From positions 1 through 64,000 of the IMG/VR virus record IMGVR_UViG_3300046655_001278: a stretch of DNA of 64,000 nt; one strand, given 5' to 3'. The stretch comes from a virus. The position numbers and the translations under genes were made by a program. The first letter of the stretch is position 1, and every line of letters begins with the position of its first letter. This document shows positions 1 to 64,000 of this stretch, piece after piece. Under the pieces are notes generated by a model. The model worked only from the letters and a program-made list of their open reading frames with translations, was not told the origin of the DNA and made no database searches.

Positions 1-690
1 ATGGATTGCTATGAAGATGCCATCGATTATATTGAATCGGAAGAAAAAACTGATACATCTTTCGTAAAGGTATTTACCAATTCAAAAAACTTGGTTATTA
101 GTTTCAATGGAAATGCTCATACGGGATTTGGTAGGAAAACATCATTGATGGATTTAAAATATAATAAACAATATGATATTGATGTATTGTATATGAGAAA
201 TTATTTTGGATGGTATTTAAATTCAATGCAGAACATCGGTGAAAAAGTTGATGATACAATTGAATTTTTAAAAGACATATTCAATTCTTATGAAAGAGTC
301 GTTTGCACAGGATCCAGTGCTGGAGGTTATGCTTCGTTGTTATTTGGTAGTTTGTGTAATGTCAATTCAGTTATTGTATTCTCACCACAGACGAACTTAG
401 ATTACATTGCTGAAAAGTGCCAACCAAAATTGTTATTGAAAAGCAAATCTGAAATGACCGATTGGAACAAGTATTCCAATATTAGTAATATCTTAAATTC
501 AGATGTAAATTATTATTTTAAATTTAACAATAAATATTGGCAGAAGGTCGCAGATGAAAATCAAAATGAGAACTTATTTATTCTTCATGATGCAAATATT
601 CATTTTCCAACTTCAATTAAAAATCATCCAAACGTAAATATATGTGATGATTTCTTTGATACATTAAATAAAACATTGTGTATTGATTGA
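1..690 (+). CDS. Alpha/beta-hydrolase-fold esterase-like protein, possibly 5'-truncated
   Basis: This 229-residue protein carries a nucleophile-elbow motif, GSSAGG, near residue 105 inside a hydrophobic strand-turn-helix, and a likely catalytic histidine in DANIHFP near residue 200. Both are typical of alpha/beta-hydrolase esterases of the polysaccharide-export or Asp2-like type. The ATG is the first base of the window, so the true N terminus may lie upstream and this Met may be internal. It is followed after a short gap by the W-repeat protein. The substrate is unknown; removal of acyl groups from a surface polymer would fit the fold, but that is inference. Confidence 0.55.
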   Translation: MDCYEDAIDYIESEEKTDTSFVKVFTNSKNLVISFNGNAHTGFGRKTSLMDLKYNKQYDIDVLYMRNYFGWYLNSMQNIGEKVDDTIEFLKDIFNSYERVVCTGSSAGGYASLLFGSLCNVNSVIVFSPQTNLDYIAEKCQPKLLLKSKSEMTDWNKYSNISNILNSDVNYYFKFNNKYWQKVADENQNENLFILHDANIHFPTSIKNHPNVNICDDFFDTLNKTLCID

Positions 691-720
691 TTCAAATACC
701 AAATTGATATATATTATTAT

Positions 721-1329
721 ATGTCGAGCAAAATTTTTTTAGTATACAGTGGATTATTGATTGTATGTAATTTATTTGCTGGCCGGTATTATCCTCAAAT
801 CTCAGATTTTCTATGTGGATGCAAATATTGCGAAAGTGTTAATAAACACGAACCATTAGATATTGGTATTCATTTTTCAAGATGTTTATCTCGTAATCAA
901 CAATTTCAGAAAACAATGGACATCTTGAATGAAAGCAAACCCGATCCATTTGGCATTCCAGCAAGAGATATGTTACCCGATCCTTCGAGGAAAAATTTTT
1001 CGGAAGAACCAAAAAATGTTCATAAAGTAGATACTACTATAAAAGAACCTAAACTTGAAATAATAAATGATCCTTATGATGACTATGAATGGAGATATAT
1101 AGATAATCACGGATGGACTTATTCTACTACCATTCAAAGTTCCACTCATGATACATGGATATATCGTGAAGATTTAGGATGGGTATTCAGTTTCGGAATC
1201 GAGGCAAATTTTTTATACAGTGAAGAACACGGATGGTTTTATTCAATGCAATATAATGACCGTTATATTTTATATTGGTACGACCGTAGATATTGGTTAT
1301 ATGCCCACGATTTTTGGTGGAAGAAATAG
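721..1329 (+). CDS. Secreted protein with C-terminal aromatic W/Y/G repeats
   Basis: This 202-residue protein has a hydrophobic N-terminal segment (about residues 4-20) that looks like a signal peptide or anchor, followed by FLCGCKYC and a charged linker. Residues about 120-202 hold four short repeats of the form W-x-Y-x(4)-G-W-x-[YF]-S, for example EWRYIDNHGWTYS, TWIYREDLGWVFS and FLYSEEHGWFYS, ending in a very aromatic tail. Such repeats resemble choline- or wall-binding repeats, and I recall similar ones in Verrucomicrobia-type proteins (memory, not checked). It may bind a cell-surface polymer. The start is directly preceded by a TATATATTATTAT tract of the promoter type seen across this genome. 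Confidence 0.6.
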   Translation: MSSKIFLVYSGLLIVCNLFAGRYYPQISDFLCGCKYCESVNKHEPLDIGIHFSRCLSRNQQFQKTMDILNESKPDPFGIPARDMLPDPSRKNFSEEPKNVHKVDTTIKEPKLEIINDPYDDYEWRYIDNHGWTYSTTIQSSTHDTWIYREDLGWVFSFGIEANFLYSEEHGWFYSMQYNDRYILYWYDRRYWLYAHDFWWKK

Positions 1330-2461
1330 TGGCCAATGATTCACTCAAAAGAAATAAATGCTTGCTTTCGCAACCATTTGATTTCTTCTTCATTCATCAT
1401 ATTATTCAGCCGGACTTTTGCCCCACAAATTACCCCTTAAAATGCGACCCCAAATGGCTATCCGTAGTAGGAGTTTTTTTGCGGAAATATTGTATAATGA
1501 TAATAGTAATAGTAATAGAGATAATAAAGTAGATACAATACGCATAATGCATAATAGTAATAATAGTATAGGTAATAGTAATAGAGGTAATATAAAGGAA
1601 ATAGTATCCACGTCGTCTAAATCGTCTATAAATGCTATAATGCGTATAACATCAGGTTAGTTGTCCCCACGCACCAACTGAGTATAATGCATATTAATAT
1701 CAACTATCATCAATATCATCAACTAACATCAACTTAGGATAACCTGATATAATAGTAATAATACGAGTATAGGTAATAGACGAACAAGACTTCATATAGG
1801 TAGGGATATATGTCCCCAAAAATACCTTTTACACCTAATAGCATATATTACCTTGTGTTATAGGTGTCAAATGCGTTCTAGGTATCAAGGTAGTTATATT
1901 GATAGGTATATACATTTATTTACATATAATATAATAAACTACTGCTTATGAGGAATGAGAACCTGCTACACCTACAATTTAATAAAGGGGGGTCACGGTT
2001 GTCCACCACTTTTTCACTATAAGTACCCATATCAAAAAAGCATACCGCTGTCAAGCATTTTCGCACACACCTTGCATCTATTACTATTACTAATGATAAT
2101 ACGCATAACACCCACTAGCAATGGCCTGATATATTTTCTCCAGCACCTAGTAAAAATAAAATGCGATTAATTCTAGCACATATAATGCTGAGTAATAGCA
2201 ACTTACGCAAAGCCCTTTAAATTATTTTTGCTAGGTGCTGGAGAAAATAGGAAACTTGGAGTGCATTGTGTATTACTATTACTATGTATGCGTATATTAC
2301 TATTACCTACTCTTATACTATTACTATTATCATTATTATTAGTTGACTTTTCGCAAAATTTTTGATACCATCAAGGGATGGTGGGAGGGGAACAGATATA
2401 TGCCCAAAATAGACTTCATTTTTGTGGGGTAAATTTTGTGAATAACTTCTTATAAAAAGTC
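1330..2461. other. Repeat-rich non-coding region (ATAGTAATA family)
   Basis: No convincing gene is visible in these 1.1 kb; the ORFs are short, in conflicting frames and low-complexity. The sequence is dense in ATAGTAATA-like units on the plus strand at about 1497-1595 and 1750-1785, and in the complementary TATTACTAT form at about 2077-2090 and 2268-2335, so the two flanks can pair. An 18-nt segment at 1497-1514 is exactly complementary to 2316-2333. TATAATGC boxes occur at 1636, 1683 and 2181. ATCAACTATCAT-type words at about 1697-1733 recur just before rIIA near 6640-6675. The region could be an origin, a packaging site or a regulatory locus; nothing decides between these. Confidence 0.6.
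2132..2249. repeat. 28-bp inverted repeat with 62-nt loop
   Basis: Positions 2132-2159 pair with 2222-2249 over 28 bp, with a single T-G wobble at 2151/2230. The core reads CTCCAGCACCTAG on the left and CTAGGTGCTGGAG on the right. The loop (2160-2221) includes a TATAATGC box. There is no U-tract directly after the right arm, so it does not look like a simple terminator. It could form a cruciform or a long RNA hairpin. Confidence 0.8.
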
Positions 2462-2490
2462 TTGACATTAACGGCGTTTTTTAGTAGAGT
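2462..2490 (+). promoter_or_regulatory. Sigma70-like promoter of the small RNA
   Basis: TTGACA (2462-2467), a 17-nt spacer and TAGAGT (2485-2490) make a perfect -35 box with a 4/6 -10 box. It points at a stretch without an ORF that ends in a strong terminator at 2665. Confidence 0.65.
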
Positions 2491-2496
2491 ATTTGT

Positions 2497-2665
2497 ATAG
2501 TGAGATTGAGATATTTAAGAAGTTTGTTTGTTCGTTATTCGGTTAGTAATAAACCAAGGTTTTTTGTTTTTGTTTTCCTTGGTATTTCTCCTTAACCGGG
2601 TTAGGTTGTGTGAATAACAAGTCCGATGGGGGTTTCCTTTCTATCTCCTCCATCGGACTTTTTTT
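2497..2665 (+). ncRNA. Candidate small non-coding RNA (about 170 nt)
   Basis: The transcript predicted from the promoter at 2462-2490 would start near 2497 and stop at the terminator ending at 2665. It contains a hairpin ACCAAGG...CCTTGGT (about 2553-2583), a small TAACC/GGTTA hairpin near 2592-2604, and the terminator stem. No plus-strand ORF of note lies inside. The promoter-hairpin-terminator layout is typical of an independent small RNA. I do not recognise a family; its target or role is unknown. Confidence 0.55.
2619..2665 (+). terminator. Rho-independent terminator of the small RNA
   Basis: AAGTCCGATGG (2619-2629) pairs with CCATCGGACTT (2650-2660), extended by two further G-C pairs and one G-T pair, followed by a T run to 2665. 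The loop is about 14 nt. This is one of the strongest terminators in the window. Confidence 0.85.
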
Positions 2666-2686
2666 ATATTCTTTTTTATAATATGC

Positions 2687-2715
2687 TTGACAAATTATAA
2701 AAACTTTATTACACT
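2687..2715 (+). promoter_or_regulatory. Sigma70-like promoter
   Basis: TTGACA (2687-2692), a 17-nt spacer and TACACT (2710-2715). It lies just after the small-RNA terminator and faces the small-protein operon beginning at 3005. Confidence 0.55.
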
Positions 2716-2969
2716 CTAAGGAGTGGGAGGGAGGGTTACCCTTAAATAACTTCGAATTTTTAAAAACAGAGCAGGACATCTCAAAAAAGTGTTTCGCCTT
2801 AAGATGCGTATTAGTGTACATACAACGCAATATAATTCCTAATATGCGTAATAGAAAATATTGCAATTACTTTTTGTGCTATAATGCGTTCTGGATACAT
2901 CCAGAATCAATAATCAAATTATACTGCTGGGCCCGGTTAGTGCCCTTTGTGCTCATCCATAAAAAAATA

Positions 2970-2996
2970 TTGACTAAACGCAAATTATATTATAAT
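2970..2996 (+). promoter_or_regulatory. Promoter immediately upstream of the 3005 gene
   Basis: TTGACT (2970-2975) and a perfect TATAAT (2991-2996) are separated by 15 nt. The ATG at 3005 lies 8 nt after the -10 box, so the message would be almost leaderless. Confidence 0.5.
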
Positions 2997-3004
2997 ATTG
3001 ATAT

Positions 3005-3319
3005 ATGATTAAAATAATTGAGAAGACTATGAAAGAATTTGCGGACAAGCAAATCAATTTACAAAGTGATACTGCACGAACTATGATTGCTACTACAATT
3101 GCCAAAGCAGTTGCTCAACATCAACAAATAAAAAAAGACCTTACACAAATTGTTCCGGAACAAAATATTGATGATGTTATTACAACTGCTATGGAAAATA
3201 ACGGATACACAAAAGGTGATAGTGGATATGATATTAACAATGGTACAAGAGATATTATCTTTCATACCAAGAACGGTTCTAAATTTGAAGTAACCTTTCG
3301 CAGACTTTGGAATACATGA
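3005..3319 (+). CDS. Hypothetical protein (104 aa)
   Basis: This small, soluble, mostly helical protein has no family I recognise. The N-terminal half is helical and Lys/Gln/Thr-rich (about residues 1-60), and the C-terminal half, with DINNGTRDIIFHTKNGSKFEVTF split over two strands, looks like a small beta sheet. No Shine-Dalgarno site is visible; the start follows the TATAAT box directly. Its stop overlaps the next start as ATGA (3316-3319), indicating coupled translation with the tiny membrane proteins downstream. Confidence 0.6.
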   Translation: MIKIIEKTMKEFADKQINLQSDTARTMIATTIAKAVAQHQQIKKDLTQIVPEQNIDDVITTAMENNGYTKGDSGYDINNGTRDIIFHTKNGSKFEVTFRRLWNT

Positions 3320-3393
3320 TAACCTATTTTGCTATTGCTATGTGTGCTTTGATGTTGTGTTGTTTGGTGTACGATTTGTTTTTTCATGATTGA
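3316..3393 (+). CDS. Tiny membrane peptide (25 aa)
   Basis: The reading frame ATG at 3316 to TGA at 3393 encodes 25 residues, almost entirely one hydrophobic segment with three cysteines, ending in YDLFFHD. It overlaps the upstream stop (ATGA) and the next start (ATGATTGA), as expected for a translationally coupled phage operon. Function is unknown; host-membrane peptides of this size are common in early phage regions. Confidence 0.45.
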   Translation: MITYFAIAMCALMLCCLVYDLFFHD

Positions 3394-3553
3394 TTTAAGT
3401 GATCCGATATTTTATATAGGAATGATGCTGATATGTGTGTATGCTTATATCGGAGGAAAATGGTTGGACAACCGTAATAAGATACATAACGATAAATTGA
3501 AAGAAGAAGAACGTAAAAATCGCATAAAAGAATTTAAGTCGGAAAAAATATAA
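3386..3553 (+). CDS. Small single-pass membrane protein (55 aa)
   Basis: One transmembrane segment (about residues 7-24) is followed by a strongly charged, helical tail rich in Lys and Glu. The start overlaps the end of the preceding peptide. The topology is that of a small cytoplasmically exposed phage membrane protein. No family is recognised. Confidence 0.5.
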   Translation: MIDLSDPIFYIGMMLICVYAYIGGKWLDNRNKIHNDKLKEEERKNRIKEFKSEKI

Positions 3554-3585
3554 AGTACTGATAATACGCAACTTACGAAAAAAAC

Positions 3586-4074
3586 GTGAATCCCCAAAAA
3601 AAATTAAAAACCTATAATATCACATATCGTGAGCATGAACATAATCCAATTAGTAACAAAACGGTTACCTATAAAGCAAATACTGCACAAGAAGCAGAAG
3701 AACTTTTTTATGCTGATTATCCTGAACAAAAAGAACGCACTTATATAGAAATACATTCTCCACTAAGCAATTACCAAATTGATCGTGACAACGAAAAAAG
3801 CACGGAAACCCCAAATGATGATACAATGAAGAAACTAAACATACTAAGCATATTCAAAACCGTTAATGAGTATGTGCAACAATTAACAATGCTTATTATA
3901 GGACTTATACCATTGCTACTATTGGGTGTTGTTATATTCGGTGACAATTTCTTTTTGGGTAATGCAGTATTATGGAATATACAGAATATACTTGATAGCA
4001 TGGCAGGTTTCGTGGGCATCGTTACTTTGATACTCATTGTATACTTTTATAGTCGCACTACCAAAAGCAAATAA
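3586..4074 (+). CDS. Two-span membrane protein with charged N-terminal domain (162 aa)
   Basis: The start is a GTG (3586). The first 80 residues are hydrophilic and include an ITYREHEHNPISNKTVTYKA beta segment and the helix AQEAEELFYADYP. Two transmembrane spans follow, at about residues 98-118 and 137-157, ending in a short basic tail. No enzymatic motif is seen. It belongs to the small-membrane-protein run at 3.3-4.4 kb and may act at the host membrane. Confidence 0.6.
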   Translation: MNPQKKLKTYNITYREHEHNPISNKTVTYKANTAQEAEELFYADYPEQKERTYIEIHSPLSNYQIDRDNEKSTETPNDDTMKKLNILSIFKTVNEYVQQLTMLIIGLIPLLLLGVVIFGDNFFLGNAVLWNIQNILDSMAGFVGIVTLILIVYFYSRTTKSK

Positions 4075-4087
4075 CTTCGCATAACCG

Positions 4088-4152
4088 TCCCACAAAATTA
4101 GTTGTTATAATATTTATAATAACGAGGTCATATACGACCTTTTGTTGTGGGA
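4088..4152 (+). promoter_or_regulatory. Three-way-junction RNA structure overlapping an RBS
   Basis: An outer stem TCCCACAA (4088-4095) / TTGTGGGA (4145-4152) encloses two hairpins: GTTGTTATA (4101-4109) / TATAATAAC (4115-4123) and AGGTC (4125-4129) / GACCT (4136-4140). The right arm of the outer stem contains the GGGAG ribosome-binding site (4149-4153) of the GTG start at 4160, so folding would block translation. It could be a regulatory switch or an RNA thermometer; no known riboswitch family is recognised. Confidence 0.45.
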
Positions 4153-4159
4153 GAAAAAT

Positions 4160-4264
4160 GTGGAAAATATAAAAGATACTTTAATAGGTATAGCTATATT
4201 CGTAGTAGGAATACTAATACTCAAATACATTATTGATTTTATAGGATTGTTTATGTGCAATTAA
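4160..4264 (+). CDS. Tiny membrane protein with GTG start (34 aa)
   Basis: GTG at 4160 opens a 34-residue frame ending in TAA at 4264. It is preceded by GGGAG at 4149-4153 with good spacing; the alternative ATG at 4158 gives only four codons, so the RBS decides the GTG. The protein is a single transmembrane helix (about residues 8-31). Its RBS lies in the outer stem of the upstream RNA structure. Confidence 0.45.
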   Translation: MENIKDTLIGIAIFVVGILILKYIIDFIGLFMCN

Positions 4265-4304
4265 GAATTAGTATAACTAATATGTAATTTAATAATAAAA
4301 AGAT

Positions 4305-4325
4305 AGTTTTTATAATATTTATAGA
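4305..4325 (+). promoter_or_regulatory. TATAATATTTATAG promoter element (copy A)
   Basis: A 21-nt segment here is identical to 41458-41478, and each copy lies just before a start codon (4327 and 41483). The core is TATAATATTTATAG. It is read as a late-type promoter, by analogy with the TATAAATA box of T4 late genes. Confidence 0.55.
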
Positions 4326-4326
4326 C

Positions 4327-4446
4327 ATGAGTAATTATATAACACCTCGTCAAAAAGCCATTATCACGGAAAAAACACTAAAAGTGGGGAAAAAGGCACT
4401 AATAGTAGCAGGTGTATTCGCATTAGCAGTATTGTGTAGTGGATAA
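4327..4446 (+). CDS. Tiny membrane protein (39 aa)
   Basis: ATG at 4327 to TAA at 4446 encodes 39 residues: a basic N-terminal half, then a hydrophobic helix (about residues 24-38) with GVFALAVLCSG at its end. It directly follows the repeated TATAATATTTATAG element. No family is recognised. Confidence 0.45.
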   Translation: MSNYITPRQKAIITEKTLKVGKKALIVAGVFALAVLCSG

Positions 4447-4517
4447 TATAGGTATAATATTGCTTAATACTATGCTAATTTTTATTTTGCTTTATTCGGT
4501 TAGTGTTATAGTAGCAT

Positions 4518-4549
4518 TGGTATATTAGATATACTACTAACTTTTTTTT
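4518..4549 (+). terminator. Probable terminator after the small-membrane-protein run
   Basis: The hairpin GTATAT (4520-4525) / ATATAC (4529-4534), with flanking GTTAGT/ACTAAC pairing, precedes eight T residues at 4542-4549. The stem is AT-rich, so it is weaker than the 2619 terminator. Confidence 0.4.
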
Positions 4550-4557
4550 GTAACCCA

Positions 4558-4618
4558 AGGGCGGCAATGCCGGTTTTTGCCGGGCCATGTCTACTCTTGT
4601 GTGGGTGCCCGTTTTTTT
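4558..4618 (+). terminator. GC-rich double hairpin ending in T7
   Basis: CGGCAA (4562-4567) pairs with TTGCCG (4577-4582), and CGGGC (4581-4585) pairs with GCCCG (4607-4611), followed directly by TTTTTTT (4612-4618). It is strikingly GC-rich in an AT-rich neighbourhood. It could be a terminator or the end of a structured RNA. Confidence 0.45.
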
Positions 4619-4759
4619 GTCAGATATTTACTATACCGTTTTTAGACACCGAAATTATATTTTTTTTGGGGAAAATTGCCAAAAATCCAGAAGAAAAAAA
4701 AATTTATGGGGAAATTACTATTAAAATTAAGGTTTTTTGTGAATATTTATATATAAATC

Positions 4760-5155
4760 ATGAAAAAACTAAACGGAAAACTCTATTTTAATAAAAATGA
4801 CATGGAAGAAGCAAAAAAAGATGCAGTATTCTACTTGGATCACCCGAATGAAGAGCATGAATTTCTTTATATCATAGATTCTAATGAAAAAAAATGCGTA
4901 ACAGATGGTATTAATGGGTTAAATAACACTTTTTCATGGGAATTTACTTCTGAGAACGCAATAAATATGAATACAATAGACCGTTGTTACAATAGTTTGC
5001 GTGTTCATAGCACTTCACTTATATCATATAATGAATATTATGAAATTAAACCTGTTCAGAGAACTCAGTATGTTGAACAGAAGTTTGCTAATTGGTTAAA
5101 TGCTCAAGGTCATCTGATTTTATACAATATTTTGAATAAACTAAATAAATCTTAA
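4760..5155 (+). CDS. Hypothetical protein (131 aa)
   Basis: This soluble, acidic/basic mixed protein shows no recognised motif. Residues about 14-45 carry an acidic helix and the strand HEFLYIIDSNEKKCV. The C-terminal third (EQKFANWLNAQGHLILYNILNKLNKS) looks helical. There is no Shine-Dalgarno site; the element TATTTATATATAAATC ends next to the ATG. It is the first of four small plus-strand ORFs before rIIA. Confidence 0.55.
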   Translation: MKKLNGKLYFNKNDMEEAKKDAVFYLDHPNEEHEFLYIIDSNEKKCVTDGINGLNNTFSWEFTSENAINMNTIDRCYNSLRVHSTSLISYNEYYEIKPVQRTQYVEQKFANWLNAQGHLILYNILNKLNKS

Positions 5156-5196
5156 ATAGAGTTATAAAAAATCTTGTGTAGTTAATATATATATGT

Positions 5197-5517
5197 ATGA
5201 TAAATTTGCTCGGACTATCTAAACCAAAACCCAAAGGTATTAAGGTTACTATTGAATATTGTCCTAAGAATGTTACTCTTCCGTATAAGGTAAAAAAACT
5301 AATCAATGAAGCATCATTGAAAGTTCCCGATGAAACAAATAATCCTTCTGCTAAAGACCCGTTTGGTTTTTCTGATAAAGTAGTAAGAGTTGGTGAGTTT
5401 CTTAACGAACAACAAGTTCAGCATCTCGTAGAAAAAGCTCGTTCCTATAAATCAGAGTTTGATAGTATTGAAATCGTTGAAAGAGAATCCTCTGGACCAG
5501 AGTTGCTTTTAGATTAA
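5197..5517 (+). CDS. Hypothetical protein (106 aa)
   Basis: This small protein has an N-terminal strand region (KGIKVTIEYCPKNVTLPYKV) and a C-terminal helix around LNEQQVQHLVEKARSYKSEF. No family is recognised. The ATG is preceded by AATATATATATGT, again without a ribosome-binding site. Confidence 0.5.
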   Translation: MINLLGLSKPKPKGIKVTIEYCPKNVTLPYKVKKLINEASLKVPDETNNPSAKDPFGFSDKVVRVGEFLNEQQVQHLVEKARSYKSEFDSIEIVERESSGPELLLD

Positions 5518-5536
5518 TACCAATTGAGGTTTTTTG

Positions 5537-6142
5537 GTGGACATTCTTCATTTACCTATTTGTGAGGATTGTTATTCTACTGCGTATTGCATACAAAACA
5601 AACTAAGATTAAATTCTTATTCATTGGATTGGGTGTATGTATCTCCTTATAGAGCATATCAATGTATAGAAAATGAATTTGCTAACTTCTTTGAACCTGA
5701 TAACATAGAAATTTGTGGAATCAACAAACAAAGAATCATAGAATCTAGGTACACTGTGTTTGATACTAAATACAAACTGTTAGTTCCTCACTTCATTGTT
5801 AATCCTAAAACTGATATACCTGTTATGCATGAAAAGTTTAAAAAAAGAAATCGTAAACTATTAAATCAGTTTGAAGATAAAGTACCTGTCAACTTTGTGT
5901 ATAAATCACTAAATACATTCAATAAGCAAAGAAAGCATTTTACTGAGTATTATTCTGCGGAAGAACAAAATGAGTTTGGTAAGCATAATATGAAAATACA
6001 ATTTGAGAATATAAAGCAATTACTAATAAACAAATACCAATACAATGAAAAGGATATTACAATACAATATCTAAAAAGAACTCAAGGTACTAACTTTATA
6101 GGAATAAATAAAATAACAAAGCAATCTGAAAAGCTTGACTAA
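5537..6142 (+). CDS. Putative papain-like cysteine peptidase (DUF1796-like)
   Basis: The N terminus DILHLPICEDCYSTAYCIQN, followed by LRLNSYSLDWVY, matches the layout of the DUF1796 family: a CxxA-type helix after the first strand, then a FDW-like motif, here LDW. That family is annotated as putative papain-like cysteine peptidases, found in glycan and phage loci. The likely nucleophile would be Cys in EDCYSTAYC; I cannot place the histidine with certainty. GAGG at 5526-5529 lies 7 nt before GTG 5537, favouring this start over TTG 5534, and gives 201 residues. The assignment rests on motif resemblance only. Confidence 0.4.
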   Translation: MDILHLPICEDCYSTAYCIQNKLRLNSYSLDWVYVSPYRAYQCIENEFANFFEPDNIEICGINKQRIIESRYTVFDTKYKLLVPHFIVNPKTDIPVMHEKFKKRNRKLLNQFEDKVPVNFVYKSLNTFNKQRKHFTEYYSAEEQNEFGKHNMKIQFENIKQLLINKYQYNEKDITIQYLKRTQGTNFIGINKITKQSEKLD

Positions 6143-6171
6143 TTTTTGGGGAAACTGTATAATTCCCTATT

Positions 6172-6429
6172 ATGTTTAATAGTAAATCATCAGAAGGTAC
6201 AACATATGTGTATCTAAAGAGATATGTAAAAAGTCATCCTACTGCTATGCTGGCTAGTGATGCTCATTTTGAAATTATGAAAATTGAAAATGGTGTATGC
6301 TTTGAAATAAACAAAAACTCAGATTCAAAGCCAAGAGTAGTTAGTGTAGGAGATCGTGTAAACATGGATCAAGCATATGAAATCTCTTTAGAAGCAAACT
6401 GCATTGTAGAACCTGTGTATCCTAACTAA
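6172..6429 (+). CDS. Hypothetical protein (85 aa)
   Basis: This small, probably beta-rich protein contains FEIMKIENGVCFEINKN followed by RVVSVGDRVNMDQAY; the VGDRV turn suggests a small beta-barrel or OB/KOW-like fold, but this is a guess. GTATAAT lies 12 nt before the ATG. It is the last gene before the 247-nt gap preceding rIIA. Confidence 0.5.
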   Translation: MFNSKSSEGTTYVYLKRYVKSHPTAMLASDAHFEIMKIENGVCFEINKNSDSKPRVVSVGDRVNMDQAYEISLEANCIVEPVYPN

Positions 6430-6512
6430 GTAGCATACATCAATTTTTTGGGGGAATATTTACCCAACCTACATAATAATTTTAAATTATAAAAAAATTA
6501 TAAAAATAGATG

Positions 6513-6541
6513 TTGACGTCTAAGGGGTATTATGGTAATCT
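6513..6541 (+). promoter_or_regulatory. Weak sigma70-like promoter upstream of rIIA
   Basis: TTGACG (6513-6518), a 17-nt spacer and TAATCT (6536-6541). The -10 box is poor. Between it and the rIIA ATG lie ATCAACTAACAT and ATCAACTATCAT repeats (about 6640-6670) that also occur near 1697-1733. Confidence 0.35.
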
Positions 6542-6676
6542 AGTATCATAATGAGAAATACGAGAGAGATAGAAAATCATTTTTTTCTAAGAACTATAAT
6601 ATAACTATAATAAATCGTAGACCTTATTCAGATTCTAATAATCAACTAACATATATTACATCAACTATCATCTATT

Positions 6677-8935
6677 ATGCAATTAAAAACAGCTCCTAAC
6701 GTAGTAAGCAATACATTAAGTAATACTACTCAGTATTCAATCAAGGCATCAGCAAAAGCATTTAAGATATTAAGTGATGGTTTATATAGTGACAAAATAG
6801 CTGCTCCTATACGAGAGTTATCTACTAACGCATATGATGCTCATGTAGCTCAAGGTAATACTCATACCCCATTTGATGTACACCTGCCATCTGTAGCAGA
6901 GCCTTGGTTCTCTATTAGGGACTATGGCATCGGAATGAGCAAACACGAATTGCAAACTACGTATACTACTTACTTTGATAGCAACAAAACTCATAGCAAC
7001 GACTTTGTGGGCTGTATGGGATTGGGAAGTAAAACTCCTTTTACTCTTAGTGATGCGTTTACGGTTACTTCTGTAAAAAACGGCAAGAAGACTACGGTTA
7101 TCAATTATCTTGATGAAGATGTCCCAAATTTTTCTATTATCTCTGAAGAAAATACCAAAGAAGCATCTGGTACTGAAATTAAGTTTACTCCTACGGAAGC
7201 ACATACCTACGATAAACTTCGTGAGTCTGCTCAACGCATTCTCGGTTACTTTGATGTAACTCCTAATCTTACTATTGGATCAACCAAAGAAGAAGTTAAA
7301 GTTCCTACCAAGAGACTTGAAGGAAAAGATTGGTATTATGTAGATTCACAACTTGCTCATTCTGATTCTATTATTCTTATGGGTAATGTTGCGTATCCAT
7401 TCAATTTCTCTGATGTTGCTGATGACTTTGAGAAAAAGTACGGATGGAGCAACTCCTACGAATATCGTAGACTGGTTAGCAATCTTGTATTTCGTGTTCC
7501 TATCGGTAACTTGGATATTACTGCAAGTCGTGAAGAAATTGGTTGGACAAGTGAAGGTCGTGAATATATGGTTAATTTCGTTGAACGTGTTAACAACGAA
7601 ATTAAGGATATAATGAACGAGCAATTGAATGATTGTGAGAACTTTTGGGATGCTCGTATTCTTTTTAATAGTATGGTTGGTTACAACGAAGAATATTATT
7701 CTGACATTGATCGTGAAGGAAGTGGAAGCATTGGACACTTCAAGTGGACTGAAAAACTAACTTGGAATAAAGTAGATGTATCTGAAAGATACGGAGATGT
7801 TTCCAAGAATCCTAATCTTGAAAAAATGAATTATCGTTTATTTTGGTTGGGTTCTCCCAAAAGAAATAGATACCACGGTGCTGATAAAGTAAATCGTAGA
7901 AGTGATGTACACGGTATCATTCCATTTGATGCTGATGTAGAGTTCTTTCAAAACGATCTACCAACGGGTAGTGTTAGTCGTGTAAATCATTATGTTCGTG
8001 AAAATAAAAATAAAGTTGTTCTTATGTTCAATGAGTTTACTAATAAAGAACGCACATATTTGAAACTCATTGGTTATCCTAATAAAATTCGTGTTACTTC
8101 CGAATTGGAAAAACCACCTTCTAATCGTAATACTTCTACTACAACCAAGGATAATGTAATTGCTTACGAGAAAACCGATGACTACGGATGGAACCCTGCT
8201 GGTAATTGGAGTTCTGAAGAAGAAATTGCTTTGAATACCAAGGACACCATTTATTATGTTCCTATTCGTAATTGGAAAGTTTACTTTCACGATAGTGAAT
8301 ATAATAATACAAACAAACTTGATACTTTACTTGGTAGGGTCATTGAACAAGATGATGTTAAGATTTACGGAATCAAGTATGCTCAAACCAAGAAACTTGC
8401 GAAGTATGAAAACTTCAAGAATGTGTTTGATGTAATTTCCGATTACATTGAATCTTCGTTCAAAAATAAAACTGGTTCTCTTTATCAATCTGTTATTGCA
8501 AGAAAGTTTTATCACTTCAAGCATGATGGTTCTTACAAGGTTGTTAATAATCTACTTAACAATCGTGTATTTAAAAGAGTATGTGTTCTTCTTAAAGAAT
8601 CTGGTAATACTGATACAATAAAAGAATTAATGAAGATTCGTAGAATCATAAACATTAATAATCATTCTGAAAAAAGTGTTTCTGAGAAGGATTCACAATT
8701 ATCTCACGATTTTGAGAATTTCGCAAGATTTACAAACATTTATTGTGAAGGAAACTTGTATTCTAACTTTACTTCTAAGGTGTCATACACCCTCAAGAAC
8801 ATACCTCATATGCTTTCCCAAGATTATCCAATGGTAAGGTTCATGGGTGGTGCTTTGGATGGTTCTGGTTCTTACACTAAATCTATGGAAAATCTCATTG
8901 AATACATGGAATTGGTAAATTCCACCAAAAAGTAA
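6677..8935 (+). CDS. rIIA: rIIA-like GHKL ATPase protein
   Basis: This 752-residue protein has a clear N-terminal GHKL ATP-binding fold. The N box is RELSTNAYDAH (Glu47, Asn51), the G1 box is DYGIGM (82-87) and the G2 box is GLGSKT (115-120). This matches the rIIA proteins of T4-like phages, membrane-associated proteins that protect infection from exclusion by resident prophages and affect lysis timing. The long C-terminal part shows no further motif. It is paired with an rIIB-like gene at 9441, as in T4, though here two small basic proteins lie between them. There is no obvious ribosome-binding site before the ATG. Confidence 0.85.
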   Translation: MQLKTAPNVVSNTLSNTTQYSIKASAKAFKILSDGLYSDKIAAPIRELSTNAYDAHVAQGNTHTPFDVHLPSVAEPWFSIRDYGIGMSKHELQTTYTTYFDSNKTHSNDFVGCMGLGSKTPFTLSDAFTVTSVKNGKKTTVINYLDEDVPNFSIISEENTKEASGTEIKFTPTEAHTYDKLRESAQRILGYFDVTPNLTIGSTKEEVKVPTKRLEGKDWYYVDSQLAHSDSIILMGNVAYPFNFSDVADDFEKKYGWSNSYEYRRLVSNLVFRVPIGNLDITASREEIGWTSEGREYMVNFVERVNNEIKDIMNEQLNDCENFWDARILFNSMVGYNEEYYSDIDREGSGSIGHFKWTEKLTWNKVDVSERYGDVSKNPNLEKMNYRLFWLGSPKRNRYHGADKVNRRSDVHGIIPFDADVEFFQNDLPTGSVSRVNHYVRENKNKVVLMFNEFTNKERTYLKLIGYPNKIRVTSELEKPPSNRNTSTTTKDNVIAYEKTDDYGWNPAGNWSSEEEIALNTKDTIYYVPIRNWKVYFHDSEYNNTNKLDTLLGRVIEQDDVKIYGIKYAQTKKLAKYENFKNVFDVISDYIESSFKNKTGSLYQSVIARKFYHFKHDGSYKVVNNLLNNRVFKRVCVLLKESGNTDTIKELMKIRRIININNHSEKSVSEKDSQLSHDFENFARFTNIYCEGNLYSNFTSKVSYTLKNIPHMLSQDYPMVRFMGGALDGSGSYTKSMENLIEYMELVNSTKK

Positions 8936-8999
8936 TATCAATGGATACTAACAAGTCTAAGGAAAGTTTTTTTTGATTTCGCATGAAATTAAAAAAAAG

Positions 9000-9028
9000 T
9001 TGACGAGAGACGTTTTATGAGGTATTAT
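9000..9028 (+). promoter_or_regulatory. Sigma70-like promoter of the rIIB unit
   Basis: TTGACG (9000-9005), a 17-nt spacer and TATTAT (9023-9028). The leader to the ATG at 9070 is about 35 nt and includes AAAGGA and then ATATATATAAATT next to the start. Confidence 0.7.
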
Positions 9029-9069
9029 TATAATAATTAAATTTAACTTAAAGGAAATATATATAAATT

Positions 9070-9216
9070 ATGAAAGCATCACAACATTGGAAACATCGTT
9101 TAAAGAAAAGGTTTGGAATGGGAAAACAATCTAAACTTGCAAAAAAATACAAGTACCCTTCTATTGAATCAACCAAAAGAAGTAATTTTAACCAAGAGCA
9201 AGATTCACAACAATGA
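9070..9216 (+). CDS. Small basic protein (48 aa)
   Basis: ATG 9070 to TGA 9216 encodes 48 residues, very rich in Lys/Arg/Gln (HWKHRLKKRFGMGKQSKLAK). AAAGGA lies upstream. Its stop overlaps the next ATG (ATGA at 9213-9216). The charge suggests nucleic-acid or ribosome binding; no family is recognised. Confidence 0.5.
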   Translation: MKASQHWKHRLKKRFGMGKQSKLAKKYKYPSIESTKRSNFNQEQDSQQ

Positions 9217-9422
9217 GCAAAAAAGCAAGAACCAATTTACCTAATAAAGAGAAACATCCAAAAATATATCAAGTCTCAAAAAAAACCGGTCGAAGTTCCG
9301 GTGCATTGAAAAAAGGTATTTATGGAACTATGGTTACTCCAAAAGTATATAACGCACAAGTTCGTAATAAAAATCGTGCAAGAGCAAAACACGGACTTCC
9401 ACCAATCGAAGAAACAAACTAA
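9213..9422 (+). CDS. Small basic protein (69 aa)
   Basis: This 69-residue, strongly basic protein (KKARTNLPNKEKHPKIYQVS at the start and RNKNRARAKHGLPP at the end) is coupled by ATGA overlap to the preceding small gene and lies 18 nt before rIIB. It is probably a nucleic-acid-binding peptide. No family is recognised. Confidence 0.5.
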   Translation: MSKKARTNLPNKEKHPKIYQVSKKTGRSSGALKKGIYGTMVTPKVYNAQVRNKNRARAKHGLPPIEETN

Positions 9423-9440
9423 AAATAAAGGTTATTTAAA

Positions 9441-11003
9441 ATGCAAAGTATCATCACTGACTCAACTATTACTTTAATCTCCGAAACGGGTCCTTCTGTT
9501 GTCGGTAAAACTCATCCTAACTTCTATAAAATTAAAAAAGCATTGCTTCAAAAAAATTTCCTCGAAGTTGAAAATATGCTTGATGTCAAGGATGGATACA
9601 AAGAATTCTCTAACGGCCGTATTGCCGTTGATGGAGATAATCTTATTTATGATGGAGCAATCATTCACAATGTTCTTACACAACGCATCGTAGAAATGAT
9701 TCATAACGGAGACGAAGCAACACCTATGTTGAACTTCCTCGTTAATCTTATGGATAATCCCTCTGAAGGTAGCATAGATCAACTTTATACCTTCTTGGAG
9801 CATGAGAACCTTCCTATCACCGAAGACGGTTGTTTCCTTGCTTACAAAGCAATTAATCGTGATTATACCGACAAGTATACTGGAAAGATTTCCAATAAGG
9901 TTGGAGATAAAGTAAAAATGCCTTATGAAGAAGTAACTGCTGATCCAACAAAACATTGTTCAAGTGGTCTTCATTGTGGTAGCATTGATTATGTTCGTAG
10001 TTATGGAAACTTTCAAGTTAATGAAAATGGTGAACATACGGGTGATCGTCTTGTTACCGTTAAAGTTAATCCAAGTGCGGTAGTTAGTGTACCGGAAGAT
10101 AGTGATCGTCAAAAGGTTCGTGTTTATCGTTATGTTGTCCATGAAGAAATTGAAAATCCTTATGATTTAGTTCCTAAGTATGAAGCACCTGTATATTATG
10201 ATAGTGAAGGTAATGTATACGATGAAGATGTATTCGGTGATGACGATTACGAAAATTATGAACATTGGGATGAAGATGAATGGACACCGGTAGAAGAACT
10301 TGGTCCTGATGATTCTAATCTTTATTCCGAAAAAGGACCCGAAGGACCTGCGGGTTTTGATTGTGGTAATCCCGTAGAAGGTCTTATTGATTTTGATGAT
10401 GTCAATCGCAAAGAATCTATTATTGCTGGATGTATTCGTCAAAGCACCGACAATCCATTGAAAAAAAATTCTTTCGAAACCAATGATATTGTTGGTGATG
10501 TAGATGTAGATATGTTTGATGCAATGTACAATAATACTGATTATGCAAACGGACAACCTTCCGAAAAAAATTCTTTCGACTCCGTCGAAAAGACAAGTGA
10601 ATCGGAAAGTTGTTTTATTTACGATTGGCACGGAGTAGCAAATACCGAATGGGATGTTATTCACACTATTAATAATGATAAACGACGTGAAGATATGCAC
10701 CCCAATGCACGTGAGATTTTTGAATACTACGAAAATAAGTATGGTATGAATATTACCGATAGTGTTACTATTAATAGCATTATAGGTGATTTAAAAGATG
10801 CTGGATTTGATATGTCCGGTAATCCTCTTAAAGAATCTAAAGATCAAAAAAATTTCCTCGACGAAATGTTTCAAGATGCTTCTTGTTACACAAAAAAGAA
10901 TGCTGAAAAAAATTCCTTCGACGTTGTCGATAAAGACTCTAACGAAGAAAGTGTTGTGAAAGTTGATAAACCAAACAATATTATTCTTCCTGACAATAAC
11001 TAA
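9441..11003 (+). CDS. rIIB: rIIB-like protein with extended repeat-bearing C terminus
   Basis: This 520-residue protein matches rIIB-like proteins of marine T4-type phages: FLVNLMDNPSEGSIDQLYTF, LPITEDGCFLAYKAI, CSSGLHCGS and the KVNPSAVVSVP strand are hallmark segments in the first 240 residues. It would act with rIIA at the membrane. Beyond residue about 240 comes an acidic linker and an unusual tail holding repeats of K-N-S-F-[DE] (at about nucleotides 10465, 10565 and 10912, with a variant KNFLDE at 10853), so it is clearly longer than the core family. It follows two small basic genes and probably shares the 9000 promoter. Confidence 0.7.
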   Translation: MQSIITDSTITLISETGPSVVGKTHPNFYKIKKALLQKNFLEVENMLDVKDGYKEFSNGRIAVDGDNLIYDGAIIHNVLTQRIVEMIHNGDEATPMLNFLVNLMDNPSEGSIDQLYTFLEHENLPITEDGCFLAYKAINRDYTDKYTGKISNKVGDKVKMPYEEVTADPTKHCSSGLHCGSIDYVRSYGNFQVNENGEHTGDRLVTVKVNPSAVVSVPEDSDRQKVRVYRYVVHEEIENPYDLVPKYEAPVYYDSEGNVYDEDVFGDDDYENYEHWDEDEWTPVEELGPDDSNLYSEKGPEGPAGFDCGNPVEGLIDFDDVNRKESIIAGCIRQSTDNPLKKNSFETNDIVGDVDVDMFDAMYNNTDYANGQPSEKNSFDSVEKTSESESCFIYDWHGVANTEWDVIHTINNDKRREDMHPNAREIFEYYENKYGMNITDSVTINSIIGDLKDAGFDMSGNPLKESKDQKNFLDEMFQDASCYTKKNAEKNSFDVVDKDSNEESVVKVDKPNNIILPDNN

Positions 11004-11020
11004 GATATACATAAATATAT

Positions 11021-11224
11021 ATGAAAAAGTATAATAATAACCATGACCCTCAAGTTGATGTTTTTGTGGTCACCCGTGATAGAAGACGAACTTCCGATAG
11101 GAATTTCACTAACGAAGAAGATGCCAAACGTGAAGCACAATATTGGATTGGCATCTGTAGAAACTACGATCCCTCTTCAAAAGTATCTATCGTTAAAACC
11201 AACAAACCAAGAAAGATTAGGTAA
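11021..11224 (+). CDS. Hypothetical protein (67 aa)
   Basis: This small basic protein contains QVDVFVVTRDRRRTSDRNF and a helix EEDAKREAQYWIG. ATACATAAATATAT directly precedes the ATG. Only 2 nt separate it from clpP. No family is recognised. Confidence 0.5.
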   Translation: MKKYNNNHDPQVDVFVVTRDRRRTSDRNFTNEEDAKREAQYWIGICRNYDPSSKVSIVKTNKPRKIR

Positions 11225-11226
11225 TT

Positions 11227-11874
11227 ATGTACGATTGGAAATTTGAAGGAGCAGGAGAAACACCCGCAAAGAAAAAAACATCCACGACAAAAAAGAAAGT
11301 TACTGCAAAGAAGACAGCAGGAGAAGGAGTAATGGATACCGTAGAAGGTGATGATAATATCATTTATTTTTATGCCGGTGTTTCTATGAAAGAGAATTTT
11401 ACTTTGAATAAAGAGATTTCTCGTCTTGATCGTGAAATGCAAATGGTATCTCTCAAGTTAGGTCTAAAAGTACCTGTACCTATTCATCTAAGAATTAATA
11501 GTTATGGTGGTAGTGTATTCGCCGCATTTAGTAGTATTGATTATATGAATCAAAGTAAAACTCCTATATTCACTTACATAGACGGATGTGCGGCTAGTGC
11601 AGGTACTATTATGAGTGTATGTGGAACTCAACGATTCATTGGTGAAAATTCTTATATGCTTGTCCACCAACTAAGTTCAGGTATGTGGGGCAAATATCAA
11701 GAACTTCAAGATGATATGAAGAACTCTGATAATTTGATGAAACGCATCAAAGAAATTTATGAAGCAAAAACCAAGATTCCTAAAACAAAAATGGATGAGA
11801 TACTCAAACATGATCTGTGGTGGGATGCACGTACTTGTTTAAAGTATGGTCTTGTAGACGAAATTCTTACTTAA
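11227..11874 (+). CDS. clpP: ClpP-type serine protease
   Basis: This 215-residue protein is a ClpP-family peptidase. INSYGGSVFAA (90-100) is the oxyanion-hole strand, Ser124 lies in GCAASAGT, His147 in YMLVHQLS and Asp196 in HDLWWDA...KYGLVDE, so the catalytic triad is complete. Residues 1-40 form a Lys/Thr-rich extension absent from ordinary ClpP. No ClpX/ClpA unfoldase is seen in the window, so it may use the host unfoldase or act as a prohead-type or regulatory protease. It sits between rIIB and IF-1 on the plus strand. Confidence 0.85.
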   Translation: MYDWKFEGAGETPAKKKTSTTKKKVTAKKTAGEGVMDTVEGDDNIIYFYAGVSMKENFTLNKEISRLDREMQMVSLKLGLKVPVPIHLRINSYGGSVFAAFSSIDYMNQSKTPIFTYIDGCAASAGTIMSVCGTQRFIGENSYMLVHQLSSGMWGKYQELQDDMKNSDNLMKRIKEIYEAKTKIPKTKMDEILKHDLWWDARTCLKYGLVDEILT

Positions 11875-11885
11875 TAGATTTTCAT

Positions 11886-12194
11886 ATGTCTCGCAAAAAT
11901 AATTCAGACATCATTGAGATGGAAGGTATAGTTACAAAACTTCTTCCTGGAACAATGTTCGATGTAGAATTTCAACAAGGAGACGCAAAGGTTATGTTAC
12001 TTTGTTCACTTGCCGGAAAACTTAAACAACATTTTATTAAGTTAACGGTGGGTGACAAAGTCCTTGTTGAAATAAGCAAATATGATATGTCAAAAGGTAG
12101 AATTACATATCGTCTTAAAAACAAGAAAAGTTATAATACATCAAACAAGTCTATGCCGATCAAAAGTGGTGGTGTAGGAAAAAAGAAAAAATAG
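11886..12194 (+). CDS. infA: Translation initiation factor IF-1 homologue
   Basis: This 102-residue protein matches bacterial IF-1 along its S1/OB fold: IEMEGIVTKLLPGTMFDVEF, then LKQHFIKLTVGDKVLVEISK and YDMSKGRITYR are the classic IF-1 segments. The C-terminal 30 residues are a basic tail beyond the normal IF-1 end. IF-1 binds the ribosomal A site during initiation. The start at 11886 is chosen because the family begins just before DIIEMEG; the upstream in-frame ATG would run into clpP. It converges with dnaJ with no gap between their stops. Confidence 0.9.
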   Translation: MSRKNNSDIIEMEGIVTKLLPGTMFDVEFQQGDAKVMLLCSLAGKLKQHFIKLTVGDKVLVEISKYDMSKGRITYRLKNKKSYNTSNKSMPIKSGGVGKKKK

Positions 12195-13298
12195 TTACTT
12201 CTTAGTTTTTTTATATAACTCAAGAATACTTTTTTCTTCAACTGATAGTGTTTTAGGAAATTCGGGTTTTACAATTACATATAAATCTCCTTTTGCGTTT
12301 TCACTTCGCATATTAGGCAATCCATAATCTTTTATACGCAAAACAGACTCGGGTTGTGTATTTTGTGGAATTTTCAAATTTACTCCACCATATAGAGAAT
12401 TAATTGTTATATCTGTTCCTATTATCATATCGTAAAATGGTATATGCTCATGGCAGATAAGATCATTTCCGTCTCTTTCAAAATATTCATCTTTTTTAAT
12501 ATGAACTATAACGAATAAATCACCAAATGATCCTTGTCGTCCACCATAATTACCCATGTCAGTTACTCGCAACTTAGTTCCATCTGGACACCCTTTTGGT
12601 ATTTTTATACTCGTTTTCACACGTTCTTGTTTTACACCCGAACCTTTACATGGATTGCATGGATTATTTAATATATGACCACTTCCTCCACACGTTGGGC
12701 AAGTTTGTTGAATTTGCATAGGACCCATTTGTCGGTAAACTGATCCGTGTCCACCACACTGAGTACATGGTTTTAAACTAGAATTGGCAGTTTCTCCTGT
12801 ACCTTCACATGGTTCACACAATCCATTTCTAGTAAAACTAATATTTAATGTTTTATCTTTAATGATATCTTTTAATGTTAATTCAACTTCATGTACTAAA
12901 TTTGATCCTGTAAAGTTTTGCCTAGATTGATTATCTGATGTGTAAAAATGGGAAGAACCTCCGTGATTAGTACGACCTCCTCTTCTTTGATCAAAGAAAG
13001 AGTCAAACATATCAAATGGATCAAATCCTTGGTGATGGAATCCTGGTCCACCGGAATGTCCTCCACGTCCTTGTTGTGTGAACGCATCATGACCAAATTG
13101 ATCATATTGTTGTTTTTTACTTTCATTAGATAATACATCGTATGCTTCCGAAATTTTTTTAAACTTTTCTTCTGCGTCTGGATTATCTTTATTTTTATCG
13201 GGATGCCACTTTATAGCAAGTTTGCGATATGCTTTTTTGATTTCTTCTGGTGTAGCACTTCTTGATACATTTAAAATATTGTAATAATCTTCACTCAT
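12195..13298 (-). CDS. dnaJ: DnaJ (Hsp40) co-chaperone
   Basis: This 367-residue type I DnaJ has a J domain with HPD (KWHPDKN, about residue 33), a Gly/Phe-rich segment with [13 protein letters not shown], four CxxCxGxG zinc repeats ([32 protein letters not shown]) and the C-terminal substrate domains. It stimulates the ATPase of DnaK, which is encoded at 17908. Length is normal for the family. It has its own sigma70-like promoter at 13323-13351. Confidence 0.95.
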
Positions 13299-13322
13299 AA
13301 ATTTGACTTATTGTATGTTTTT

Positions 13323-13351
13323 AGTATACTTTATGTTTTAAGATTTTTCAA
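13323..13351 (-). promoter_or_regulatory. Sigma70-like promoter of dnaJ
   Basis: Read on the minus strand: TTGAAA (13351-13346), a 17-nt spacer and TATACT (13328-13323). The leader to the dnaJ ATG is about 18 nt. Confidence 0.6.
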
Positions 13352-13382
13352 CAAAATAAAGTATATTTAGATATTTATATAT

Positions 13383-13784
13383 ATGATAAGTAGGAGTATA
13401 GCCAAACTTCTTGGAAAAAAACAATATAAGTCTGAAATTTTAATCGTAAAAGACAATTTTACTGCTACCTTTTCAAGTAATTCTTTGTTGGAATCCTTGA
13501 AGTGGACAATTCACGGAATCTATGAAGCATCTGGATTTGATCATCTTTCTTTTGACGAAGATATACTAGAAAAGGCAAGTAAAGGAATAGGTGTGTTTGG
13601 TAAAATCAGAGAATTTAAAATATTTAGTGTATCAACTTCGTCTGTTACTTTATTTGATTACACAAGACCAAAAAATGAAGATATTTTATTTATGAATAAT
13701 AAAATGATTTATATACCTGATAAAATTCTTAAAAATTTACGAGAACAGGATGCAAAACTTAGTGAATTAGATTTACTTAAATAA
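13383..13784 (+). CDS. Hypothetical protein (133 aa)
   Basis: This protein of mixed alpha/beta character shows no recognised motif. It contains SEILIVKDNFTATFSSN, then SLLESLKWTIHGIYEASGFD, and ends in a helix. It is divergent from dnaJ and converges with the NAD-type glutamate dehydrogenase, overlapping its end by 8 nt. A GATATTTATATAT element abuts the ATG. Confidence 0.5.
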   Translation: MISRSIAKLLGKKQYKSEILIVKDNFTATFSSNSLLESLKWTIHGIYEASGFDHLSFDEDILEKASKGIGVFGKIREFKIFSVSTSSVTLFDYTRPKNEDILFMNNKMIYIPDKILKNLREQDAKLSELDLLK

Positions 13785-15120
13785 TTCCATGAGCAATAGC
13801 TGCGTGTGCTACACGTAAAAAACCACCTACATTAGCACCAAGTGTATAATCACCCTCTGTTCCATATTTTCTTGCGTTTTTTAAGCAGTTATCGTGTATC
13901 TGTCTCATTATGTGTCTGAGTTTATTATCTACTTGAGGTAGACCCCATTTATCCCATCCTGCATTTTGTTGCATTTCAAGTGCAGATACTGCTACCCCAC
14001 CTGCATTTACTGCCTTACTAGGTGCGACTACCACTAATTTATCATTAAATACTTTTATTGCTTCTGCGGTACATGGCATATTAGCTGCTTCTACTACGAA
14101 TTTACAATCATTGTCTACCAACATATTTGCATCATCTTCGGTTATCTCATTTTGTATTGCACATGGTATTGCAATGTCACAACGAACTTCCCAAGGTTTT
14201 TTATTAGCATGAAAATCTACACCAAATTTTTCTGCAAATGGTTTTACTACATCTTCGTTAGATGAACGTAAAACTTCCATATATGGAATCATATCTTTTT
14301 TAATCCCATCTTTCATATATACATAACCATCTGGTCCTGATATTGATACAACCTTTGCCCCCATTTCTACTGCTTTTTTTACAACACCAAAAGAAACTTG
14401 ACCAAAACCACTTACCGTAATTATTTTTCCTTTTATATCTGTATGGTGATTTTTTAACATTTCTTCCGCAAAATATATTGTTCCAAATCCAGTTGCTTCT
14501 TTTCTTCCATGAATTCCACCCCAATGCGGTGCTTTACCTGTGATTAATCCTTGTTCATATTTACTATGAAGTGCTTTGTATTGACCAAACAGATACCCAA
14601 TTTCTTTATACCCAACACCTATATCACCCGCAGGTACATCTGTTTTATGACCAAGGTGAGTGTGGAGTTTTATCATGAACGACTGACAAAATCTCATTAT
14701 TTCTAAATCTGTTTTACCATTTGGATCAAAATCACTTCCACCCTTTGCTCCTCCAATTTGTAATCCGGTTAAACTATTTTTGAATGTTTGCTCAAATCCA
14801 AGAAACTTCATTGTTCCTAAATTAACACTTGGATGAAATCTCAACCCACCTTTGTATGGTCCAAGGACACTATTGAATTGTACTCGGTATCCACGATTTA
14901 CATGAACATTTCCTATTTCGTCAATCCAAGGTACACTGAATATAATTTGTTTTTCTGGTTCTGCCAACCTCTCTAGTAAATTAAGTTTTTTAAACTTATT
15001 ATGTTTATCTATTACCATGTGTAAACTTTCATAAACTTCATTTACAGCCTGAATAAAGATTGGTTCAGAGTGGTTTCTTTCTTCCACTCGCCTTATTACA
15101 TCATCCACATACTTGCTCAT
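13777..15120 (-). CDS. gdh: Glutamate dehydrogenase, NAD-type signature
   Basis: This 447-residue protein is a hexameric-type GDH, interconverting glutamate and 2-oxoglutarate plus ammonia. [14 protein letters not shown] holds the catalytic lysine region, [10 protein letters not shown] the second catalytic segment, and [11 protein letters not shown] the C-terminal substrate loop. The Rossmann turn reads SGFGQVSFG and the cofactor-discriminating strand ends ISGPDGYVY, as in NAD-dependent clostridial GDH (recalled as LSGPDGYIY), not SDSSG as in NADP enzymes. It lies 18 nt downstream of a second, NADP-type GDH. A 13-nt element AATATATATTAGT precedes the ATG. The physiological direction is unknown. 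Confidence 0.85.
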   Translation of the reverse strand: MSKYVDDVIRRVEERNHSEPIFIQAVNEVYESLHMVIDKHNKFKKLNLLERLAEPEKQIIFSVPWIDEIGNVHVNRGYRVQFNSVLGPYKGGLRFHPSVNLGTMKFLGFEQTFKNSLTGLQIGGAKGGSDFDPNGKTDLEIMRFCQSFMIKLHTHLGHKTDVPAGDIGVGYKEIGYLFGQYKALHSKYEQGLITGKAPHWGGIHGRKEATGFGTIYFAEEMLKNHHTDIKGKIITVSGFGQVSFGVVKKAVEMGAKVVSISGPDGYVYMKDGIKKDMIPYMEVLRSSNEDVVKPFAEKFGVDFHANKKPWEVRCDIAIPCAIQNEITEDDANMLVDNDCKFVVEAANMPCTAEAIKVFNDKLVVVAPSKAVNAGGVAVSALEMQQNAGWDKWGLPQVDNKLRHIMRQIHDNCLKNARKYGTEGDYTLGANVGGFLRVAHAAIAHGII

Positions 15121-15138
15121 ACTAATATATATTTACCT

Positions 15139-16561
<1,423 letters not shown>

Positions 16562-16572
16562 AATAAGTAATA

Positions 16573-16857
16573 ATGAAATACTATATAAAAGACTCAACAC
16601 TTAAAGATTCTCCTGTTAAGTTGTTCGATACACCCGAATATGCCGTTGCATATTTAAAAAGTATGGTTCAACGCAAAACTGGTATGAACTATGAACAATA
16701 TTTAACACATCTTGCTGATTTAGGACATTTTGGTTACGATGAACGTGAATTATACGAAAGTATGCGTGATTCAGTAGATATGGGTGTATTGCGAGGAGAA
16801 CAACTTCTTCGTTGCAATATATTCGAAGCAACAATTAGTAAAGATGGAAGTGATTAA
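16573..16857 (+). CDS. Hypothetical protein (94 aa)
   Basis: This small acidic protein is mostly helical (TPEYAVAYLKSMVQRKTGMN; GYDERELYESMRDS). No family is recognised. It is the first gene after the 16533 promoter and lies 6 nt before the RecB-like nuclease, so the two are probably co-expressed. Confidence 0.55.
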   Translation: MKYYIKDSTLKDSPVKLFDTPEYAVAYLKSMVQRKTGMNYEQYLTHLADLGHFGYDERELYESMRDSVDMGVLRGEQLLRCNIFEATISKDGSD

Positions 16858-16863
16858 TTTATT

Positions 16864-17802
16864 ATGACACAAGTAGCAGCTGGAGAAAAAAAGCAAGTTA
16901 AAGAAAAAAAGTTCAACAAGTATGTGAGTTTTTCTCAATACTCAATGTACTATAAATGCCCACGCAGTTGGAAACTTGCATATGTAGATAACCTTCGTAA
17001 AAAAGAAAGTAACATACACTTGGTGTTTGGAACTTCTATGCACGAAGTTATTCAAGATTATCTTGAAATGATGTACAACCAACCACATCTTGATACTGAA
17101 AGTGTTGATTGGAAAGCAAAGTTATTGCAAACAATGACAACACTTGCCGATGATGAACGTAATCTTATTGATGGTAAGCGTTGTATGGACGATGCCACCT
17201 TTGATGAATTTATCCAAGATGGTAATGAAATACTTGATTATTTGCTTTCGGAAGATGTTCGCAGTAAATTCTTTTCAAAAACTCGTTATTCATTATCTGG
17301 CATTGAAACTTCAATTGATTTAGAAGTTCGTAACAATGTTGGATACATTGGATTTCTTGACGTTGTATTATTTGATAAAATCAATCAAAAGTATAAAATC
17401 ATTGATCTGAAAACATCTACACGTGGATGGAACAAGTGGCAAAAAGCAGATGAAAGTAAAACTCATCAATTGCTTTTGTATAAAGTATTTTATGCTAAAG
17501 AATTTAATGTACCCTTGGATAAAATAGAGGTTGAGTTTATTATTCTTAAACGCAAACACGATCCAGATGATGTTTGGAGTGGGGACCGTATTCAACGATT
17601 TGTTCCACCACATGGTACAATGAGTAGCAAAGAAGCATGGTCAAGTTTCAATAATTTTTTGAATGAATCATTTACCAAAGGTGGTGAATATAATATGGAT
17701 TGTTCATTTCCAAAAACACCTGGTAAAAACAAAAAGAATTGTCGTTATTGCGAGTTTGCAAAAAAGGCCGGAGGTCCGTGTGACGGAAAAGAAGGAGAAT
17801 AA
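16864..17802 (+). CDS. RecB-like PD-(D/E)XK exonuclease
   Basis: This 312-residue protein fits the PDDEXK_1 / Cas4-RecB nuclease family. It shows SFSQYSMYYKCPRSWKLAY at the N terminus, the H motif GTSMHEVIQDYL, FLDVVLFD followed by YKIIDLKTS (Asp and IDLK metal-binding residues), the Q motif THQLLLYKVFY, and a C-terminal cysteine group CRYCEFAKKAGGPC that with the N-terminal cysteine could hold an iron-sulfur cluster. It would trim or degrade DNA ends in recombination or host-DNA breakdown. It is followed by a micro-ORF and dnaK. Confidence 0.8.
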   Translation: MTQVAAGEKKQVKEKKFNKYVSFSQYSMYYKCPRSWKLAYVDNLRKKESNIHLVFGTSMHEVIQDYLEMMYNQPHLDTESVDWKAKLLQTMTTLADDERNLIDGKRCMDDATFDEFIQDGNEILDYLLSEDVRSKFFSKTRYSLSGIETSIDLEVRNNVGYIGFLDVVLFDKINQKYKIIDLKTSTRGWNKWQKADESKTHQLLLYKVFYAKEFNVPLDKIEVEFIILKRKHDPDDVWSGDRIQRFVPPHGTMSSKEAWSSFNNFLNESFTKGGEYNMDCSFPKTPGKNKKNCRYCEFAKKAGGPCDGKEGE

Positions 17803-17833
17803 AAGTATTTTAGATTATATTTATATAAAGATA

Positions 17834-17893
17834 ATGCTCAACAGAGATTGTCTAGAATGCTCAAACGAGATTCAAACAAAACTAACAAAATAA
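17834..17893 (+). CDS. Micro-ORF upstream of dnaK (19 aa)
   Basis: ATG 17834 to TAA 17893 encodes MLNRDCLECSNEIQTKLTK, with a CxxC pair. A TTATATTTATATAAAG element lies just before it, and dnaK starts 15 nt after its stop. It could be a leader peptide or may simply be untranslated leader sequence. Confidence 0.25.
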   Translation: MLNRDCLECSNEIQTKLTK

Positions 17894-17907
17894 AAGAGGA
17901 ATAGAAA

Positions 17908-19842
17908 ATGGCTAAAGTAATTGGCATTGATTTAGGTACATCGAACAGTTGTGTTGCGGTGGTAGAAGCAGGAGAACCAAAAGTGATAACCAACTCAGAG
18001 GGAGCAAGAACTACCCCAAGTATAGTTGGATTTGCAAAAGACGGAGAACGACTTGTAGGTCAATCCGCAAAAAGACAAGCAATCACTAATCCAGAGAATA
18101 CAATTTTTTCTGCGAAACGTTTAATCGGAAGAAAATACAAGGAAGTAAAAGATGAAGTTAAAAATCTTCCTTATGAAGTTGTCTCAGGTAAAAACGGAGA
18201 TGCTTATATTAAATGTAAAGAAGGTGATGAAGAAAAAGAATATGCACCTGAATTCATTTCAAGTATTATTCTGAGTAAACTTAAAGCAGATGCAGAATCA
18301 TATCTTGGTGAAGAAGTAAAACAAGCAGTTATTACCGTACCTGCTTACTTTAATGATTCACAAAGACAAGCAACTAAGGATGCAGGTGAAATCGCAGGAC
18401 TAGAAGTATTGCGTATCGTTAATGAACCAACAGCTGCATCACTTGCTTATGGATTAGAAAAGAAGAACGAAGAAACAATCGCAGTTTACGACCTTGGTGG
18501 TGGAACTTATGATGTTTCTATTTTAGAAATTGGAGACGGAGTATTTGAAGTTAAATCTACCAATGGTGATACTCAACTTGGAGGAGATAATTGGGATGAT
18601 ACTCTTATTGACTTCCTTGTATCAGAGTTTAAGTCAGAGTCTGGTATTGATTTGAAAGATGATGGTCAAGCAATGCAACGTCTTAAAGAAGAAGCAGAAA
18701 AAGCAAAGGTAGCATTATCATCAAGTTCGTCCACAACAATTAATCTTCCGTTTATTACTGCGGATGCAAGTGGACCAAAGCACTTAAACATTGATGTTAC
18801 TCGTAGCAAGTTTGAACAAATTTGTGACTCTCTGTACACTCGTACAAAAGAACCATTTGAAAAGTGTCTTGATGATGCAGGTATCACAATGAGTGATGTT
18901 AAAAATCTCATTCTTGTTGGTGGAATGACTCGTAGTCCTAAAGTTGTTGAAATTGCAAAAGAACTTGCAGGTGGTAATGATCCACATCAAGGAGTTAATC
19001 CGGATGAGGTAGTTGCACTTGGTGCGGCTATTCAAGGTGCTATATTAGCAGGAGACGAGGGTGTAAGTGATGTTTTGTTGCTTGATGTAACCCCACTTAG
19101 TCTTGGAATAGAAACACAAGGTGGGGTATCTACACCAATGATTGAACGCAATACTACAATTCCAACTAAGAAGTCTCAAGTATTTACAACTGCATCTGAT
19201 AATCAACCCGGTGTTGATATTGTAATTCTTCAAGGAGAAAGAGCAATGTCTGCTGATAATAAAAAACTCGGTAATTTCAAATTAGATGGAATTTCTCCTG
19301 CTCCAAGAGGAACTCCTCAGATCGAAGTTACATTTGATATTGATGCTAATGGTATTCTTAATGTTTCTGCCACCGATAAAGGTACGGGTAAGGATCAAAA
19401 GATTACAATTAGTGATTCAAGTGGTCTTGATAAAGATGAAGTTGAAAAGATGAAAGCCGATGCTGAAAAGTATGCTGAAGAAGATAAACAAAAGAAAGAA
19501 GGAATTGAACTTCGTAACCAAGTAGATTCATCGGTTTATCAACTTGAAAAAATTCTTGAGGAAAATAAAGAAAAAATTCCAGAAAATGAAACAAAGCAAA
19601 CCAATGAACTTCTTGAAGATGTTAAAAAGCAACTTGAAGATACTTCTATCACAGGTGACAAATTAAAAGAATTAAATTCTTCTATAATGGAACATCTTCA
19701 AAAACTTGCTCCGTTTATGCAAGCAGAACAAGAAAATGTATCACCCGACCAATCTAATCCAGAAACTAAATCAGAAGATGTAGTTGATGCAGACTTTGAA
19801 GTTGTTGATGAAGAGGAAAAGGAAGATACTGCTAAATCCTAA
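17908..19842 (+). CDS. dnaK: DnaK (Hsp70) chaperone
   Basis: This 644-residue full-length DnaK has the nucleotide-binding domain with [14 protein letters not shown] (phosphate 1), [15 protein letters not shown] (phosphate 2) and [11 protein letters not shown] (adenosine), the linker [15 protein letters not shown], the substrate-binding beta domain and helical lid, and an acidic tail [16 protein letters not shown] typical of bacterial DnaK. AAGAGG lies 10 nt before the ATG, one of the few strong Shine-Dalgarno sites here. It works with the DnaJ at 12195; no GrpE is seen. Phage-encoded complete DnaK is rare. A strong terminator follows. Confidence 0.97.
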
Positions 19843-19861
19843 TATATAAATATATATTTTT

Positions 19862-19893
19862 AAAAAGGTGAGGATTTTTTCCTCACCTTTTTT
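19862..19893 (+). terminator. Rho-independent terminator after dnaK
   Basis: AAAAAGGTGAGG (19862-19873) pairs with CCTCACCTTTTT (19881-19892) around a 7-nt loop, with the T run continuing. It is symmetrical and could also act on the other strand. Confidence 0.85.
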
Positions 19894-19927
19894 GTTTTTA
19901 TAATTTTATAGTTTTATATTTATAGTC

Positions 19928-20119
19928 ATGGGAAATGATGTTGTGATTGATAGAATTAAGAAAAGAGCATACGAACTTCGTCATCGAAGACGTGAAGGTT
20001 TTAAAGACGAAAATCACCTGGACTCTAAATGTATAATAAATGAAATTAAATTTTTATTTAATATGCTAGATAATAAAGAAAAAGATGATATTTTGAATAA
20101 ACCATGGCTAGACGAATAA
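19928..20119 (+). CDS. Hypothetical protein (63 aa)
   Basis: This small, basic, helical protein (VVIDRIKKRAYELRHRRREG) has an acidic end. A TTTTATATTTATAGTC element abuts the ATG. No family is recognised. It is the first of a short run with the 20104 micro-ORF and the cytidylyltransferase-like gene. Confidence 0.5.
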   Translation: MGNDVVIDRIKKRAYELRHRRREGFKDENHLDSKCIINEIKFLFNMLDNKEKDDILNKPWLDE

Positions 20120-20181
20120 ATTATGTATTTGATGTAGATGATGATTGGAAACACACCTTTGAACTATTAAAGAAAATATAA
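20104..20181 (+). CDS. Micro-ORF (25 aa) coupled to the nucleotidyltransferase
   Basis: ATG 20104 to TAA 20181 encodes a 25-residue peptide (MARRINYVFDVDDDWKHTFE, then LLKKI). It overlaps the preceding gene by 16 nt, and its stop shares a base with the next ATG (TAATG), the pattern of translational coupling. It may be a real small protein or a coupling device. Confidence 0.35.
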   Translation: MARRINYVFDVDDDWKHTFELLKKI

Positions 20182-20624
20182 TGGAAAAAATAATAAAAGG
20201 ATTTACTTGTGGAGCAATGGACGTATTTCATGCGGGTCATGTGCTTATGATGGAAGATTGTAAACGTCATTGTGATTATTTAATTGTAGGATTGCATACC
20301 AACCCACAATTAGATAGAGCAGATAAAAACAAACCAGTTCAGTCGGTTGTGGAAAGATATATACAACTCCGTGGCAGTAAATTCGTTGACGAAATCATTC
20401 CATATGAAACTGAATCTGATTTAATAGAAATTTTAAAAGGCATTGATTATGATGTTCGTTTTGTTGGTGACGATTGGAGGGACAAACCATTCACTGGTCA
20501 TGATCTTCCCGGACACTTGGATAAAGTAATGTACAATTCTCGTAAACATGATTATAGTAGTTCTGCTCTTAGACGAAGAGTCGCAGAAGGAGAGAAACTA
20601 GAAAAGAAAAAGAAATTAGGATGA
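20181..20624 (+). CDS. Cytidylyltransferase-like nucleotidyltransferase
   Basis: This 147-residue protein has the HxGH signature (DVFHAGHVLMMEDCK), the YLIVGLHTNP strand, RYIQLRGSKFVDEI and the C-terminal SSSALRRRV, equivalent to the ISTT/RTxGISTT region of glycerol-3-phosphate cytidylyltransferases (TagD) and related enzymes. It would activate a small phosphorylated polyol or lipid head group as a CDP derivative. A second such enzyme is at 52212. A sulfotransferase follows at 20640. Confidence 0.7.
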   Translation: MEKIIKGFTCGAMDVFHAGHVLMMEDCKRHCDYLIVGLHTNPQLDRADKNKPVQSVVERYIQLRGSKFVDEIIPYETESDLIEILKGIDYDVRFVGDDWRDKPFTGHDLPGHLDKVMYNSRKHDYSSSALRRRVAEGEKLEKKKKLG

Positions 20625-20639
20625 TTTATATTTATATCC

Positions 20640-21323
20640 ATGTCGGATAAAAAAATTTATTTTATACATCAACCAAAGTGTGCTGGAAGCACAATTGTAA
20701 ATTTTATAAATGGATGTAACAATCCAAACTGGATTACATTTTCAGGGGGTGATCACCATCATAGATTAAACAAAACCGATAAATCAAATTTCGCAAATGG
20801 TGATTGTTATATATCCAATGTAAGAAATCCATTTACATTTTATGCTTCTTTATTTACATTCGAGTCTTTTAAACAAAATAGAAGACTCAAACGAAGAGGT
20901 AAAAAAACATTTGCACAGGAATGGGAGTTAGATTATTCACTAAAGGTAAAGGCATTTAAGGATTGGATGATTAAAATTCACTTACCAGAAAATTTACCAG
21001 AAGTAATTACTAAGTATAATTTTGGTGTATTTACACACTCTGTTATTAGATATTGGTTTTTAGACGATCCTATATTTTTCAAAAATGAATTTTACGAAAA
21101 TCATAATGAAAATTATATAATATCAGATTTTATGAAAGTGGAGAGTTTGAAAACTGATATTGAACGGATATTTCAACTAGAATCTATTGTTCTTCCCGTA
21201 AAAAACAAAAGTCGTGGCTTTGGGTCAATTAGTAAAGACGAAAACTATATGGATTTATATGACTCGGAATTAATTGATTTGGTTGAAACACGTGACGATT
21301 ATATTTTTAGAAAATTTTACTAA
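20640..21323 (+). CDS. Sulfotransferase-family protein
   Basis: This 227-residue protein has the 5'-phosphosulfate loop FIHQPKCAGSTIV (about residues 8-20) and a 3'-phosphate-binding segment VRNPFTFYASLF, as in carbohydrate sulfotransferases using PAPS. The remainder is poorly conserved, as usual in the family. A TTATATTTATATCC element directly precedes the ATG. With the second sulfotransferase at 53187, it suggests sulfation of a glycan or small molecule. Confidence 0.65.
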   Translation: MSDKKIYFIHQPKCAGSTIVNFINGCNNPNWITFSGGDHHHRLNKTDKSNFANGDCYISNVRNPFTFYASLFTFESFKQNRRLKRRGKKTFAQEWELDYSLKVKAFKDWMIKIHLPENLPEVITKYNFGVFTHSVIRYWFLDDPIFFKNEFYENHNENYIISDFMKVESLKTDIERIFQLESIVLPVKNKSRGFGSISKDENYMDLYDSELIDLVETRDDYIFRKFY

Positions 21324-21404
21324 TAGTTCATAGGTTATAAAAGAAATATATATTATATTTATATCTGAATAAAGGTTATACACTCTCTAACGGAGATGAT
21401 TGAT

Positions 21405-21875
21405 ATGAGCTTTGTTTACTTTATATGTCCAGAAAACCAACACCTTTCAAAATATTGTGAAGGATTTTTTAATTACCTTACTTATGGATATAAAACATGG
21501 ACACGTGATCGTTACGTTTCTACATCACCGAAAGACAAAGACGGAAGATCAAGACTATTAAGAAGTAAATATGCTCCACTTATCGATGAAATGAAAGCAA
21601 ATGATCCCGTGTTTGATAGAATTCATCGGAAAGTAATTACATCTGATTGTTATCAACATTCTTACCAGCAAATATCAGAAGAGGAAGTTGCCAACAGTTC
21701 ACAGATTGTTTATATTACTTGTAATAAGAAACCATCAGGACCTCCACAATATCTTTCATCTGATAAAAATTCAGTTGTTGTGTGGAAGGTTTCTAATATA
21801 GAAAAGTTGACCGAGAATAAATTTGAATTGTTAGAAATGTTGATACGAAGAATGGCAAAACCACATCAGTCGTAA
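21405..21875 (+). CDS. Hypothetical protein (156 aa)
   Basis: This soluble protein has no recognised domain. Notable are FVYFICPENQHLSKYCEGFF, two further cysteines and the strand SQIVYITCNKKPSGPP. CGGAG at 21391-21395 is 9 nt before ATG 21405 but touches ATG 21396, so the later start is chosen. Its end overlaps the convergent 911-residue protein by 10 nt. Confidence 0.5.
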   Translation: MSFVYFICPENQHLSKYCEGFFNYLTYGYKTWTRDRYVSTSPKDKDGRSRLLRSKYAPLIDEMKANDPVFDRIHRKVITSDCYQHSYQQISEEEVANSSQIVYITCNKKPSGPPQYLSSDKNSVVVWKVSNIEKLTENKFELLEMLIRRMAKPHQS

Positions 21876-24601
21876 AGATTACCTACAATTTCACCAAAGT
21901 TTCGCATAATAATACCAGCACAAGCATTTGCTTCGTTTTCTATATCACTACCCGTTTCACCACTATTTACCTCAAGCATTTCTAGTTCATTTTGCTTTTG
22001 ATGAACCATTTCATGTGCAATACTACGACACACGTCGGCAAATGCTCTTCCTTTTGTATATATAGAAATTTCATTGGTATTGGGATCATAACAAGCAGCC
22101 GTCATATTTTCATGTCTTTTCTCTAAAAGTTTCACTGATACTTTTTCTTTTAATTGTAATGCGTTCTTTGCAAATTTAATAAACTCTTGAACATTATCTT
22201 TGTTCATTGCGACTTCGTTTAGTGTTTCTTTTGTATATTTCATATCTGGATGTTTTGTATCTTTGTTGTTTTTAGAAATTATTTTGTTATTAGAAAAGGA
22301 TTCCACGGGAATGTCATTGCCAAGATACATTTCTTTAAATTCCTTAAACCATTGTTCAAATGTAAAATCTCCGATTCTTAACCCATAGTCGTGGATAGTT
22401 TGTTCTTTAAAGTGATTTGCAACCCCACCTACGAAGTGATAGTAACTTCCACTTTTCTGTACTTTTACATTTGGAAATCCTTTGTCTTTTAACATTTTGG
22501 AAACCTGTGCACCTGATTTTGGTGATGACTTCATATTGATTTCTTGTATCTTCACTTCGTTTATATTTGCTCCACCGGTTCTAACAATCTCACGAAAGAA
22601 CCAACGAGTCCACTCTCCGAGTTTACCAGGTCCTCTTATTATATATAGTTTAAATGCTTCTGCAAATGCTTCTTCTGCATTTGTGTTTCCGTAATTGGTA
22701 ATATGTTCTATTGGTATTTCTTTACCAGGACCAACCCATCTATCTGCTAATTTTGTTACAACTTCTTTTCTGTTCTCGGTTGACCACACGGATGACATTT
22801 GCATTGCCTTGAACTTTGCTTTAGTCTCGGCGTTGTCTTCGTTTTTATCAATGACTCTTAATCCTGCTTTTCTTTTGTGTATCTTGCTTCCATTCTTATC
22901 AAAATACTTTTCTACATAATCTTCTACATCTTTACGTTCAATAGATACTTTCTTGCTTTTAATTGTATCTTGCCAATGCTTCTTTGCATTAGATGGAACA
23001 TTACGATACCAAAAACGATGACCAAGTTCGTGTGTAAATGTATCTTGGGTCATTCCACATCCGTATAACTTGAGCATATCTTTGTTCATATAATACTCAC
23101 CATTGACCATTTCCCCCGTATCTGCTGTTAAACCGAAATCTAAATCAACGGTTAATCCTTCTATGCACTTTCCGAATCCTGCTTTTTGAATTTTCTTTGA
23201 CCAATGCTTGATTCCATTTACCAACTCCTTGAAACTTTTTTCACGACTTGCTTCACCTTGTTCTGTTCCACCTTTTCGTTTGAAGTTATGAATAACCAAT
23301 TTAACAGGTCCTATTTGTGCTTGTTCAATTGGTTTCTCTCGTTCTTGATCACCCTCTATTGCGATGTACTGAAGAAGTGCTTTAATTCCCAAACGGAATT
23401 CTGCACGATACCTTCGAATATTCTTTTCACGTTCTCTTGCAAGTATTTGTGGACTTACACGATGCTTTTTAGTTTGAAAGTCCCACATCTCTGGAAAGTT
23501 ACCACCAAGACTTGTAACTGCTCTCCAGCATTTTTCACGAACTTCTTTTTCTTCCCACGTTTCCATCTTCTTACCACTTGCACCTGTGTGTTTATACTGC
23601 AAAAAGAACTTATAAACCCATTGTTCAAAGTTTTCTTGGAATGTACCAAATGCTCTTCTTACTTTCTTAAAGTCTTTGATTGTTTGTGGGTCTTGGCTAT
23701 TATCACCAATGGATTTATATGCCTTTGTAAGAACTCTTAAATCCTTTGCCCACTTTTTTACAGAGTTGCTATCAACCTTAACTTTGCTTTCTGAAATGAC
23801 TTCCGACAACTTCCCTTTTTGTATATACATATATAAACCTGCTAATCGTTTCTTGAACTTCTTGAGATATTTGCTATTGATGTATGTAAGAAAGTCTTTA
23901 TCAAAGAACTCTACATCAATTGCCCAATCTTGAAATGCTTTGTAACTTTCTAATTTTTTCTTTTTGAAGTCAGCAAGAAATTCTGGACGATGTGCAAATC
24001 TGTCGGATAGATTTTTCCATACACGAATTATTTGAGATTGTCCTGCTTGGTAATATGCATTAAATTCTTCTGGTGTGTTGTAGTATCCTTCTATATCTTG
24101 TGTATCTAAGTACTTGGCACTTGTTTTACCTAAACCACGACTACGATACCTCAAATGATCAAGAAAGTGTATATATTCGTGAATGAATGTATCTTTATCA
24201 AGACGAGTATCCATATACTTGCCATTGTAATCACCAAGTAGATTAGCATTTACAATTACACCTTTAAATGATATTCCACCGACTTTCAAACTTTTGTTTG
24301 TAAAACCACCTGCGATTGTTTGACCACCACGTGATGTACTTTTTGTTGGAATGAAAAATAATACTACCTCACTTAAAGACGGAAAGTTTTTGTCTATGTC
24401 TGTTCCTCTAAGAGCAACACCTTTCCATTGTGTAAGTGGTATAAATGGTTTGTTGACTATACTATCGTCACCTTCACCTTCTAATTTATTCTTATGTTTA
24501 CTTAAAAATCGCACCACTTTATCATATGCTTTCTCGGCAATACCGGTGTAATACATATCTTGCTCTACGTTTGCTTCTTTAATATGGGTGCTATTCATCA
24601 A
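21866..24601 (-). CDS. Giant protein with three HExxH zinc-protease motifs
   Basis: This 911-residue protein contains three separate zincin-type sites: HEYIH at 141-145 with EEFNAY (178-182) as a possible third ligand, HELGH at 524-528 with AEEAFAEAF (642-650), and HEMVH at 863-867 with IENEANACAG (887-896). Each resembles a stand-alone phage metallopeptidase domain of the HExxH...E type. Residues about 190-480 are helical and charged, linking domains one and two. It may be a virion-associated or injected protease array, or a maturation or wall-degrading enzyme. TAATATTTATACTTG precedes the start. ATG 24598 is an equally good start. Confidence 0.65.
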   Translation of the reverse strand: MMNSTHIKEANVEQDMYYTGIAEKAYDKVVRFLSKHKNKLEGEGDDSIVNKPFIPLTQWKGVALRGTDIDKNFPSLSEVVLFFIPTKSTSRGGQTIAGGFTNKSLKVGGISFKGVIVNANLLGDYNGKYMDTRLDKDTFIHEYIHFLDHLRYRSRGLGKTSAKYLDTQDIEGYYNTPEEFNAYYQAGQSQIIRVWKNLSDRFAHRPEFLADFKKKKLESYKAFQDWAIDVEFFDKDFLTYINSKYLKKFKKRLAGLYMYIQKGKLSEVISESKVKVDSNSVKKWAKDLRVLTKAYKSIGDNSQDPQTIKDFKKVRRAFGTFQENFEQWVYKFFLQYKHTGASGKKMETWEEKEVREKCWRAVTSLGGNFPEMWDFQTKKHRVSPQILAREREKNIRRYRAEFRLGIKALLQYIAIEGDQEREKPIEQAQIGPVKLVIHNFKRKGGTEQGEASREKSFKELVNGIKHWSKKIQKAGFGKCIEGLTVDLDFGLTADTGEMVNGEYYMNKDMLKLYGCGMTQDTFTHELGHRFWYRNVPSNAKKHWQDTIKSKKVSIERKDVEDYVEKYFDKNGSKIHKRKAGLRVIDKNEDNAETKAKFKAMQMSSVWSTENRKEVVTKLADRWVGPGKEIPIEHITNYGNTNAEEAFAEAFKLYIIRGPGKLGEWTRWFFREIVRTGGANINEVKIQEINMKSSPKSGAQVSKMLKDKGFPNVKVQKSGSYYHFVGGVANHFKEQTIHDYGLRIGDFTFEQWFKEFKEMYLGNDIPVESFSNNKIISKNNKDTKHPDMKYTKETLNEVAMNKDNVQEFIKFAKNALQLKEKVSVKLLEKRHENMTAACYDPNTNEISIYTKGRAFADVCRSIAHEMVHQKQNELEMLEVNSGETGSDIENEANACAGIIMRNFGEIVGNLYD

Positions 24602-24647
24602 GTATAAATATTAACCACGCATAAATATATACATTTTATATAAGTAC

Positions 24648-24677
24648 AAAAAAAGAACCAATCCTAAGACTGATTCT
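24648..24677 (-). terminator. Terminator of the clamp-clamp loader operon
   Basis: On the minus strand, AGAATCAGTC pairs with GATTGGTTCT around a 4-nt loop (two G-U pairs), followed by a T run (24653-24648). Confidence 0.65.
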
Positions 24678-24702
24678 TTTATACATAACCTTTTTTTTTG
24701 TT

Positions 24703-24819
24703 TTATTCGTTACCGGTAAGGATATACCAAACTTGTAAACAAATAATAATAAAAAACACACCACACGCACCGAGCAGTTCGTAGGCTGCATATGCCCTAT
24801 CTTTTAGATTCTTGGTCAT
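24703..24819 (-). CDS. Small membrane protein coupled to clamp loader (38 aa)
   Basis: This 38-residue frame starts at 24819 as ATGA overlapping the stop of the clamp loader gene and ends at 24703, just before the terminator. It has a charged N terminus (MTKNLKDRAYAAYE) and one transmembrane segment (CGVFFIIICLQVWYIL). In T4 a small clamp-loader subunit (gp62) follows gp44, but this peptide is far too short and membrane-like, so no equivalence is claimed. Confidence 0.5.
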   Translation of the reverse strand: MTKNLKDRAYAAYELLGACGVFFIIICLQVWYILTGNE

Positions 24820-25772
24820 AGTGTTTGAACGATTTGTGCGATGGTTGATGCAAATGTAATTTCTTTATCAACAACTAAACTATCGTGGTAAGTTTGTTGA
24901 TCAAGCATAATAACAATGTTTGCACTTTTACCCGGAGCATACTCATCTACATTATCAAACAAAAACTTATAAACATCCGTGAAGTCATTTATTTTTTCAT
25001 TTGCAATAAGTTGACGAGCAGTTAACCAAGCATTCTTTTTGTCTTTACTTGCATTCTTTAGAATTTCCAACAACTTTAACTTATAGTCACCTTCAATGAG
25101 GTCTTCTTTGATAATTTCAAGAGTACCATTGATACTATTTTGTTGTGCGTTGTTGATTACCTTACGAATATCAGGATATCCTTTATTCACCATCAATGCA
25201 ATATCATCAGGTTGTGCTTTAATAGATTCCTTTGCAAGAATCTTAGCAAGATGAACTGCAACATCTTTACGATTGGGAGGAATGATGTTGAACGTTTGAC
25301 AACGACTGACAATCGGTTCAATGATTTTTTCGTGGTAATTACAAGTAAGAATAAAACGAGTAGTAGCACTAAACTGCTCCATAAGATTTCTTAAAGCAGC
25401 CTGAGCATTGCCCGTAAGAAAGTCACACTCATCAAGTAGAATAATTTTAAGGTCATTGAAACCCATACTACTTGCGAATGACTTAATCTTTGTACGAACG
25501 GTATCTACATTGTTTTCATCACTTGCATTAATGTACAAATAATCACAAGGAACTTGTTTGGTAATCAACTTACCTAAAGTTGTTTTACCCGTACCTGCTT
25601 TGCCATACAAAAGTAAATGAGGAATGTCTTTGGACTCAATCCAAGATGCAGCCCGTTTCTTCAATGGTTCGTTTCCGATATAATCAGATAAGTCTTTGGG
25701 TCGATATTTTTCGACCCAAAGACTATTTTCCGATTCAACTGGAGACTTTGTTGCTTCTTCTAAGAAATTCAT
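24816..25772 (-). CDS. 44: Sliding-clamp loader ATPase (gp44/RFC-like)
   Basis: This 318-residue AAA+ ATPase has Walker A GKAGTGKT (57-64), Walker B LLDECD (112-117), a sensor-1 strand RFILTCNYH and the SRC trans-arginine-finger motif (156-158). It matches T4 gp44 and RFC small subunits, which open the sliding clamp and load it on primed DNA. Its start overlaps the clamp gene stop at 25772, and the genes share an operon. No recognisable gp62 partner is seen nearby. Confidence 0.9.
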   Translation of the reverse strand: MNFLEEATKSPVESENSLWVEKYRPKDLSDYIGNEPLKKRAASWIESKDIPHLLLYGKAGTGKTTLGKLITKQVPCDYLYINASDENNVDTVRTKIKSFASSMGFNDLKIILLDECDFLTGNAQAALRNLMEQFSATTRFILTCNYHEKIIEPIVSRCQTFNIIPPNRKDVAVHLAKILAKESIKAQPDDIALMVNKGYPDIRKVINNAQQNSINGTLEIIKEDLIEGDYKLKLLEILKNASKDKKNAWLTARQLIANEKINDFTDVYKFLFDNVDEYAPGKSANIVIMLDQQTYHDSLVVDKEITFASTIAQIVQTL

Positions 25773-26497
25773 TAATCGGTTGTTTGAATTTCAACCAAAT
25801 AATAACTGCTACGGAAGTCACCGACTTCAAACTCAATGCTTGCAATTCCTTGAGTACTAACATTGAGAACACTTTTTTCAGAGTCACTGTTTGCATTAAG
25901 AATTTCCTTAAAATACTTTGAGGAAAAACTAATGGGGTCTGTGAGTGTACTTGTACCTTCAGTAATCGCATTTAAAGAAACACGATTGCTATTGATTGTA
26001 GAATAACCGATTACCAACTGAATTCCGTCTTTTGATGGAACAATAGTAAAGGTATCACAATCACTCAACGCACTTGCAGAACGAACAAACTTCTTTGCGA
26101 AGTCATTGCTAAAAGGAATTTGCAAATCAAACTTTGGCAAGTCTTTTAGTGCAGGTACATTAGGAATTACTGCTAAATCAGCAAGCATGAAGTTAACACT
26201 TGTTGTGTCATCTGAAACATTAATGCTGACATTCTTTTCGTTCTTTTCAACGACTTCAACATTAATTTCGTCACCAACGACTGACAACAACTGCTTCAAC
26301 TTTGCAGTATCATAAACACCGACTTCACCTTCTGTGAGTTCAAAGTCTTTTGCAGATACTTTGCCGAGAACACTTTTGTCATCGGTAATGAAGGTGGTTT
26401 CGCAAACGTTGTCTCCGTTGGTTTCCCACTTAACTGATTCTACGTTACCATTAAGATTGTAACGAGAAATGAATTGTAGTACTTTATCTTTTTTCAT
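25772..26497 (-). CDS. 45: DNA polymerase sliding clamp (gp45-like)
   Basis: This 241-residue protein has the length and strand pattern of the T4 gp45 clamp, including LQFISRYNLNGNVESVKWE at the N terminus, LADLAVIPNVPAL in the middle and PISFSSKYFKEILNAN near the end, with an acidic/beta alternation typical of trimeric clamps. It would encircle DNA, tether the polymerase and, in T4-like phages, activate late transcription. A sigma70-like promoter at 26505-26533 places the transcription start at or next to the ATG. Confidence 0.85.
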   Translation of the reverse strand: MKKDKVLQFISRYNLNGNVESVKWETNGDNVCETTFITDDKSVLGKVSAKDFELTEGEVGVYDTAKLKQLLSVVGDEINVEVVEKNEKNVSINVSDDTTSVNFMLADLAVIPNVPALKDLPKFDLQIPFSNDFAKKFVRSASALSDCDTFTIVPSKDGIQLVIGYSTINSNRVSLNAITEGTSTLTDPISFSSKYFKEILNANSDSEKSVLNVSTQGIASIEFEVGDFRSSYYLVEIQTTD

Positions 26498-26504
26498 AGT
26501 TTAT

Positions 26505-26533
26505 ATATTATTATTTTAATTGTTAATTGTCAA
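26505..26533 (-). promoter_or_regulatory. Sigma70-like promoter of the clamp gene
   Basis: On the minus strand: TTGACA (26533-26528), a 17-nt spacer and TAATAT (26510-26505). The clamp ATG at 26497 is 7 nt past the -10 box, which predicts a leaderless message. Confidence 0.6.
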
Positions 26534-26780
26534 TGTTTGTTTTTATTATTTTATTATAATTAAATCCGTTTTTGTTACCTGCACAATTCGTAACTAACTC
26601 ATGTATGTACGAAGAAAGTAATTCTTGTGAAACCACTTCTGTCTTTTTTTCTTTTTTAATCATATCTAGAAAGGCATCATTTACTTCAAAATGTAAACCA
26701 GTTTCTTTGGTATCTGAATTCTTTGTCACATCTATTACTTCAATGTGAGGTGTTTTGCTATTTTTATGATATGCGTCCAT
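26523..26780 (-). CDS. Hypothetical protein (85 aa)
   Basis: This small soluble protein contains HIEVIDVTKNSDTKETGLHF and a helical C-terminal part. It overlaps the upstream 126-residue gene by 17 nt, and its end contains the clamp promoter. Unknown function. Confidence 0.5.
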   Translation of the reverse strand: MDAYHKNSKTPHIEVIDVTKNSDTKETGLHFEVNDAFLDMIKKEKKTEVVSQELLSSYIHELVTNCAGNKNGFNYNKIIKTNIDN

Positions 26781-27144
26781 CGGTGATCATGCTTCTTATT
26801 TGAACAGGAATAATTTCAACAAGATGATTTTTTGTGTTTTTAATAATAACAGAATGATCTTTTAGTGATGAATCCATAAAACTCTCTATATCAAAAAAAT
26901 GAATATCATCGTCATGTGTAAGTTCTAATATTAGTTCACTTGGTTTCATTTTTTTAATATCATAAAGTTCATATTCATACATTTTATTTTTAAGCATAAT
27001 TCCATGACATTCAGTTAAAGCAGAGTATAATGCATAAAACTTTTTTTCTTTTTTAAGTTCAAATATTGAACTGAATCCAGACGCATATTTTTTATGCTTA
27101 TCTACATATTCTTCTTCTATATCAAATAAATCTTCGTAAAACAT
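26764..27144 (-). CDS. Hypothetical protein (126 aa)
   Basis: This acidic protein begins MFYEDLFDIEEEYVDKHKKY and contains ELILELTHDDDIHFFDIESF. It is the first gene of the clamp/clamp-loader operon after the 27168 promoter. No family is recognised. Confidence 0.5.
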   Translation of the reverse strand: MFYEDLFDIEEEYVDKHKKYASGFSSIFELKKEKKFYALYSALTECHGIMLKNKMYEYELYDIKKMKPSELILELTHDDDIHFFDIESFMDSSLKDHSVIIKNTKNHLVEIIPVQIRSMITDGRIS

Positions 27145-27167
27145 TTTTAATTTTTATATATGTATAT

Positions 27168-27196
27168 ATTATATTATATATGTATATATAGGTCAA
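27168..27196 (-). promoter_or_regulatory. Strong sigma70-like promoter of the clamp operon
   Basis: On the minus strand: TTGACC (27196-27191), a 17-nt spacer and a perfect TATAAT (27173-27168). It lies between the aminopeptidase stop and the 27144 start. Confidence 0.75.
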
Positions 27197-27199
27197 TCA

Positions 27200-28318
27200 C
27201 TATTTCAATAGTTGATCTGGATTAAGTGAAATCAAATCATTAACGACAAACTCTCCGTCTTTGCGAATAAGTTCATCATCAAAGTAAATTTCACCTCCAC
27301 CATAATCTGGTCTCTGAATCTTAACCATGTCCCAATGAACTTGCGAATCATTTCCATTGCTTGCATCATCATAGCATTGACCGGGTGTAAAGTGAAAACT
27401 TCCACCAATCTTTTCATCAAATAAAATGTCACGCATAGGTTGAACAACATAAGGATTAAATCCAATAGCAAACTCACCAATGTATCTTGCTCCATCATCA
27501 CTATCAAGAATTTCATTTAATGCTTCTGTACTTGCATCACTATTTGCAATTGCATCAACAATCTTTCCATCTTTGAATTCCAACCGAATTCCATCAAAGT
27601 CTGTTCCACGATAAATTGTCGGAGCATTAAACTGAATGTGTCCTTGGACACTATCCTTGATTGGACAACTGAATACTTCTCCGTCCGGAATGTTATGAGT
27701 TCCACCACAAGCAACTGCACCTATATCTTTAATAGAGAAACGCAAATCTGTATCATCACCTTTAATGTGAATTTTATCTGCGTTTTGCATTCTTGTTTGA
27801 AGGTTACTCATTCCTGGATTGAACTTAGAGTAATCAAATGTACATACATCAAAAAAGAAATTCTCAAATGCTTCGGTACTCATGTTTGCTTGTTGTGCCA
27901 TTGCAGGATGTGGCCATCTTAAAATACACCACTTGGTTTCGTTTACACGATAATCAAGATAAGGTTTAGTTACCTTGGACATCATCGTTTTAATGTCTGC
28001 ATCTACATCACTTGTTTCGTATATATTATGAGAACCTGCGATGGCAATATATGCATCCATTTCTTGAATCTTAGGCATACTGAACTTCATAAAGATTTCC
28101 ATTTGCTCTTTGGTTGCGTGTTGCATAATCTCACGACCAATACGACTTTGTGAAGTTTGTACAAAAGGTATTCCTCCGTATTCACGAACTGCACGAACAA
28201 GTGCAATCGTCATATTTTCCGGCACTTCTGTGTTGTCTATTAATACCTTTTCTCCTTTCTGTAAAGACACACTATGTCTTACAAGAAGGTCTGCTAGTTT
28301 TGTATAATTTTCTTCCAT
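27200..28318 (-). CDS. M29-family metallo-aminopeptidase
   Basis: This 372-residue protein matches M29 (AmpS/PepS/aminopeptidase T). DGEVFSCP gives the first metal Glu, [11 protein letters not shown] the second, GGSFHFTPG a metal His, and VHWDMV the His and Asp ligands; the family's N-terminal domain [20 protein letters not shown] is also clear. It removes N-terminal residues from peptides in the cytoplasm. Its length is a little below the usual 410. Such a housekeeping peptidase is unexpected in a phage; with ClpP it could recycle amino acids from degraded host proteins. Confidence 0.85.
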
Positions 28319-28321
28319 AGA

Positions 28322-28582
28322 TTAACGCATCATCATTAGACCGAGGAACAAGAAAAATAACACCATTACAGTTGGTATTGCTCCAACTACAATTGCACGT
28401 GTATGTTTACTTGTGATTCCAAGAATCGTTGCTGTTGCGGATGCGAAGAAACTAAGTATCAACAACAAACCACCAATGTTCTGTGAAACTTGGCATAACA
28501 CGAATCCAACTACAAACACTATTGCACCCACGGTTGATAGTGTTCCTGCTAACTTATAATTATTATTTTCTTTTTCTGTCAT
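28322..28582 (-). CDS. Small membrane protein (86 aa)
   Basis: Three predicted transmembrane segments (about residues 10-30, 33-53 and 62-83) with short loops. It ends 3 nt before the aminopeptidase start, so the two are probably co-expressed. A TATAAATATATAA element precedes the start. Size and topology would allow a holin-like role, but nothing specific supports that. Confidence 0.6.
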   Translation of the reverse strand: MTEKENNNYKLAGTLSTVGAIVFVVGFVLCQVSQNIGGLLLILSFFASATATILGITSKHTRAIVVGAIPTVMVLFFLFLGLMMMR

Positions 28583-28618
28583 ATTATTATATTATATATT
28601 TATATACATATATGCAAG

Positions 28619-30079
28619 TTAAAAAGCAAAGAAGTCTTTGCTTTTGTTTTTCTCGGATGGTTGATTTGGTGATTCTGCATCATCAAGACGAGTTTTTGCA
28701 ATGATTGCATAATCCTTTTCTTTTTCAATTCCGATATATTTTCTATCAAGCATTTTGGCTGCAATGCAAGTTGTTCCACTTCCAACAAATGGGTCAACAA
28801 CAACATCATTTTCACGACTTCCAAGTGTTATTAAATAACTCATAAGTTCAATGGGTTTAACGGTTGGATGAACATTTTGTTTTTCCGTGACAAATCTACC
28901 AGTAACATCGTGGTCGATTTTGCTATTGCTCATATCTTCTGCATTTCTTCTTCCTGGCATTGAAGAACTTTTCTTTTTAGGAAGATGTTCAAGACCTTTG
29001 TTTTTTTCTGCTTTGCTTGCTTTTGCGACAATCATAAAAGGAAAAGTCTTTTGCACACTTTCGGGCAATTTATGTATTTGTGATTTCCACCAAGAATCCA
29101 AATCGTAAAAACGAGAAAATGATCCTTCGTCTCCATAAGTTCTTCCTGCTGGTTTACCTGTGCTTTCTTGCCAAATACCACCCGATCCACTTCCACTATC
29201 TGTGTGTTTTCCTTTGCTTCGTTTTACTCCGTCATTGAGTACATCATCTTGTACAATTAAATTGGCTGCGAATCTTCCGTCTGGTTTATCATAACCAATT
29301 TGCTCTCCACTTGAATAAACTCCAGTATTTTCTCCGTGGAATCCACCACGATCATCACTTTGTTTATTTTGAGATTCTGCTTGATCGTTTTCGTTCTTGT
29401 ATGGAATTCTACAATCATCTAACCAAGTAATTCCTTTACCATTTTTCATTGCTTGTTCAAGAGTGGTTTTTTCTGTGATTGGTTTCATTGCAACAAGCAC
29501 AACTTCTACTGCTGGTTTTGGCTGATAACCCACATAAGAACCTTCAAGTTCTTTTGCTTCATTGGAAGATGGTTCGGTTATTTGTAATCTTTCTTCCAAG
29601 GTTCGTTTGTCATCTCCTTGTGTTATATAACCTTCAAGTGTATTGGTCATCGATTTCTCTCCCCAATTTTTATCTTCAACTCCCTTTTCAATACTACGAG
29701 GGTGTTTGTATTTTCCAACTACTTTTCGTTGCTTTCCAAGTTTTTTATCGACTGCTTTTCCGACATTCGTTGCCTTGGGAAATCCTGTTGCGTATGTCCA
29801 ATAAATCGGAGTGAATCCAATATTGAATCCTGCATCTTCTAAACGAACCATCATACGACTTTGTACATCTGAACGTGGTGCTGACATAACAAAGCAGAAT
29901 CCTCCTGGTTTCAAAACTCGTAAACACTCTTGCCAAATTTCTAATGCAGGAACTGCTTTGTCCCAATCACGATTCATAAACGAATAACCATAAGGTGGGT
30001 CTGTACACACTAAGTCTACCGATTCATCCTCAAGTTTCTTGAGAACTTTCAAACTATCTCCATTTATTATTTTATTCAT
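28619..30079 (-). CDS. DNA adenine/cytosine methyltransferase (beta-type order) with FFAF tail
   Basis: This 486-residue protein has the catalytic motif DPPYG near residue 27, then the LKPGGFCFVMSAPR strand, and the SAM-binding motif DPFVGSGTT with KYIGIEKEKDYAIIAKTRL near the C terminus, the order of beta-type N6A/N4C methyltransferases. A long central insert (about residues 130-400) probably recognises DNA. The start at 30079 overlaps the upstream methyltransferase stop. The last residues, KSKDFFAF, resemble the DNA polymerase tail QKFFAF, suggesting a sliding-clamp-binding peptide. It may protect phage DNA from restriction or mark replicated DNA. Confidence 0.8.
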   Translation of the reverse strand: MNKIINGDSLKVLKKLEDESVDLVCTDPPYGYSFMNRDWDKAVPALEIWQECLRVLKPGGFCFVMSAPRSDVQSRMMVRLEDAGFNIGFTPIYWTYATGFPKATNVGKAVDKKLGKQRKVVGKYKHPRSIEKGVEDKNWGEKSMTNTLEGYITQGDDKRTLEERLQITEPSSNEAKELEGSYVGYQPKPAVEVVLVAMKPITEKTTLEQAMKNGKGITWLDDCRIPYKNENDQAESQNKQSDDRGGFHGENTGVYSSGEQIGYDKPDGRFAANLIVQDDVLNDGVKRSKGKHTDSGSGSGGIWQESTGKPAGRTYGDEGSFSRFYDLDSWWKSQIHKLPESVQKTFPFMIVAKASKAEKNKGLEHLPKKKSSSMPGRRNAEDMSNSKIDHDVTGRFVTEKQNVHPTVKPIELMSYLITLGSRENDVVVDPFVGSGTTCIAAKMLDRKYIGIEKEKDYAIIAKTRLDDAESPNQPSEKNKSKDFFAF

Positions 30080-30968
30080 AATCAAAAAACTTATTTGAGT
30101 TAACACGAAGTTCGTCTTGTTCACAATACTCAGGTATTTCGTATTCACCTTGTTTGCGGAAAACCATAATATATTCGTGTATTTTACTTGTGTATCTTTT
30201 GCTTGCTACTTTCGCACATTGAACATAAGCAAACGGACTAAGATTCTTCATAATGATTGTATCGTGATGAATCATTCCTTCGTTTACAAATGCAGTAATC
30301 AAGTCCGAATGAAAACTACGAAGACCACTACCTGTCATATCTCTCCAATCTGAAACGACCCATACACAAAATGCTCCTGGTTTCAAAACACGATTTATAT
30401 TTTTACCACACTTTTGAATTTGAACCATAAACTCTTCGTATGTTCCACAATCACTTAATTGATTTTTCGTACTTTCGTACTTTTCAAGATTATGATACGG
30501 AGGACACGTAAATACTAAATCAGCAGTTTCATTTTGTGTGTGAAGCATTTCTGTTCCATCACAATTAAAAAGTTTAGGGGATACCTTGAACTTTTCAAAA
30601 TGCTTCATACATCGTGTATATGTTTGTTGTGATACTTCGTAACCTTGATAGTCACGTCCTAGTTTACAAGCAACCATAGCACGGGTAGCACGACCTGCAA
30701 ATGGGTCTACAATCACACTTCCACGCATACTCCAATAATTAAGTATTTGTTCTGCTACTCCTGCGTGAAACTCACTAAACCTAAGACCAGGAAGATTCTC
30801 TGCATCTATACTTCTTTTTGTTTCACGAATGCCATCATCAAGATATGCTTCCGGCCATTGTTCACGGTGATCACGACTTGGTTCTAATACACTCAAAGGC
30901 AACCAACCGAATTGTTCATCAATTCTACAATCTTTTCTGATTGGAAGTATTTGATTATAGTTTGCCAT
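30072..30968 (-). CDS. DNA methyltransferase (TCPPY type)
   Basis: This 298-residue protein has the SAM motif VIVDPFAGRATRAMVA followed by TCPPYHNLEKY and LKPGAFCVWVVSDWR, i.e. SAM site before catalytic site; TCPPY suggests N4-cytosine or related amino-methylation. Its stop overlaps the next methyltransferase and its start touches the polymerase stop at 30968, so polymerase and two methyltransferases form one coupled unit. Its tail NSNKFFDYE also holds an FF motif. Confidence 0.75.
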   Translation of the reverse strand: MANYNQILPIRKDCRIDEQFGWLPLSVLEPSRDHREQWPEAYLDDGIRETKRSIDAENLPGLRFSEFHAGVAEQILNYWSMRGSVIVDPFAGRATRAMVACKLGRDYQGYEVSQQTYTRCMKHFEKFKVSPKLFNCDGTEMLHTQNETADLVFTCPPYHNLEKYESTKNQLSDCGTYEEFMVQIQKCGKNINRVLKPGAFCVWVVSDWRDMTGSGLRSFHSDLITAFVNEGMIHHDTIIMKNLSPFAYVQCAKVASKRYTSKIHEYIMVFRKQGEYEIPEYCEQDELRVNSNKFFDYE

Positions 30969-33475
30969 TAGAATGCAAAAAACTTTTGTGCAGTCGCAAG
31001 ATTCTCACTTGCAAAGTCCCAATCAAGAGCATCATAAAAATCACGCAACTTACCTTCAAGTTCTCGTTCAAACAATTTATCTTTGTCTGCATACTTCTCA
31101 ATAAACTCCATAAGTTCTGGTGGGTCTTCATAACCACGAAACGCAAGAGCATCTAAACCAAGTTCATTGTTCTTTAGATATATCCACTTTATTTTTTCTC
31201 CGTTGCGGATGGGTTCTGCTTGAATCTTAAACTTCTTGATAAACTGATTATGAATGATACTTGCTTTAACGTGAGCAGGTGTACTTTTCGCACATTCACC
31301 CACAACTGCACCTTTGTCCATCATCTTCAAATACTTGGTTATGTTCTTAACTGCACTTGTTTTTGCGATGTCATCAACCGACTCATTTTTGACTTGTTTT
31401 TTAAGAGCAACGATTTTGTCATCAATTTCTTCTTTCGGTGTGTCCTTCAAAATATCTTTAAGAATCTCCGTCATAAACGCACGAAATCGTGTAGGGAAAC
31501 TACTACGAACAACATCAAGTCCTTTAACTTCCAATTCATCACAACCAACACCGTTGTTGTTGATAATCCATTGTGCATAACGTTTCTTTGCCAACCAAAT
31601 ACTTGCTTTGGAAATAACTTCTTGTTTAATGTCATAACGATGCTCTTCAATGTTGAAGAATCGTTTTGCCATCACATCATAACTTTTGTTGATAAAGGTT
31701 TGTACATTATCTGCGACTTCTAAAATAGCAGTTGCCATTTCATCGTCATTCTTTACATCAACATTAGGCATCGTTTTTTCTACGATAGGTAATGCTGAAA
31801 AGAACACCGAGTCGGTATCAATGTAAATACAATGATCTTCGGTATCACCGAGAGTTTTATTGTAATAGTGATTCGCAATCTTGCGACTAAACTTAATCAC
31901 GGACACACCTGTGGTTGTAACTGCTTCTGCATTGTCCACATCATAAAAACGAAAGATAGGCAAACCGAGAACACCATACAAAGAATTAAGAAGAATCTTT
32001 TGTACGTGTTGTCTTCTTTTATAGAACACATACTTGGCATCATCACCTGCGTTACCATATTCCTTCATTTTATTCTTAAACTCAACACGTTGATTAAACC
32101 ATTGATCAAGAATCGCAGGAATAAGTCCGACCTTTTCTTTTGTGTACATTACACCATTGCTACTAATAGCAAGATTGTTTTCCTTCAAAAATGTTTTGAA
32201 TTCGTCTGCTGAATAATTGTCACCACGAAATCCAACCTCAGTTTGCTTGCCATCACAGAAATCTTCAGGACTCCAATTATCAACAACACCCACTTTAGTT
32301 TCAGGTGATATATTTGTTGACATAATGATAGAAGGATACAGAGACGTCAAATCTAAGTCAAACACCCACTTGTATTTACCGGGTGTCGGTGCGGCCACAT
32401 ATGCACCACTAAACTTCTTTGATTCATCACCTTTGATTTCATTGAATCGTTCACGACCTTCTGGGTCTTTGTTTGGTGCAACTAAGTTATGTCTGCGAAG
32501 ATACGTAAGCAACGCACCTTCAAGATAACGAGACGAAAACAAAATGTCTTCATATGGAACGTGACCCACATGACAAATACTACGAGTTAACTCAATGAGT
32601 TCCATCTTTTTGTCAATCTCCACAACAATCTTTACGTCATTCAAATTGTATTCAATAAACTTCTCAATGTCTGAAGAAAACAAATCATCAAGATTACCTT
32701 CGTATTCAATTTTTCCGATGCCGACTTCTTTACGACCAATGGCATCTAACCGATATGTTGGTTCAACCGAGTATGTAAAGTTTTTGTACAACACAAGATA
32801 ATCCAAGCAACTGACACCCGCAATCACGATGCGTTTCTTGAATGGATGAAAGTATGCGTGGCCAATCGGACTCAAACGATTTGCTTCTTCTTGTCCTAGT
32901 ACTCTTGCGAGTCTGCGATACAAATAAGGAACATCAAATCCATCAATGTTCCAACCTGTTAATATTGTCGGACTAATCTCTTGATAGAAATCAAGAAAAT
33001 GAGAAAGTAATGCTCGTTCATTGTCATAAGAATAAACTGATACTTCATCGTTGGAGTAATCGGTGATTTTATTCTCTTTATCAAGAATCAACACCACATA
33101 ATTATTGGTGCAACTATCGTGCCACGCAATAGCAGTAACAGGATTGTTTGCTTTTTCTGTATCAGGTAAATCACCTTCCATACTTACCTCAATATCAAAG
33201 TTCATTACGCAATGACCGGTGCTTGGTTCATCATCGTCTTCGTACAAATCAATTAAATTACGAGTTTCAATCGGTACATCCGATTCAAACAAACCTGTAT
33301 CTTCATACCGATATCGTGTTACCTTTTCTAACTTGTCACCATACATACTGCGATACATTCCGTTCGGAGACTTTTTGTATGCGTATGGTTTATTCTTGAA
33401 TGTTACGAGACCTTTTTTATCGTCCCACAGATAGACCGTGTGATCTTTTTTATTTACGAATATGTTTTGATACAT
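30968..33475 (-). CDS. 43: Family B DNA polymerase (gp43-like)
   Basis: This 835-residue replicative polymerase has a complete 3'-5' exonuclease (Asp94/Glu96 in FDIE; GWNIDGFD 174-181; YNLND 276-280) and polymerase motifs A (DLDLTSLYPSI, 373-383), B (KILLNSLYG, 493-501) and C (YIDTDS, 551-556), plus KKRYAQW. It is slightly shorter than T4 gp43 (898). The C-terminal ATAQKFFAF resembles a clamp-binding peptide. A sigma70-like promoter lies at 33484-33512. Confidence 0.97.
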   Translation of the reverse strand: MYQNIFVNKKDHTVYLWDDKKGLVTFKNKPYAYKKSPNGMYRSMYGDKLEKVTRYRYEDTGLFESDVPIETRNLIDLYEDDDEPSTGHCVMNFDIEVSMEGDLPDTEKANNPVTAIAWHDSCTNNYVVLILDKENKITDYSNDEVSVYSYDNERALLSHFLDFYQEISPTILTGWNIDGFDVPYLYRRLARVLGQEEANRLSPIGHAYFHPFKKRIVIAGVSCLDYLVLYKNFTYSVEPTYRLDAIGRKEVGIGKIEYEGNLDDLFSSDIEKFIEYNLNDVKIVVEIDKKMELIELTRSICHVGHVPYEDILFSSRYLEGALLTYLRRHNLVAPNKDPEGRERFNEIKGDESKKFSGAYVAAPTPGKYKWVFDLDLTSLYPSIIMSTNISPETKVGVVDNWSPEDFCDGKQTEVGFRGDNYSADEFKTFLKENNLAISSNGVMYTKEKVGLIPAILDQWFNQRVEFKNKMKEYGNAGDDAKYVFYKRRQHVQKILLNSLYGVLGLPIFRFYDVDNAEAVTTTGVSVIKFSRKIANHYYNKTLGDTEDHCIYIDTDSVFFSALPIVEKTMPNVDVKNDDEMATAILEVADNVQTFINKSYDVMAKRFFNIEEHRYDIKQEVISKASIWLAKKRYAQWIINNNGVGCDELEVKGLDVVRSSFPTRFRAFMTEILKDILKDTPKEEIDDKIVALKKQVKNESVDDIAKTSAVKNITKYLKMMDKGAVVGECAKSTPAHVKASIIHNQFIKKFKIQAEPIRNGEKIKWIYLKNNELGLDALAFRGYEDPPELMEFIEKYADKDKLFERELEGKLRDFYDALDWDFASENLATAQKFFAF

Positions 33476-33483
33476 TGAATACT

Positions 33484-33512
33484 ATAGTATCTTGTTTTAT
33501 ATAAAAAGTCAA
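33484..33512 (-). promoter_or_regulatory. Sigma70-like promoter of the DNA polymerase gene
   Basis: On the minus strand: TTGACT (33512-33507), a 17-nt spacer and TACTAT (33489-33484). The -35 box overlaps the last codons of dut; the ATG at 33475 lies 8 nt after the -10 box. Confidence 0.65.
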
Positions 33513-34036
33513 GCACCTGTGCTTCCGAATCCACCTTTTCCACGATCAGTCTCTGATAACTCTTCTACGACTTCAAATTCAACTTTGTGAGTTTCTGCAA
33601 TCACAAGTTGTGCAATACGTTCACCCTTTGTGTAAATTTTGTCCATATTAACTTCTGTGAGCAATGGAATGGTTGCTTGGTGTCCTTGAATACGTGCATA
33701 CATATCTTCTGGTTGTGTAATATATTTAAAACGCACAAGCAACTCTCCACGATAACCACAATCAATCAACCCAACTGAATTTGCAAGCATAAGATTTTTG
33801 TTGCTGATACTACTTCTTGGAAAAATATTAGTATGATAAACTTTATCGTCAACACACGGTTCGATATATAAATCTGTGTGATACTGAATATAATCTATTC
33901 GTGACCATGCTTTTGCTTCTTCATCATATTCACCCGAAATTGCTGGATGTGATGATGCAACTAAATCATATCCTACATCGTATTGCGTTAAATTTTTTGG
34001 TACAATGGTTCCAGTATTTTTTATCTTAATTTTCAT
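33509..34036 (-). CDS. dut: dUTPase
   Basis: This 175-residue trimeric-type dUTPase hydrolyses dUTP to dUMP. All five motifs are visible: YDVGYDL (1), FPRSSISNK (2), NSVGLIDCGYRGEL (3), ERIAQLVI (4) and RGKGGFGSTG (5). Its length suits the family, with a modest insert before motif 2. It overlaps the upstream gene by 11 nt. Confidence 0.93.
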   Translation of the reverse strand: MKIKIKNTGTIVPKNLTQYDVGYDLVASSHPAISGEYDEEAKAWSRIDYIQYHTDLYIEPCVDDKVYHTNIFPRSSISNKNLMLANSVGLIDCGYRGELLVRFKYITQPEDMYARIQGHQATIPLLTEVNMDKIYTKGERIAQLVIAETHKVEFEVVEELSETDRGKGGFGSTGA

Positions 34037-34502
34037 TTAGATATAATACTGCATCTTCAAAGGTGTTGACAACCTTAATATTATTTTCTGTTGCTTCGTG
34101 TTCAAGCATCCCTCTCCAAAATTTAATTGTTCCCCACATATGATTTTGATTTATTTCCAACAAATTTTGCTTATGTCGTTCTTCATCAATAGTTACAAGT
34201 ACATTAGGTTTGATAGGCCATTCCCAAAAACTTCTTGCACTCCACACTTCGGGTATACTTAAAATTATATCATTTTCATTTGTATAATTCTCAAGAACTT
34301 TCCAAGAATCACGTGAAAACTGAACTGCAACATCGTGTTCATCAATTAAAGGTGAAGAATATATTTTGTCGGAAAACTCTTTTTTGTCAAAGTGAGACGG
34401 CCATCCAATTGCTTCTCCTATTATTTTATCACAATCTACAAAGTTAAGTAATTTGCTATGATATGTTTTTCCCGAATGTCTAACTGCTGATAATATTTTC
34501 AT
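34026..34502 (-). CDS. P-loop kinase-like protein (158 aa)
   Basis: The N terminus MKILSAVRHSGKTYHSKLL has the layout of a phosphate-binding loop (strand, SGKT, helix), and VLVTIDEERHKQNLL resembles the LID region of nucleotide kinases. The loop is not a canonical GxxGxGKS, so activity is uncertain. Location beside dUTPase suits a nucleotide or deoxynucleotide-modification kinase, by inference. Confidence 0.4.
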   Translation of the reverse strand: MKILSAVRHSGKTYHSKLLNFVDCDKIIGEAIGWPSHFDKKEFSDKIYSSPLIDEHDVAVQFSRDSWKVLENYTNENDIILSIPEVWSARSFWEWPIKPNVLVTIDEERHKQNLLEINQNHMWGTIKFWRGMLEHEATENNIKVVNTFEDAVLYLNEN

Positions 34503-34839
34503 CTGAATAATATTTGTTTATTAATTTTACGATAACATCTCCGTGACAAGGTTTGGGTTTACACCAACATCCTAATCGTTTTCCTTTTAATCCTTTAAGT
34601 GCTTCTAATAGTTTAGGAGACGATTCTAGATATTCTTCGTAACTTTGTATTGCTTCTGATTTGCTTCCAACGAAATACTTGGCAAGAGTTCCTTTTTTTG
34701 AAGAATAAGGATTACCCCACAAAGAAGGCCTTCCAATATAAACATCATATTCGGACTTTTTGCAATGTACTATTTGCGTTGTATTTGTTGTTGTTTCTAA
34801 GTTAGAATAAAATGATAAATTAACTGCTTTTTTTGTCAT
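34480..34839 (-). CDS. DUF4326 family protein (119 aa)
   Basis: The segments YDVYIGRPSLWGNPY and RLGCWCKPKPCHGDVIVKLI are the hallmark of DUF4326, a small family common in phages and of unknown function; the clustered cysteines in CWCKPKPCHGD could bind a metal. It overlaps both neighbours by about 20 nt. Confidence 0.75.
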   Translation of the reverse strand: MTKKAVNLSFYSNLETTTNTTQIVHCKKSEYDVYIGRPSLWGNPYSSKKGTLAKYFVGSKSEAIQSYEEYLESSPKLLEALKGLKGKRLGCWCKPKPCHGDVIVKLINKYYSDENIISS

Positions 34840-35161
34840 CCAAATCTATGTCAGTATCTTTATCAAAATTTTCTACATCGGTGAACAATTCTTTTACAAA
34901 ATCAAACTCTAATTGCTGATTTTGGAATTCTGGTTGATTTACATCTGCGTAACTTGTGTTTGTTGGATTATTATTTTCATCAACAAATTCAAGGTGTCCG
35001 TCAAAATGAAATCCCGCACCTCTTAAAAACAACTCAAATGCATTTAATACTTCTCCGAGAGTTTCATCTGCGGTTGTGTGTCTTGTTCTTGAAACAAGAT
35101 TATCGTCAGAATCTCTCCAAGTATAATCAAATGTAAATTTTGCTGTATTATCGTATTTCAT
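34820..35161 (-). CDS. Hypothetical protein (113 aa)
   Basis: This acidic protein contains AKFTFDYTWRDSDDNLVSR and ends DTDIDLDDKKSS. TATATATTTATGTAT precedes the ATG. No family is recognised. It begins a four-gene overlapping run leading to dut. Confidence 0.5.
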   Translation of the reverse strand: MKYDNTAKFTFDYTWRDSDDNLVSRTRHTTADETLGEVLNAFELFLRGAGFHFDGHLEFVDENNNPTNTSYADVNQPEFQNQQLEFDFVKELFTDVENFDKDTDIDLDDKKSS

Positions 35162-35203
35162 ATATACATAAATATATACACAATAATAACAAACGTAAAG
35201 TCT

Positions 35204-35413
35204 TTATTTTTCAGTCTTCGTCTGAAGTGTGGATGCTTTTATTATTAGTTGCAAATATAATTGCAAAAATGCTACACCTAACCAATTCCATAATGTATAT
35301 TCTATGTTCAATTGAAAGACAGCATTCACCGACCAAATAAATCCAAGTGGTAAAATAATTAAACCAAGAATACCCACAAGAAATGTTGCTAATTTAGTTG
35401 TATCAACTTCCAT
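35204..35413 (-). CDS. Small membrane protein (69 aa)
   Basis: Two transmembrane segments (about residues 9-32 and 41-60) are connected by a short loop. It overlaps the end of the 100-residue gene upstream by 11 nt. Unknown function. Confidence 0.5.
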   Translation of the reverse strand: MEVDTTKLATFLVGILGLIILPLGFIWSVNAVFQLNIEYTLWNWLGVAFLQLYLQLIIKASTLQTKTEK

Positions 35414-35705
35414 TTTTTTTTCTTATTTCACAAATTTTTTCATGCAATAATTTTAAATCATCGTATGTCATTCCAAATATTGCTTCCACTCCTTCAACCA
35501 TTTTATTAAATGGTAACTGAGTTCCGACTTCGTCAGGATCACCCTCGGATTCTGTTATTTTATATTTAAGGTCAAGTGTATCATCCTGAACTTCTTCAAG
35601 TTTACACAATGTCATATGCTCGTACAATGCAACAAAGTCATCAACAGAGCAAGTTGTTAGAAAGTCAAGTGACTCTTGTTCAATTTTATTTTCTTTGGAA
35701 TCCAT
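35403..35705 (-). CDS. Acidic hypothetical protein (100 aa)
   Basis: A strongly acidic, helical protein (SLDFLTTCSVDDFVALYEHM near the start). ATATATATTTATATAAATAC lies upstream of the start. No family is recognised. Confidence 0.5.
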   Translation of the reverse strand: MDSKENKIEQESLDFLTTCSVDDFVALYEHMTLCKLEEVQDDTLDLKYKITESEGDPDEVGTQLPFNKMVEGVEAIFGMTYDDLKLLHEKICEIRKKNGS

Positions 35706-35759
35706 TTTTTTAAGTTAAGGTTATGTATTTATATAAATATATATTATATTGTTAGATTG

Positions 35760-36977
35760 TCAATTCTTTTTCCAAATCCAAATAGGTTCTGCAAAAGCAA
35801 CATCTTTCGTTTCTTCGGTAATTTCTTTGAGGTCTTCTGAGAAATATTCACTTTTGGCATTACCAGCACCACCTGAATTAAATCGTTTCGTCATTTCCAT
35901 TCCAATGCAACCAAGATATTCAAGTCTTTGGGATTTAATAAAGTCATTCATTGGATTTGTAATTTCAACATAATCGTTGATAGGAGCATTAAAAACATCT
36001 GCTATGTTTATTGCAAGAATACCATTCTTTTTTATTGTCGGAATTATTTTACCAAGTGTGGTGTGAAGAAATCTCTCGTTCCAATCATCTATCTTTTTAT
36101 ATCGCACCCACGATTGTGTATCATCTTCCGAATACTTTTCTGTATTAAAATATGGTGGACTTGTAAACACCGTATCAAAGTAATTTTCGTATTGCAAGTA
36201 ATCTACATCTTCAGCAGGACTTTCTATTAAGTCTGCTTTTCTGTTCTGTTCAAAAAAGGTAGAATACTTTTCGTAGAACTGAATTTGCTTTTGGTAATTA
36301 GGATGATTAAGTGTATTGGGATCAATGCCAACATAATGCTCTGTGGTTTCACCTGTGTAAAATCCTGCTAATCTATCACCCCACCCTGCACTAAAATCTA
36401 ATACTTTTTTGCTTTGAAAGTGATCGTAAAATGCTTTTGCTACTGCCGGTTTGAATTGTGATGCGACATACTTACGAAGAGTTGTAGCAACACGTAGAGT
36501 ATTAACATCAACTTGGTTAAGAACTTTATCAAGTGTCCAATAAGCACGAACGATTGTTTTAATTCCTTTAACCGTTTGCCAAGTTTTCCAACCACTTGGT
36601 GTTCTTGTCCAATCGACTTTCCAACGAGTTTCTACATGAAATGGATTAGAAGCATTGTTACCAGAATTGTTTCTTTTCAATAGAAACTGAGAGCCTTTAT
36701 AGTTTAAATGGTAATTACTTTTTCTTTCGTTACGAGGAAACCACTTTTTTTCTACAAGCACATCGTTGTGCTTTATTCCTTTTAACTTGTTTAAACTATC
36801 AAAAGTTTGTCTGTCTGTAATTTCAGGTAACGGAGCAGGATATGTGTGCAATACCTTTGCAAGTTCTTCTACAACATCTTCTTTTTCATACGTTTGCATG
36901 ATGTCTTTCCATTCTTCCTCTTCAATGAGGAGATATGGTTTCATGTTGTAGAACTTTTTAAAGTAGTTTTCTAACAT
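35760..36977 (-). CDS. Methyltransferase with TSPPYF motif (405 aa)
   Basis: The SAM-binding segment VLDFSAGWGDRLAGF and GIDPNTLNH are followed by the catalytic TSPPYFNTEKYS, the pattern of N4-cytosine/N6-adenine amino-methyltransferases. About 190 N-terminal residues of unknown fold precede it. It is a paralogue of the protein at 45055 (GWGGR, GTDPNTDN, TSPPYFNREQYS). Its start overlaps the upstream stop as TGATG. The target may be DNA or another nucleobase-containing substrate. Confidence 0.65.
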   Translation of the reverse strand: MLENYFKKFYNMKPYLLIEEEEWKDIMQTYEKEDVVEELAKVLHTYPAPLPEITDRQTFDSLNKLKGIKHNDVLVEKKWFPRNERKSNYHLNYKGSQFLLKRNNSGNNASNPFHVETRWKVDWTRTPSGWKTWQTVKGIKTIVRAYWTLDKVLNQVDVNTLRVATTLRKYVASQFKPAVAKAFYDHFQSKKVLDFSAGWGDRLAGFYTGETTEHYVGIDPNTLNHPNYQKQIQFYEKYSTFFEQNRKADLIESPAEDVDYLQYENYFDTVFTSPPYFNTEKYSEDDTQSWVRYKKIDDWNERFLHTTLGKIIPTIKKNGILAINIADVFNAPINDYVEITNPMNDFIKSQRLEYLGCIGMEMTKRFNSGGAGNAKSEYFSEDLKEITEETKDVAFAEPIWIWKKN

Positions 36978-37741
36978 CAGAAGATATCAGACTCGTCCAA
37001 TTCAGATTCATGCGGTGTAGAAGGATCAATATTTTCTTCCTTAACCGGTTGTTCTTCATAATTCAACACAGTTTCGGCACTTGACTTACCTTCTTGCTTT
37101 GCTTGTTGCTTTTTAAGTTTATGTTGCTGAAGATGATATGAAATTTCATCGTCATACATTTGCTTTCCGTCTGTACCTAATGTAGTTGCTTCTCCGTTAG
37201 CAGCCCGTAAAACTGCGATTTGAGAAACTGCGTCTTCTAACTTAGCACGTTTTTCAGTTACTGGATTATTATCTTCGTATCGTACTCTATCAGTTGAAAT
37301 ATTTGTTTCGGTTTTTTCTTGTTTCTTTTTGACTTGAGTTTTTTCGGTGACTATTTCAATATTCTCTGCTTTAGATAATTCTTCTTCAATGGAAGTTTTG
37401 TTATTTTGGGGTTTTTCAAGCAAAGAATTTATTTGCTCTTCCGAAACTTCTTTGCTGGGTGCAGTAGTAGGACTTGATTTTACGATGTCATCTGAAGTAA
37501 TATTAATAGTATCAAATGAATCATCAGGTTTTTTTTCAGTTCTAACTTTAGATAATTGTTTTTGGAACACAGAAAGTAATCCACCTTTTAATGATTCTGA
37601 CATTTTAGATTCATACTTCTCTTTCTCTTCCACAGGTTGAGATTGCTTTTGGTGTGCTTCTTCGGGAGAAATATTTTTATTTTGCTGAGAATCTGTGGCT
37701 GCTTTTTTCTCAAAATTTGAATCTAAGTTTTGGAAAGTCAT
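36977..37741 (-). CDS. Disordered charged protein with acidic hydrophobic tip (254 aa)
   Basis: Nearly the whole sequence is low-complexity, rich in Glu, Lys, Gln and Ser, predicted disordered or helical. The last residues ESELDESDIF resemble the acidic-hydrophobic tip of single-stranded DNA-binding proteins. It is coupled to the downstream methyltransferase. A partner-binding or scaffold role is possible. TATATATTTATATAA directly abuts the ATG. Confidence 0.5.
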   Translation of the reverse strand: MTFQNLDSNFEKKAATDSQQNKNISPEEAHQKQSQPVEEKEKYESKMSESLKGGLLSVFQKQLSKVRTEKKPDDSFDTINITSDDIVKSSPTTAPSKEVSEEQINSLLEKPQNNKTSIEEELSKAENIEIVTEKTQVKKKQEKTETNISTDRVRYEDNNPVTEKRAKLEDAVSQIAVLRAANGEATTLGTDGKQMYDDEISYHLQQHKLKKQQAKQEGKSSAETVLNYEEQPVKEENIDPSTPHESELDESDIF

Positions 37742-37756
37742 TTATATAAATATATA

Positions 37757-38011
37757 TTAATTAACTTTTTCAAACAACAAAGTTGGTCTACCAATTTCAC
37801 CCTCAATCTTACCAGCAGGTTGAATTGTACCAGATTCAAGTGCTTTTTTGACACGGAATCGTAGGGTAATGGGAACGGCAGATGGATGTGCTTGTTCTAA
37901 ATCAGAGATACTAAATTTACCAGTTGGCCAATTTACCACAAGTTTTTTCTTCTTAGTTGATACAGAAGTTTCAACACTTATTTCTTTTTTAATATCATTT
38001 TCTGTTGTCAT
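37757..38011 (-). CDS. Hypothetical protein (84 aa)
   Basis: KLVVNWPTGKFSISDLEQAH followed by ITLRFRVKKALESGTIQPAG looks like a winged-helix-type arrangement, with PTLLFEKVN as the final strand, so DNA binding is possible. AGGAGC lies before the start, a proper ribosome-binding site. Located next to the histone-like gene. Confidence 0.45.
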   Translation of the reverse strand: MTTENDIKKEISVETSVSTKKKKLVVNWPTGKFSISDLEQAHPSAVPITLRFRVKKALESGTIQPAGKIEGEIGRPTLLFEKVN

Positions 38012-38028
38012 TTTATGCTCCTATTCTA

Positions 38029-38214
38029 TTATGATTTAGATTCAGCAACTGATGCTTTTCTGTATTCCGTTGCAAGTTTTTTAATTTCACCAATTGCTTT
38101 TCTTGCACGGGTACCAGATACTTTGGTTCCAGACTCTGCGTTTTTTTCATGGTTTTCCTCAAAGTCATTAAAAAGTGACTTGATTTCTTCATATAGTTCT
38201 TTTGATGTTTTCAT
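38029..38214 (-). CDS. Histone H1-like protein (Hc1 family)
   Basis: This 61-residue helical protein has the two-helix Hc1 pattern: acidic first helix (ELYEEIKSLFNDFEENHEK), then GTRARKAIGEIKKLATEYRK. This closely resembles small Hc1-type histone H1-like proteins that I associate with Bacteroidetes and Chlamydiae. It probably binds DNA or RNA non-specifically. A phage copy may condense DNA or hint at host lineage. Confidence 0.65.
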   Translation of the reverse strand: MKTSKELYEEIKSLFNDFEENHEKNAESGTKVSGTRARKAIGEIKKLATEYRKASVAESKS

Positions 38215-38271
38215 AAGTTTTTATAGGGTTTAATATTATTATTATAGATTATTTTTAGTTTAGCAAGTATT

Positions 38272-38688
38272 TTATGCAAAAAATATTATAAACTGCTCTG
38301 CGTCAGATGTTACTGACATATGTCTGAATGCCCATCTGTTTTCTTTCATGTTATTAACAAACTGAGCATATGCTTCGGGAGTTTTTTCAATTGTGAAATA
38401 CTGACCCGCAACATTCTTTACTTGCAGTCTTTGAATTATTTCTTTTAGATTTATTTCATTAGGATGTTTCTCCAAAAAAGAATTATTAAGTTGTTCTACT
38501 TTTTCTGGATTTGCTTTGTAGTGATCAATTAATTTTGATTTACAACTGCATTCCGGATCAACTGAATAACTTAATGCGTGTTCTTCGTTCTCTGGAAAAG
38601 TCTTGATATATTCCTCTTGATAACTAAAAGAAGTTCTTAGTAACTCTAGCATTATGCCTAAGTTAATGTGATTATCATTTGAATTCAT
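38272..38688 (-). CDS. Hypothetical protein (138 aa)
   Basis: This soluble protein with ALSYSVDPECSCKSKLIDHY in the first half and a mixed C-terminal half ends EQFIIFFA. No family is recognised. The TATAAT box of its promoter is 9 nt from the ATG. Confidence 0.5.
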   Translation of the reverse strand: MNSNDNHINLGIMLELLRTSFSYQEEYIKTFPENEEHALSYSVDPECSCKSKLIDHYKANPEKVEQLNNSFLEKHPNEINLKEIIQRLQVKNVAGQYFTIEKTPEAYAQFVNNMKENRWAFRHMSVTSDAEQFIIFFA

Positions 38689-38697
38689 AAATATTAT

Positions 38698-38724
38698 ATT
38701 ATATCAAATGGAACAATCCGTCAA
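38698..38724 (-). promoter_or_regulatory. Sigma70-like promoter of the 38688 gene
   Basis: On the minus strand: TTGACG (38724-38719), a 15-nt spacer and TATAAT (38703-38698); a 17-nt reading gives TAATAT. It is divergent from the HNH promoter. Confidence 0.5.
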
Positions 38725-38738
38725 CCTAAATTTATGTA

Positions 38739-38767
38739 TTGTATTTTTTAACCGATAATGATATTAT
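38739..38767 (+). promoter_or_regulatory. Sigma70-like promoter of the HNH gene
   Basis: TTGTAT (38739-38744), a 17-nt spacer and TATTAT (38762-38767). The ATG at 38775 is 7 nt past the -10 box, so the message would be leaderless, and the in-frame TTG at 38739 lies inside the promoter. Confidence 0.55.
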
Positions 38768-38774
38768 TTCCACA

Positions 38775-39383
38775 ATGTATGAATATGTAAGCAGTTCTGA
38801 TAATCTAGTTCTTTTACTGACCCACTATTGGACCCCGTTAAACGTAACATCTGTGAAGGAAGGTCTAAAAAAATTAATGGGTGCAAAAGAACGATATCAC
38901 AAAACCCGTCCAAAAGTTGTTGCAGTTGCAAGTGACGGAAATACGTGCGACTGGAATACATGGATGGAATATAAACATGGATTCTACAAAAACCAACCTT
39001 TTATTAGATCAGTTAATCATGTTATTCCAGTTCCAACTATTCTTCTTACAACGGCAAATTTTACTTACAATGCAAAAAGAAAACCATCACTTAAATATCT
39101 TTACAAAAAATACGAAGGACGATGTCAAATATGTGGTGAACATTTTCCTCAAAACAAATTGACAATAGAGCACATTAAACCAAAAAGCAAAGGTGGAGAT
39201 AACGACTATTTCAATTTAACTCTCACCTGCGTTAAGTGTAATTCAAGAAAAGGAAGTATATTTCCATACTACGATTACAAGGGGGATATTCTAAAAGCAA
39301 GTCCACCTAAACCGTTTTATGAAGTTGGAAGTGTAGTTCGTGAAGAGTGGAAACCATTTCTTTTTAAAAATTCTTCTTTTTAG
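38775..39383 (+). CDS. HNH endonuclease
   Basis: This 202-residue protein has a C-terminal HNH domain: CQICGEHF, then LTIEHIKPKSKGGDNDYFNL and LTCVKCNSRKG, with the two CxxC zinc pairs and the catalytic His in IEHIKP. The N-terminal half (about residues 1-95) is unlike homing-endonuclease DNA-binding modules. It may be a free-standing homing or recombination nuclease; it sits at the boundary between minus-strand genes and the tRNA array, a common place for such elements. Confidence 0.8.
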   Translation: MYEYVSSSDNLVLLLTHYWTPLNVTSVKEGLKKLMGAKERYHKTRPKVVAVASDGNTCDWNTWMEYKHGFYKNQPFIRSVNHVIPVPTILLTTANFTYNAKRKPSLKYLYKKYEGRCQICGEHFPQNKLTIEHIKPKSKGGDNDYFNLTLTCVKCNSRKGSIFPYYDYKGDILKASPPKPFYEVGSVVREEWKPFLFKNSSF

Positions 39384-39386
39384 TAT

Positions 39387-39415
39387 TTGACATTTATTAT
39401 AATTTTTAATATACT
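39387..39415 (+). promoter_or_regulatory. Strong sigma70-like promoter of the tRNA array
   Basis: TTGACA (39387-39392), a 17-nt spacer and TATACT (39410-39415; 5 of 6). It lies immediately after the HNH gene and 100 nt before the first tRNA. Confidence 0.75.
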
Positions 39416-39514
39416 ACAGATCATAGTTTTTACTTCCTATGTAGGAAACATAGGCATAACGTCCAATAAGGGGTGTCCAAACCGTACAACGAGAGGGGCA
39501 AATGTTTCTTTTAT

Positions 39515-39589
39515 GCATCGGTGGCGGAATGGTGACGCAAGGGACTGCAAATCCCTACCATGCAGGTTCGAATCCTGTCCGATGCTCCA
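39515..39589 (+). tRNA. tRNA-Cys (GCA)
   Basis: Acceptor arm GCATCGG/CCGATGC, anticodon loop CTGCAAA with anticodon GCA, T loop TTCGAAT, and an encoded CCA end. Confidence 0.92.
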
Positions 39590-39602
39590 TAATCACTTTA
39601 TT

Positions 39603-39678
39603 GCCACCTTAGCTCAGCTGGTAGAGCACCTGATTTGTAATCAGGTTGTCGTCGGTTCGATCCCGACAGGTGGCTCCA
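39603..39678 (+). tRNA. tRNA-Thr (TGT)
   Basis: Acceptor arm GCCACCT/AGGTGGC, D arm AGCTCAGCTGGTAGAGC, anticodon loop TTTGTAA with anticodon TGT, T loop TTCGATC, encoded CCA. Confidence 0.93.
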
Positions 39679-39683
39679 TTTTT

Positions 39684-39760
39684 GTCCACATCGTCTAGTC
39701 AGGTCAGGACACCGGGTTTTCATCCCGGCAACCGGAGTTCGAATCTCCGTGTGGATGCCA
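39684..39760 (+). tRNA. tRNA-Glu (TTC)
   Basis: Acceptor arm GTCCACA/TGTGGAT with a G-T pair, anticodon loop TTTTCAT with anticodon TTC between CCGGG and CCCGG, T loop TTCGAAT, encoded CCA. Confidence 0.9.
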
Positions 39761-39767
39761 TTTTAAA

Positions 39768-39858
39768 GGAGAGATGGCTGAGTGGTTTAAGGCGACGGTT
39801 TGCTAAACCGTTGAAGGAGTATATCCTTCCGCAGGTTCGAATCCTGTTCTCTCCGCCA
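39768..39858 (+). tRNA. tRNA-Ser (GCT)
   Basis: Acceptor arm GGAGAGA/TCTCTCC, anticodon loop TTGCTAA with anticodon GCT, a long variable arm (about 39813-39832) typical of tRNA-Ser, encoded CCA. Confidence 0.92.
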
Positions 39859-39905
39859 TTTTTTTTATATAAGTATATATGTATATAAATACATTGTAAT
39901 ACATT

Positions 39906-39981
<76 letters not shown>

Positions 39982-39998
39982 ATTTTAGGAAAATTAAA

Positions 39999-40184
39999 AT
40001 GAAAGTAGAAATAGATAAAGAAACAAACGAAGTAATAATTCGTTTGCCGATAGAAAAAGAACCAAAAGATTCTGCAAGTGGGAAAACAAAAATCATTGCT
40101 AGTTCAAGTGGAAGAAACATTACAACCGAAACATACAACGAAAAGCAGTTGATGGTAACTGCTAGTGTTTATTATAAACCATAA
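39999..40184 (+). CDS. Hypothetical protein (61 aa)
   Basis: Small protein with two strands (MKVEIDKETNEVIIRLPIEK) and a Ser/Thr-rich middle. AGGA at 39987-39990 gives a normal ribosome-binding site and sets the start; the longer in-frame version would run through tRNA-Ala. No family is recognised. Confidence 0.5.
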   Translation: MKVEIDKETNEVIIRLPIEKEPKDSASGKTKIIASSSGRNITTETYNEKQLMVTASVYYKP

Positions 40185-40197
40185 CTTTTTTGTTATA

Positions 40198-40214
40198 GAT
40201 ATATATTTATTGTC
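40198..40214 (+). promoter_or_regulatory. TATATATTTATTGTC promoter element (copy A)
   Basis: A 17-nt segment GATATATATTTATTGTC identical to 43409-43425. Here the ATG at 40216 follows after one base; at the other copy GTG follows directly. Confidence 0.6.
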
Positions 40215-40215
40215 T

Positions 40216-41139
40216 ATGAAGTCCGAAAATATTGTTTGTGAGGAGTGGAAAGGGTATCGTCCTAATATGCCTGTTCAAGTTGTTGGTGTACAAAACGGAA
40301 AGATTACATCCAACGGTAATGGGGTTGAAATATTTAAGAACCTAAAAGACGCACAGAAGAAGTATTCAGACCTTGATCCTGAAGAGAATACCAAACGATT
40401 TACTTGGGTAATGCGTGGTGAGATCAAAGGCAGAGACGCAGGAAGATTTGAAACTTGGCAAGCAGAAAGAATGTATTCAATGGAAGAACAAGTATTTCAA
40501 GATATAATGAAAGAAGCAAAATTTAATGCTCGTATTCTTCCTGCTAATCTAGAAGACCTTGAAATGAAAACTTTGATTGTTGCAATCGGAAGCACCGTTA
40601 CAGGAATGTTGGACAAAATTAAAAAGAATACAGGTTCTAATGCTAATCCAGTTAGTTTACAAGTTATTAAGGGTGGAGATGCTATAAAGTCTGCACTTAA
40701 AAGTCAAATGGATTTAAAAGGCAAAGAAGCACTTGTAGCGTTTTTCAAAGAAACAAACAAACATTTTGCAGGTAACGCACCTGCATTATCTAGTATAGTA
40801 AGGAAATATAAATTGAAATCTGATAAATATAGTGGTAAGGTATTTGCAGAACAAGAAACAAAATTACGTGAACTTGTTCGTGGTTATTTAAAAAATAAAC
40901 TGAATATGAACGAAGCAAAAAAAAGCAAAATGATTCCTATGGAAAAGTATGGGGCTGCGTTCATGGTTGATAACGGACATCTTATGTCGGTTGCTATGAA
41001 CCGTGATGGTAGTCTTGAAACGTTTGATGGTGATTTGGACTGGGGTGAAGTAACTGCTCCTGAATCTCAGAAGTTTCTTGATGACATCAATAAAAAGTTC
41101 AAGACGAAGTTTAAGATGGATGACTTCGCAGGAAGATAA
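40216..41139 (+). CDS. Hypothetical protein (307 aa), possibly structural
   Basis: The N-terminal part has a two-strand unit (WKGYRPNMPVQVVGVQNGKI); the middle is helical and contains ETKLRELVRGYLKNKLNMNE, a helix type often seen as a C-terminal tag in structural proteins of marine T4-like phages (memory, not checked). The end (PMEKYGAAFMVDNGHLMSVA onward) looks beta-rich. The start at 40216 follows the TATATATTTATTGTC element. Its TAA overlaps the ATG of the SET gene. Confidence 0.5.
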   Translation: MKSENIVCEEWKGYRPNMPVQVVGVQNGKITSNGNGVEIFKNLKDAQKKYSDLDPEENTKRFTWVMRGEIKGRDAGRFETWQAERMYSMEEQVFQDIMKEAKFNARILPANLEDLEMKTLIVAIGSTVTGMLDKIKKNTGSNANPVSLQVIKGGDAIKSALKSQMDLKGKEALVAFFKETNKHFAGNAPALSSIVRKYKLKSDKYSGKVFAEQETKLRELVRGYLKNKLNMNEAKKSKMIPMEKYGAAFMVDNGHLMSVAMNRDGSLETFDGDLDWGEVTAPESQKFLDDINKKFKTKFKMDDFAGR

Positions 41140-41468
41140 TGTTTAAACTAGGTGAATCTAATATTCACGGACACGGTTTAATTGCTACCGAGAATATAAA
41201 AGCAAATACTGATGTTGGTTTGAGTCACTCCGGAATTGGTTTAATAAATGAACGAGTGGTTGTTGGTGAAGCAACTGATATTGGTAACTTTCAAAATCAT
41301 AGCAATACAAATAATTGCGTTAATAAGATTGTCGGCAAAGATTTGCATATGTTTACTATCAACGATGTTAAATGTGGAGATGAACTTACAATTAACTTCT
41401 ACGAAAATACAGACATTTGCATCAACATAGAAAACTCAGAAAGTTGGAAGAAAAGTCAGTTTTTATAA
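41139..41468 (+). CDS. SET-domain protein (109 aa)
   Basis: This protein shows the minimal SET fold: IHGHGLIATENIKANTDVG, then IGNFQNHSNTNNC (the NHS motif) and VKCGDELTINFYENTD, equivalent to the ELTYDY motif, with Tyr/Phe as the catalytic aromatic position. SET proteins transfer methyl groups to lysine side chains. At 109 residues it is close to the minimum; the target might be a phage or host protein. It starts at TAATG, overlapping the upstream gene. Confidence 0.7.
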   Translation: MFKLGESNIHGHGLIATENIKANTDVGLSHSGIGLINERVVVGEATDIGNFQNHSNTNNCVNKIVGKDLHMFTINDVKCGDELTINFYENTDICINIENSESWKKSQFL

Positions 41469-41478
41469 TATTTATAGA
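41458..41478 (+). promoter_or_regulatory. TATAATATTTATAG promoter element (copy B)
   Basis: A 21-nt segment identical to 4305-4325. The ATG at 41483 follows 4 nt later. Confidence 0.55.
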
Positions 41479-41482
41479 TGTT

Positions 41483-41809
41483 ATGGGAAATCAAAAAGAA
41501 TACAAAGGAAAACCTTTTTCAAAGGAAGACAGAGAACAAGCATTGAAAGACATTGTTCCATCTAACATGGATGATAAAAGAACCGTGTGTAATGTAGTTC
41601 GTTTGATATTTGAAAATGCCCAAGACGAAGCATATAATCTTGGGGCAATTCGTGAATTGGCATTAGAAGCAATGTGGATGGGCAAACGAATGAATGATAA
41701 ATTGACTGAGTATCGTCAGAAGGAAATGTATGAAGAATACATCGACCAAAAAGATAGTCATCTAAATTCCAACTACGATATGTATCCTGCTCAGGGAAAT
41801 TGGGATTGA
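41483..41809 (+). CDS. Hypothetical protein (108 aa)
   Basis: A soluble, helical, charged protein (KPFSKEDREQALKDIVPSNM; ELALEAMWMGKRMNDKLTEY). The start at 41483 is set by the repeated promoter element; the longer frame would begin inside the SET gene. No family is recognised. Confidence 0.5.
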   Translation: MGNQKEYKGKPFSKEDREQALKDIVPSNMDDKRTVCNVVRLIFENAQDEAYNLGAIRELALEAMWMGKRMNDKLTEYRQKEMYEEYIDQKDSHLNSNYDMYPAQGNWD

Positions 41810-41842
41810 TTTTGAGTTCTATCCGATATATATTGTATTAGG

Positions 41843-43399
41843 ATGGAGTCACACAAATGCACAAAAAAAGAATGTAAATATCCTATAAGTTGCGAACACA
41901 ACGATTTGTGCATGGAGAATGAAATGCAAAAAAGTGTTTCTTCAAAGAAAATCAAAAAAACCTCAACTCAAAAAGTTGGGGTTATTTTGTGTCATGGTTT
42001 TTTATCAAAGCACGAACAAATGGTCCCTCTTAGCAATTTCATTTACGAAAATTTTAATTGGGAAACTCATCTTGTTGAGTTAAGTGGTCACGGATACGAT
42101 GCTGATAATATTACCAAGGTAACTTGGAATGATTGGGTTGATGATGTGAAAAACAAGTACAACAAAGTTTCCAAAGAATGTGATACAATTTACTTTATTG
42201 GATTTTCTCTTGGTGGTTGTGTTGGTGCTTATGTATCTACTTTAAAAAGTGTAAGATTTTCTGGAATGGTGTTAATCAATTGTCCATTTGGTGTTAAGAA
42301 TGTATTTAATAAACTTTTACCAGGTGTTATGATTTACAATAAAATTTGTAAGAAACTCAATCTTCAAAAAATAATGCTTGAGTGTATTTCTAATGATAGT
42401 GAAATGCCAGAGTTAAACCAACCATTAATTGATTTGTCCGCAACAAATGAACTTCGTAAAATGTCTAACGTTTCTAAAACTATATTAGATAGAATATTAT
42501 GTCCTGTGTTTCAAATACAAGAATACAACGATCCAACTGTTTTTTATAGTAGTGGTGTTCGTGCATTTAAGAAGATTGCATCATCCTATAAGAAATTATT
42601 TACCACAAAATTAAATACACATCTTACGATTTACGACAAAGGATTAGAGTGTAGTGTGTTTTGTAAAATAAAACAATTTCTGACGGAAATGGAGAAAAAT
42701 AAATTTATTAATATTGCTCATCGTGGAGCAAGTGGTACTTGTACAGAAAATACACTTTCTGCATTTGAAAAAGCAATTGAGTTTAATTGTGATATGATTG
42801 AATTTGATGTTCAGCATATTAATCACAACTTCTGCGTGTTTCATGATTATACGGCAGAAAGAATGTTTGGGTTAGATAAAAAGATGAGTGATTTGTCATC
42901 GGATGAATTTGATAAACTTATTTATGCTAATTGTGAACGCATACCCACTTTACAACAAGCACTTGATTGTATAAATGGTAGGTGTGGTGTGAATATTGAA
43001 GTTAAAGATAGTAGCATTGCAACTAATATTGTGTCAGTTGTAAGAGATTATCAAAAAAAGAAACAATGGCAGAATGTTGATATTGTATTGAGTTCTTTTA
43101 GTTGTGCAACCGTCAATTTAATTAGAAGAACCGGTGATGATATCAAAGTATCCCAATTATTCCACGAAGGTAACGTCACACTACAAGACATAAAGAATTT
43201 TAGAAAAGACTACTTTGAAAAAAATATATATTCTGTAAATTTATATATAGAAGATATTACACAACCCATTGTTGAGTATTGTAATGAAAATAACATGAAA
43301 ATATATGTATATACCGTAAATGAACTTCGTGCTATAAGATATTTGCGTGAATTGGGTGTGGATGGTGTATTTACAGATTATCCCGAAAGAATACAATAA
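41843..43399 (+). CDS. Fusion: alpha/beta-hydrolase + glycerophosphodiester phosphodiesterase
   Basis: This 518-residue protein joins two lipid-type hydrolases. Residues about 44-280 form a lysophospholipase-like alpha/beta hydrolase with Ser122 in GFSLGG, Asp230 in YNDP and His260 in NTHLT. Residues about 288-518 form a GDPD domain: His293-Arg294 (IAHRGASG), Glu302-Asn303, Glu320 and Asp322 (IEFDVQ), His334 (FHD) and Glu386 (EVKD). The first 24 residues hold four cysteines (CTKKEC...CEHNDLC), a possible zinc site. It could strip the acyl chain and then cleave the glycerophosphodiester of membrane lipids. Possible roles: membrane remodelling, lysis or phosphate/fatty-acid recycling. Confidence 0.75.
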   Translation: MESHKCTKKECKYPISCEHNDLCMENEMQKSVSSKKIKKTSTQKVGVILCHGFLSKHEQMVPLSNFIYENFNWETHLVELSGHGYDADNITKVTWNDWVDDVKNKYNKVSKECDTIYFIGFSLGGCVGAYVSTLKSVRFSGMVLINCPFGVKNVFNKLLPGVMIYNKICKKLNLQKIMLECISNDSEMPELNQPLIDLSATNELRKMSNVSKTILDRILCPVFQIQEYNDPTVFYSSGVRAFKKIASSYKKLFTTKLNTHLTIYDKGLECSVFCKIKQFLTEMEKNKFINIAHRGASGTCTENTLSAFEKAIEFNCDMIEFDVQHINHNFCVFHDYTAERMFGLDKKMSDLSSDEFDKLIYANCERIPTLQQALDCINGRCGVNIEVKDSSIATNIVSVVRDYQKKKQWQNVDIVLSSFSCATVNLIRRTGDDIKVSQLFHEGNVTLQDIKNFRKDYFEKNIYSVNLYIEDITQPIVEYCNENNMKIYVYTVNELRAIRYLRELGVDGVFTDYPERIQ

Positions 43400-43408
43400 A
43401 TCTATTTT

Positions 43409-43425
43409 GATATATATTTATTGTC
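43409..43425 (+). promoter_or_regulatory. TATATATTTATTGTC promoter element (copy B)
   Basis: Identical over 17 nt to 40198-40214; the GTG start at 43426 is the very next base. Confidence 0.6.
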
Positions 43426-45054
43426 GTGGATATTGTAGAACATTATTTGAATAAGTCTTTGATTACATCTATTGAGTATGAAGATGTTTTGTGTGAACTT
43501 GCTTTACACGATTTGTTTAAACGTGACAACAAGCAAAGGTTCATTGACAAAGTTGATAGCAACGAAGTTCTTGATGATAAAAATAATCCTCTTAAAATAA
43601 AAAGTGGTACTACTGCTTTGTGGAAAGATATGAAGAAGCAACTTTTATCAGCAACAGACAAAGATGGAATTGCCGATTGGGGTGGTCGTGGTGACACTAA
43701 AATAAAACAACTATTTGGTGTTCCTATTAGTAAAATAGGTAAATCACAAAATGATATGAGTGGTGGTGCGAGTAGTGGTAATCCAAGTGGAGAAGATTGG
43801 GAGGCAATGATTGCTATTGGTCTTGCTACTATTGAAAAGAAAGACCCATCAAAAGAAGTTCCCGATGAGTGGTCACGAATAGAAAGAAAGGGGTTTTGGG
43901 ATAGTGAATTTAATCGTGACATTGCAGAAAAGATTGCAAGTGCATTTAAGAAAAACGGATATGCACCCATTTCACAAACTGGTAGTGGAAAGGGTGGTGC
44001 GGGGGTATCAAGTGAATGGGGAGAGATATTTAAAGAATACGGAAGTGGTAGTATGAACAAAACTCCAAAGACTGATATCAAGGGTGGTTCAAAGAAAATT
44101 TCATTAAAGAAAGCAGGTGGTTCTCAAGCAATGAGTGCCAAGCAAGCAGAAGCAGCTTCTACATTCGGAGCAGCTGTTAGTATGTATGGTAAAAATTATC
44201 CGAGTAGTGTAAATAAAATCTTAGATTCATTTAAAAGTTCAATTCTTGATTTATCTGAAAGTGGTTATCGTGGTAGTATATCTGCTCTTGAAAAAGACAT
44301 CAAAGCAAGTGAAGGTGATCCAAAGAAAATGAAGAAACTTAAACCCGTGGTTGATAATTTAAAGCAAGCAAGAGATGATGGTAAGTTTATTACATCTGAA
44401 ATGAATCGTTTGTTTTTAAGTGATTCAAAATTCAAAGACTTATTTGTATTTGAGGCAGCTACCGGTTCTGTTAAGTTTGGAGATTCATCGGAAAGTCGTG
44501 CTGATACTATGGTGGAAATTGATACTGATAGTGGTAAAATTACATCACAATACAAAATGAATTCTCCAAGTGATATCTCTTCGTTGGCAAGTCAATACAA
44601 GTTTTATTTGTCATTCAAAACAAGTGGTAATAGCACTCCTTATATGGCACTCCGAGGAAATATGGAACAAGACCCAAAGAAGGTTACTGCGTGGATGAAG
44701 AAGCAGGTTGTAGAAAATAAAAACTTTTCAACGATATGTCCAACATTTTCTACTATTATTCAAGAAGGTTTTAAACAAGACGATTTTGGAAAAAGATTAT
44801 TAACCGAATCTAGTTATCAAAATCTCAATGAATGGCAATTACTTAAAAAAGTTCGTGACGGAATAACATCTGTTAGCAACAAAGTAAAGGACCGTTTTGT
44901 TAAAATATGGAATTGGATTTCTGAACGAGTTTCTGTTGCGTTTAATTGGTTAAAGAAACAAGGAGCAAAAGCACTTGTTTATCTTCAAAAGTTTTTTGGA
45001 GTGAAACTTGACAAATGTGGAATAAATGGAAAAATAGAACTTTTCTCTGCTTAA
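43426..45054 (+). CDS. Large protein with PD-(D/E)XK-like segment (542 aa)
   Basis: This GTG-start protein contains TPKTDI, then KKISLKKAGGSQ (about residues 212-235), resembling the D...(S/E)xK core of restriction-type nucleases, preceded by a Gly/Ser-rich segment. Residues 240-470 are mixed; the C-terminal 80 residues (SVAFNWLKKQGAKALVYLQK) look helical and amphipathic. Similar KISLKKAGGSQ proteins occur, as I recall, in marine T4-like phages as virion or uncharacterised proteins. The function is unresolved: nuclease or structural. Its stop directly abuts that of the convergent methyltransferase. Confidence 0.5.
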   Translation: MDIVEHYLNKSLITSIEYEDVLCELALHDLFKRDNKQRFIDKVDSNEVLDDKNNPLKIKSGTTALWKDMKKQLLSATDKDGIADWGGRGDTKIKQLFGVPISKIGKSQNDMSGGASSGNPSGEDWEAMIAIGLATIEKKDPSKEVPDEWSRIERKGFWDSEFNRDIAEKIASAFKKNGYAPISQTGSGKGGAGVSSEWGEIFKEYGSGSMNKTPKTDIKGGSKKISLKKAGGSQAMSAKQAEAASTFGAAVSMYGKNYPSSVNKILDSFKSSILDLSESGYRGSISALEKDIKASEGDPKKMKKLKPVVDNLKQARDDGKFITSEMNRLFLSDSKFKDLFVFEAATGSVKFGDSSESRADTMVEIDTDSGKITSQYKMNSPSDISSLASQYKFYLSFKTSGNSTPYMALRGNMEQDPKKVTAWMKKQVVENKNFSTICPTFSTIIQEGFKQDDFGKRLLTESSYQNLNEWQLLKKVRDGITSVSNKVKDRFVKIWNWISERVSVAFNWLKKQGAKALVYLQKFFGVKLDKCGINGKIELFSA

Positions 45055-46644
45055 TTACTTCTTGTAAAACACAAAGATAGGTTCGTACTTTTGCAACTCT
45101 CCGTTTATCTTGCAACAATTCTTAACCGTTTCTGCTTTAACACCACGCATTGTTGTCATAAGCATTTTAAGAGTTTCTACATACTCAAGTCCGTATTCCG
45201 CAAGAATATCACGACTATCTTTTTCTAATGGCATAAATCCATCTCCGTCTGCAATGTCTGCAATATTCCAAAGTAAGTATCTATCGTTCTTCAAATACTC
45301 GGCAGCCGTTTTCAAAGTAGGACGAAGAAAGTTGTCTCTCCAATCTTCGTACTCTGGAAACTTTTTGAAACTCTGAGATTCATCTGCTGAATATTGCTCA
45401 CGATTAAAATAAGGTGGACTCGTAAAAACCAAATCAAGTTTACCTTTGTATTTTTGGAAACTTGGATTCTTGTGAATTTCTTCACTTCCGTTCTGATAAA
45501 CATCATAAGTGTTACGATGACCAAAGAACGGATTACCTCCGTTTGTTTTATCATTAAAGAAGTCAGCAAGATATTCATAACGACTTTGATTTAGTTCGTC
45601 TATATAATTGTCTGTATTTGGATCAGTTCCTATATAATGAATTTGACGATCATGTACTGACATAGCACCTAGAATACGACCACCCCAACCAGAACTTGGG
45701 TCATATATATGGAGATTGCTTTTATCTTGAATGTGGTCTGTGTATTTCTGATATATATATTTTGCAGTCAACGGAGGAAAGTTTACTGCTGGTTGACTAA
45801 GACCCAACTTAAATGCTTCCATTGCTGACGGAAAGATTCTTGAGTTCTTGTTATAGTAACGGATGCTGAATTTGAATTGTACTTCCTTTTCATCTTCAAT
45901 AACGACATCATTTATATTTTCTATATCGTCACCGAAGTTTGCAGTTCTTTCTAAATTTCTAATGTTGTTTATTTCAAGCAAACCTTCTTTGTGTAATTTT
46001 CTTATTTGCTTTGCCGTAAGCATCAAACTATTTTGTTCATACGAATCAAAGTTTTTTTCTGTGAACAACTCAATAATCCAAAAGTCGTTATCTGGATGAA
46101 GATGCTTTTCTTTGACGAAGTTGCGAATCCACTCTTCTCCGTTTTGTGTTGGACACGGAACATCGAAGTCATTCTTGCCGATAGTTTTTCCGTGAGCATA
46201 AAACGAATCCCTACGAACAGTTCGTCTCATACAAGTATGAAAACTTTCTCGTTTCTCTGGATTAGCAAAACAATCATATACACTCCAAGATGTATGCTTA
46301 CTAGAACCTATTTTGGTTTTAAGCATCGTTGGAAAAAACTGATCAACTACGGTTGCGAACTTGTTAAAGTTTTTGATGATAGTATCAGTTCCATCCATTT
46401 CATCTGTATGCTGAAACTTGTAAACATCGTAACCAGGTAGCTTATTAAAGTTTGCTATAATATCTTTTTCGTTTTTACCTGTTCTTGGTGGAAGACCTTC
46501 ATTGTCCCAAGTGTCCACGATATAAGTTCTAAGTTCATCAATCCACTGTTCCAATTCTGTACCATTCTTTTGCAATAGTTCGTGGAATGTAATATTAACC
46601 TTACACTCTGTTAAATTATTCTTTTCGTAAAAGTATTTTTTCAT
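45055..46644 (-). CDS. Methyltransferase with TSPPYF motif and long N-terminal domain (529 aa)
   Basis: Contains IYDPSSGWGGRILGA and GTDPNTDNY (SAM site) followed by FTSPPYFNREQYSADES (catalytic motif), a paralogue of the 35760 protein. About 300 N-terminal residues precede the catalytic domain and may bind substrate. The start at 46644 overlaps the PLP gene stop as ATGA, which decides it over 46668. It opens a five-gene overlapping cassette with an oxygenase and amino-acid enzymes, so a non-DNA or hypermodified-base substrate is possible. Confidence 0.65.
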   Translation of the reverse strand: MKKYFYEKNNLTECKVNITFHELLQKNGTELEQWIDELRTYIVDTWDNEGLPPRTGKNEKDIIANFNKLPGYDVYKFQHTDEMDGTDTIIKNFNKFATVVDQFFPTMLKTKIGSSKHTSWSVYDCFANPEKRESFHTCMRRTVRRDSFYAHGKTIGKNDFDVPCPTQNGEEWIRNFVKEKHLHPDNDFWIIELFTEKNFDSYEQNSLMLTAKQIRKLHKEGLLEINNIRNLERTANFGDDIENINDVVIEDEKEVQFKFSIRYYNKNSRIFPSAMEAFKLGLSQPAVNFPPLTAKYIYQKYTDHIQDKSNLHIYDPSSGWGGRILGAMSVHDRQIHYIGTDPNTDNYIDELNQSRYEYLADFFNDKTNGGNPFFGHRNTYDVYQNGSEEIHKNPSFQKYKGKLDLVFTSPPYFNREQYSADESQSFKKFPEYEDWRDNFLRPTLKTAAEYLKNDRYLLWNIADIADGDGFMPLEKDSRDILAEYGLEYVETLKMLMTTMRGVKAETVKNCCKINGELQKYEPIFVFYKK

Positions 46645-47498
46645 TGTCTCCAAAAGTGTGATGCACAAGCACCACCAAGATTATAGAATAGTACATCTCC
46701 GTCTAATTTGCAACCATTTTCTGTTAACCAACTCCACGCCTTTTTGTCCCAATTACCATTACAAGGAAACGGAGTTTCACACCAATCCATATCATCAAAA
46801 AAGTCGTGAGGTGTTTCGTGTATTTGAGTTTGATTACGATCATACACATTCCACTTCTTTAACATATTTGCAATAGATGACTTACTTGCAGTTGTGATCA
46901 AGTGAGCATACTTTTTATCTTTTTCTGACTGAACTCCAAATGTTTCAAAGTTCATAAATCCTTGTAGAATACCAGAAGGTGTAACACCACTTCCTGCATT
47001 TATCACCAAATGCTTAAAGTTTTTTTTCTGCATTATGCTTTGGGTGCGTTCTCTAAAATAAGTTATATACTCGGAGTGATTAAATGCGTAAGGCATCATT
47101 TGGTATTTTTCTTTTTCTGCAAGAATTCCTACACTACTTATTACGATGCTGAGAATATTTGGTTTCATCGGAACAAGTTCTGCTCCTAAACTTTCTATTT
47201 TTTCAAGTGCTTTTTTTGGATAGTCTTTGGTGTCTGGATAAGCAATCTTGATCTTAAACCCCAACTCTTTTCCGATATATGCTAATGCCCATCCACTATA
47301 ACTTACACGAACTGATAAATGTATAATGGGTTTGTCTTTAGATAACTCACCACTTTCAAGAACTCTGCGAATACCTTCCATTTTTGCCCACGGAGGTAAA
47401 TCCATATTTCCGTTTAGTAAATCGTCACGTTTTACATAAACTTTTTTTTCTCCACACAAATGTTCTTCAAGTGGAGTATCAAAATTAAAGGAGAGCAT
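46641..47498 (-). CDS. PLP-dependent enzyme (tryptophan-synthase-beta / ACC deaminase fold)
   Basis: This 285-residue fold-type II PLP enzyme has VKRDDLLNG at the N terminus, a probable PLP lysine in PPWAKMEGIRRV, the SVRVSYSGWALAYIG substrate-binding region and a phosphate-binding glycine loop NAGSGVTPSGILQGF. The family includes D-cysteine desulfhydrase and ACC deaminase; the specific reaction cannot be told. It overlaps the genes on either side (ATGA with the methyltransferase; 14 nt with the oxygenase). Confidence 0.65.
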   Translation of the reverse strand: MLSFNFDTPLEEHLCGEKKVYVKRDDLLNGNMDLPPWAKMEGIRRVLESGELSKDKPIIHLSVRVSYSGWALAYIGKELGFKIKIAYPDTKDYPKKALEKIESLGAELVPMKPNILSIVISSVGILAEKEKYQMMPYAFNHSEYITYFRERTQSIMQKKNFKHLVINAGSGVTPSGILQGFMNFETFGVQSEKDKKYAHLITTASKSSIANMLKKWNVYDRNQTQIHETPHDFFDDMDWCETPFPCNGNWDKKAWSWLTENGCKLDGDVLFYNLGGACASHFWRQ

Positions 47499-48690
47499 CT
47501 AAATGTTTTTGTTCACATTCAATATCCATTATTACGTGGAAACGATAATTCTCTGAATTGTTTACAACCCAATGAGGTTTTCTTTTGTCCATATAATAAT
47601 ATTCTCCCGTCTTTAAACGAAAGTCTTCTGTTTCACCATCAAGTCCAACTTGGGTGAATATACACTCTTCGTCAACTTGAATAGGAAAATGAATTCTTAA
47701 CGAACGACCAAGTTTTGGTCCATTCTTTGTTTGGTAATCCCAACTATCGTGACCAATATCGGTGTGTCTTTGAATCACTCCATTTTTTGGTTCTACTCTT
47801 GTGATAACCAACCAAGTACATTTTTCTACTGATGTAATTTCATTTACAATCTTTGCAAGTTTAGGAAGTTTCTCAAGAATTGTATAATCAACTTCACTGT
47901 TAGGGTTGATCGGCACAACTTCAATTGTGTACCAAGTTTTTTCGGGTCCTCCGTAGTTTCCATTAATTCCATCGTAACTCCAAGGATTAACTGCTTCTTT
48001 GTAGTCTTTAATTTCTTGAACAAGTTCTGCACATTCTTTTTTGTTGATAGAACTCAACTTCATTTTCTGAATCTTAATGTCTTCATACTTTGAAACACCC
48101 GGTTGTTTCAACTCACCACTATACCAAATACCACGAACCTCAGAACCAACCGCGGTTACTTTACTGCTTAACCAAGTTGCGTTAATTGCATTACACAAAT
48201 CTTTATCTTGTTGAAGTTCCATATTAACATCTGTGAAAAACAAATCACATCTTGTATCAAACAAATCGTTTTCTAGTTCTCGTTTGCTTTCAATGTCTTT
48301 AATTAAATCATCCATATACCCATCTGCATATGCGAATCTTGTAATTTGCAAATCACCTGTCTTAATATGAGCAACTACATCTTCGGCAACATCTTTGATT
48401 CCACGACCAGATTTTGCTTCCGCACAAATATAACTCCAAACAATCTCATCGTTTTCTTTCTTGAAAAACAATCTACCTTTTTGATCTGCTTCCCAAAGGT
48501 TCTTCCAGTTTACTTTCTTGAACGGATCGAGGTTAGGTTCTTTGCAAGCAATTGGTTGATTTTTCCATTGTGGCGGAACATCATATTGCTGATAGAACTT
48601 TGCGTGTTCTCTGAATGAATCTTTTACTTCATCTGAAATGTCATCTTTGACTTTGACCTTTTTTGTTTTCTTTTCTTTTACTGAAACCAT
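47485..48690 (-). CDS. Fe(II)/2-oxoglutarate oxygenase-like protein (401 aa)
   Basis: The C-terminal domain carries the iron triad His309-x-Asp311 ([10 protein letters not shown]) and His373 (KPHWVVNN), with Arg383 suited to bind 2-oxoglutarate, in the manner of aspartyl/asparaginyl beta-hydroxylases. The N-terminal 160 residues are charged and of unknown fold, starting with a Lys-rich segment. It would hydroxylate a small molecule, amino acid or nucleobase using 2-oxoglutarate, which the phage GDHs could supply. It overlaps both neighbours. Confidence 0.7.
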
Positions 48691-49487
48691 TTGTTTTCTT
48701 GCCTTTCTAAAATTGCATTATTCACTTTATTCTCTAAACAATTCTCTATAATTTTTTTTAAATTTTCGTGATCGTTTTTTTCTCCAAGGAAATTCCACGA
48801 TGTGTGATTGTAATACTTGACTGAATCTGTTTCAAGAAGTTCTTCGCGTTTAGTCGTACCAAGTGTATCAATGTGAGCAGACTTAATATTACCACCTAAA
48901 AGTGCAGAAAGCAATCCTTCGTTGTCGTGACATTCTGCTCTTGAAATAGAAACAAAGTTTATCCAGCAACATTCTTCAAATAGTTTTTCGTTGAACATAT
49001 TTTTGGTGGAATCATTCAACGGAACGGCTGCAACTATGTTTCTTGTATCCGCATTTGCCATTACTTCTCTGATTAACTTCATATCAGTTTTTGAATCTAC
49101 AACTACAAATGGATTATCACATATTTCTTGAACTTTCTTGGATATTGGTCCATTACCAAATATGATAACACGACCTTCTTCTAATTTGTCTTTAATCCAA
49201 TAAGCACATCCGTTTGTATTAGGACTTGTTGTCACTACACCAACATTGTGCTTTTTACACAACTTTAGATTTACCGAATCTACTCCATGACCTCTGTGAA
49301 CTACCCACTCAAGGTTAGGATACCGATCAAGTGTAGTTTTTCCTACTTTGCTAAATTTGGTTGATATGACCTTAATTTCTTTCGCAGGAATTCCATCTGC
49401 TTTTTGCATTGCACCGAGAATGTGTGCATTTGGAATAAACTTCTCTATATCAACAAGATCGGATTTATCTTTTATTAAGGTATTCAT
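48678..49487 (-). CDS. D-2-hydroxyacid dehydrogenase-like protein (269 aa)
   Basis: The layout follows phosphoglycerate-dehydrogenase-type enzymes: [20 protein letters not shown], the NAD loop [49 protein letters not shown] (catalytic Arg) and YYNHTSWN (catalytic His). At 269 residues it is shorter than the usual 310-330, and the glycine loop GNGPIS departs from GxGxxG, so activity or cofactor may differ. Its stop overlaps the oxygenase start. Confidence 0.7.
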
Positions 49488-49541
49488 TTTCGTATACTAT
49501 ACTAAACGAATACGCACCAAATATCAAGTATATAATATAAT

Positions 49542-51188
49542 TTATGCTAACTCGGTAACTTTGATTCTCGCAGATACATGACCAAGACTTCTATTTAGAT
49601 ATTCCATTGGAACTTTGTTTTCTACAAACAACTCGTTAAAGTATTGATCAATAGTATCTTGTTCTTTTTTAAGATAATCTGTATGGCATCCTTGTTGAAA
49701 TGTTTTTTTGGGTCTCCAGAGCAACTCATCGGAAATCTCTCCTTCAAATGCTTTTCGCAAAACATATTTCATTATGTTTCCTTTGCCATCTGCTTCATCT
49801 CTGTATCTGGTTGGAATTCTCAAACCAAAATCAATGACTTCTTTATTAAGAAACGGAGTTCTTAATTCTACCTTACCACCATACATCATTGCTTTGTTTG
49901 TTCTAATAAGATTGTTCTTGTGAAGATTGTTTATGAGGTTAACTCGTTTTTGATGCCAGGCAAGTGGATCAGGCCAGCAAAATCTTTTAACATCTCCATA
50001 ACTAGCAAATATTTCATCTGCTCCTTCTCCACCAAATACCACTTTGTATCCTTTGTCTCGGATTTCCCAAGATAAAAATAATTGAGCAACTGCTGGAGAT
50101 ACTTGTGTCCATTTGTGGGTTTCTGATGCCCATATGCTTTCTTTTAAATTATTCTGAATATCTTCTTTACTTACATTAACTTCGTGCAATCTAACACCCA
50201 ATTCTTTTGATGCTATTTTAGCATAATACAAATCATCTTTCAAAGTTTGCTTACGATTAGATGTCACATTCACAACAAATGCTTCAATGTTTGGGTTTTT
50301 CTTTTTAAGTAGGTATGTGATTATGGTGCTGTCTATACCACCGCTTAAAATTGTACAAATTGGAGTATCACTTATTAGTTCATCATCAACTGCTTTTTCC
50401 AACCGTTTTCTAAATTCAGATGCGTAGTAATCAATTCCTTTATCTTCTTTCTCAAATAATTTTAAGTCTGTTTCTGATCGTGTATATAAAGTTGGATTCT
50501 CTGGATTAAACTCTGGTTTGAAATCGTTCCATCTTTTAATCTCACAATTTGTTACTCCGATTAAATTTTCGGAAACCGTTACAATTGTTCCAGGTTCTAC
50601 TACTTTTATTTTTTCTTCTTCACCCCTTGGTGCTTTGCGATTTCTATCTACATTAAAAAACTTCAGTTCTTTGTTTGCTGATTGTAATCCTTTAACTTCA
50701 CTTGAAAAAACAATCTTTTCGTTTTCAAATGCATAATATAACGGAAGTCTTCCGATAAAGTCTCTTCCTAATGTTAACTGATTTCGTTCTACATCATAAA
50801 AAGCAAAACAAAACATTCCATCAAGATTTTTCATTGCTTCTAAAATATTATCACGATTATCAATCAAATAATAAAGTAACAACTCTGAATCACTTCGTTC
50901 AGTCTTGAAATTGTATTTCTTTCTGAGTTTGTTGTTAAACTTTCTAAAAAATGGTTTCCACATTTCTCCGTTGAAGGCCAGCACAAATTTTTCATCTTCA
51001 GAAATAAGTGGTTGATTTGCTGACTCTGATAAATCTTGTATAGACAAACGATTGTGACTCATATAAAAATCATTCTTCTCAAAATGAAATATAACATTGC
51101 CATCTGTTCCCCGATGCATAATTGAAGCAAGACCGTTTTTTACGTCTTGTATATTGTTGAAAGAGTTACCCCCTAATATTCCACACAT
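49542..51188 (-). CDS. asnB: Asparagine synthetase B-like amidotransferase
   Basis: This 548-residue protein has the glutaminase domain with Cys2 (MCGILGG), Arg47, NGE (73-75) and Asp100, and the synthetase domain with the PP-loop SGGIDS (282-287). It would use glutamine and ATP to amidate aspartate or, as in some O-antigen loci, a sugar carboxylate. AGGATT lies before the start. It begins the 45-51 kb cassette and is separated by a 120-nt gap from the epimerase gene. Confidence 0.85.
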   Translation of the reverse strand: MCGILGGNSFNNIQDVKNGLASIMHRGTDGNVIFHFEKNDFYMSHNRLSIQDLSESANQPLISEDEKFVLAFNGEMWKPFFRKFNNKLRKKYNFKTERSDSELLLYYLIDNRDNILEAMKNLDGMFCFAFYDVERNQLTLGRDFIGRLPLYYAFENEKIVFSSEVKGLQSANKELKFFNVDRNRKAPRGEEEKIKVVEPGTIVTVSENLIGVTNCEIKRWNDFKPEFNPENPTLYTRSETDLKLFEKEDKGIDYYASEFRKRLEKAVDDELISDTPICTILSGGIDSTIITYLLKKKNPNIEAFVVNVTSNRKQTLKDDLYYAKIASKELGVRLHEVNVSKEDIQNNLKESIWASETHKWTQVSPAVAQLFLSWEIRDKGYKVVFGGEGADEIFASYGDVKRFCWPDPLAWHQKRVNLINNLHKNNLIRTNKAMMYGGKVELRTPFLNKEVIDFGLRIPTRYRDEADGKGNIMKYVLRKAFEGEISDELLWRPKKTFQQGCHTDYLKKEQDTIDQYFNELFVENKVPMEYLNRSLGHVSARIKVTELA

Positions 51189-51308
51189 TTTTAAATCCTA
51201 GTTTCATGGTTGACTTATAAATAATTTATGTTATTTTAAGGGTCCATTATAAACTGGATATGTAGCTTTTGCTAGCTAAATCGCGTAAAATCAGCGAGTT
51301 GTGTAAAA

Positions 51309-52211
51309 TTACTTGCTGGTAATCTTCGCAATATAATCTTCAAGTTTTATTTTTGCTTGCCAACCAAGGTGTTGGTAAGTTAAAGAGGGAATTGCTTTTC
51401 CGTAAAATCGTTCACCACGACGTTCTGGAATCATAACGTGTTTATGATTGAACATTTTAGCAACATCAATTATTTTGTGTGGAATACCAGTGCCAAGAGG
51501 ATATTCTCCTTGTTGTCCTTTTTCGGCAGCTAATATAACACCACTTACGATGTCGTTGATATGAGTAAAATCTCTTGATTGCTCTCCTGGTTCTACGACA
51601 GTGAGTGGTTCTCCTTTAGAATATTGCTCTTCAAATATACCAATGACGGTTGCGTAATCACCTGTTCTTACTTGTCCGGGACCATAAGCATTATAGAAGT
51701 ATGTGATTTCAAATTTAAGATCAAACCATTCTGCGTAATTGTTGATAAGTTCAACCATTTTTGCTTTCATCCAAGCATACGGAGAAAGGTTTTCGTCTTT
51801 TCCATCGTTACCAAACTTGCTTGAACTTGCAGAATAAATTAACTTTGCTTTTTTTGCGACACAATAATCAAGAACCATTTTAGTTCCTTGCATATTAAAG
51901 TCCCAACAATTATCAAAAGCATCAAAACTTGTTACGATTCTCGAAAACTCTCCGAAATGAAAAACAACATCTGGTTCAAATGCATCTGCAATATCCATCT
52001 TGGTATTGCTTGCATCAAATTTTTTCGGAATCAAAGTTTGAGTATCCTTATTAAGATAAGTTACTTTTTTACTTTTAATATGATTGCTTTCAAATCCACT
52101 ACTATAATTGTCAATGCTTACAATCTGCACATTCTTGTACTTTCTTAAAAGTTTTTTAATAAGTGCAGTTCCTACAAAACCCGCACCACCTGTTATTAGC
52201 ACCTTTTCCAT
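51309..52211 (-). CDS. NAD-dependent sugar epimerase/dehydratase (GalE-like)
   Basis: This 300-residue short-chain dehydrogenase has VLITGGAGFVGTALIKKLL (NAD loop), the SIDNYSSG adenine site, YSASSSKFG and the catalytic YAWMK (YxxxK). It probably acts on UDP- or GDP-sugars. It is directly followed upstream (adjacent codons) by the nucleotidyltransferase at 52212. Confidence 0.85.
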   Translation of the reverse strand: MEKVLITGGAGFVGTALIKKLLRKYKNVQIVSIDNYSSGFESNHIKSKKVTYLNKDTQTLIPKKFDASNTKMDIADAFEPDVVFHFGEFSRIVTSFDAFDNCWDFNMQGTKMVLDYCVAKKAKLIYSASSSKFGNDGKDENLSPYAWMKAKMVELINNYAEWFDLKFEITYFYNAYGPGQVRTGDYATVIGIFEEQYSKGEPLTVVEPGEQSRDFTHINDIVSGVILAAEKGQQGEYPLGTGIPHKIIDVAKMFNHKHVMIPERRGERFYGKAIPSLTYQHLGWQAKIKLEDYIAKITSK

Positions 52212-52619
52212 TTACTTTTTTTCTTTAAGTCCGGTTAAATCACTTGAACTTCTTATTTTATCTCCAAGTCCATCAATCATTTCTATTCCGTGTTTCTTAC
52301 AAACAACACTTTCTGGAACTTCACCCACACTTCTATCTCCACCGTTGGCAAAGATGTCGGGTTTAATTGCATCGAGAGAATCACACACACTTTTGTCTTC
52401 GTCAATACTGAGAAATGCTTCATCAACAATTCCAATTGCTTCTACGATTTTTACTCGGTCTACTTCGTCCATAAATGGTTTGCCTTTTTTAAGAACACAT
52501 TGATTGTTGTTGTTTACGATAACAACAAGACGATCACCAAGTTCTTTTGCTAATTCAAGATATTCCAAGTGTCCTACATGAATTGGGTCAAAGTATCCAC
52601 TAACTGCTACTGTTTTCAT
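52212..52619 (-). CDS. Nucleotidyltransferase of the RfaE/TagD type
   Basis: This 135-residue protein has VSGYFDPIHVGHLEYLELAK (HxGH), VVIVNNNNQ and ANGGDR, resembling ADP-heptose synthase C-terminal domains (RfaE/HldE) and glycerol-3-phosphate cytidylyltransferase. It would activate a sugar or polyol phosphate. The ATG at 52619 overlaps the upstream stop (ATGA), which sets the start. Confidence 0.75.
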   Translation of the reverse strand: MKTVAVSGYFDPIHVGHLEYLELAKELGDRLVVIVNNNNQCVLKKGKPFMDEVDRVKIVEAIGIVDEAFLSIDEDKSVCDSLDAIKPDIFANGGDRSVGEVPESVVCKKHGIEMIDGLGDKIRSSSDLTGLKEKK

Positions 52620-53035
52620 TGTGGTTGATCCATATCTTCGGTCCACTCATAGGGTGGATAGTTTACATCTGCTATGTGTTTTTCTGGACGATCATAATCG
52701 TCTTGAACTCTGACGATATCATCCTCACCAAAATAAGTTCCTGTTTGAACTTCAATTAAAATCATCATTTCATCATCACTTGGGTTTGCCATACGATGCT
52801 TTGCACCGAGGGGAATCAAAACAGTTTCACCTGGTTTGTAATCGTCTGTGACATCATCTAAGGTTATTCTTGCAACACCACTAACAACTGTCCATGCTTC
52901 TTGTCGCTTGTGGTGATACTGATAACTAAGTCTTTGTCCTGGTTTTACATAAATTCGTTTTACTTTGCAGTATTCTGCATCTAAAAGGATTTCATAATTT
53001 CCCCAAGGTCTAATGCTTTCGTCTTGTTCACTCAT
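52616..53035 (-). CDS. Mannose-6-phosphate isomerase-like cupin
   Basis: This 139-residue cupin shows RPWGNYEILLD, VKPGQRLSYQYHHKRQEAWTV with metal-binding His/Gln/Glu, and ETVLIPLGAKHRMANPSD, equivalent to the C-terminal isomerase domain of mannose-1-phosphate guanylyltransferases. It would interconvert fructose-6- and mannose-6-phosphate or bind a related sugar. Confidence 0.8.
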   Translation of the reverse strand: MSEQDESIRPWGNYEILLDAEYCKVKRIYVKPGQRLSYQYHHKRQEAWTVVSGVARITLDDVTDDYKPGETVLIPLGAKHRMANPSDDEMMILIEVQTGTYFGEDDIVRVQDDYDRPEKHIADVNYPPYEWTEDMDQPQ

Positions 53036-53041
53036 ATTTTT

Positions 53042-53167
53042 TCATCCCCATCTGTCTGCTAAATCTTGCTCAGATATTTCAGACTTCTTGTATTGTTTAT
53101 TTAAAATTGGTTTAGTCAAAACCAAAAAACTCAATTTGTGTTTCTCAATAAATATTTTACTGCTCAT
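53042..53167 (-). CDS. Small hypothetical protein (41 aa)
   Basis: ATG 53167 to TGA 53042 encodes a 41-residue basic peptide ending DLADRWG. The 13-nt element AATATATATTAGT just before it is identical to that before the NAD-type GDH (15121-15133). It lies 6 nt before the cupin gene. Confidence 0.45.
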   Translation of the reverse strand: MSSKIFIEKHKLSFLVLTKPILNKQYKKSEISEQDLADRWG

Positions 53168-53186
53168 ACTAATATATATTCTGCAT

Positions 53187-53807
53187 TTATATATTTGATG
53201 GTCCACACATATAATTAAATTTTTTAATAGAACGTCTATGACGTTGTGCGACTATTGCACCTGAGTGGTAATTGTAGTATTTCCAATAATCTTCATTTTT
53301 CTTTTTAAATGGAAACTTTCCTATGTTTTTTAAACTTTTATATTCTAAATTTAGTTTTTTACACAAAGATTTGTATTCATCATCTAAATTATCAAACTTC
53401 ATGTAGTGATCCATATTTGCTTCACCTTCCTTATTAAAATAGTATGGTTGATTAAATTGAGTGTAATTTCCAATCCAACGAGCAAATTGCTCCTTAAACT
53501 CATATCCATCGAATTTCATTTTAAGCAGTTTGTCTACATTTTCTCTGTGGTTCTCGCCGACCAAACCACCATCTTGCCACCAAAAATAAGAAACCATTCT
53601 GTCCCAAGGATTTCTTGTGATTGTTATTTTGTAGTAATTGTTGAATATTTTTTTACCTACAATATCATATGCATCACGTGGATTTCTATGAGTTGCATCT
53701 ATTAAATCTTCTTCACCACATTGCTCAATTAGATTATACTCAACACTATTACCACCCACTTTCCAAGGTTTGAAAAATATAAACTTATGTTTGTGAGAGA
53801 CAATCAT
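53187..53807 (-). CDS. Sulfotransferase-family protein
   Basis: This 206-residue protein has FIFFKPWKVGGNSVEYNLI (phosphosulfate loop variant) and KITITRNPWDRMVSYFWWQD (3'-phosphate site), followed by a basic C terminus. It matches carbohydrate sulfotransferases (Sulfotransfer_2). It lies in the sugar cluster, so a glycan is a likely acceptor. Confidence 0.75.
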   Translation of the reverse strand: MIVSHKHKFIFFKPWKVGGNSVEYNLIEQCGEEDLIDATHRNPRDAYDIVGKKIFNNYYKITITRNPWDRMVSYFWWQDGGLVGENHRENVDKLLKMKFDGYEFKEQFARWIGNYTQFNQPYYFNKEGEANMDHYMKFDNLDDEYKSLCKKLNLEYKSLKNIGKFPFKKKNEDYWKYYNYHSGAIVAQRHRRSIKKFNYMCGPSNI

Positions 53808-53820
53808 CTTATTAATTAGT

Positions 53821-54390
53821 TTAAAAATTATGTAAAATTTTTTGAAGTGTTTCTGTTAGAACACTATAATAATCAGTAATTTTTTTGTTGGTAAATTGAG
53901 GGGCAAGTTTTAAGTTTCCAGTCTCATAAAACCACTCTTTAGTTTTTTGGTTTGTAAAAATCTCAAACCTATCTTTAAGTTCTGTTGATAAAAAATCTTC
54001 TTTAATTGATGCAATGTCGAAGTCAATAACAGATAGTATTCCATTTGTGTTTAGACATATGTTTTTGCCACTAAGTACCATATCAAGGTGTTGGATGTTG
54101 CTTTTTTTTAGATTCGTAACAATGCATTTTATTTGTTCATTTTTGTTGGAAATTTTGATTTTTTCTCTTATTTTATCAAGTGAATGACCACAATTTGTTA
54201 ATTTGAGTCTATATTTCGTGTCTAGAGAACTTACAATTTTTGGAAAGTGATAAGTGTTCTGACCACATACACACTTAAAGTTTTTTTCTAACAATAATAA
54301 TATTTCTTTTTCAAGTTGATATGCTTGTTTTTGTGATAAACCTCGTAAAATAGTTTTTTCCTCTGATTTTGTAATTTTATATATTTCCAT
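53821..54390 (-). CDS. Small kinase-like phosphotransferase (189 aa)
   Basis: The pair QHLDMVLSGKNICLNTNG and LSVIDFDIASI mimics the catalytic loop (HxDxxxxN) and metal motif (DFD) of aminoglycoside/choline-kinase-like phosphotransferases. The N-lobe looks reduced. It may phosphorylate a sugar or small molecule. AAGAGAT precedes ATG 54390, chosen over 54444; this overlaps the DHH gene by 14 nt. Confidence 0.5.
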   Translation of the reverse strand: MEIYKITKSEEKTILRGLSQKQAYQLEKEILLLLEKNFKCVCGQNTYHFPKIVSSLDTKYRLKLTNCGHSLDKIREKIKISNKNEQIKCIVTNLKKSNIQHLDMVLSGKNICLNTNGILSVIDFDIASIKEDFLSTELKDRFEIFTNQKTKEWFYETGNLKLAPQFTNKKITDYYSVLTETLQKILHNF

Positions 54391-55333
54391 ATATCTCTTC
54401 AAATTTTTCAATAAATGTATGTAACTCTGTTTTTGGTAATTCATTTACTCCGGCTGCTTTTTCACGACCACCACCTGTTGGAAATTGTAGTGCAAGTTTA
54501 CTTGCACCAAATGGGTTTGATTTTGGGGAACGGATACTAATGCGATAGTTATCATCGTTAACTAATGTTAATATTGCAAATGCTTTATCAGGATTATCTG
54601 TGGTTTGCTGATTGCTATAAATTCCGGAATATCTAATAGATGCCTTTGAGTCTGGAAGAAGAATAACTTTACCAGTTTCTGTATCATGTAATATATCCGA
54701 TGAACTTAATTCACTTTCATCACTTTTCATTTGGGTAAATATTTTATTATATACTTCCGACTTCTCTCTGTATTGAAATGGCGATTCGTAGTCTTTTATA
54801 TCAAGATAAACATCTTTGGGATGAACTGTTAAATCAGATTCTTCGTTTCCATATCCATTGTAGTTTAATGTTTCCCCAATTTCTTTTAACTCTAACATAT
54901 GCTCTTTGGTAAAATTTGGATTTAGTTTATCCGCCTGTTCGTGTAAGTTGTCTCCGTATGCTCCACATATTGTCCACGGACGGTATAATCCATCAACATA
55001 TGTGTCCACCAAAATGTTTGTGCAACAATTTGGGTCGGCATCTACAAAAATTTGAAAATTTTCACCAAGTTCTGTTTCACCGGGTTCGTGGTGATCAAAC
55101 CAACGAATTGTGTTTCCATTATTTAGTATTGTATCTACATAATCTTTATTTGATAACAATGATATATCAAATACGGTAAGTTTTGAATTTTTTATGTCAG
55201 TACAATGTCTTAATAATTTTACATCTCGTTTGACACCTGTAAAAACTTCCGAGTCTTTGGGGTAATGCATTCTATATTGATGTAGACTGATTATACCATC
55301 TGCATCTCCATTAAAAAAATCGTAATAACTCAT
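54377..55333 (-). CDS. DHH-superfamily phosphoesterase
   Basis: This 318-residue protein has motif I NGDADGI (Asp10, Asp12), VFDISLL, the signature DHH at 80-82 (RWFDHHEPG), and a C-terminal GGGREKAAGVN that matches the DHHA1 GGH-type substrate loop. It would hydrolyse a phosphodiester such as a short oligonucleotide or cyclic dinucleotide. It is coupled to the UDP-sugar dehydrogenase gene (4-nt overlap). Confidence 0.75.
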   Translation of the reverse strand: MSYYDFFNGDADGIISLHQYRMHYPKDSEVFTGVKRDVKLLRHCTDIKNSKLTVFDISLLSNKDYVDTILNNGNTIRWFDHHEPGETELGENFQIFVDADPNCCTNILVDTYVDGLYRPWTICGAYGDNLHEQADKLNPNFTKEHMLELKEIGETLNYNGYGNEESDLTVHPKDVYLDIKDYESPFQYREKSEVYNKIFTQMKSDESELSSSDILHDTETGKVILLPDSKASIRYSGIYSNQQTTDNPDKAFAILTLVNDDNYRISIRSPKSNPFGASKLALQFPTGGGREKAAGVNELPKTELHTFIEKFEEIYGNI

Positions 55334-56211
55334 TTGCCTGTTTTCTTTTTGGTAGGAATTAAAGTTTCAACTTCAGCAGAAACTGCTCTACCCTTGTCGT
55401 TCATCCAATCTTTTTCTGGACGATCAAGTTCTTCGTTTCGTTTTATTACAGCATCTAATATTGGGGTTGGAATCATGTTTTTATCTGCAAATTTTGCTAA
55501 AGCATTTGTATCTTTTGGAAAGCAAGTGCCACCAAAACCACGATGGCCATCATGTCCAGGTACTTTTGTGTGACCACTTCCGATTCTTTTATCTTGAGTT
55601 GCTATACAACGAACATTTTCATAATCAATGTTAAGTTCTGTGCAAATACTTTCAAGTTCGTTGAAAAATCCAACTTTAACACTAAGAAAAACATTTTTAA
55701 GATATTTTATTATTTCTGCTTCACTTGGTTTGCACTGTATTACTTCTTTGTTTATAACACTTCCATCTCCGTTGTTATACGCCAGTTCAAACATACGTTT
55801 CATTTTTTCGTACAAAAACGGATCAGTAGAACCAAGTATCCATTGGTCACATTTTTTGAAATCATCTTTCCAGTTTTTTTCTGTGAGAAACTCTGGCATA
55901 AAGTTTACGTCAAGTTCTTCACTTGTTCCAGGAGGAACGGTAGAACGCAGTACAATATATTTAGAATCATCTATTTCTTGTATTTCCTCACAAACAGCAC
56001 GAACAATATTTAAGTTGGCACTTCCGTCTGAGTTCATGGGGGTGGGTACTGCCACAAATATAATTTCCGACTCCTCTACAAACGTTTCTATGTCTAATGT
56101 ATTGGGTTCTCTTTTTTCGGGTACAACGTCCCACACCAATACTTCAACATAAGGTCTTAATAATGTCATAGCATGACCAACAAATCCGTTACCAACAACT
56201 CCAATTTTCAT
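55330..56211 (-). CDS. UDP-glucose/GDP-mannose dehydrogenase family protein
   Basis: This 293-residue protein has VGNGFVGHAM (NAD loop), VAVPTPMNSDGS, RSTVPPGTSEE and the active-site cysteine in GGTCFPKDTNALAKF. It oxidises a nucleotide sugar to its uronic acid. Length is short because the usual third domain is reduced. ATG 56211 with GAGAAG upstream is preferred over GTG 56223. With AsnB it could lead to a sugar uronamide, by inference. Confidence 0.8.
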   Translation of the reverse strand: MKIGVVGNGFVGHAMTLLRPYVEVLVWDVVPEKREPNTLDIETFVEESEIIFVAVPTPMNSDGSANLNIVRAVCEEIQEIDDSKYIVLRSTVPPGTSEELDVNFMPEFLTEKNWKDDFKKCDQWILGSTDPFLYEKMKRMFELAYNNGDGSVINKEVIQCKPSEAEIIKYLKNVFLSVKVGFFNELESICTELNIDYENVRCIATQDKRIGSGHTKVPGHDGHRGFGGTCFPKDTNALAKFADKNMIPTPILDAVIKRNEELDRPEKDWMNDKGRAVSAEVETLIPTKKKTGK

Positions 56212-56272
56212 ATTACTTCTCACTTTAGTGTAATATAACCTTTGTTATAATAAGTATTTACTATTATCAGTA

Positions 56273-57082
56273 TTACTTGAATTTTCTTTTTATTCTATCA
56301 ATCGCATTTTTGTCAGAAATATTTGTAGAATTTCCGAGAGATGATCCAAAAATATTCAAAACTTCGTTTTTGGAAAACTTACGATCATCTTGAGATGATT
56401 TAATTGTGTGCTTTGCATCTTGTACACCTCGTATTATATTTGATGTCATTTGACTGCTCGTAATTCCCAACCAAGTTATTAGTCCTGGTATTCTACTTAC
56501 CAACCATGCGATTAATTGTGTAATAATTGGTAGTAATGCAGGACCACCTATTATTAAAACTGCAATTGCACCAACAATACCAAATGTTCCTGTTAACCAA
56601 CCCCACATAGAGTCAATGAATCCGTCTTTTTGTTCTTTTGCTTTTAATTCTCCCAAACTAATAAGTTTTTCTTCTGTATCTTTTAAGTCATGTCCAAGCA
56701 TTTGCTTTCTTCTTGCAAGTGTTATAACATCCTCATCTCTGTCCAATAAATTTTTTACTGCAATTTCATTATCATTAATTACATTATCTATATGTATTTT
56801 ATCCCCTGGTTGTGGCAGACCAACTATTTCTTGTGCTTTTCGTGCTAAATCAAGAGCAACTAAATCTTCTTTTGATTTATTCTCTGACAAGGATAGTGCA
56901 TCAACAGTACCTGATATATATGCACTTGTATGTCTATTTAGTTCTGATTCTTTTCTTGAAATCTCTCCTGCAATTTCTTGCCTGTCTTGTTTTAGTCCCC
57001 AATTTGGTAAAGTGAAACATCCTGAAAAAAAGGTACAACATAAAGTAAGTAGCAAGAAAGTGGTAACTTTTTTTGTCTTCAT
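56273..57082 (-). CDS. Lipoprotein with membrane segments (269 aa)
   Basis: The N terminus is a lipoprotein signal (TFLLLTLCCTFFSGC, lipobox FFSGC). Residues about 30-140 are charged and helical, followed by two hydrophobic stretches (GIVGAIAVLIIGGPALLPII and WLVSRIPGLITWLGI). A phage lipoprotein with further membrane spans could be a lysis accessory or a superinfection factor. It is unusual within a glycan cluster. Confidence 0.6.
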   Translation of the reverse strand: MKTKKVTTFLLLTLCCTFFSGCFTLPNWGLKQDRQEIAGEISRKESELNRHTSAYISGTVDALSLSENKSKEDLVALDLARKAQEIVGLPQPGDKIHIDNVINDNEIAVKNLLDRDEDVITLARRKQMLGHDLKDTEEKLISLGELKAKEQKDGFIDSMWGWLTGTFGIVGAIAVLIIGGPALLPIITQLIAWLVSRIPGLITWLGITSSQMTSNIIRGVQDAKHTIKSSQDDRKFSKNEVLNIFGSSLGNSTNISDKNAIDRIKRKFK

Positions 57083-57084
57083 TA

Positions 57085-57969
57085 TTATATATATGGAGTT
57101 TTTTTAATTTTTACTTTTAGTTTTTCTATCTCAGATACAAAACATTGCTCACTTTGCTTTTTTAAATAAGTTGTTTCTTTTAAAAAATGAACATTAAAGT
57201 TTTCTTCTTTTATTGACTCGCATACAAGAGTATCTGTCATTACATATTGTTGTATTCGTGTTCCTGATTTTTTTAAATGTTTGCAACCTTCCATTATGAA
57301 GGTATCGTCTACTCCATAACCAACGAATTTACTTGGGATGTTTATGTATTTGGCTAATTTTGCTGAAATGGTTGTAAACCACCCACCACCCCATTTAAAG
57401 GTTGGAATGGGTTTTAAATTATATTCATGTTTAAAATTTGATATTTCGGTTTCAATGTTTGCATTTTTGTAATAATTGAGTTCTGTTTTCTTGTATTGAT
57501 CAGCAACTATATAGTCCCAAGTTTTATCCCATAATCTAAGTGTTGTAGAAGTAATTACAAAATCTTTTAAAAACTTGCTAACTTTATTTGTAGTAAGCTC
57601 TATTGATTTTAAAATATTAAGTGTAAAGTGTATATCGCAATCAAGAAAAGTTATGTAGTTATTGTCATCTGTTATTGATAATATTTTTCTTCTAAAGTCA
57701 TTTACTCCAAGTATTTTTGCGTCTGTATCAAGAAGTTGTACATCAATTTTTGATTCAATTGAAACTGCTAAATACAAGTCTATTAAATTACTCAGAGTAG
57801 GGTGATTGTATGATTCCTTGCATATAATACTCGGGTTGCTATTTAGATAACTAATTATTTTGAAATTATCAGGTTTATCAACCTGTTTAATGCTTTCATT
57901 GAGTTGTGTTATTATGCGTTGATAATCATAAACCTCATGTGGAAATAAATGTATAGCAATATAATTCAT
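57085..57969 (-). CDS. Glycosyltransferase-like protein (GT-A type, 294 aa)
   Basis: Shows a nucleotide-sugar fold outline with the DxD-like FLDCDIHFT (about residue 118) and KWGGGWFTTISAKLAKYINI (acceptor/donor region) and GYGVDDTF. It belongs to GT-A-like glycosyltransferases of phage glycan clusters. It overlaps the next gene by 4 nt. Confidence 0.55.
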   Translation of the reverse strand: MNYIAIHLFPHEVYDYQRIITQLNESIKQVDKPDNFKIISYLNSNPSIICKESYNHPTLSNLIDLYLAVSIESKIDVQLLDTDAKILGVNDFRRKILSITDDNNYITFLDCDIHFTLNILKSIELTTNKVSKFLKDFVITSTTLRLWDKTWDYIVADQYKKTELNYYKNANIETEISNFKHEYNLKPIPTFKWGGGWFTTISAKLAKYINIPSKFVGYGVDDTFIMEGCKHLKKSGTRIQQYVMTDTLVCESIKEENFNVHFLKETTYLKKQSEQCFVSEIEKLKVKIKKTPYI

Positions 57970-59597
57970 TTAAATAACAATTTAAAACTTATCTTTAAGT
58001 ACATTAAATTTTCTTGATTGTTCCTTTTTTCTAAAAAATTATAAATTTTGGTGTAATAATCTTTACTATTTTTTAATATCGATTCTCCTGATATATAATA
58101 GTTTGAAGAATCTGAGTAGGATATGTATTTGTGCAAATGCCTATCTATTAACTTTACATCATTATTTACCAATTGATACTTTATTGTTTTTGTTTTAACG
58201 AATAGTGCAATCCATTGTTTGAAATTTAGGTTTGAACGAGTTATGTGCTTATTATCTTCCTTTATGTGTAGATCATGTCTCAATACAATATCTTTATTAA
58301 ACTGACTTATCATATCTTTTTTGTTTTCAAAATTTTCATGTGACATTTTATCATTCACGAAAAAGAAATTACTTTTTATGTTATCATAATTGTTAATAAT
58401 GAATCTAATATAATATTGTTCGTATGTAAGTTTATTAGCATTATCAAGTTCATTTATGATTGTTGCATTTTCTTTGTAAAACTCGGAAAATTTAACATCT
58501 GATTTTAATTTTACACACACAAAGTGGTGTCCTGATATGTTGGGGGTTTCCTTTTTAAATACCTGCATATTCACTTTGGTTAGATATTCAAAGGGTAACT
58601 CTTTGTTTTTAGTTTTGGAGTATTTAGTAATTAGTGATTTGTATTTATTTTTAAATTGTTCATGGTTTCTTGAATTTAGTAAAAAGTCATCTTCATTCCG
58701 TGATTCAAAATACTTTCTAATTGCACAACTTATATCCGCACGATTTAAAAGTAATTCACCTGACTTTGAATACGAGGTGTCTTTTTCAGGAATAAAACCC
58801 AATTTATCTGGAATTATGTCACGGGTATAATATTTTCTATTCACTTGAGTTCCGTGATATTTTACAAGAATTGTATTGTCTGCACATCCAATTGTTTTTG
58901 TTTTATTGTTTTCGTTATACCATTCTATGTAATTTATTTGCATATTTTTATTTGAACCAAAAATTCGTTCTTGGTTATTTTTTATTTTGTCAATAAAGTC
59001 ATCACTTCGTGTATAACCAAGCAGATTTAAATAGTCACCCCCACCACATATGCATTTATCATATAAAGGTGTTTTGATATTTAGTATGTCCTTGTTATAC
59101 ACATAACCGTATCCAGGTTCACCAATTCTATTGAGTGTATTTTTTATATCTACAATTCCCTGTTTGTAGTAAGATGTCATTGATTTTACGCAAATTGTTT
59201 TTCCGTTGCTTTTTTCTTTGTTAATTGTATTTGCAACTTGTACAATATCATGTGTTCTTAATTCATTTTTTATTTTTTGGATCCAGTTATCGTCCTGAAA
59301 TATAATATCCGAATCTAACCAACCTACATATTTGTACTCTTTCATTAGTTTTGTGATACCAATGTTTAGAAGATTTTCTTTTTTCCAAAAAAATGATTCG
59401 TTTTTAAAAGACACAACATCTCCTACATTTTTGTTAATTCTAAGTTTACACTTTCGTGTGTATGATTCTACAAAAATAATTTTCACACCAGGGTGTGTTT
59501 GTATTTTATCGTAGAATAATAAAAAATTTAAATATTTTGATAAATAATTAAGTGGATTGAAATAACAAACCACAAATGCTATGTCTGATGTATTCAT
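57966..59597 (-). CDS. Glycosyltransferase-like protein (543 aa)
   Basis: An N-terminal GT-A domain is suggested by VVCYFNPLNYLSKYLNF, VGWLDSDIIFQDDNWIQ (DSD) and GYTRSDDF. The C-terminal 250 residues have another, unrecognised domain rich in Asn/Lys. It may act on the same glycan as the neighbouring transferases. Confidence 0.55.
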   Translation of the reverse strand: MNTSDIAFVVCYFNPLNYLSKYLNFLLFYDKIQTHPGVKIIFVESYTRKCKLRINKNVGDVVSFKNESFFWKKENLLNIGITKLMKEYKYVGWLDSDIIFQDDNWIQKIKNELRTHDIVQVANTINKEKSNGKTICVKSMTSYYKQGIVDIKNTLNRIGEPGYGYVYNKDILNIKTPLYDKCICGGGDYLNLLGYTRSDDFIDKIKNNQERIFGSNKNMQINYIEWYNENNKTKTIGCADNTILVKYHGTQVNRKYYTRDIIPDKLGFIPEKDTSYSKSGELLLNRADISCAIRKYFESRNEDDFLLNSRNHEQFKNKYKSLITKYSKTKNKELPFEYLTKVNMQVFKKETPNISGHHFVCVKLKSDVKFSEFYKENATIINELDNANKLTYEQYYIRFIINNYDNIKSNFFFVNDKMSHENFENKKDMISQFNKDIVLRHDLHIKEDNKHITRSNLNFKQWIALFVKTKTIKYQLVNNDVKLIDRHLHKYISYSDSSNYYISGESILKNSKDYYTKIYNFLEKRNNQENLMYLKISFKLLFK

Positions 59598-60220
59598 AAC
59601 TTTTCATAGTTTTGATCGTAGTTTCTGTGATATCTTGCGTTGGATTCTTCTTGAGTCTTGATGTCCTTGGTATGTATTATTTCATGAAATGTATTTGGTT
59701 CAATGATGTCCATATAATGATGTCCTGTAATAATCTCATGAACTGCTCGGGTCCATCTTATTCGTTTATCATTTTTAAAAAGTCTGGTTTGAAAGTCTGG
59801 ATAATTGATTCTATTTAGGTGATCTCTTTTCCAGTTCCATTTTTTAAGATGCAATTCTGTTATACCATGTACATAATTTACTCTAGGTATTTTTATTAAA
59901 TCTTTATTTTGTTTTTTAACTATTATGTCATGTGCATTTTTGATAAGAGGTTCGGTTGGTAATTCATCTGCATCAAACTGAAAAATGAAATCTTTTTCAC
60001 ACATATCATTTAGTTTATTTTTATGCACACCGTAGTTTCCATTGAGTCTATGTTGTTTGTGTTTATGGTTTTGTATAATTTCAATTGTTTCTTCGTTTTC
60101 AGAAAAATCATCTAGTATTAGAAGTTCATCATTTTCACGTTTAAGTTCTAATATCCTATCTATTAATTTACGAAGTGAGTCAGTTTCGTTGTGTGTGCAT
60201 ATTGCAAAACTAATGTTCAT
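59594..60220 (-). CDS. Glycosyltransferase family 2
   Basis: This 208-residue GT2 has FAICTHNETDSLRKLIDRIL, LLILDDFSENEET and IFQFDADELPTEPL (DAD metal site). It is a typical inverting transferase. It overlaps neighbours by 4 nt on both sides. Confidence 0.8.
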   Translation of the reverse strand: MNISFAICTHNETDSLRKLIDRILELKRENDELLILDDFSENEETIEIIQNHKHKQHRLNGNYGVHKNKLNDMCEKDFIFQFDADELPTEPLIKNAHDIIVKKQNKDLIKIPRVNYVHGITELHLKKWNWKRDHLNRINYPDFQTRLFKNDKRIRWTRAVHEIITGHHYMDIIEPNTFHEIIHTKDIKTQEESNARYHRNYDQNYEKL

Positions 60221-60954
60221 GCTTTTCCATTCCCATACATATTTAATTCATTATCTGCGTACTTTTTTAGTTTATTTTTGTTATCATATTTGTCCGCAAA
60301 GTCTTCAATTTCTTTATATTCTTTCAGAAAGTTTCTAACCGTTCCGAATCTGTCTTTTATAATTCTGTTAAATTCCTTAATGTTTAATTTGCTGAGTTTC
60401 ATACCAATTGCAGTTTCTAATATTAGTCGTTCCTGATTTATATCTCTAATTATATCCTCATCAGAAATAAGTGTGTCTTTGTTTTCATAGTCACTAAATA
60501 GAGTTCTGAAATCTAGATATGTGACTTTTACGTTTGACATATCGTTTATTATATATGTTCGGTAGCAATCAAACTTTGTTAATTTTTTTACATGGGTTTC
60601 GTAAAAAGGTCGTGGACGATTAATTAGTTGGTTCACCGGTGCAACAACATCATATCTTCTTTTTATCAATGAAATTGTATCTTTTACCAATATCCTACGT
60701 AGAAAATCTTTAAAACTACCCCAAGGTATAAATTCAAGTGAGAGACCATGTAATTTACTTCTACCAAGTCCTCCTCGGAATGTATTTAATGCAAATACTA
60801 ATCTAAGATATTTTCTTCTTTTTTTTCTACCACCAGATGTTGCGTCATCACTTGTATACATGAATGAAACAATTTGTCCTGGTTTTATTTTAGAACGAGG
60901 AATGCCAACAGAACCACCAACACACTTTTGCAAATAATTTTTGTAATAACTCAC
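60217..60954 (-). CDS. Hypothetical phage protein with LHGLSLEF motif (245 aa)
   Basis: Contains KPGQIVSFMYTSDDATSG, RLVFALNTFRGG and KLHGLSLEFIPWGSFKDFL, a pattern I associate with small conserved T4-like phage proteins of unclear role; the C-terminal half is helical and charged. GTG 60954 is preferred over TTG 60969 because the TATATATT element lies between them. The family is not identified. Confidence 0.45.
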   Translation of the reverse strand: MSYYKNYLQKCVGGSVGIPRSKIKPGQIVSFMYTSDDATSGGRKKRRKYLRLVFALNTFRGGLGRSKLHGLSLEFIPWGSFKDFLRRILVKDTISLIKRRYDVVAPVNQLINRPRPFYETHVKKLTKFDCYRTYIINDMSNVKVTYLDFRTLFSDYENKDTLISDEDIIRDINQERLILETAIGMKLSKLNIKEFNRIIKDRFGTVRNFLKEYKEIEDFADKYDNKNKLKKYADNELNMYGNGKA

Positions 60955-60986
60955 TTGAATATATATCAAGTGGCAAATGTATTATG

Positions 60987-62183
60987 TTAAATATATTGAC
61001 TGAACAAAGTTTCGTATGACACAGAGATAGAGTCTATATCAAATTTAGTTTTGTTAATTTCTTTTAGTTTCACTGCCTTTGTTTTGTACTTATCGTAGTT
61101 TTGATATACTTCTCGTATCTTTTGAGAAGATACGTCTTTGTCAACTACCATCCATTTTGCCTTTGTACTAAATAAAGATGTTTCTTTAGTAATGTTAGTT
61201 AACTTACCCGGTAGTAAAATAGAATTTTTTTTGTCTATAATGTCAAGGTGTCCTGACCATTTTGTTGCAAGAACTGGTAGTCCACATAAAGTTGCTTCTA
61301 GGATAGGTCTACCGAATCCTTCTCCTTTTGTGTGAGAAATAAATGCTTTAATTTTTGGATGAGTATACACGGAGTGTATTTCTGATTCACTTATATCCCC
61401 ATGTAAAAGATAAATATTCGGTCTACTCTGAGATGGATGTTCTTCAATTATACTTTTTATTTTGTTGGATATTTCAAAATAATCACTAATACTAAAATTT
61501 GATCCAGATGTCTTTAATACCAATGCAGGTTTGTCGTCTGTGTTATTAAATGCTTTTATAAAAGATTCTATGAGTGACTCAATATTTTTTCTACCTCCGT
61601 CATCAGACTCACTTGTGATCCATTGTCCAACTGAAAGAAAACAAAAATCTTCTTTGATTTCATTTAACTCATTGATACTACTACTTGATTCAGAATCTTT
61701 ATAAAATTCAAATGACGCACTTTCTGCGATGACGGAAATTTCGGTAGTCTTGTCTATTTCATTTTCTTTGTACGAGTTTTCAAAAGTTTCTTTTGTAAAA
61801 TTGGACGGAACTATTACATGATCCATTTGATTTAATCCGTTTAGCATACTAGATGGTACATAGTCAACTTCAACACCAGCAGTAATTCCAATATTTATAT
61901 CTGAACCTACCTTCTTGAATTCGGTGGGGAGTCCGAGTTGGATATATACATCGCATCCTGTGTAATGATCTTTTTCGTTTACAAAATGTGGTTTATACTT
62001 TTCACTTAGTTCTTTGTTTAGTCCTGTTTGTGGATTGCTACCCCAGGGTGTAATTGCAAATTTAAGTTCATGTGATGAAAACTTGTTGTACAATACAGAT
62101 GCAATTTCACGGGCATGATCTCCATAACCACTTCTTGATAATAATGGAGATACATATAAAATTCGTTTTTTATCTTTGCTCAT
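60987..62183 (-). CDS. Glycosyltransferase family 4-like
   Basis: This 398-residue GT-B protein begins RILYVSPLLSRSGYGDHARE (donor loop) and ends with SHTKGEGFGRPILEATLCGL and GHLDIIDK, the retaining GT4 signature. Its start overlaps the next gene's stop (ATGA-type). Confidence 0.85.
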   Translation of the reverse strand: MSKDKKRILYVSPLLSRSGYGDHAREIASVLYNKFSSHELKFAITPWGSNPQTGLNKELSEKYKPHFVNEKDHYTGCDVYIQLGLPTEFKKVGSDINIGITAGVEVDYVPSSMLNGLNQMDHVIVPSNFTKETFENSYKENEIDKTTEISVIAESASFEFYKDSESSSSINELNEIKEDFCFLSVGQWITSESDDGGRKNIESLIESFIKAFNNTDDKPALVLKTSGSNFSISDYFEISNKIKSIIEEHPSQSRPNIYLLHGDISESEIHSVYTHPKIKAFISHTKGEGFGRPILEATLCGLPVLATKWSGHLDIIDKKNSILLPGKLTNITKETSLFSTKAKWMVVDKDVSSQKIREVYQNYDKYKTKAVKLKEINKTKFDIDSISVSYETLFSQYI

Positions 62184-63433
62184 ATCTTTTCAAATCTATA
62201 CTTAGGAGAAGGTTTAAATGAATCTATGCTTTTATTAATGCCACCCTTGATTCCGTTAACCATTTGTTCCACAGAAAAATTGCTTTCAACATATTCCCTT
62301 CCAAGTTTACCCTTCTCGTTAAGTTTGTCCTTATCCTGATATAGAGTTATCATAGCAGATGCAAGTGCATCGGAAGATATATAATCTTCATATAAGTAAT
62401 TAGTAGTTCCGTCACCAGTCAAATGTCTAAGTGTGGGTTCTACACCAATGCCCCATGTATTATTGTTGTCAATTTGATCAAGCAATCCACCTGTGCGATT
62501 ACATATTATAGGTGTTTCACACGCAAGTGATTCTAATGTTGCAAGTCCAAATCCTTCGTTACATGAAGCATTTACAGTAACACTTGCAGTATTATACATT
62601 TGAGATAAAATTTCTGGACTAACCTTGGTTGTAGAAAATAATATATTACTATCATTAAATAAGTTATCACACATCTTAATAATGTCGTGTTTATTTTGAC
62701 CGACTTGATTTGTGTGAATCATCATCAATATGTGTTTAGACTCTGACTTGGGGAGGGTGTTACACATTTTATCAAATGCTTCCATGACAACAGGTAGTTG
62801 CTTTCTTCTCATGTTTACATTATTACATAAAAAACAGAACTCACACCCATCACCTAAAAGATTACTTCGTGACTCTACTGAAAATTTATCTTCCTGTTTT
62901 TTGAATGTATTCAAGTCTACTCCATGTGGAACATAGTCACATGAAACATTTCCACCTGTAACTTCTTGAACAATCTGATGTGTTAATTTAGAAATACACC
63001 CAATCCAGTCACAACTATAATAAATACCTTTATTAAAAAACGGAGTAGGGTAATTGTCCCACACATGATAATAGCAGATTGGAATAGTTCTGCGAACTTT
63101 ATTTTCAATTGCATATAACCACTTATAGAACCTTGGGTCCGACATATGTAGAATAGCATCAATCTTTTCTGCTTTACAAATTCCCTCTACAAGTGACTCA
63201 TTACCGTAATTATTATTGCAATACAGTCTTACATAACTACCAGATGTATTGTACATTTGGTCTAATGACTTACTAACATCTACAACTTTTCCATTTTCTG
63301 GATGATTTGTTTTTGATGCCAATTGTATCCAATTGAAGTCAGACAATGTGTTGACTATTATGTCTTTGCATATATTTGCTACACCACTTGGGTATCTTAT
63401 GTCATCTCCAATTAACAATACATTTGGTTTCAT
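62180..63433 (-). CDS. Glycosyltransferase family 1/4-like
   Basis: This 417-residue GT-B protein has NVLLIGDDIRYPSGVANICK at the N terminus and NEGFGLATLESLACETPIIC, then GGLLDQID, in the donor site. It is a paralogue of the downstream GT4. It heads the glycosyltransferase run. Confidence 0.85.
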   Translation of the reverse strand: MKPNVLLIGDDIRYPSGVANICKDIIVNTLSDFNWIQLASKTNHPENGKVVDVSKSLDQMYNTSGSYVRLYCNNNYGNESLVEGICKAEKIDAILHMSDPRFYKWLYAIENKVRRTIPICYYHVWDNYPTPFFNKGIYYSCDWIGCISKLTHQIVQEVTGGNVSCDYVPHGVDLNTFKKQEDKFSVESRSNLLGDGCEFCFLCNNVNMRRKQLPVVMEAFDKMCNTLPKSESKHILMMIHTNQVGQNKHDIIKMCDNLFNDSNILFSTTKVSPEILSQMYNTASVTVNASCNEGFGLATLESLACETPIICNRTGGLLDQIDNNNTWGIGVEPTLRHLTGDGTTNYLYEDYISSDALASAMITLYQDKDKLNEKGKLGREYVESNFSVEQMVNGIKGGINKSIDSFKPSPKYRFEKI

Positions 63434-63469
63434 TAAATGTATCGTACAAAAATTATCTCAATAAGTCAA

Positions 63470-63667
63470 CTAATATTTTTTATTGTCAAGAATGGGATTT
63501 GTTTCATCGACCTGTTCTTTAAACTCTTTATCTGTGAGATATAAATGTATTGCACGATTAACCAACTTCTGAAGTGTCATTTCGGAGGTTAGAGTTTCAA
63601 TTTTGAATTCTTTGTACTTGTCAGATAGTACCTTGACAGTAGTTAATTTATAATTTGCATCATTCAT
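63470..63667 (-). CDS. Ribbon-helix-helix-like protein (65 aa)
   Basis: A strand TTVKVLSDKYKEFKIET precedes a helix LQKLVNRAIHLYLTDKEF, the length and pattern of a ribbon-helix-helix DNA-binding protein. It is followed by the glycosyltransferase genes, which it may regulate. Confidence 0.5.
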   Translation of the reverse strand: MNDANYKLTTVKVLSDKYKEFKIETLTSEMTLQKLVNRAIHLYLTDKEFKEQVDETNPILDNKKY

Positions 63668-63725
63668 TTATACATAAATATTGTTGAAAAATAGTTTTAA
63701 TCAAAAAAAATTATAAAAACTAATT

Positions 63726-64000
63726 TTATAACGAATCCCACTTCGGTGGAGTTAATGGACACTTACTGCTAGTGAGTAGTAATTTGCCACTTCCACATCC
63801 ACACTTCATGCATTTAGCAACGTTGGTATTTTTATTTTCCGACCAAAAAGAACATGATCTGCATATCGTAAGACGAGTTTCCCATTGTTTCGCATTGACA
63901 ACAGGTCTTCCACTTTTAGTCCATGCTAATAATGATTGTGCTAAATTAGAGGGCATATCCTTAAATCCTAAATTTTTTGCGGTAGTAACTTGAAACTCTT
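63726..64000 (-). CDS. Zinc-finger-like phage protein, cut by the window edge
   Basis: The frame is open to base 64000, so the start probably lies outside; ATG 63956 is an internal alternative. The visible part has CRSCSFWS, then CMKCGCGSGKLLLTSSKCPL and ends PKWDSL, a four-to-six-cysteine zinc-ribbon layout common in small phage proteins of unknown role. Confidence 0.6.
   Translation of the reverse strand, partial: EFQVTTAKNLGFKDMPSNLAQSLLAWTKSGRPVVNAKQWETRLTICRSCSFWSENKNTNVAKCMKCGCGSGKLLLTSSKCPLTPPKWDSL

Follow-up and report, generated by a model that had tools for sequence, protein, structure and literature searches.

The internal head proteins of bacteriophage T4 are textbook cargo of a phage capsid. 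Cleavage by gp21, the prohead protease of T4, falls after L/I-x-E, and a capsid-targeting sequence (CTS) of ten residues is all that a T4 internal protein requires for packaging (PMC9026906). In phiKZ and SPN3US, propeptides are removed at S/A/G-x-E (phiKZ) or A-x-E (SPN3US) sites, according to two accounts (PMC10052503, PMC5694885). Polyvalent proteins, known from phages as well as conjugative elements, form a further class and carry one to five metallopeptidase domains (Iyer et al. 2017, PMC5512222).

The window analysed here (the whole stretch of 64,000 nucleotides, which lies within a 130.6-kb virus record, G000) contains a gene for a 911-aa protein with three HExxH sites (Table 1). With a probability of roughly 0.6, we read the product of this gene, which belongs to a T4-related phage, as a polyprotein cargo of the capsid that would be packed, cut by an S77 protease and ejected as zincins. 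Specifically, the chain would consist of three unrelated zincin metallopeptidase modules (and a fourth small module in some relatives) connected by L/I-x-E joints, and T4-like targeting peptides, one N-terminal and one ahead of the third module, would draw it into the prohead core. During head maturation a gp21-like S77 protease would cut after IKE9, LSE267/ISE271, INE682 and LNE796 and free the separate D1, D2 and D3 proteases inside the head, to be ejected with the DNA and to cleave host proteins early in infection. Motifs, their conservation, selection, gene content and family relations are observed; that the chain is packaged, cut and ejected, that its modules are active and what they attack is inferred, and the cargo is probably injected into a bacterium.

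Table 1. Features of the 911-aa gene and its product (nucleotide positions in the window, residues in the protein; arrows mark predicted cuts)
Feature	Position	Strand	Basis
Whole ORF, 911 aa, TTG start	21866..24601	minus	sequence, homologs
N-terminal capsid-targeting-like peptide MNSTHIKE↓A, res. 2-9	24575..24598	minus	L/I-x-E in 8/8 homologs
D1, zincin-like module 1, res. 10-267 (modelled domain about 11-262)	23801..24574	minus	alignment, model
HEYIH 141-145	24167..24181	minus	sequence, D1 alignment
E179, invariant third-ligand candidate of D1 (E-x-NAYYQ)	24065..24067	minus	D1 alignment
Predicted cut sites LSE267↓V and ISE271↓S, after D1	23789..23809	minus	8/8 homologs
Helical region between D1 and D2, res. 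272-420, without family match	23342..23788	minus	domain search, model
D2, zincin-like module 2, res. 421-675	22577..23341	minus	alignment, model
HELGH 524-528	23018..23032	minus	sequence, D2 alignment
E644, near-invariant third-ligand candidate of D2 (E-x-F-x-E)	22670..22672	minus	D2 alignment
Predicted cut site INE682 (IKE in two homologs)	22556..22564	minus	8/8 homologs
Optional module, res. 688-783, weak match to phrog_9154 (70-position phage family)	22253..22540	minus	homolog alignment, profile search
Internal capsid-targeting-like peptide MKYTKETLNE↓V, res. 787-796	22214..22243	minus	homolog alignment
D3, zincin-like module 3, res. 797-911, widespread phage metallo-protease family	21869..22213	minus	alignment, profile searches
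HEMVH 863-867	22001..22015	minus	sequence, D3 alignment
E888, invariant third-ligand candidate of D3 (E-N-E-A-N)	21938..21940	minus	D3 alignment

The ORF is real, and its HExxH sites lie at the residues given in the original prediction. Codon 2 is an ATG (24598), a likelier start than the TTG because homologs begin MNSTHIKE. From the composition of the protein (H 2.4%, E 8.1%) about 0.04 HExxH sites are expected, so that the probability of finding three by chance is near 1e-5. Seven IMG/VR loci (L001-L007) encode homologs with 88-95% identity, all of which retain the three sites, some with HELVH in place of HEMVH. The dN/dS ratios of D1, D2 and D3 (0.10, 0.14 and 0.07; 0.17 for the D1-D2 linker) indicate purifying selection, and the claim that the motif is kept at every site is borne out. 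Judged by their sequences, D1, D2 and D3 are three different, separately evolving zincin-like families and not repeats of one domain, and each family is also found alone in other phages. Since a joint alignment of the relatives of all three mis-registers the motifs, the domains were aligned separately. A full-length AlphaFold model (with D2 relatives) reached a mean pLDDT of 43.8, was poor outside D2 and gave no matches in a fold search.

The assignment of D1 as a zincin-like metallopeptidase module is reasonably supported by alignment and model. Its diverged relatives come from Salicola phage SCTP-2, an uncultured 484-kb phage and some eighteen IMG/VR contigs, and across 22 D1 sequences H141, E142, H145, E179, N181 and Q185 are invariant, with A182 and Y183 nearly so. 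In the D1 model (pLDDT 74, pTM 0.81), the HExxH motif is placed on one helix and E179 on a later one. The six N-terminal residues are disordered, as is the chain from about residue 280, and the last long helix ends near 261; the first and last predicted cut sites of D1 would therefore lie at the edges of the folded domain. A fold search against the PDB returned best matches at E > 0.4, with metallopeptidase chains among the weak matches only, and the significant fold matches were solely to unnamed phage proteins.

The D2 family was collected by the motif HELGHR[FY]W, and its members are found in large phages. The zincin-like metallopeptidase assignment is well supported here, as judged from alignment and model: E644 is conserved in at least 90% of the D2 set, F646 is also nearly invariant, and the core model has a pLDDT of 70-86 around the HELGH and E644 helices, with strands at 483-513 preceding them. 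Members weakly resemble ATLF, Peptidase_Mx and Zincin_1, and a phage-database search with D2 gave no significant relatives. More specific assignments were rejected. A lethal-factor-like M34 peptidase had weak matches only (ATLF in 4/19 members, best E 1.4e-3) and a PDB match at E 0.011 that spans one helix, while the Pfam match of Reprolysin_3 over HELGH (E 9e-4) falls below the cut-off of that family and covers little beyond the motif.

For D3, likewise well supported by its alignment as a zincin-like metallopeptidase module, H863, E864, H867 and E888 are invariant across 37 sequences, and at least 546 candidate stretches exist in IMG/VR. The likeness to Peptidase_M78 (IrrE-like) and the phage metallo-protease family phrog_87 runs through relatives, with 19 of the 37 members matching the former (E down to 3e-4) and 16 the latter (E down to 2e-7); the window's own D3 matches neither at these values. 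It does match a minor-head/DNA-pilot family at E 1e-4. Taken together, the predicted third zinc ligand finds a conserved Glu candidate at all three sites, well supported for D2 and D3 and reasonably so for D1. The triple architecture itself also stands, as three modules, although the count of three is less striking alone because up to five metallopeptidase domains are already known from one phage protein.

The original prediction did not note the L/I-x-E sites that bound the modules, and these point to a cargo polyprotein in place of one three-headed enzyme. In the window protein and its seven homologs, L/I-x-E is kept (8/8) at IKE9↓A, LSE267↓V, ISE271↓S, INE/IKE682 and LNE796↓V. The optional module, which is present in the window and 2/7 homologs and for which a phage-database search gave no significant relatives, is bracketed by such sites on both sides: the other 5/7 homologs lack about 100 residues, and the gap falls between INE682 and LNE796. 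Two of the predicted joint sites lie inside T4-like targeting peptides, one N-terminal and one ahead of D3, the candidates being MNSTHIKEA and MKYTKETLNEVA; the first (MNSTHIKE↓A) would, by sequence match, be a T4-like capsid-targeting peptide. The protein contains twelve L/I-x-E in total, several inside folded parts, and those at 23, 78, 142, 663, 819 and 827, in or near such parts, would need shielding from the protease.

A protease suited to these sites is predicted in the same genome, where a Peptidase_S77 gene (gp21-like prohead protease) is found at G000 121297-121737 (E 2.8e-27). The genome also encodes a gp23-type capsid protein (phrog_138) with IDE↓A at the place of the T4 gp23 cut; this protein is closest to those of Flavobacterium phage immuto, the uncultured 484-kb phage and Microcystis phage Mel-JY01 (52-54% identity) and then Rhodothermus phage RM378. 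S77 was detected in 23/23 records of at least 100 kb that bear D1 or D3 (19 when the window's four near relatives are left out), as against 2/5 random records of similar size and 6/32 records selected by the D2 motif. In a wider set of 50 records, chosen for D1, for D3 or for a D2 protein that starts like a targeting peptide, it was detected in 34. Where S77 is present, D2 proteins start, for example, MKFKQYLKE↓D or MRLSDVLLE↓A, whereas many from records without S77 start with an RVAxR[YF] motif, a small contrast that depends on the choice of start codon. A motif of the latter kind is common to the D2 proteins of L130, L133, L149, L166, L172, L175, L178 and L179 (large phages in which S77 was not detected), and it is perhaps another capsid-targeting signal.

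Peptides of this kind recur at module boundaries across the D1 and D3 families. Stand-alone D1 proteins start MKLTHLFE↓A, MKLSDIIE↓AKILQRLAE↓S, MLLRDLFE↓A and similar, and 12/14 dereplicated D1-family N-termini have L/I-x-E in their first 20 residues (4.9 in shuffles). Stand-alone D3 proteins often start MKKFKQFLNE↓S, MLKFKQYLKE↓E or MNYKQFLRE↓S (the last in Synechococcus phage B23); the site is present in 11/21 (5.4 in shuffles), about half being without the peptide. Where D3 is fused, L/I-x-E occurs at most 30 residues upstream in 15/17 cases versus 7.4 expected. The shuffles were composition-matched, and relatedness was handled by dereplication alone. Of nine patterns, L/I-x-E is the sole one strongly enriched in all three sets; L/I-E, L/I-xxxE, L/I-x-D, V/M/F-x-E and A/S/G/T-x-E show no enrichment in them, L/I-xxE is more weakly enriched (1.7-1.9x, N-terminal sets only) and L/I-x-K reaches 1.5 in the fused D3 set. 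Some fused relatives repeat the joints almost to the letter. For instance, L052 has LNEVKIQ repeated between modules, nearly the same as the window joint INEVKIQ, and the N-terminus of L060, MNLGQYLANILLE↓AENQP, recurs as a nearly identical internal peptide in L053 (LNE↓TNLGRYLASLILE↓AEDQP), where one gene has apparently been joined, targeting-like peptide included, to the end of another, the sites being kept. In L116, MKTFKQFLMKES (P3 residue M) lies between an ART-PolyVal module and D1.

These fusions bear on the strongest alternative, namely that the gene encodes a classical polyvalent protein (Iyer et al.) that is packaged and injected and is either processed by its own zincins, before or after injection, or acts uncut. 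Zincins are the commonest polyvalent domain and were proposed to self-process (PMC5512222), and the chains into which D1 and D3 are fused carry ART-PolyVal, ParB, cytidylyltransferase-like and Pol-beta (nucleotidyltransferase) modules. The joints, however, follow the L/I-x-E rule of the S77 protease, D1 and D3 track S77 phages, and both also occur alone, where there is nothing to self-process, so we regard this alternative as unlikely. As separate observations, the D3 fusion encoded at L096:3170-6736 is 1189 aa long and also contains a sigma-70 region 1.1-like domain and two ART-PolyVal stretches. Outside the window, G000 109883-112402 encodes an 839-aa protein without a Pfam match, which by eye begins like an NMNAT/cytidylyltransferase and has LVE/LEE close to its N-terminus and an internal LLTE↓GG joint ahead of a ligase-like stretch; it is perhaps a second cargo polyprotein of the same phage.

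Less probable still is a cytoplasmic, unpackaged set of proteases made during infection, with L/I-x-E as a coincidence of linkers. The gene adjoins a gp44-like clamp loader and replication genes, outside the head cluster, and N-terminal L/I-x-E is frequent in the genome (31/128 genes versus 16-25/118 in control stretches), a count in which head genes are not set apart from other genes. For both reasons L/I-x-E is weak evidence alone, and the weight of the cargo reading lies in the family-wide enrichment at module boundaries and in the association with S77. Against the cytoplasmic set stand that enrichment over composition-matched shuffles, which is missing for most neighbouring patterns, the conservation of L/I-x-E in 8/8 homologs on both flanks of an optional insertion, and the match of D3 to the minor-head/pilot family. 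That the modules are zincin folds without catalysis, acting as binding or structural head proteins, is very improbable: D1 has no solved homolog and module activity is predicted from sequence, but even between very diverged relatives there is little or no variation at the catalytic Glu, the two His and the Glu proposed as third ligand.

A late-promoter test was set aside, as TATAAATA-type and TATTTATA elements were found upstream of mixed gene classes, and late expression can therefore not be deduced from them. The element TATTTATA lies about 11 bases ahead of the start codons of several genes (including window 24602-24615), perhaps in place of a Shine-Dalgarno sequence. Elsewhere in the window are two adjacent genes for full glutamate/leucine-type dehydrogenases (13777-16476; PF00208/PF02812), phage-borne DnaJ and full-length DnaK (12195-13298 and 17908-19842), and a phage-borne M29 aminopeptidase-like metalloprotease (27200-28318; PF02073, E 7e-54).

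If the cargo-polyprotein reading is correct, prohead protease sites would (i) allow large 'hypothetical' phage proteins to be read as strings of injected enzymes, (ii) predict virion proteins and (iii) offer a possible explanation for the processing of multidomain polyvalent proteins in S77 phages. A cargo that combined three different proteases would point to host proteins being attacked directly as infection begins. We lean, by a narrower margin of confidence, towards a broader version, in which T4-related phages widely make injected effectors as fused polyproteins with internal targeting peptides kept, and one protease serves both for head maturation and for release of the enzymes, as with the polyproteins of eukaryotic viruses.

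Compared with the known systems, the locus resembles the T4 internal head proteins (IPI-III, Alt) in its predicted N-terminal targeting peptide, which closes with L/I-x-E, in the gp21-type S77 protease that the genome encodes and in having small, variable, effector-like proteins. T4 cargo, however, comes as single units, whereas the window gene has several units per chain, predicted cut sites and a second, internal targeting-like peptide. In phiKZ and SPN3US, a gp21-related protease likewise trims many internal head proteins, inner-body and ejection proteins included, but the available portions of those accounts do not describe the release of several enzymes from one chain (PMC10052503, PMC5694885), and no report of effector units freed from one chain by a prohead protease was found in the open-access literature. 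Polyvalent proteins also carry several effector domains per chain, zincins most often, and relatives of the window modules are fused to two of their domains, ART-PolyVal and ParB. A polyvalent protein combines domains of disparate activity and travels with the DNA; the window protein is multidomain, its recognised domains belong to one activity class, and on the cargo reading it would be transferred with the DNA. Where self-processing was proposed for polyvalent proteins (PMC5512222, which makes no mention of capsid-targeting sequences or S77), the window joints match the prohead protease rule instead. What the comparison suggests as new here is that the joints between modules are L/I-x-E sites, two of them within targeting-like peptides, and that a prohead protease of T4 type is encoded by the same phage.
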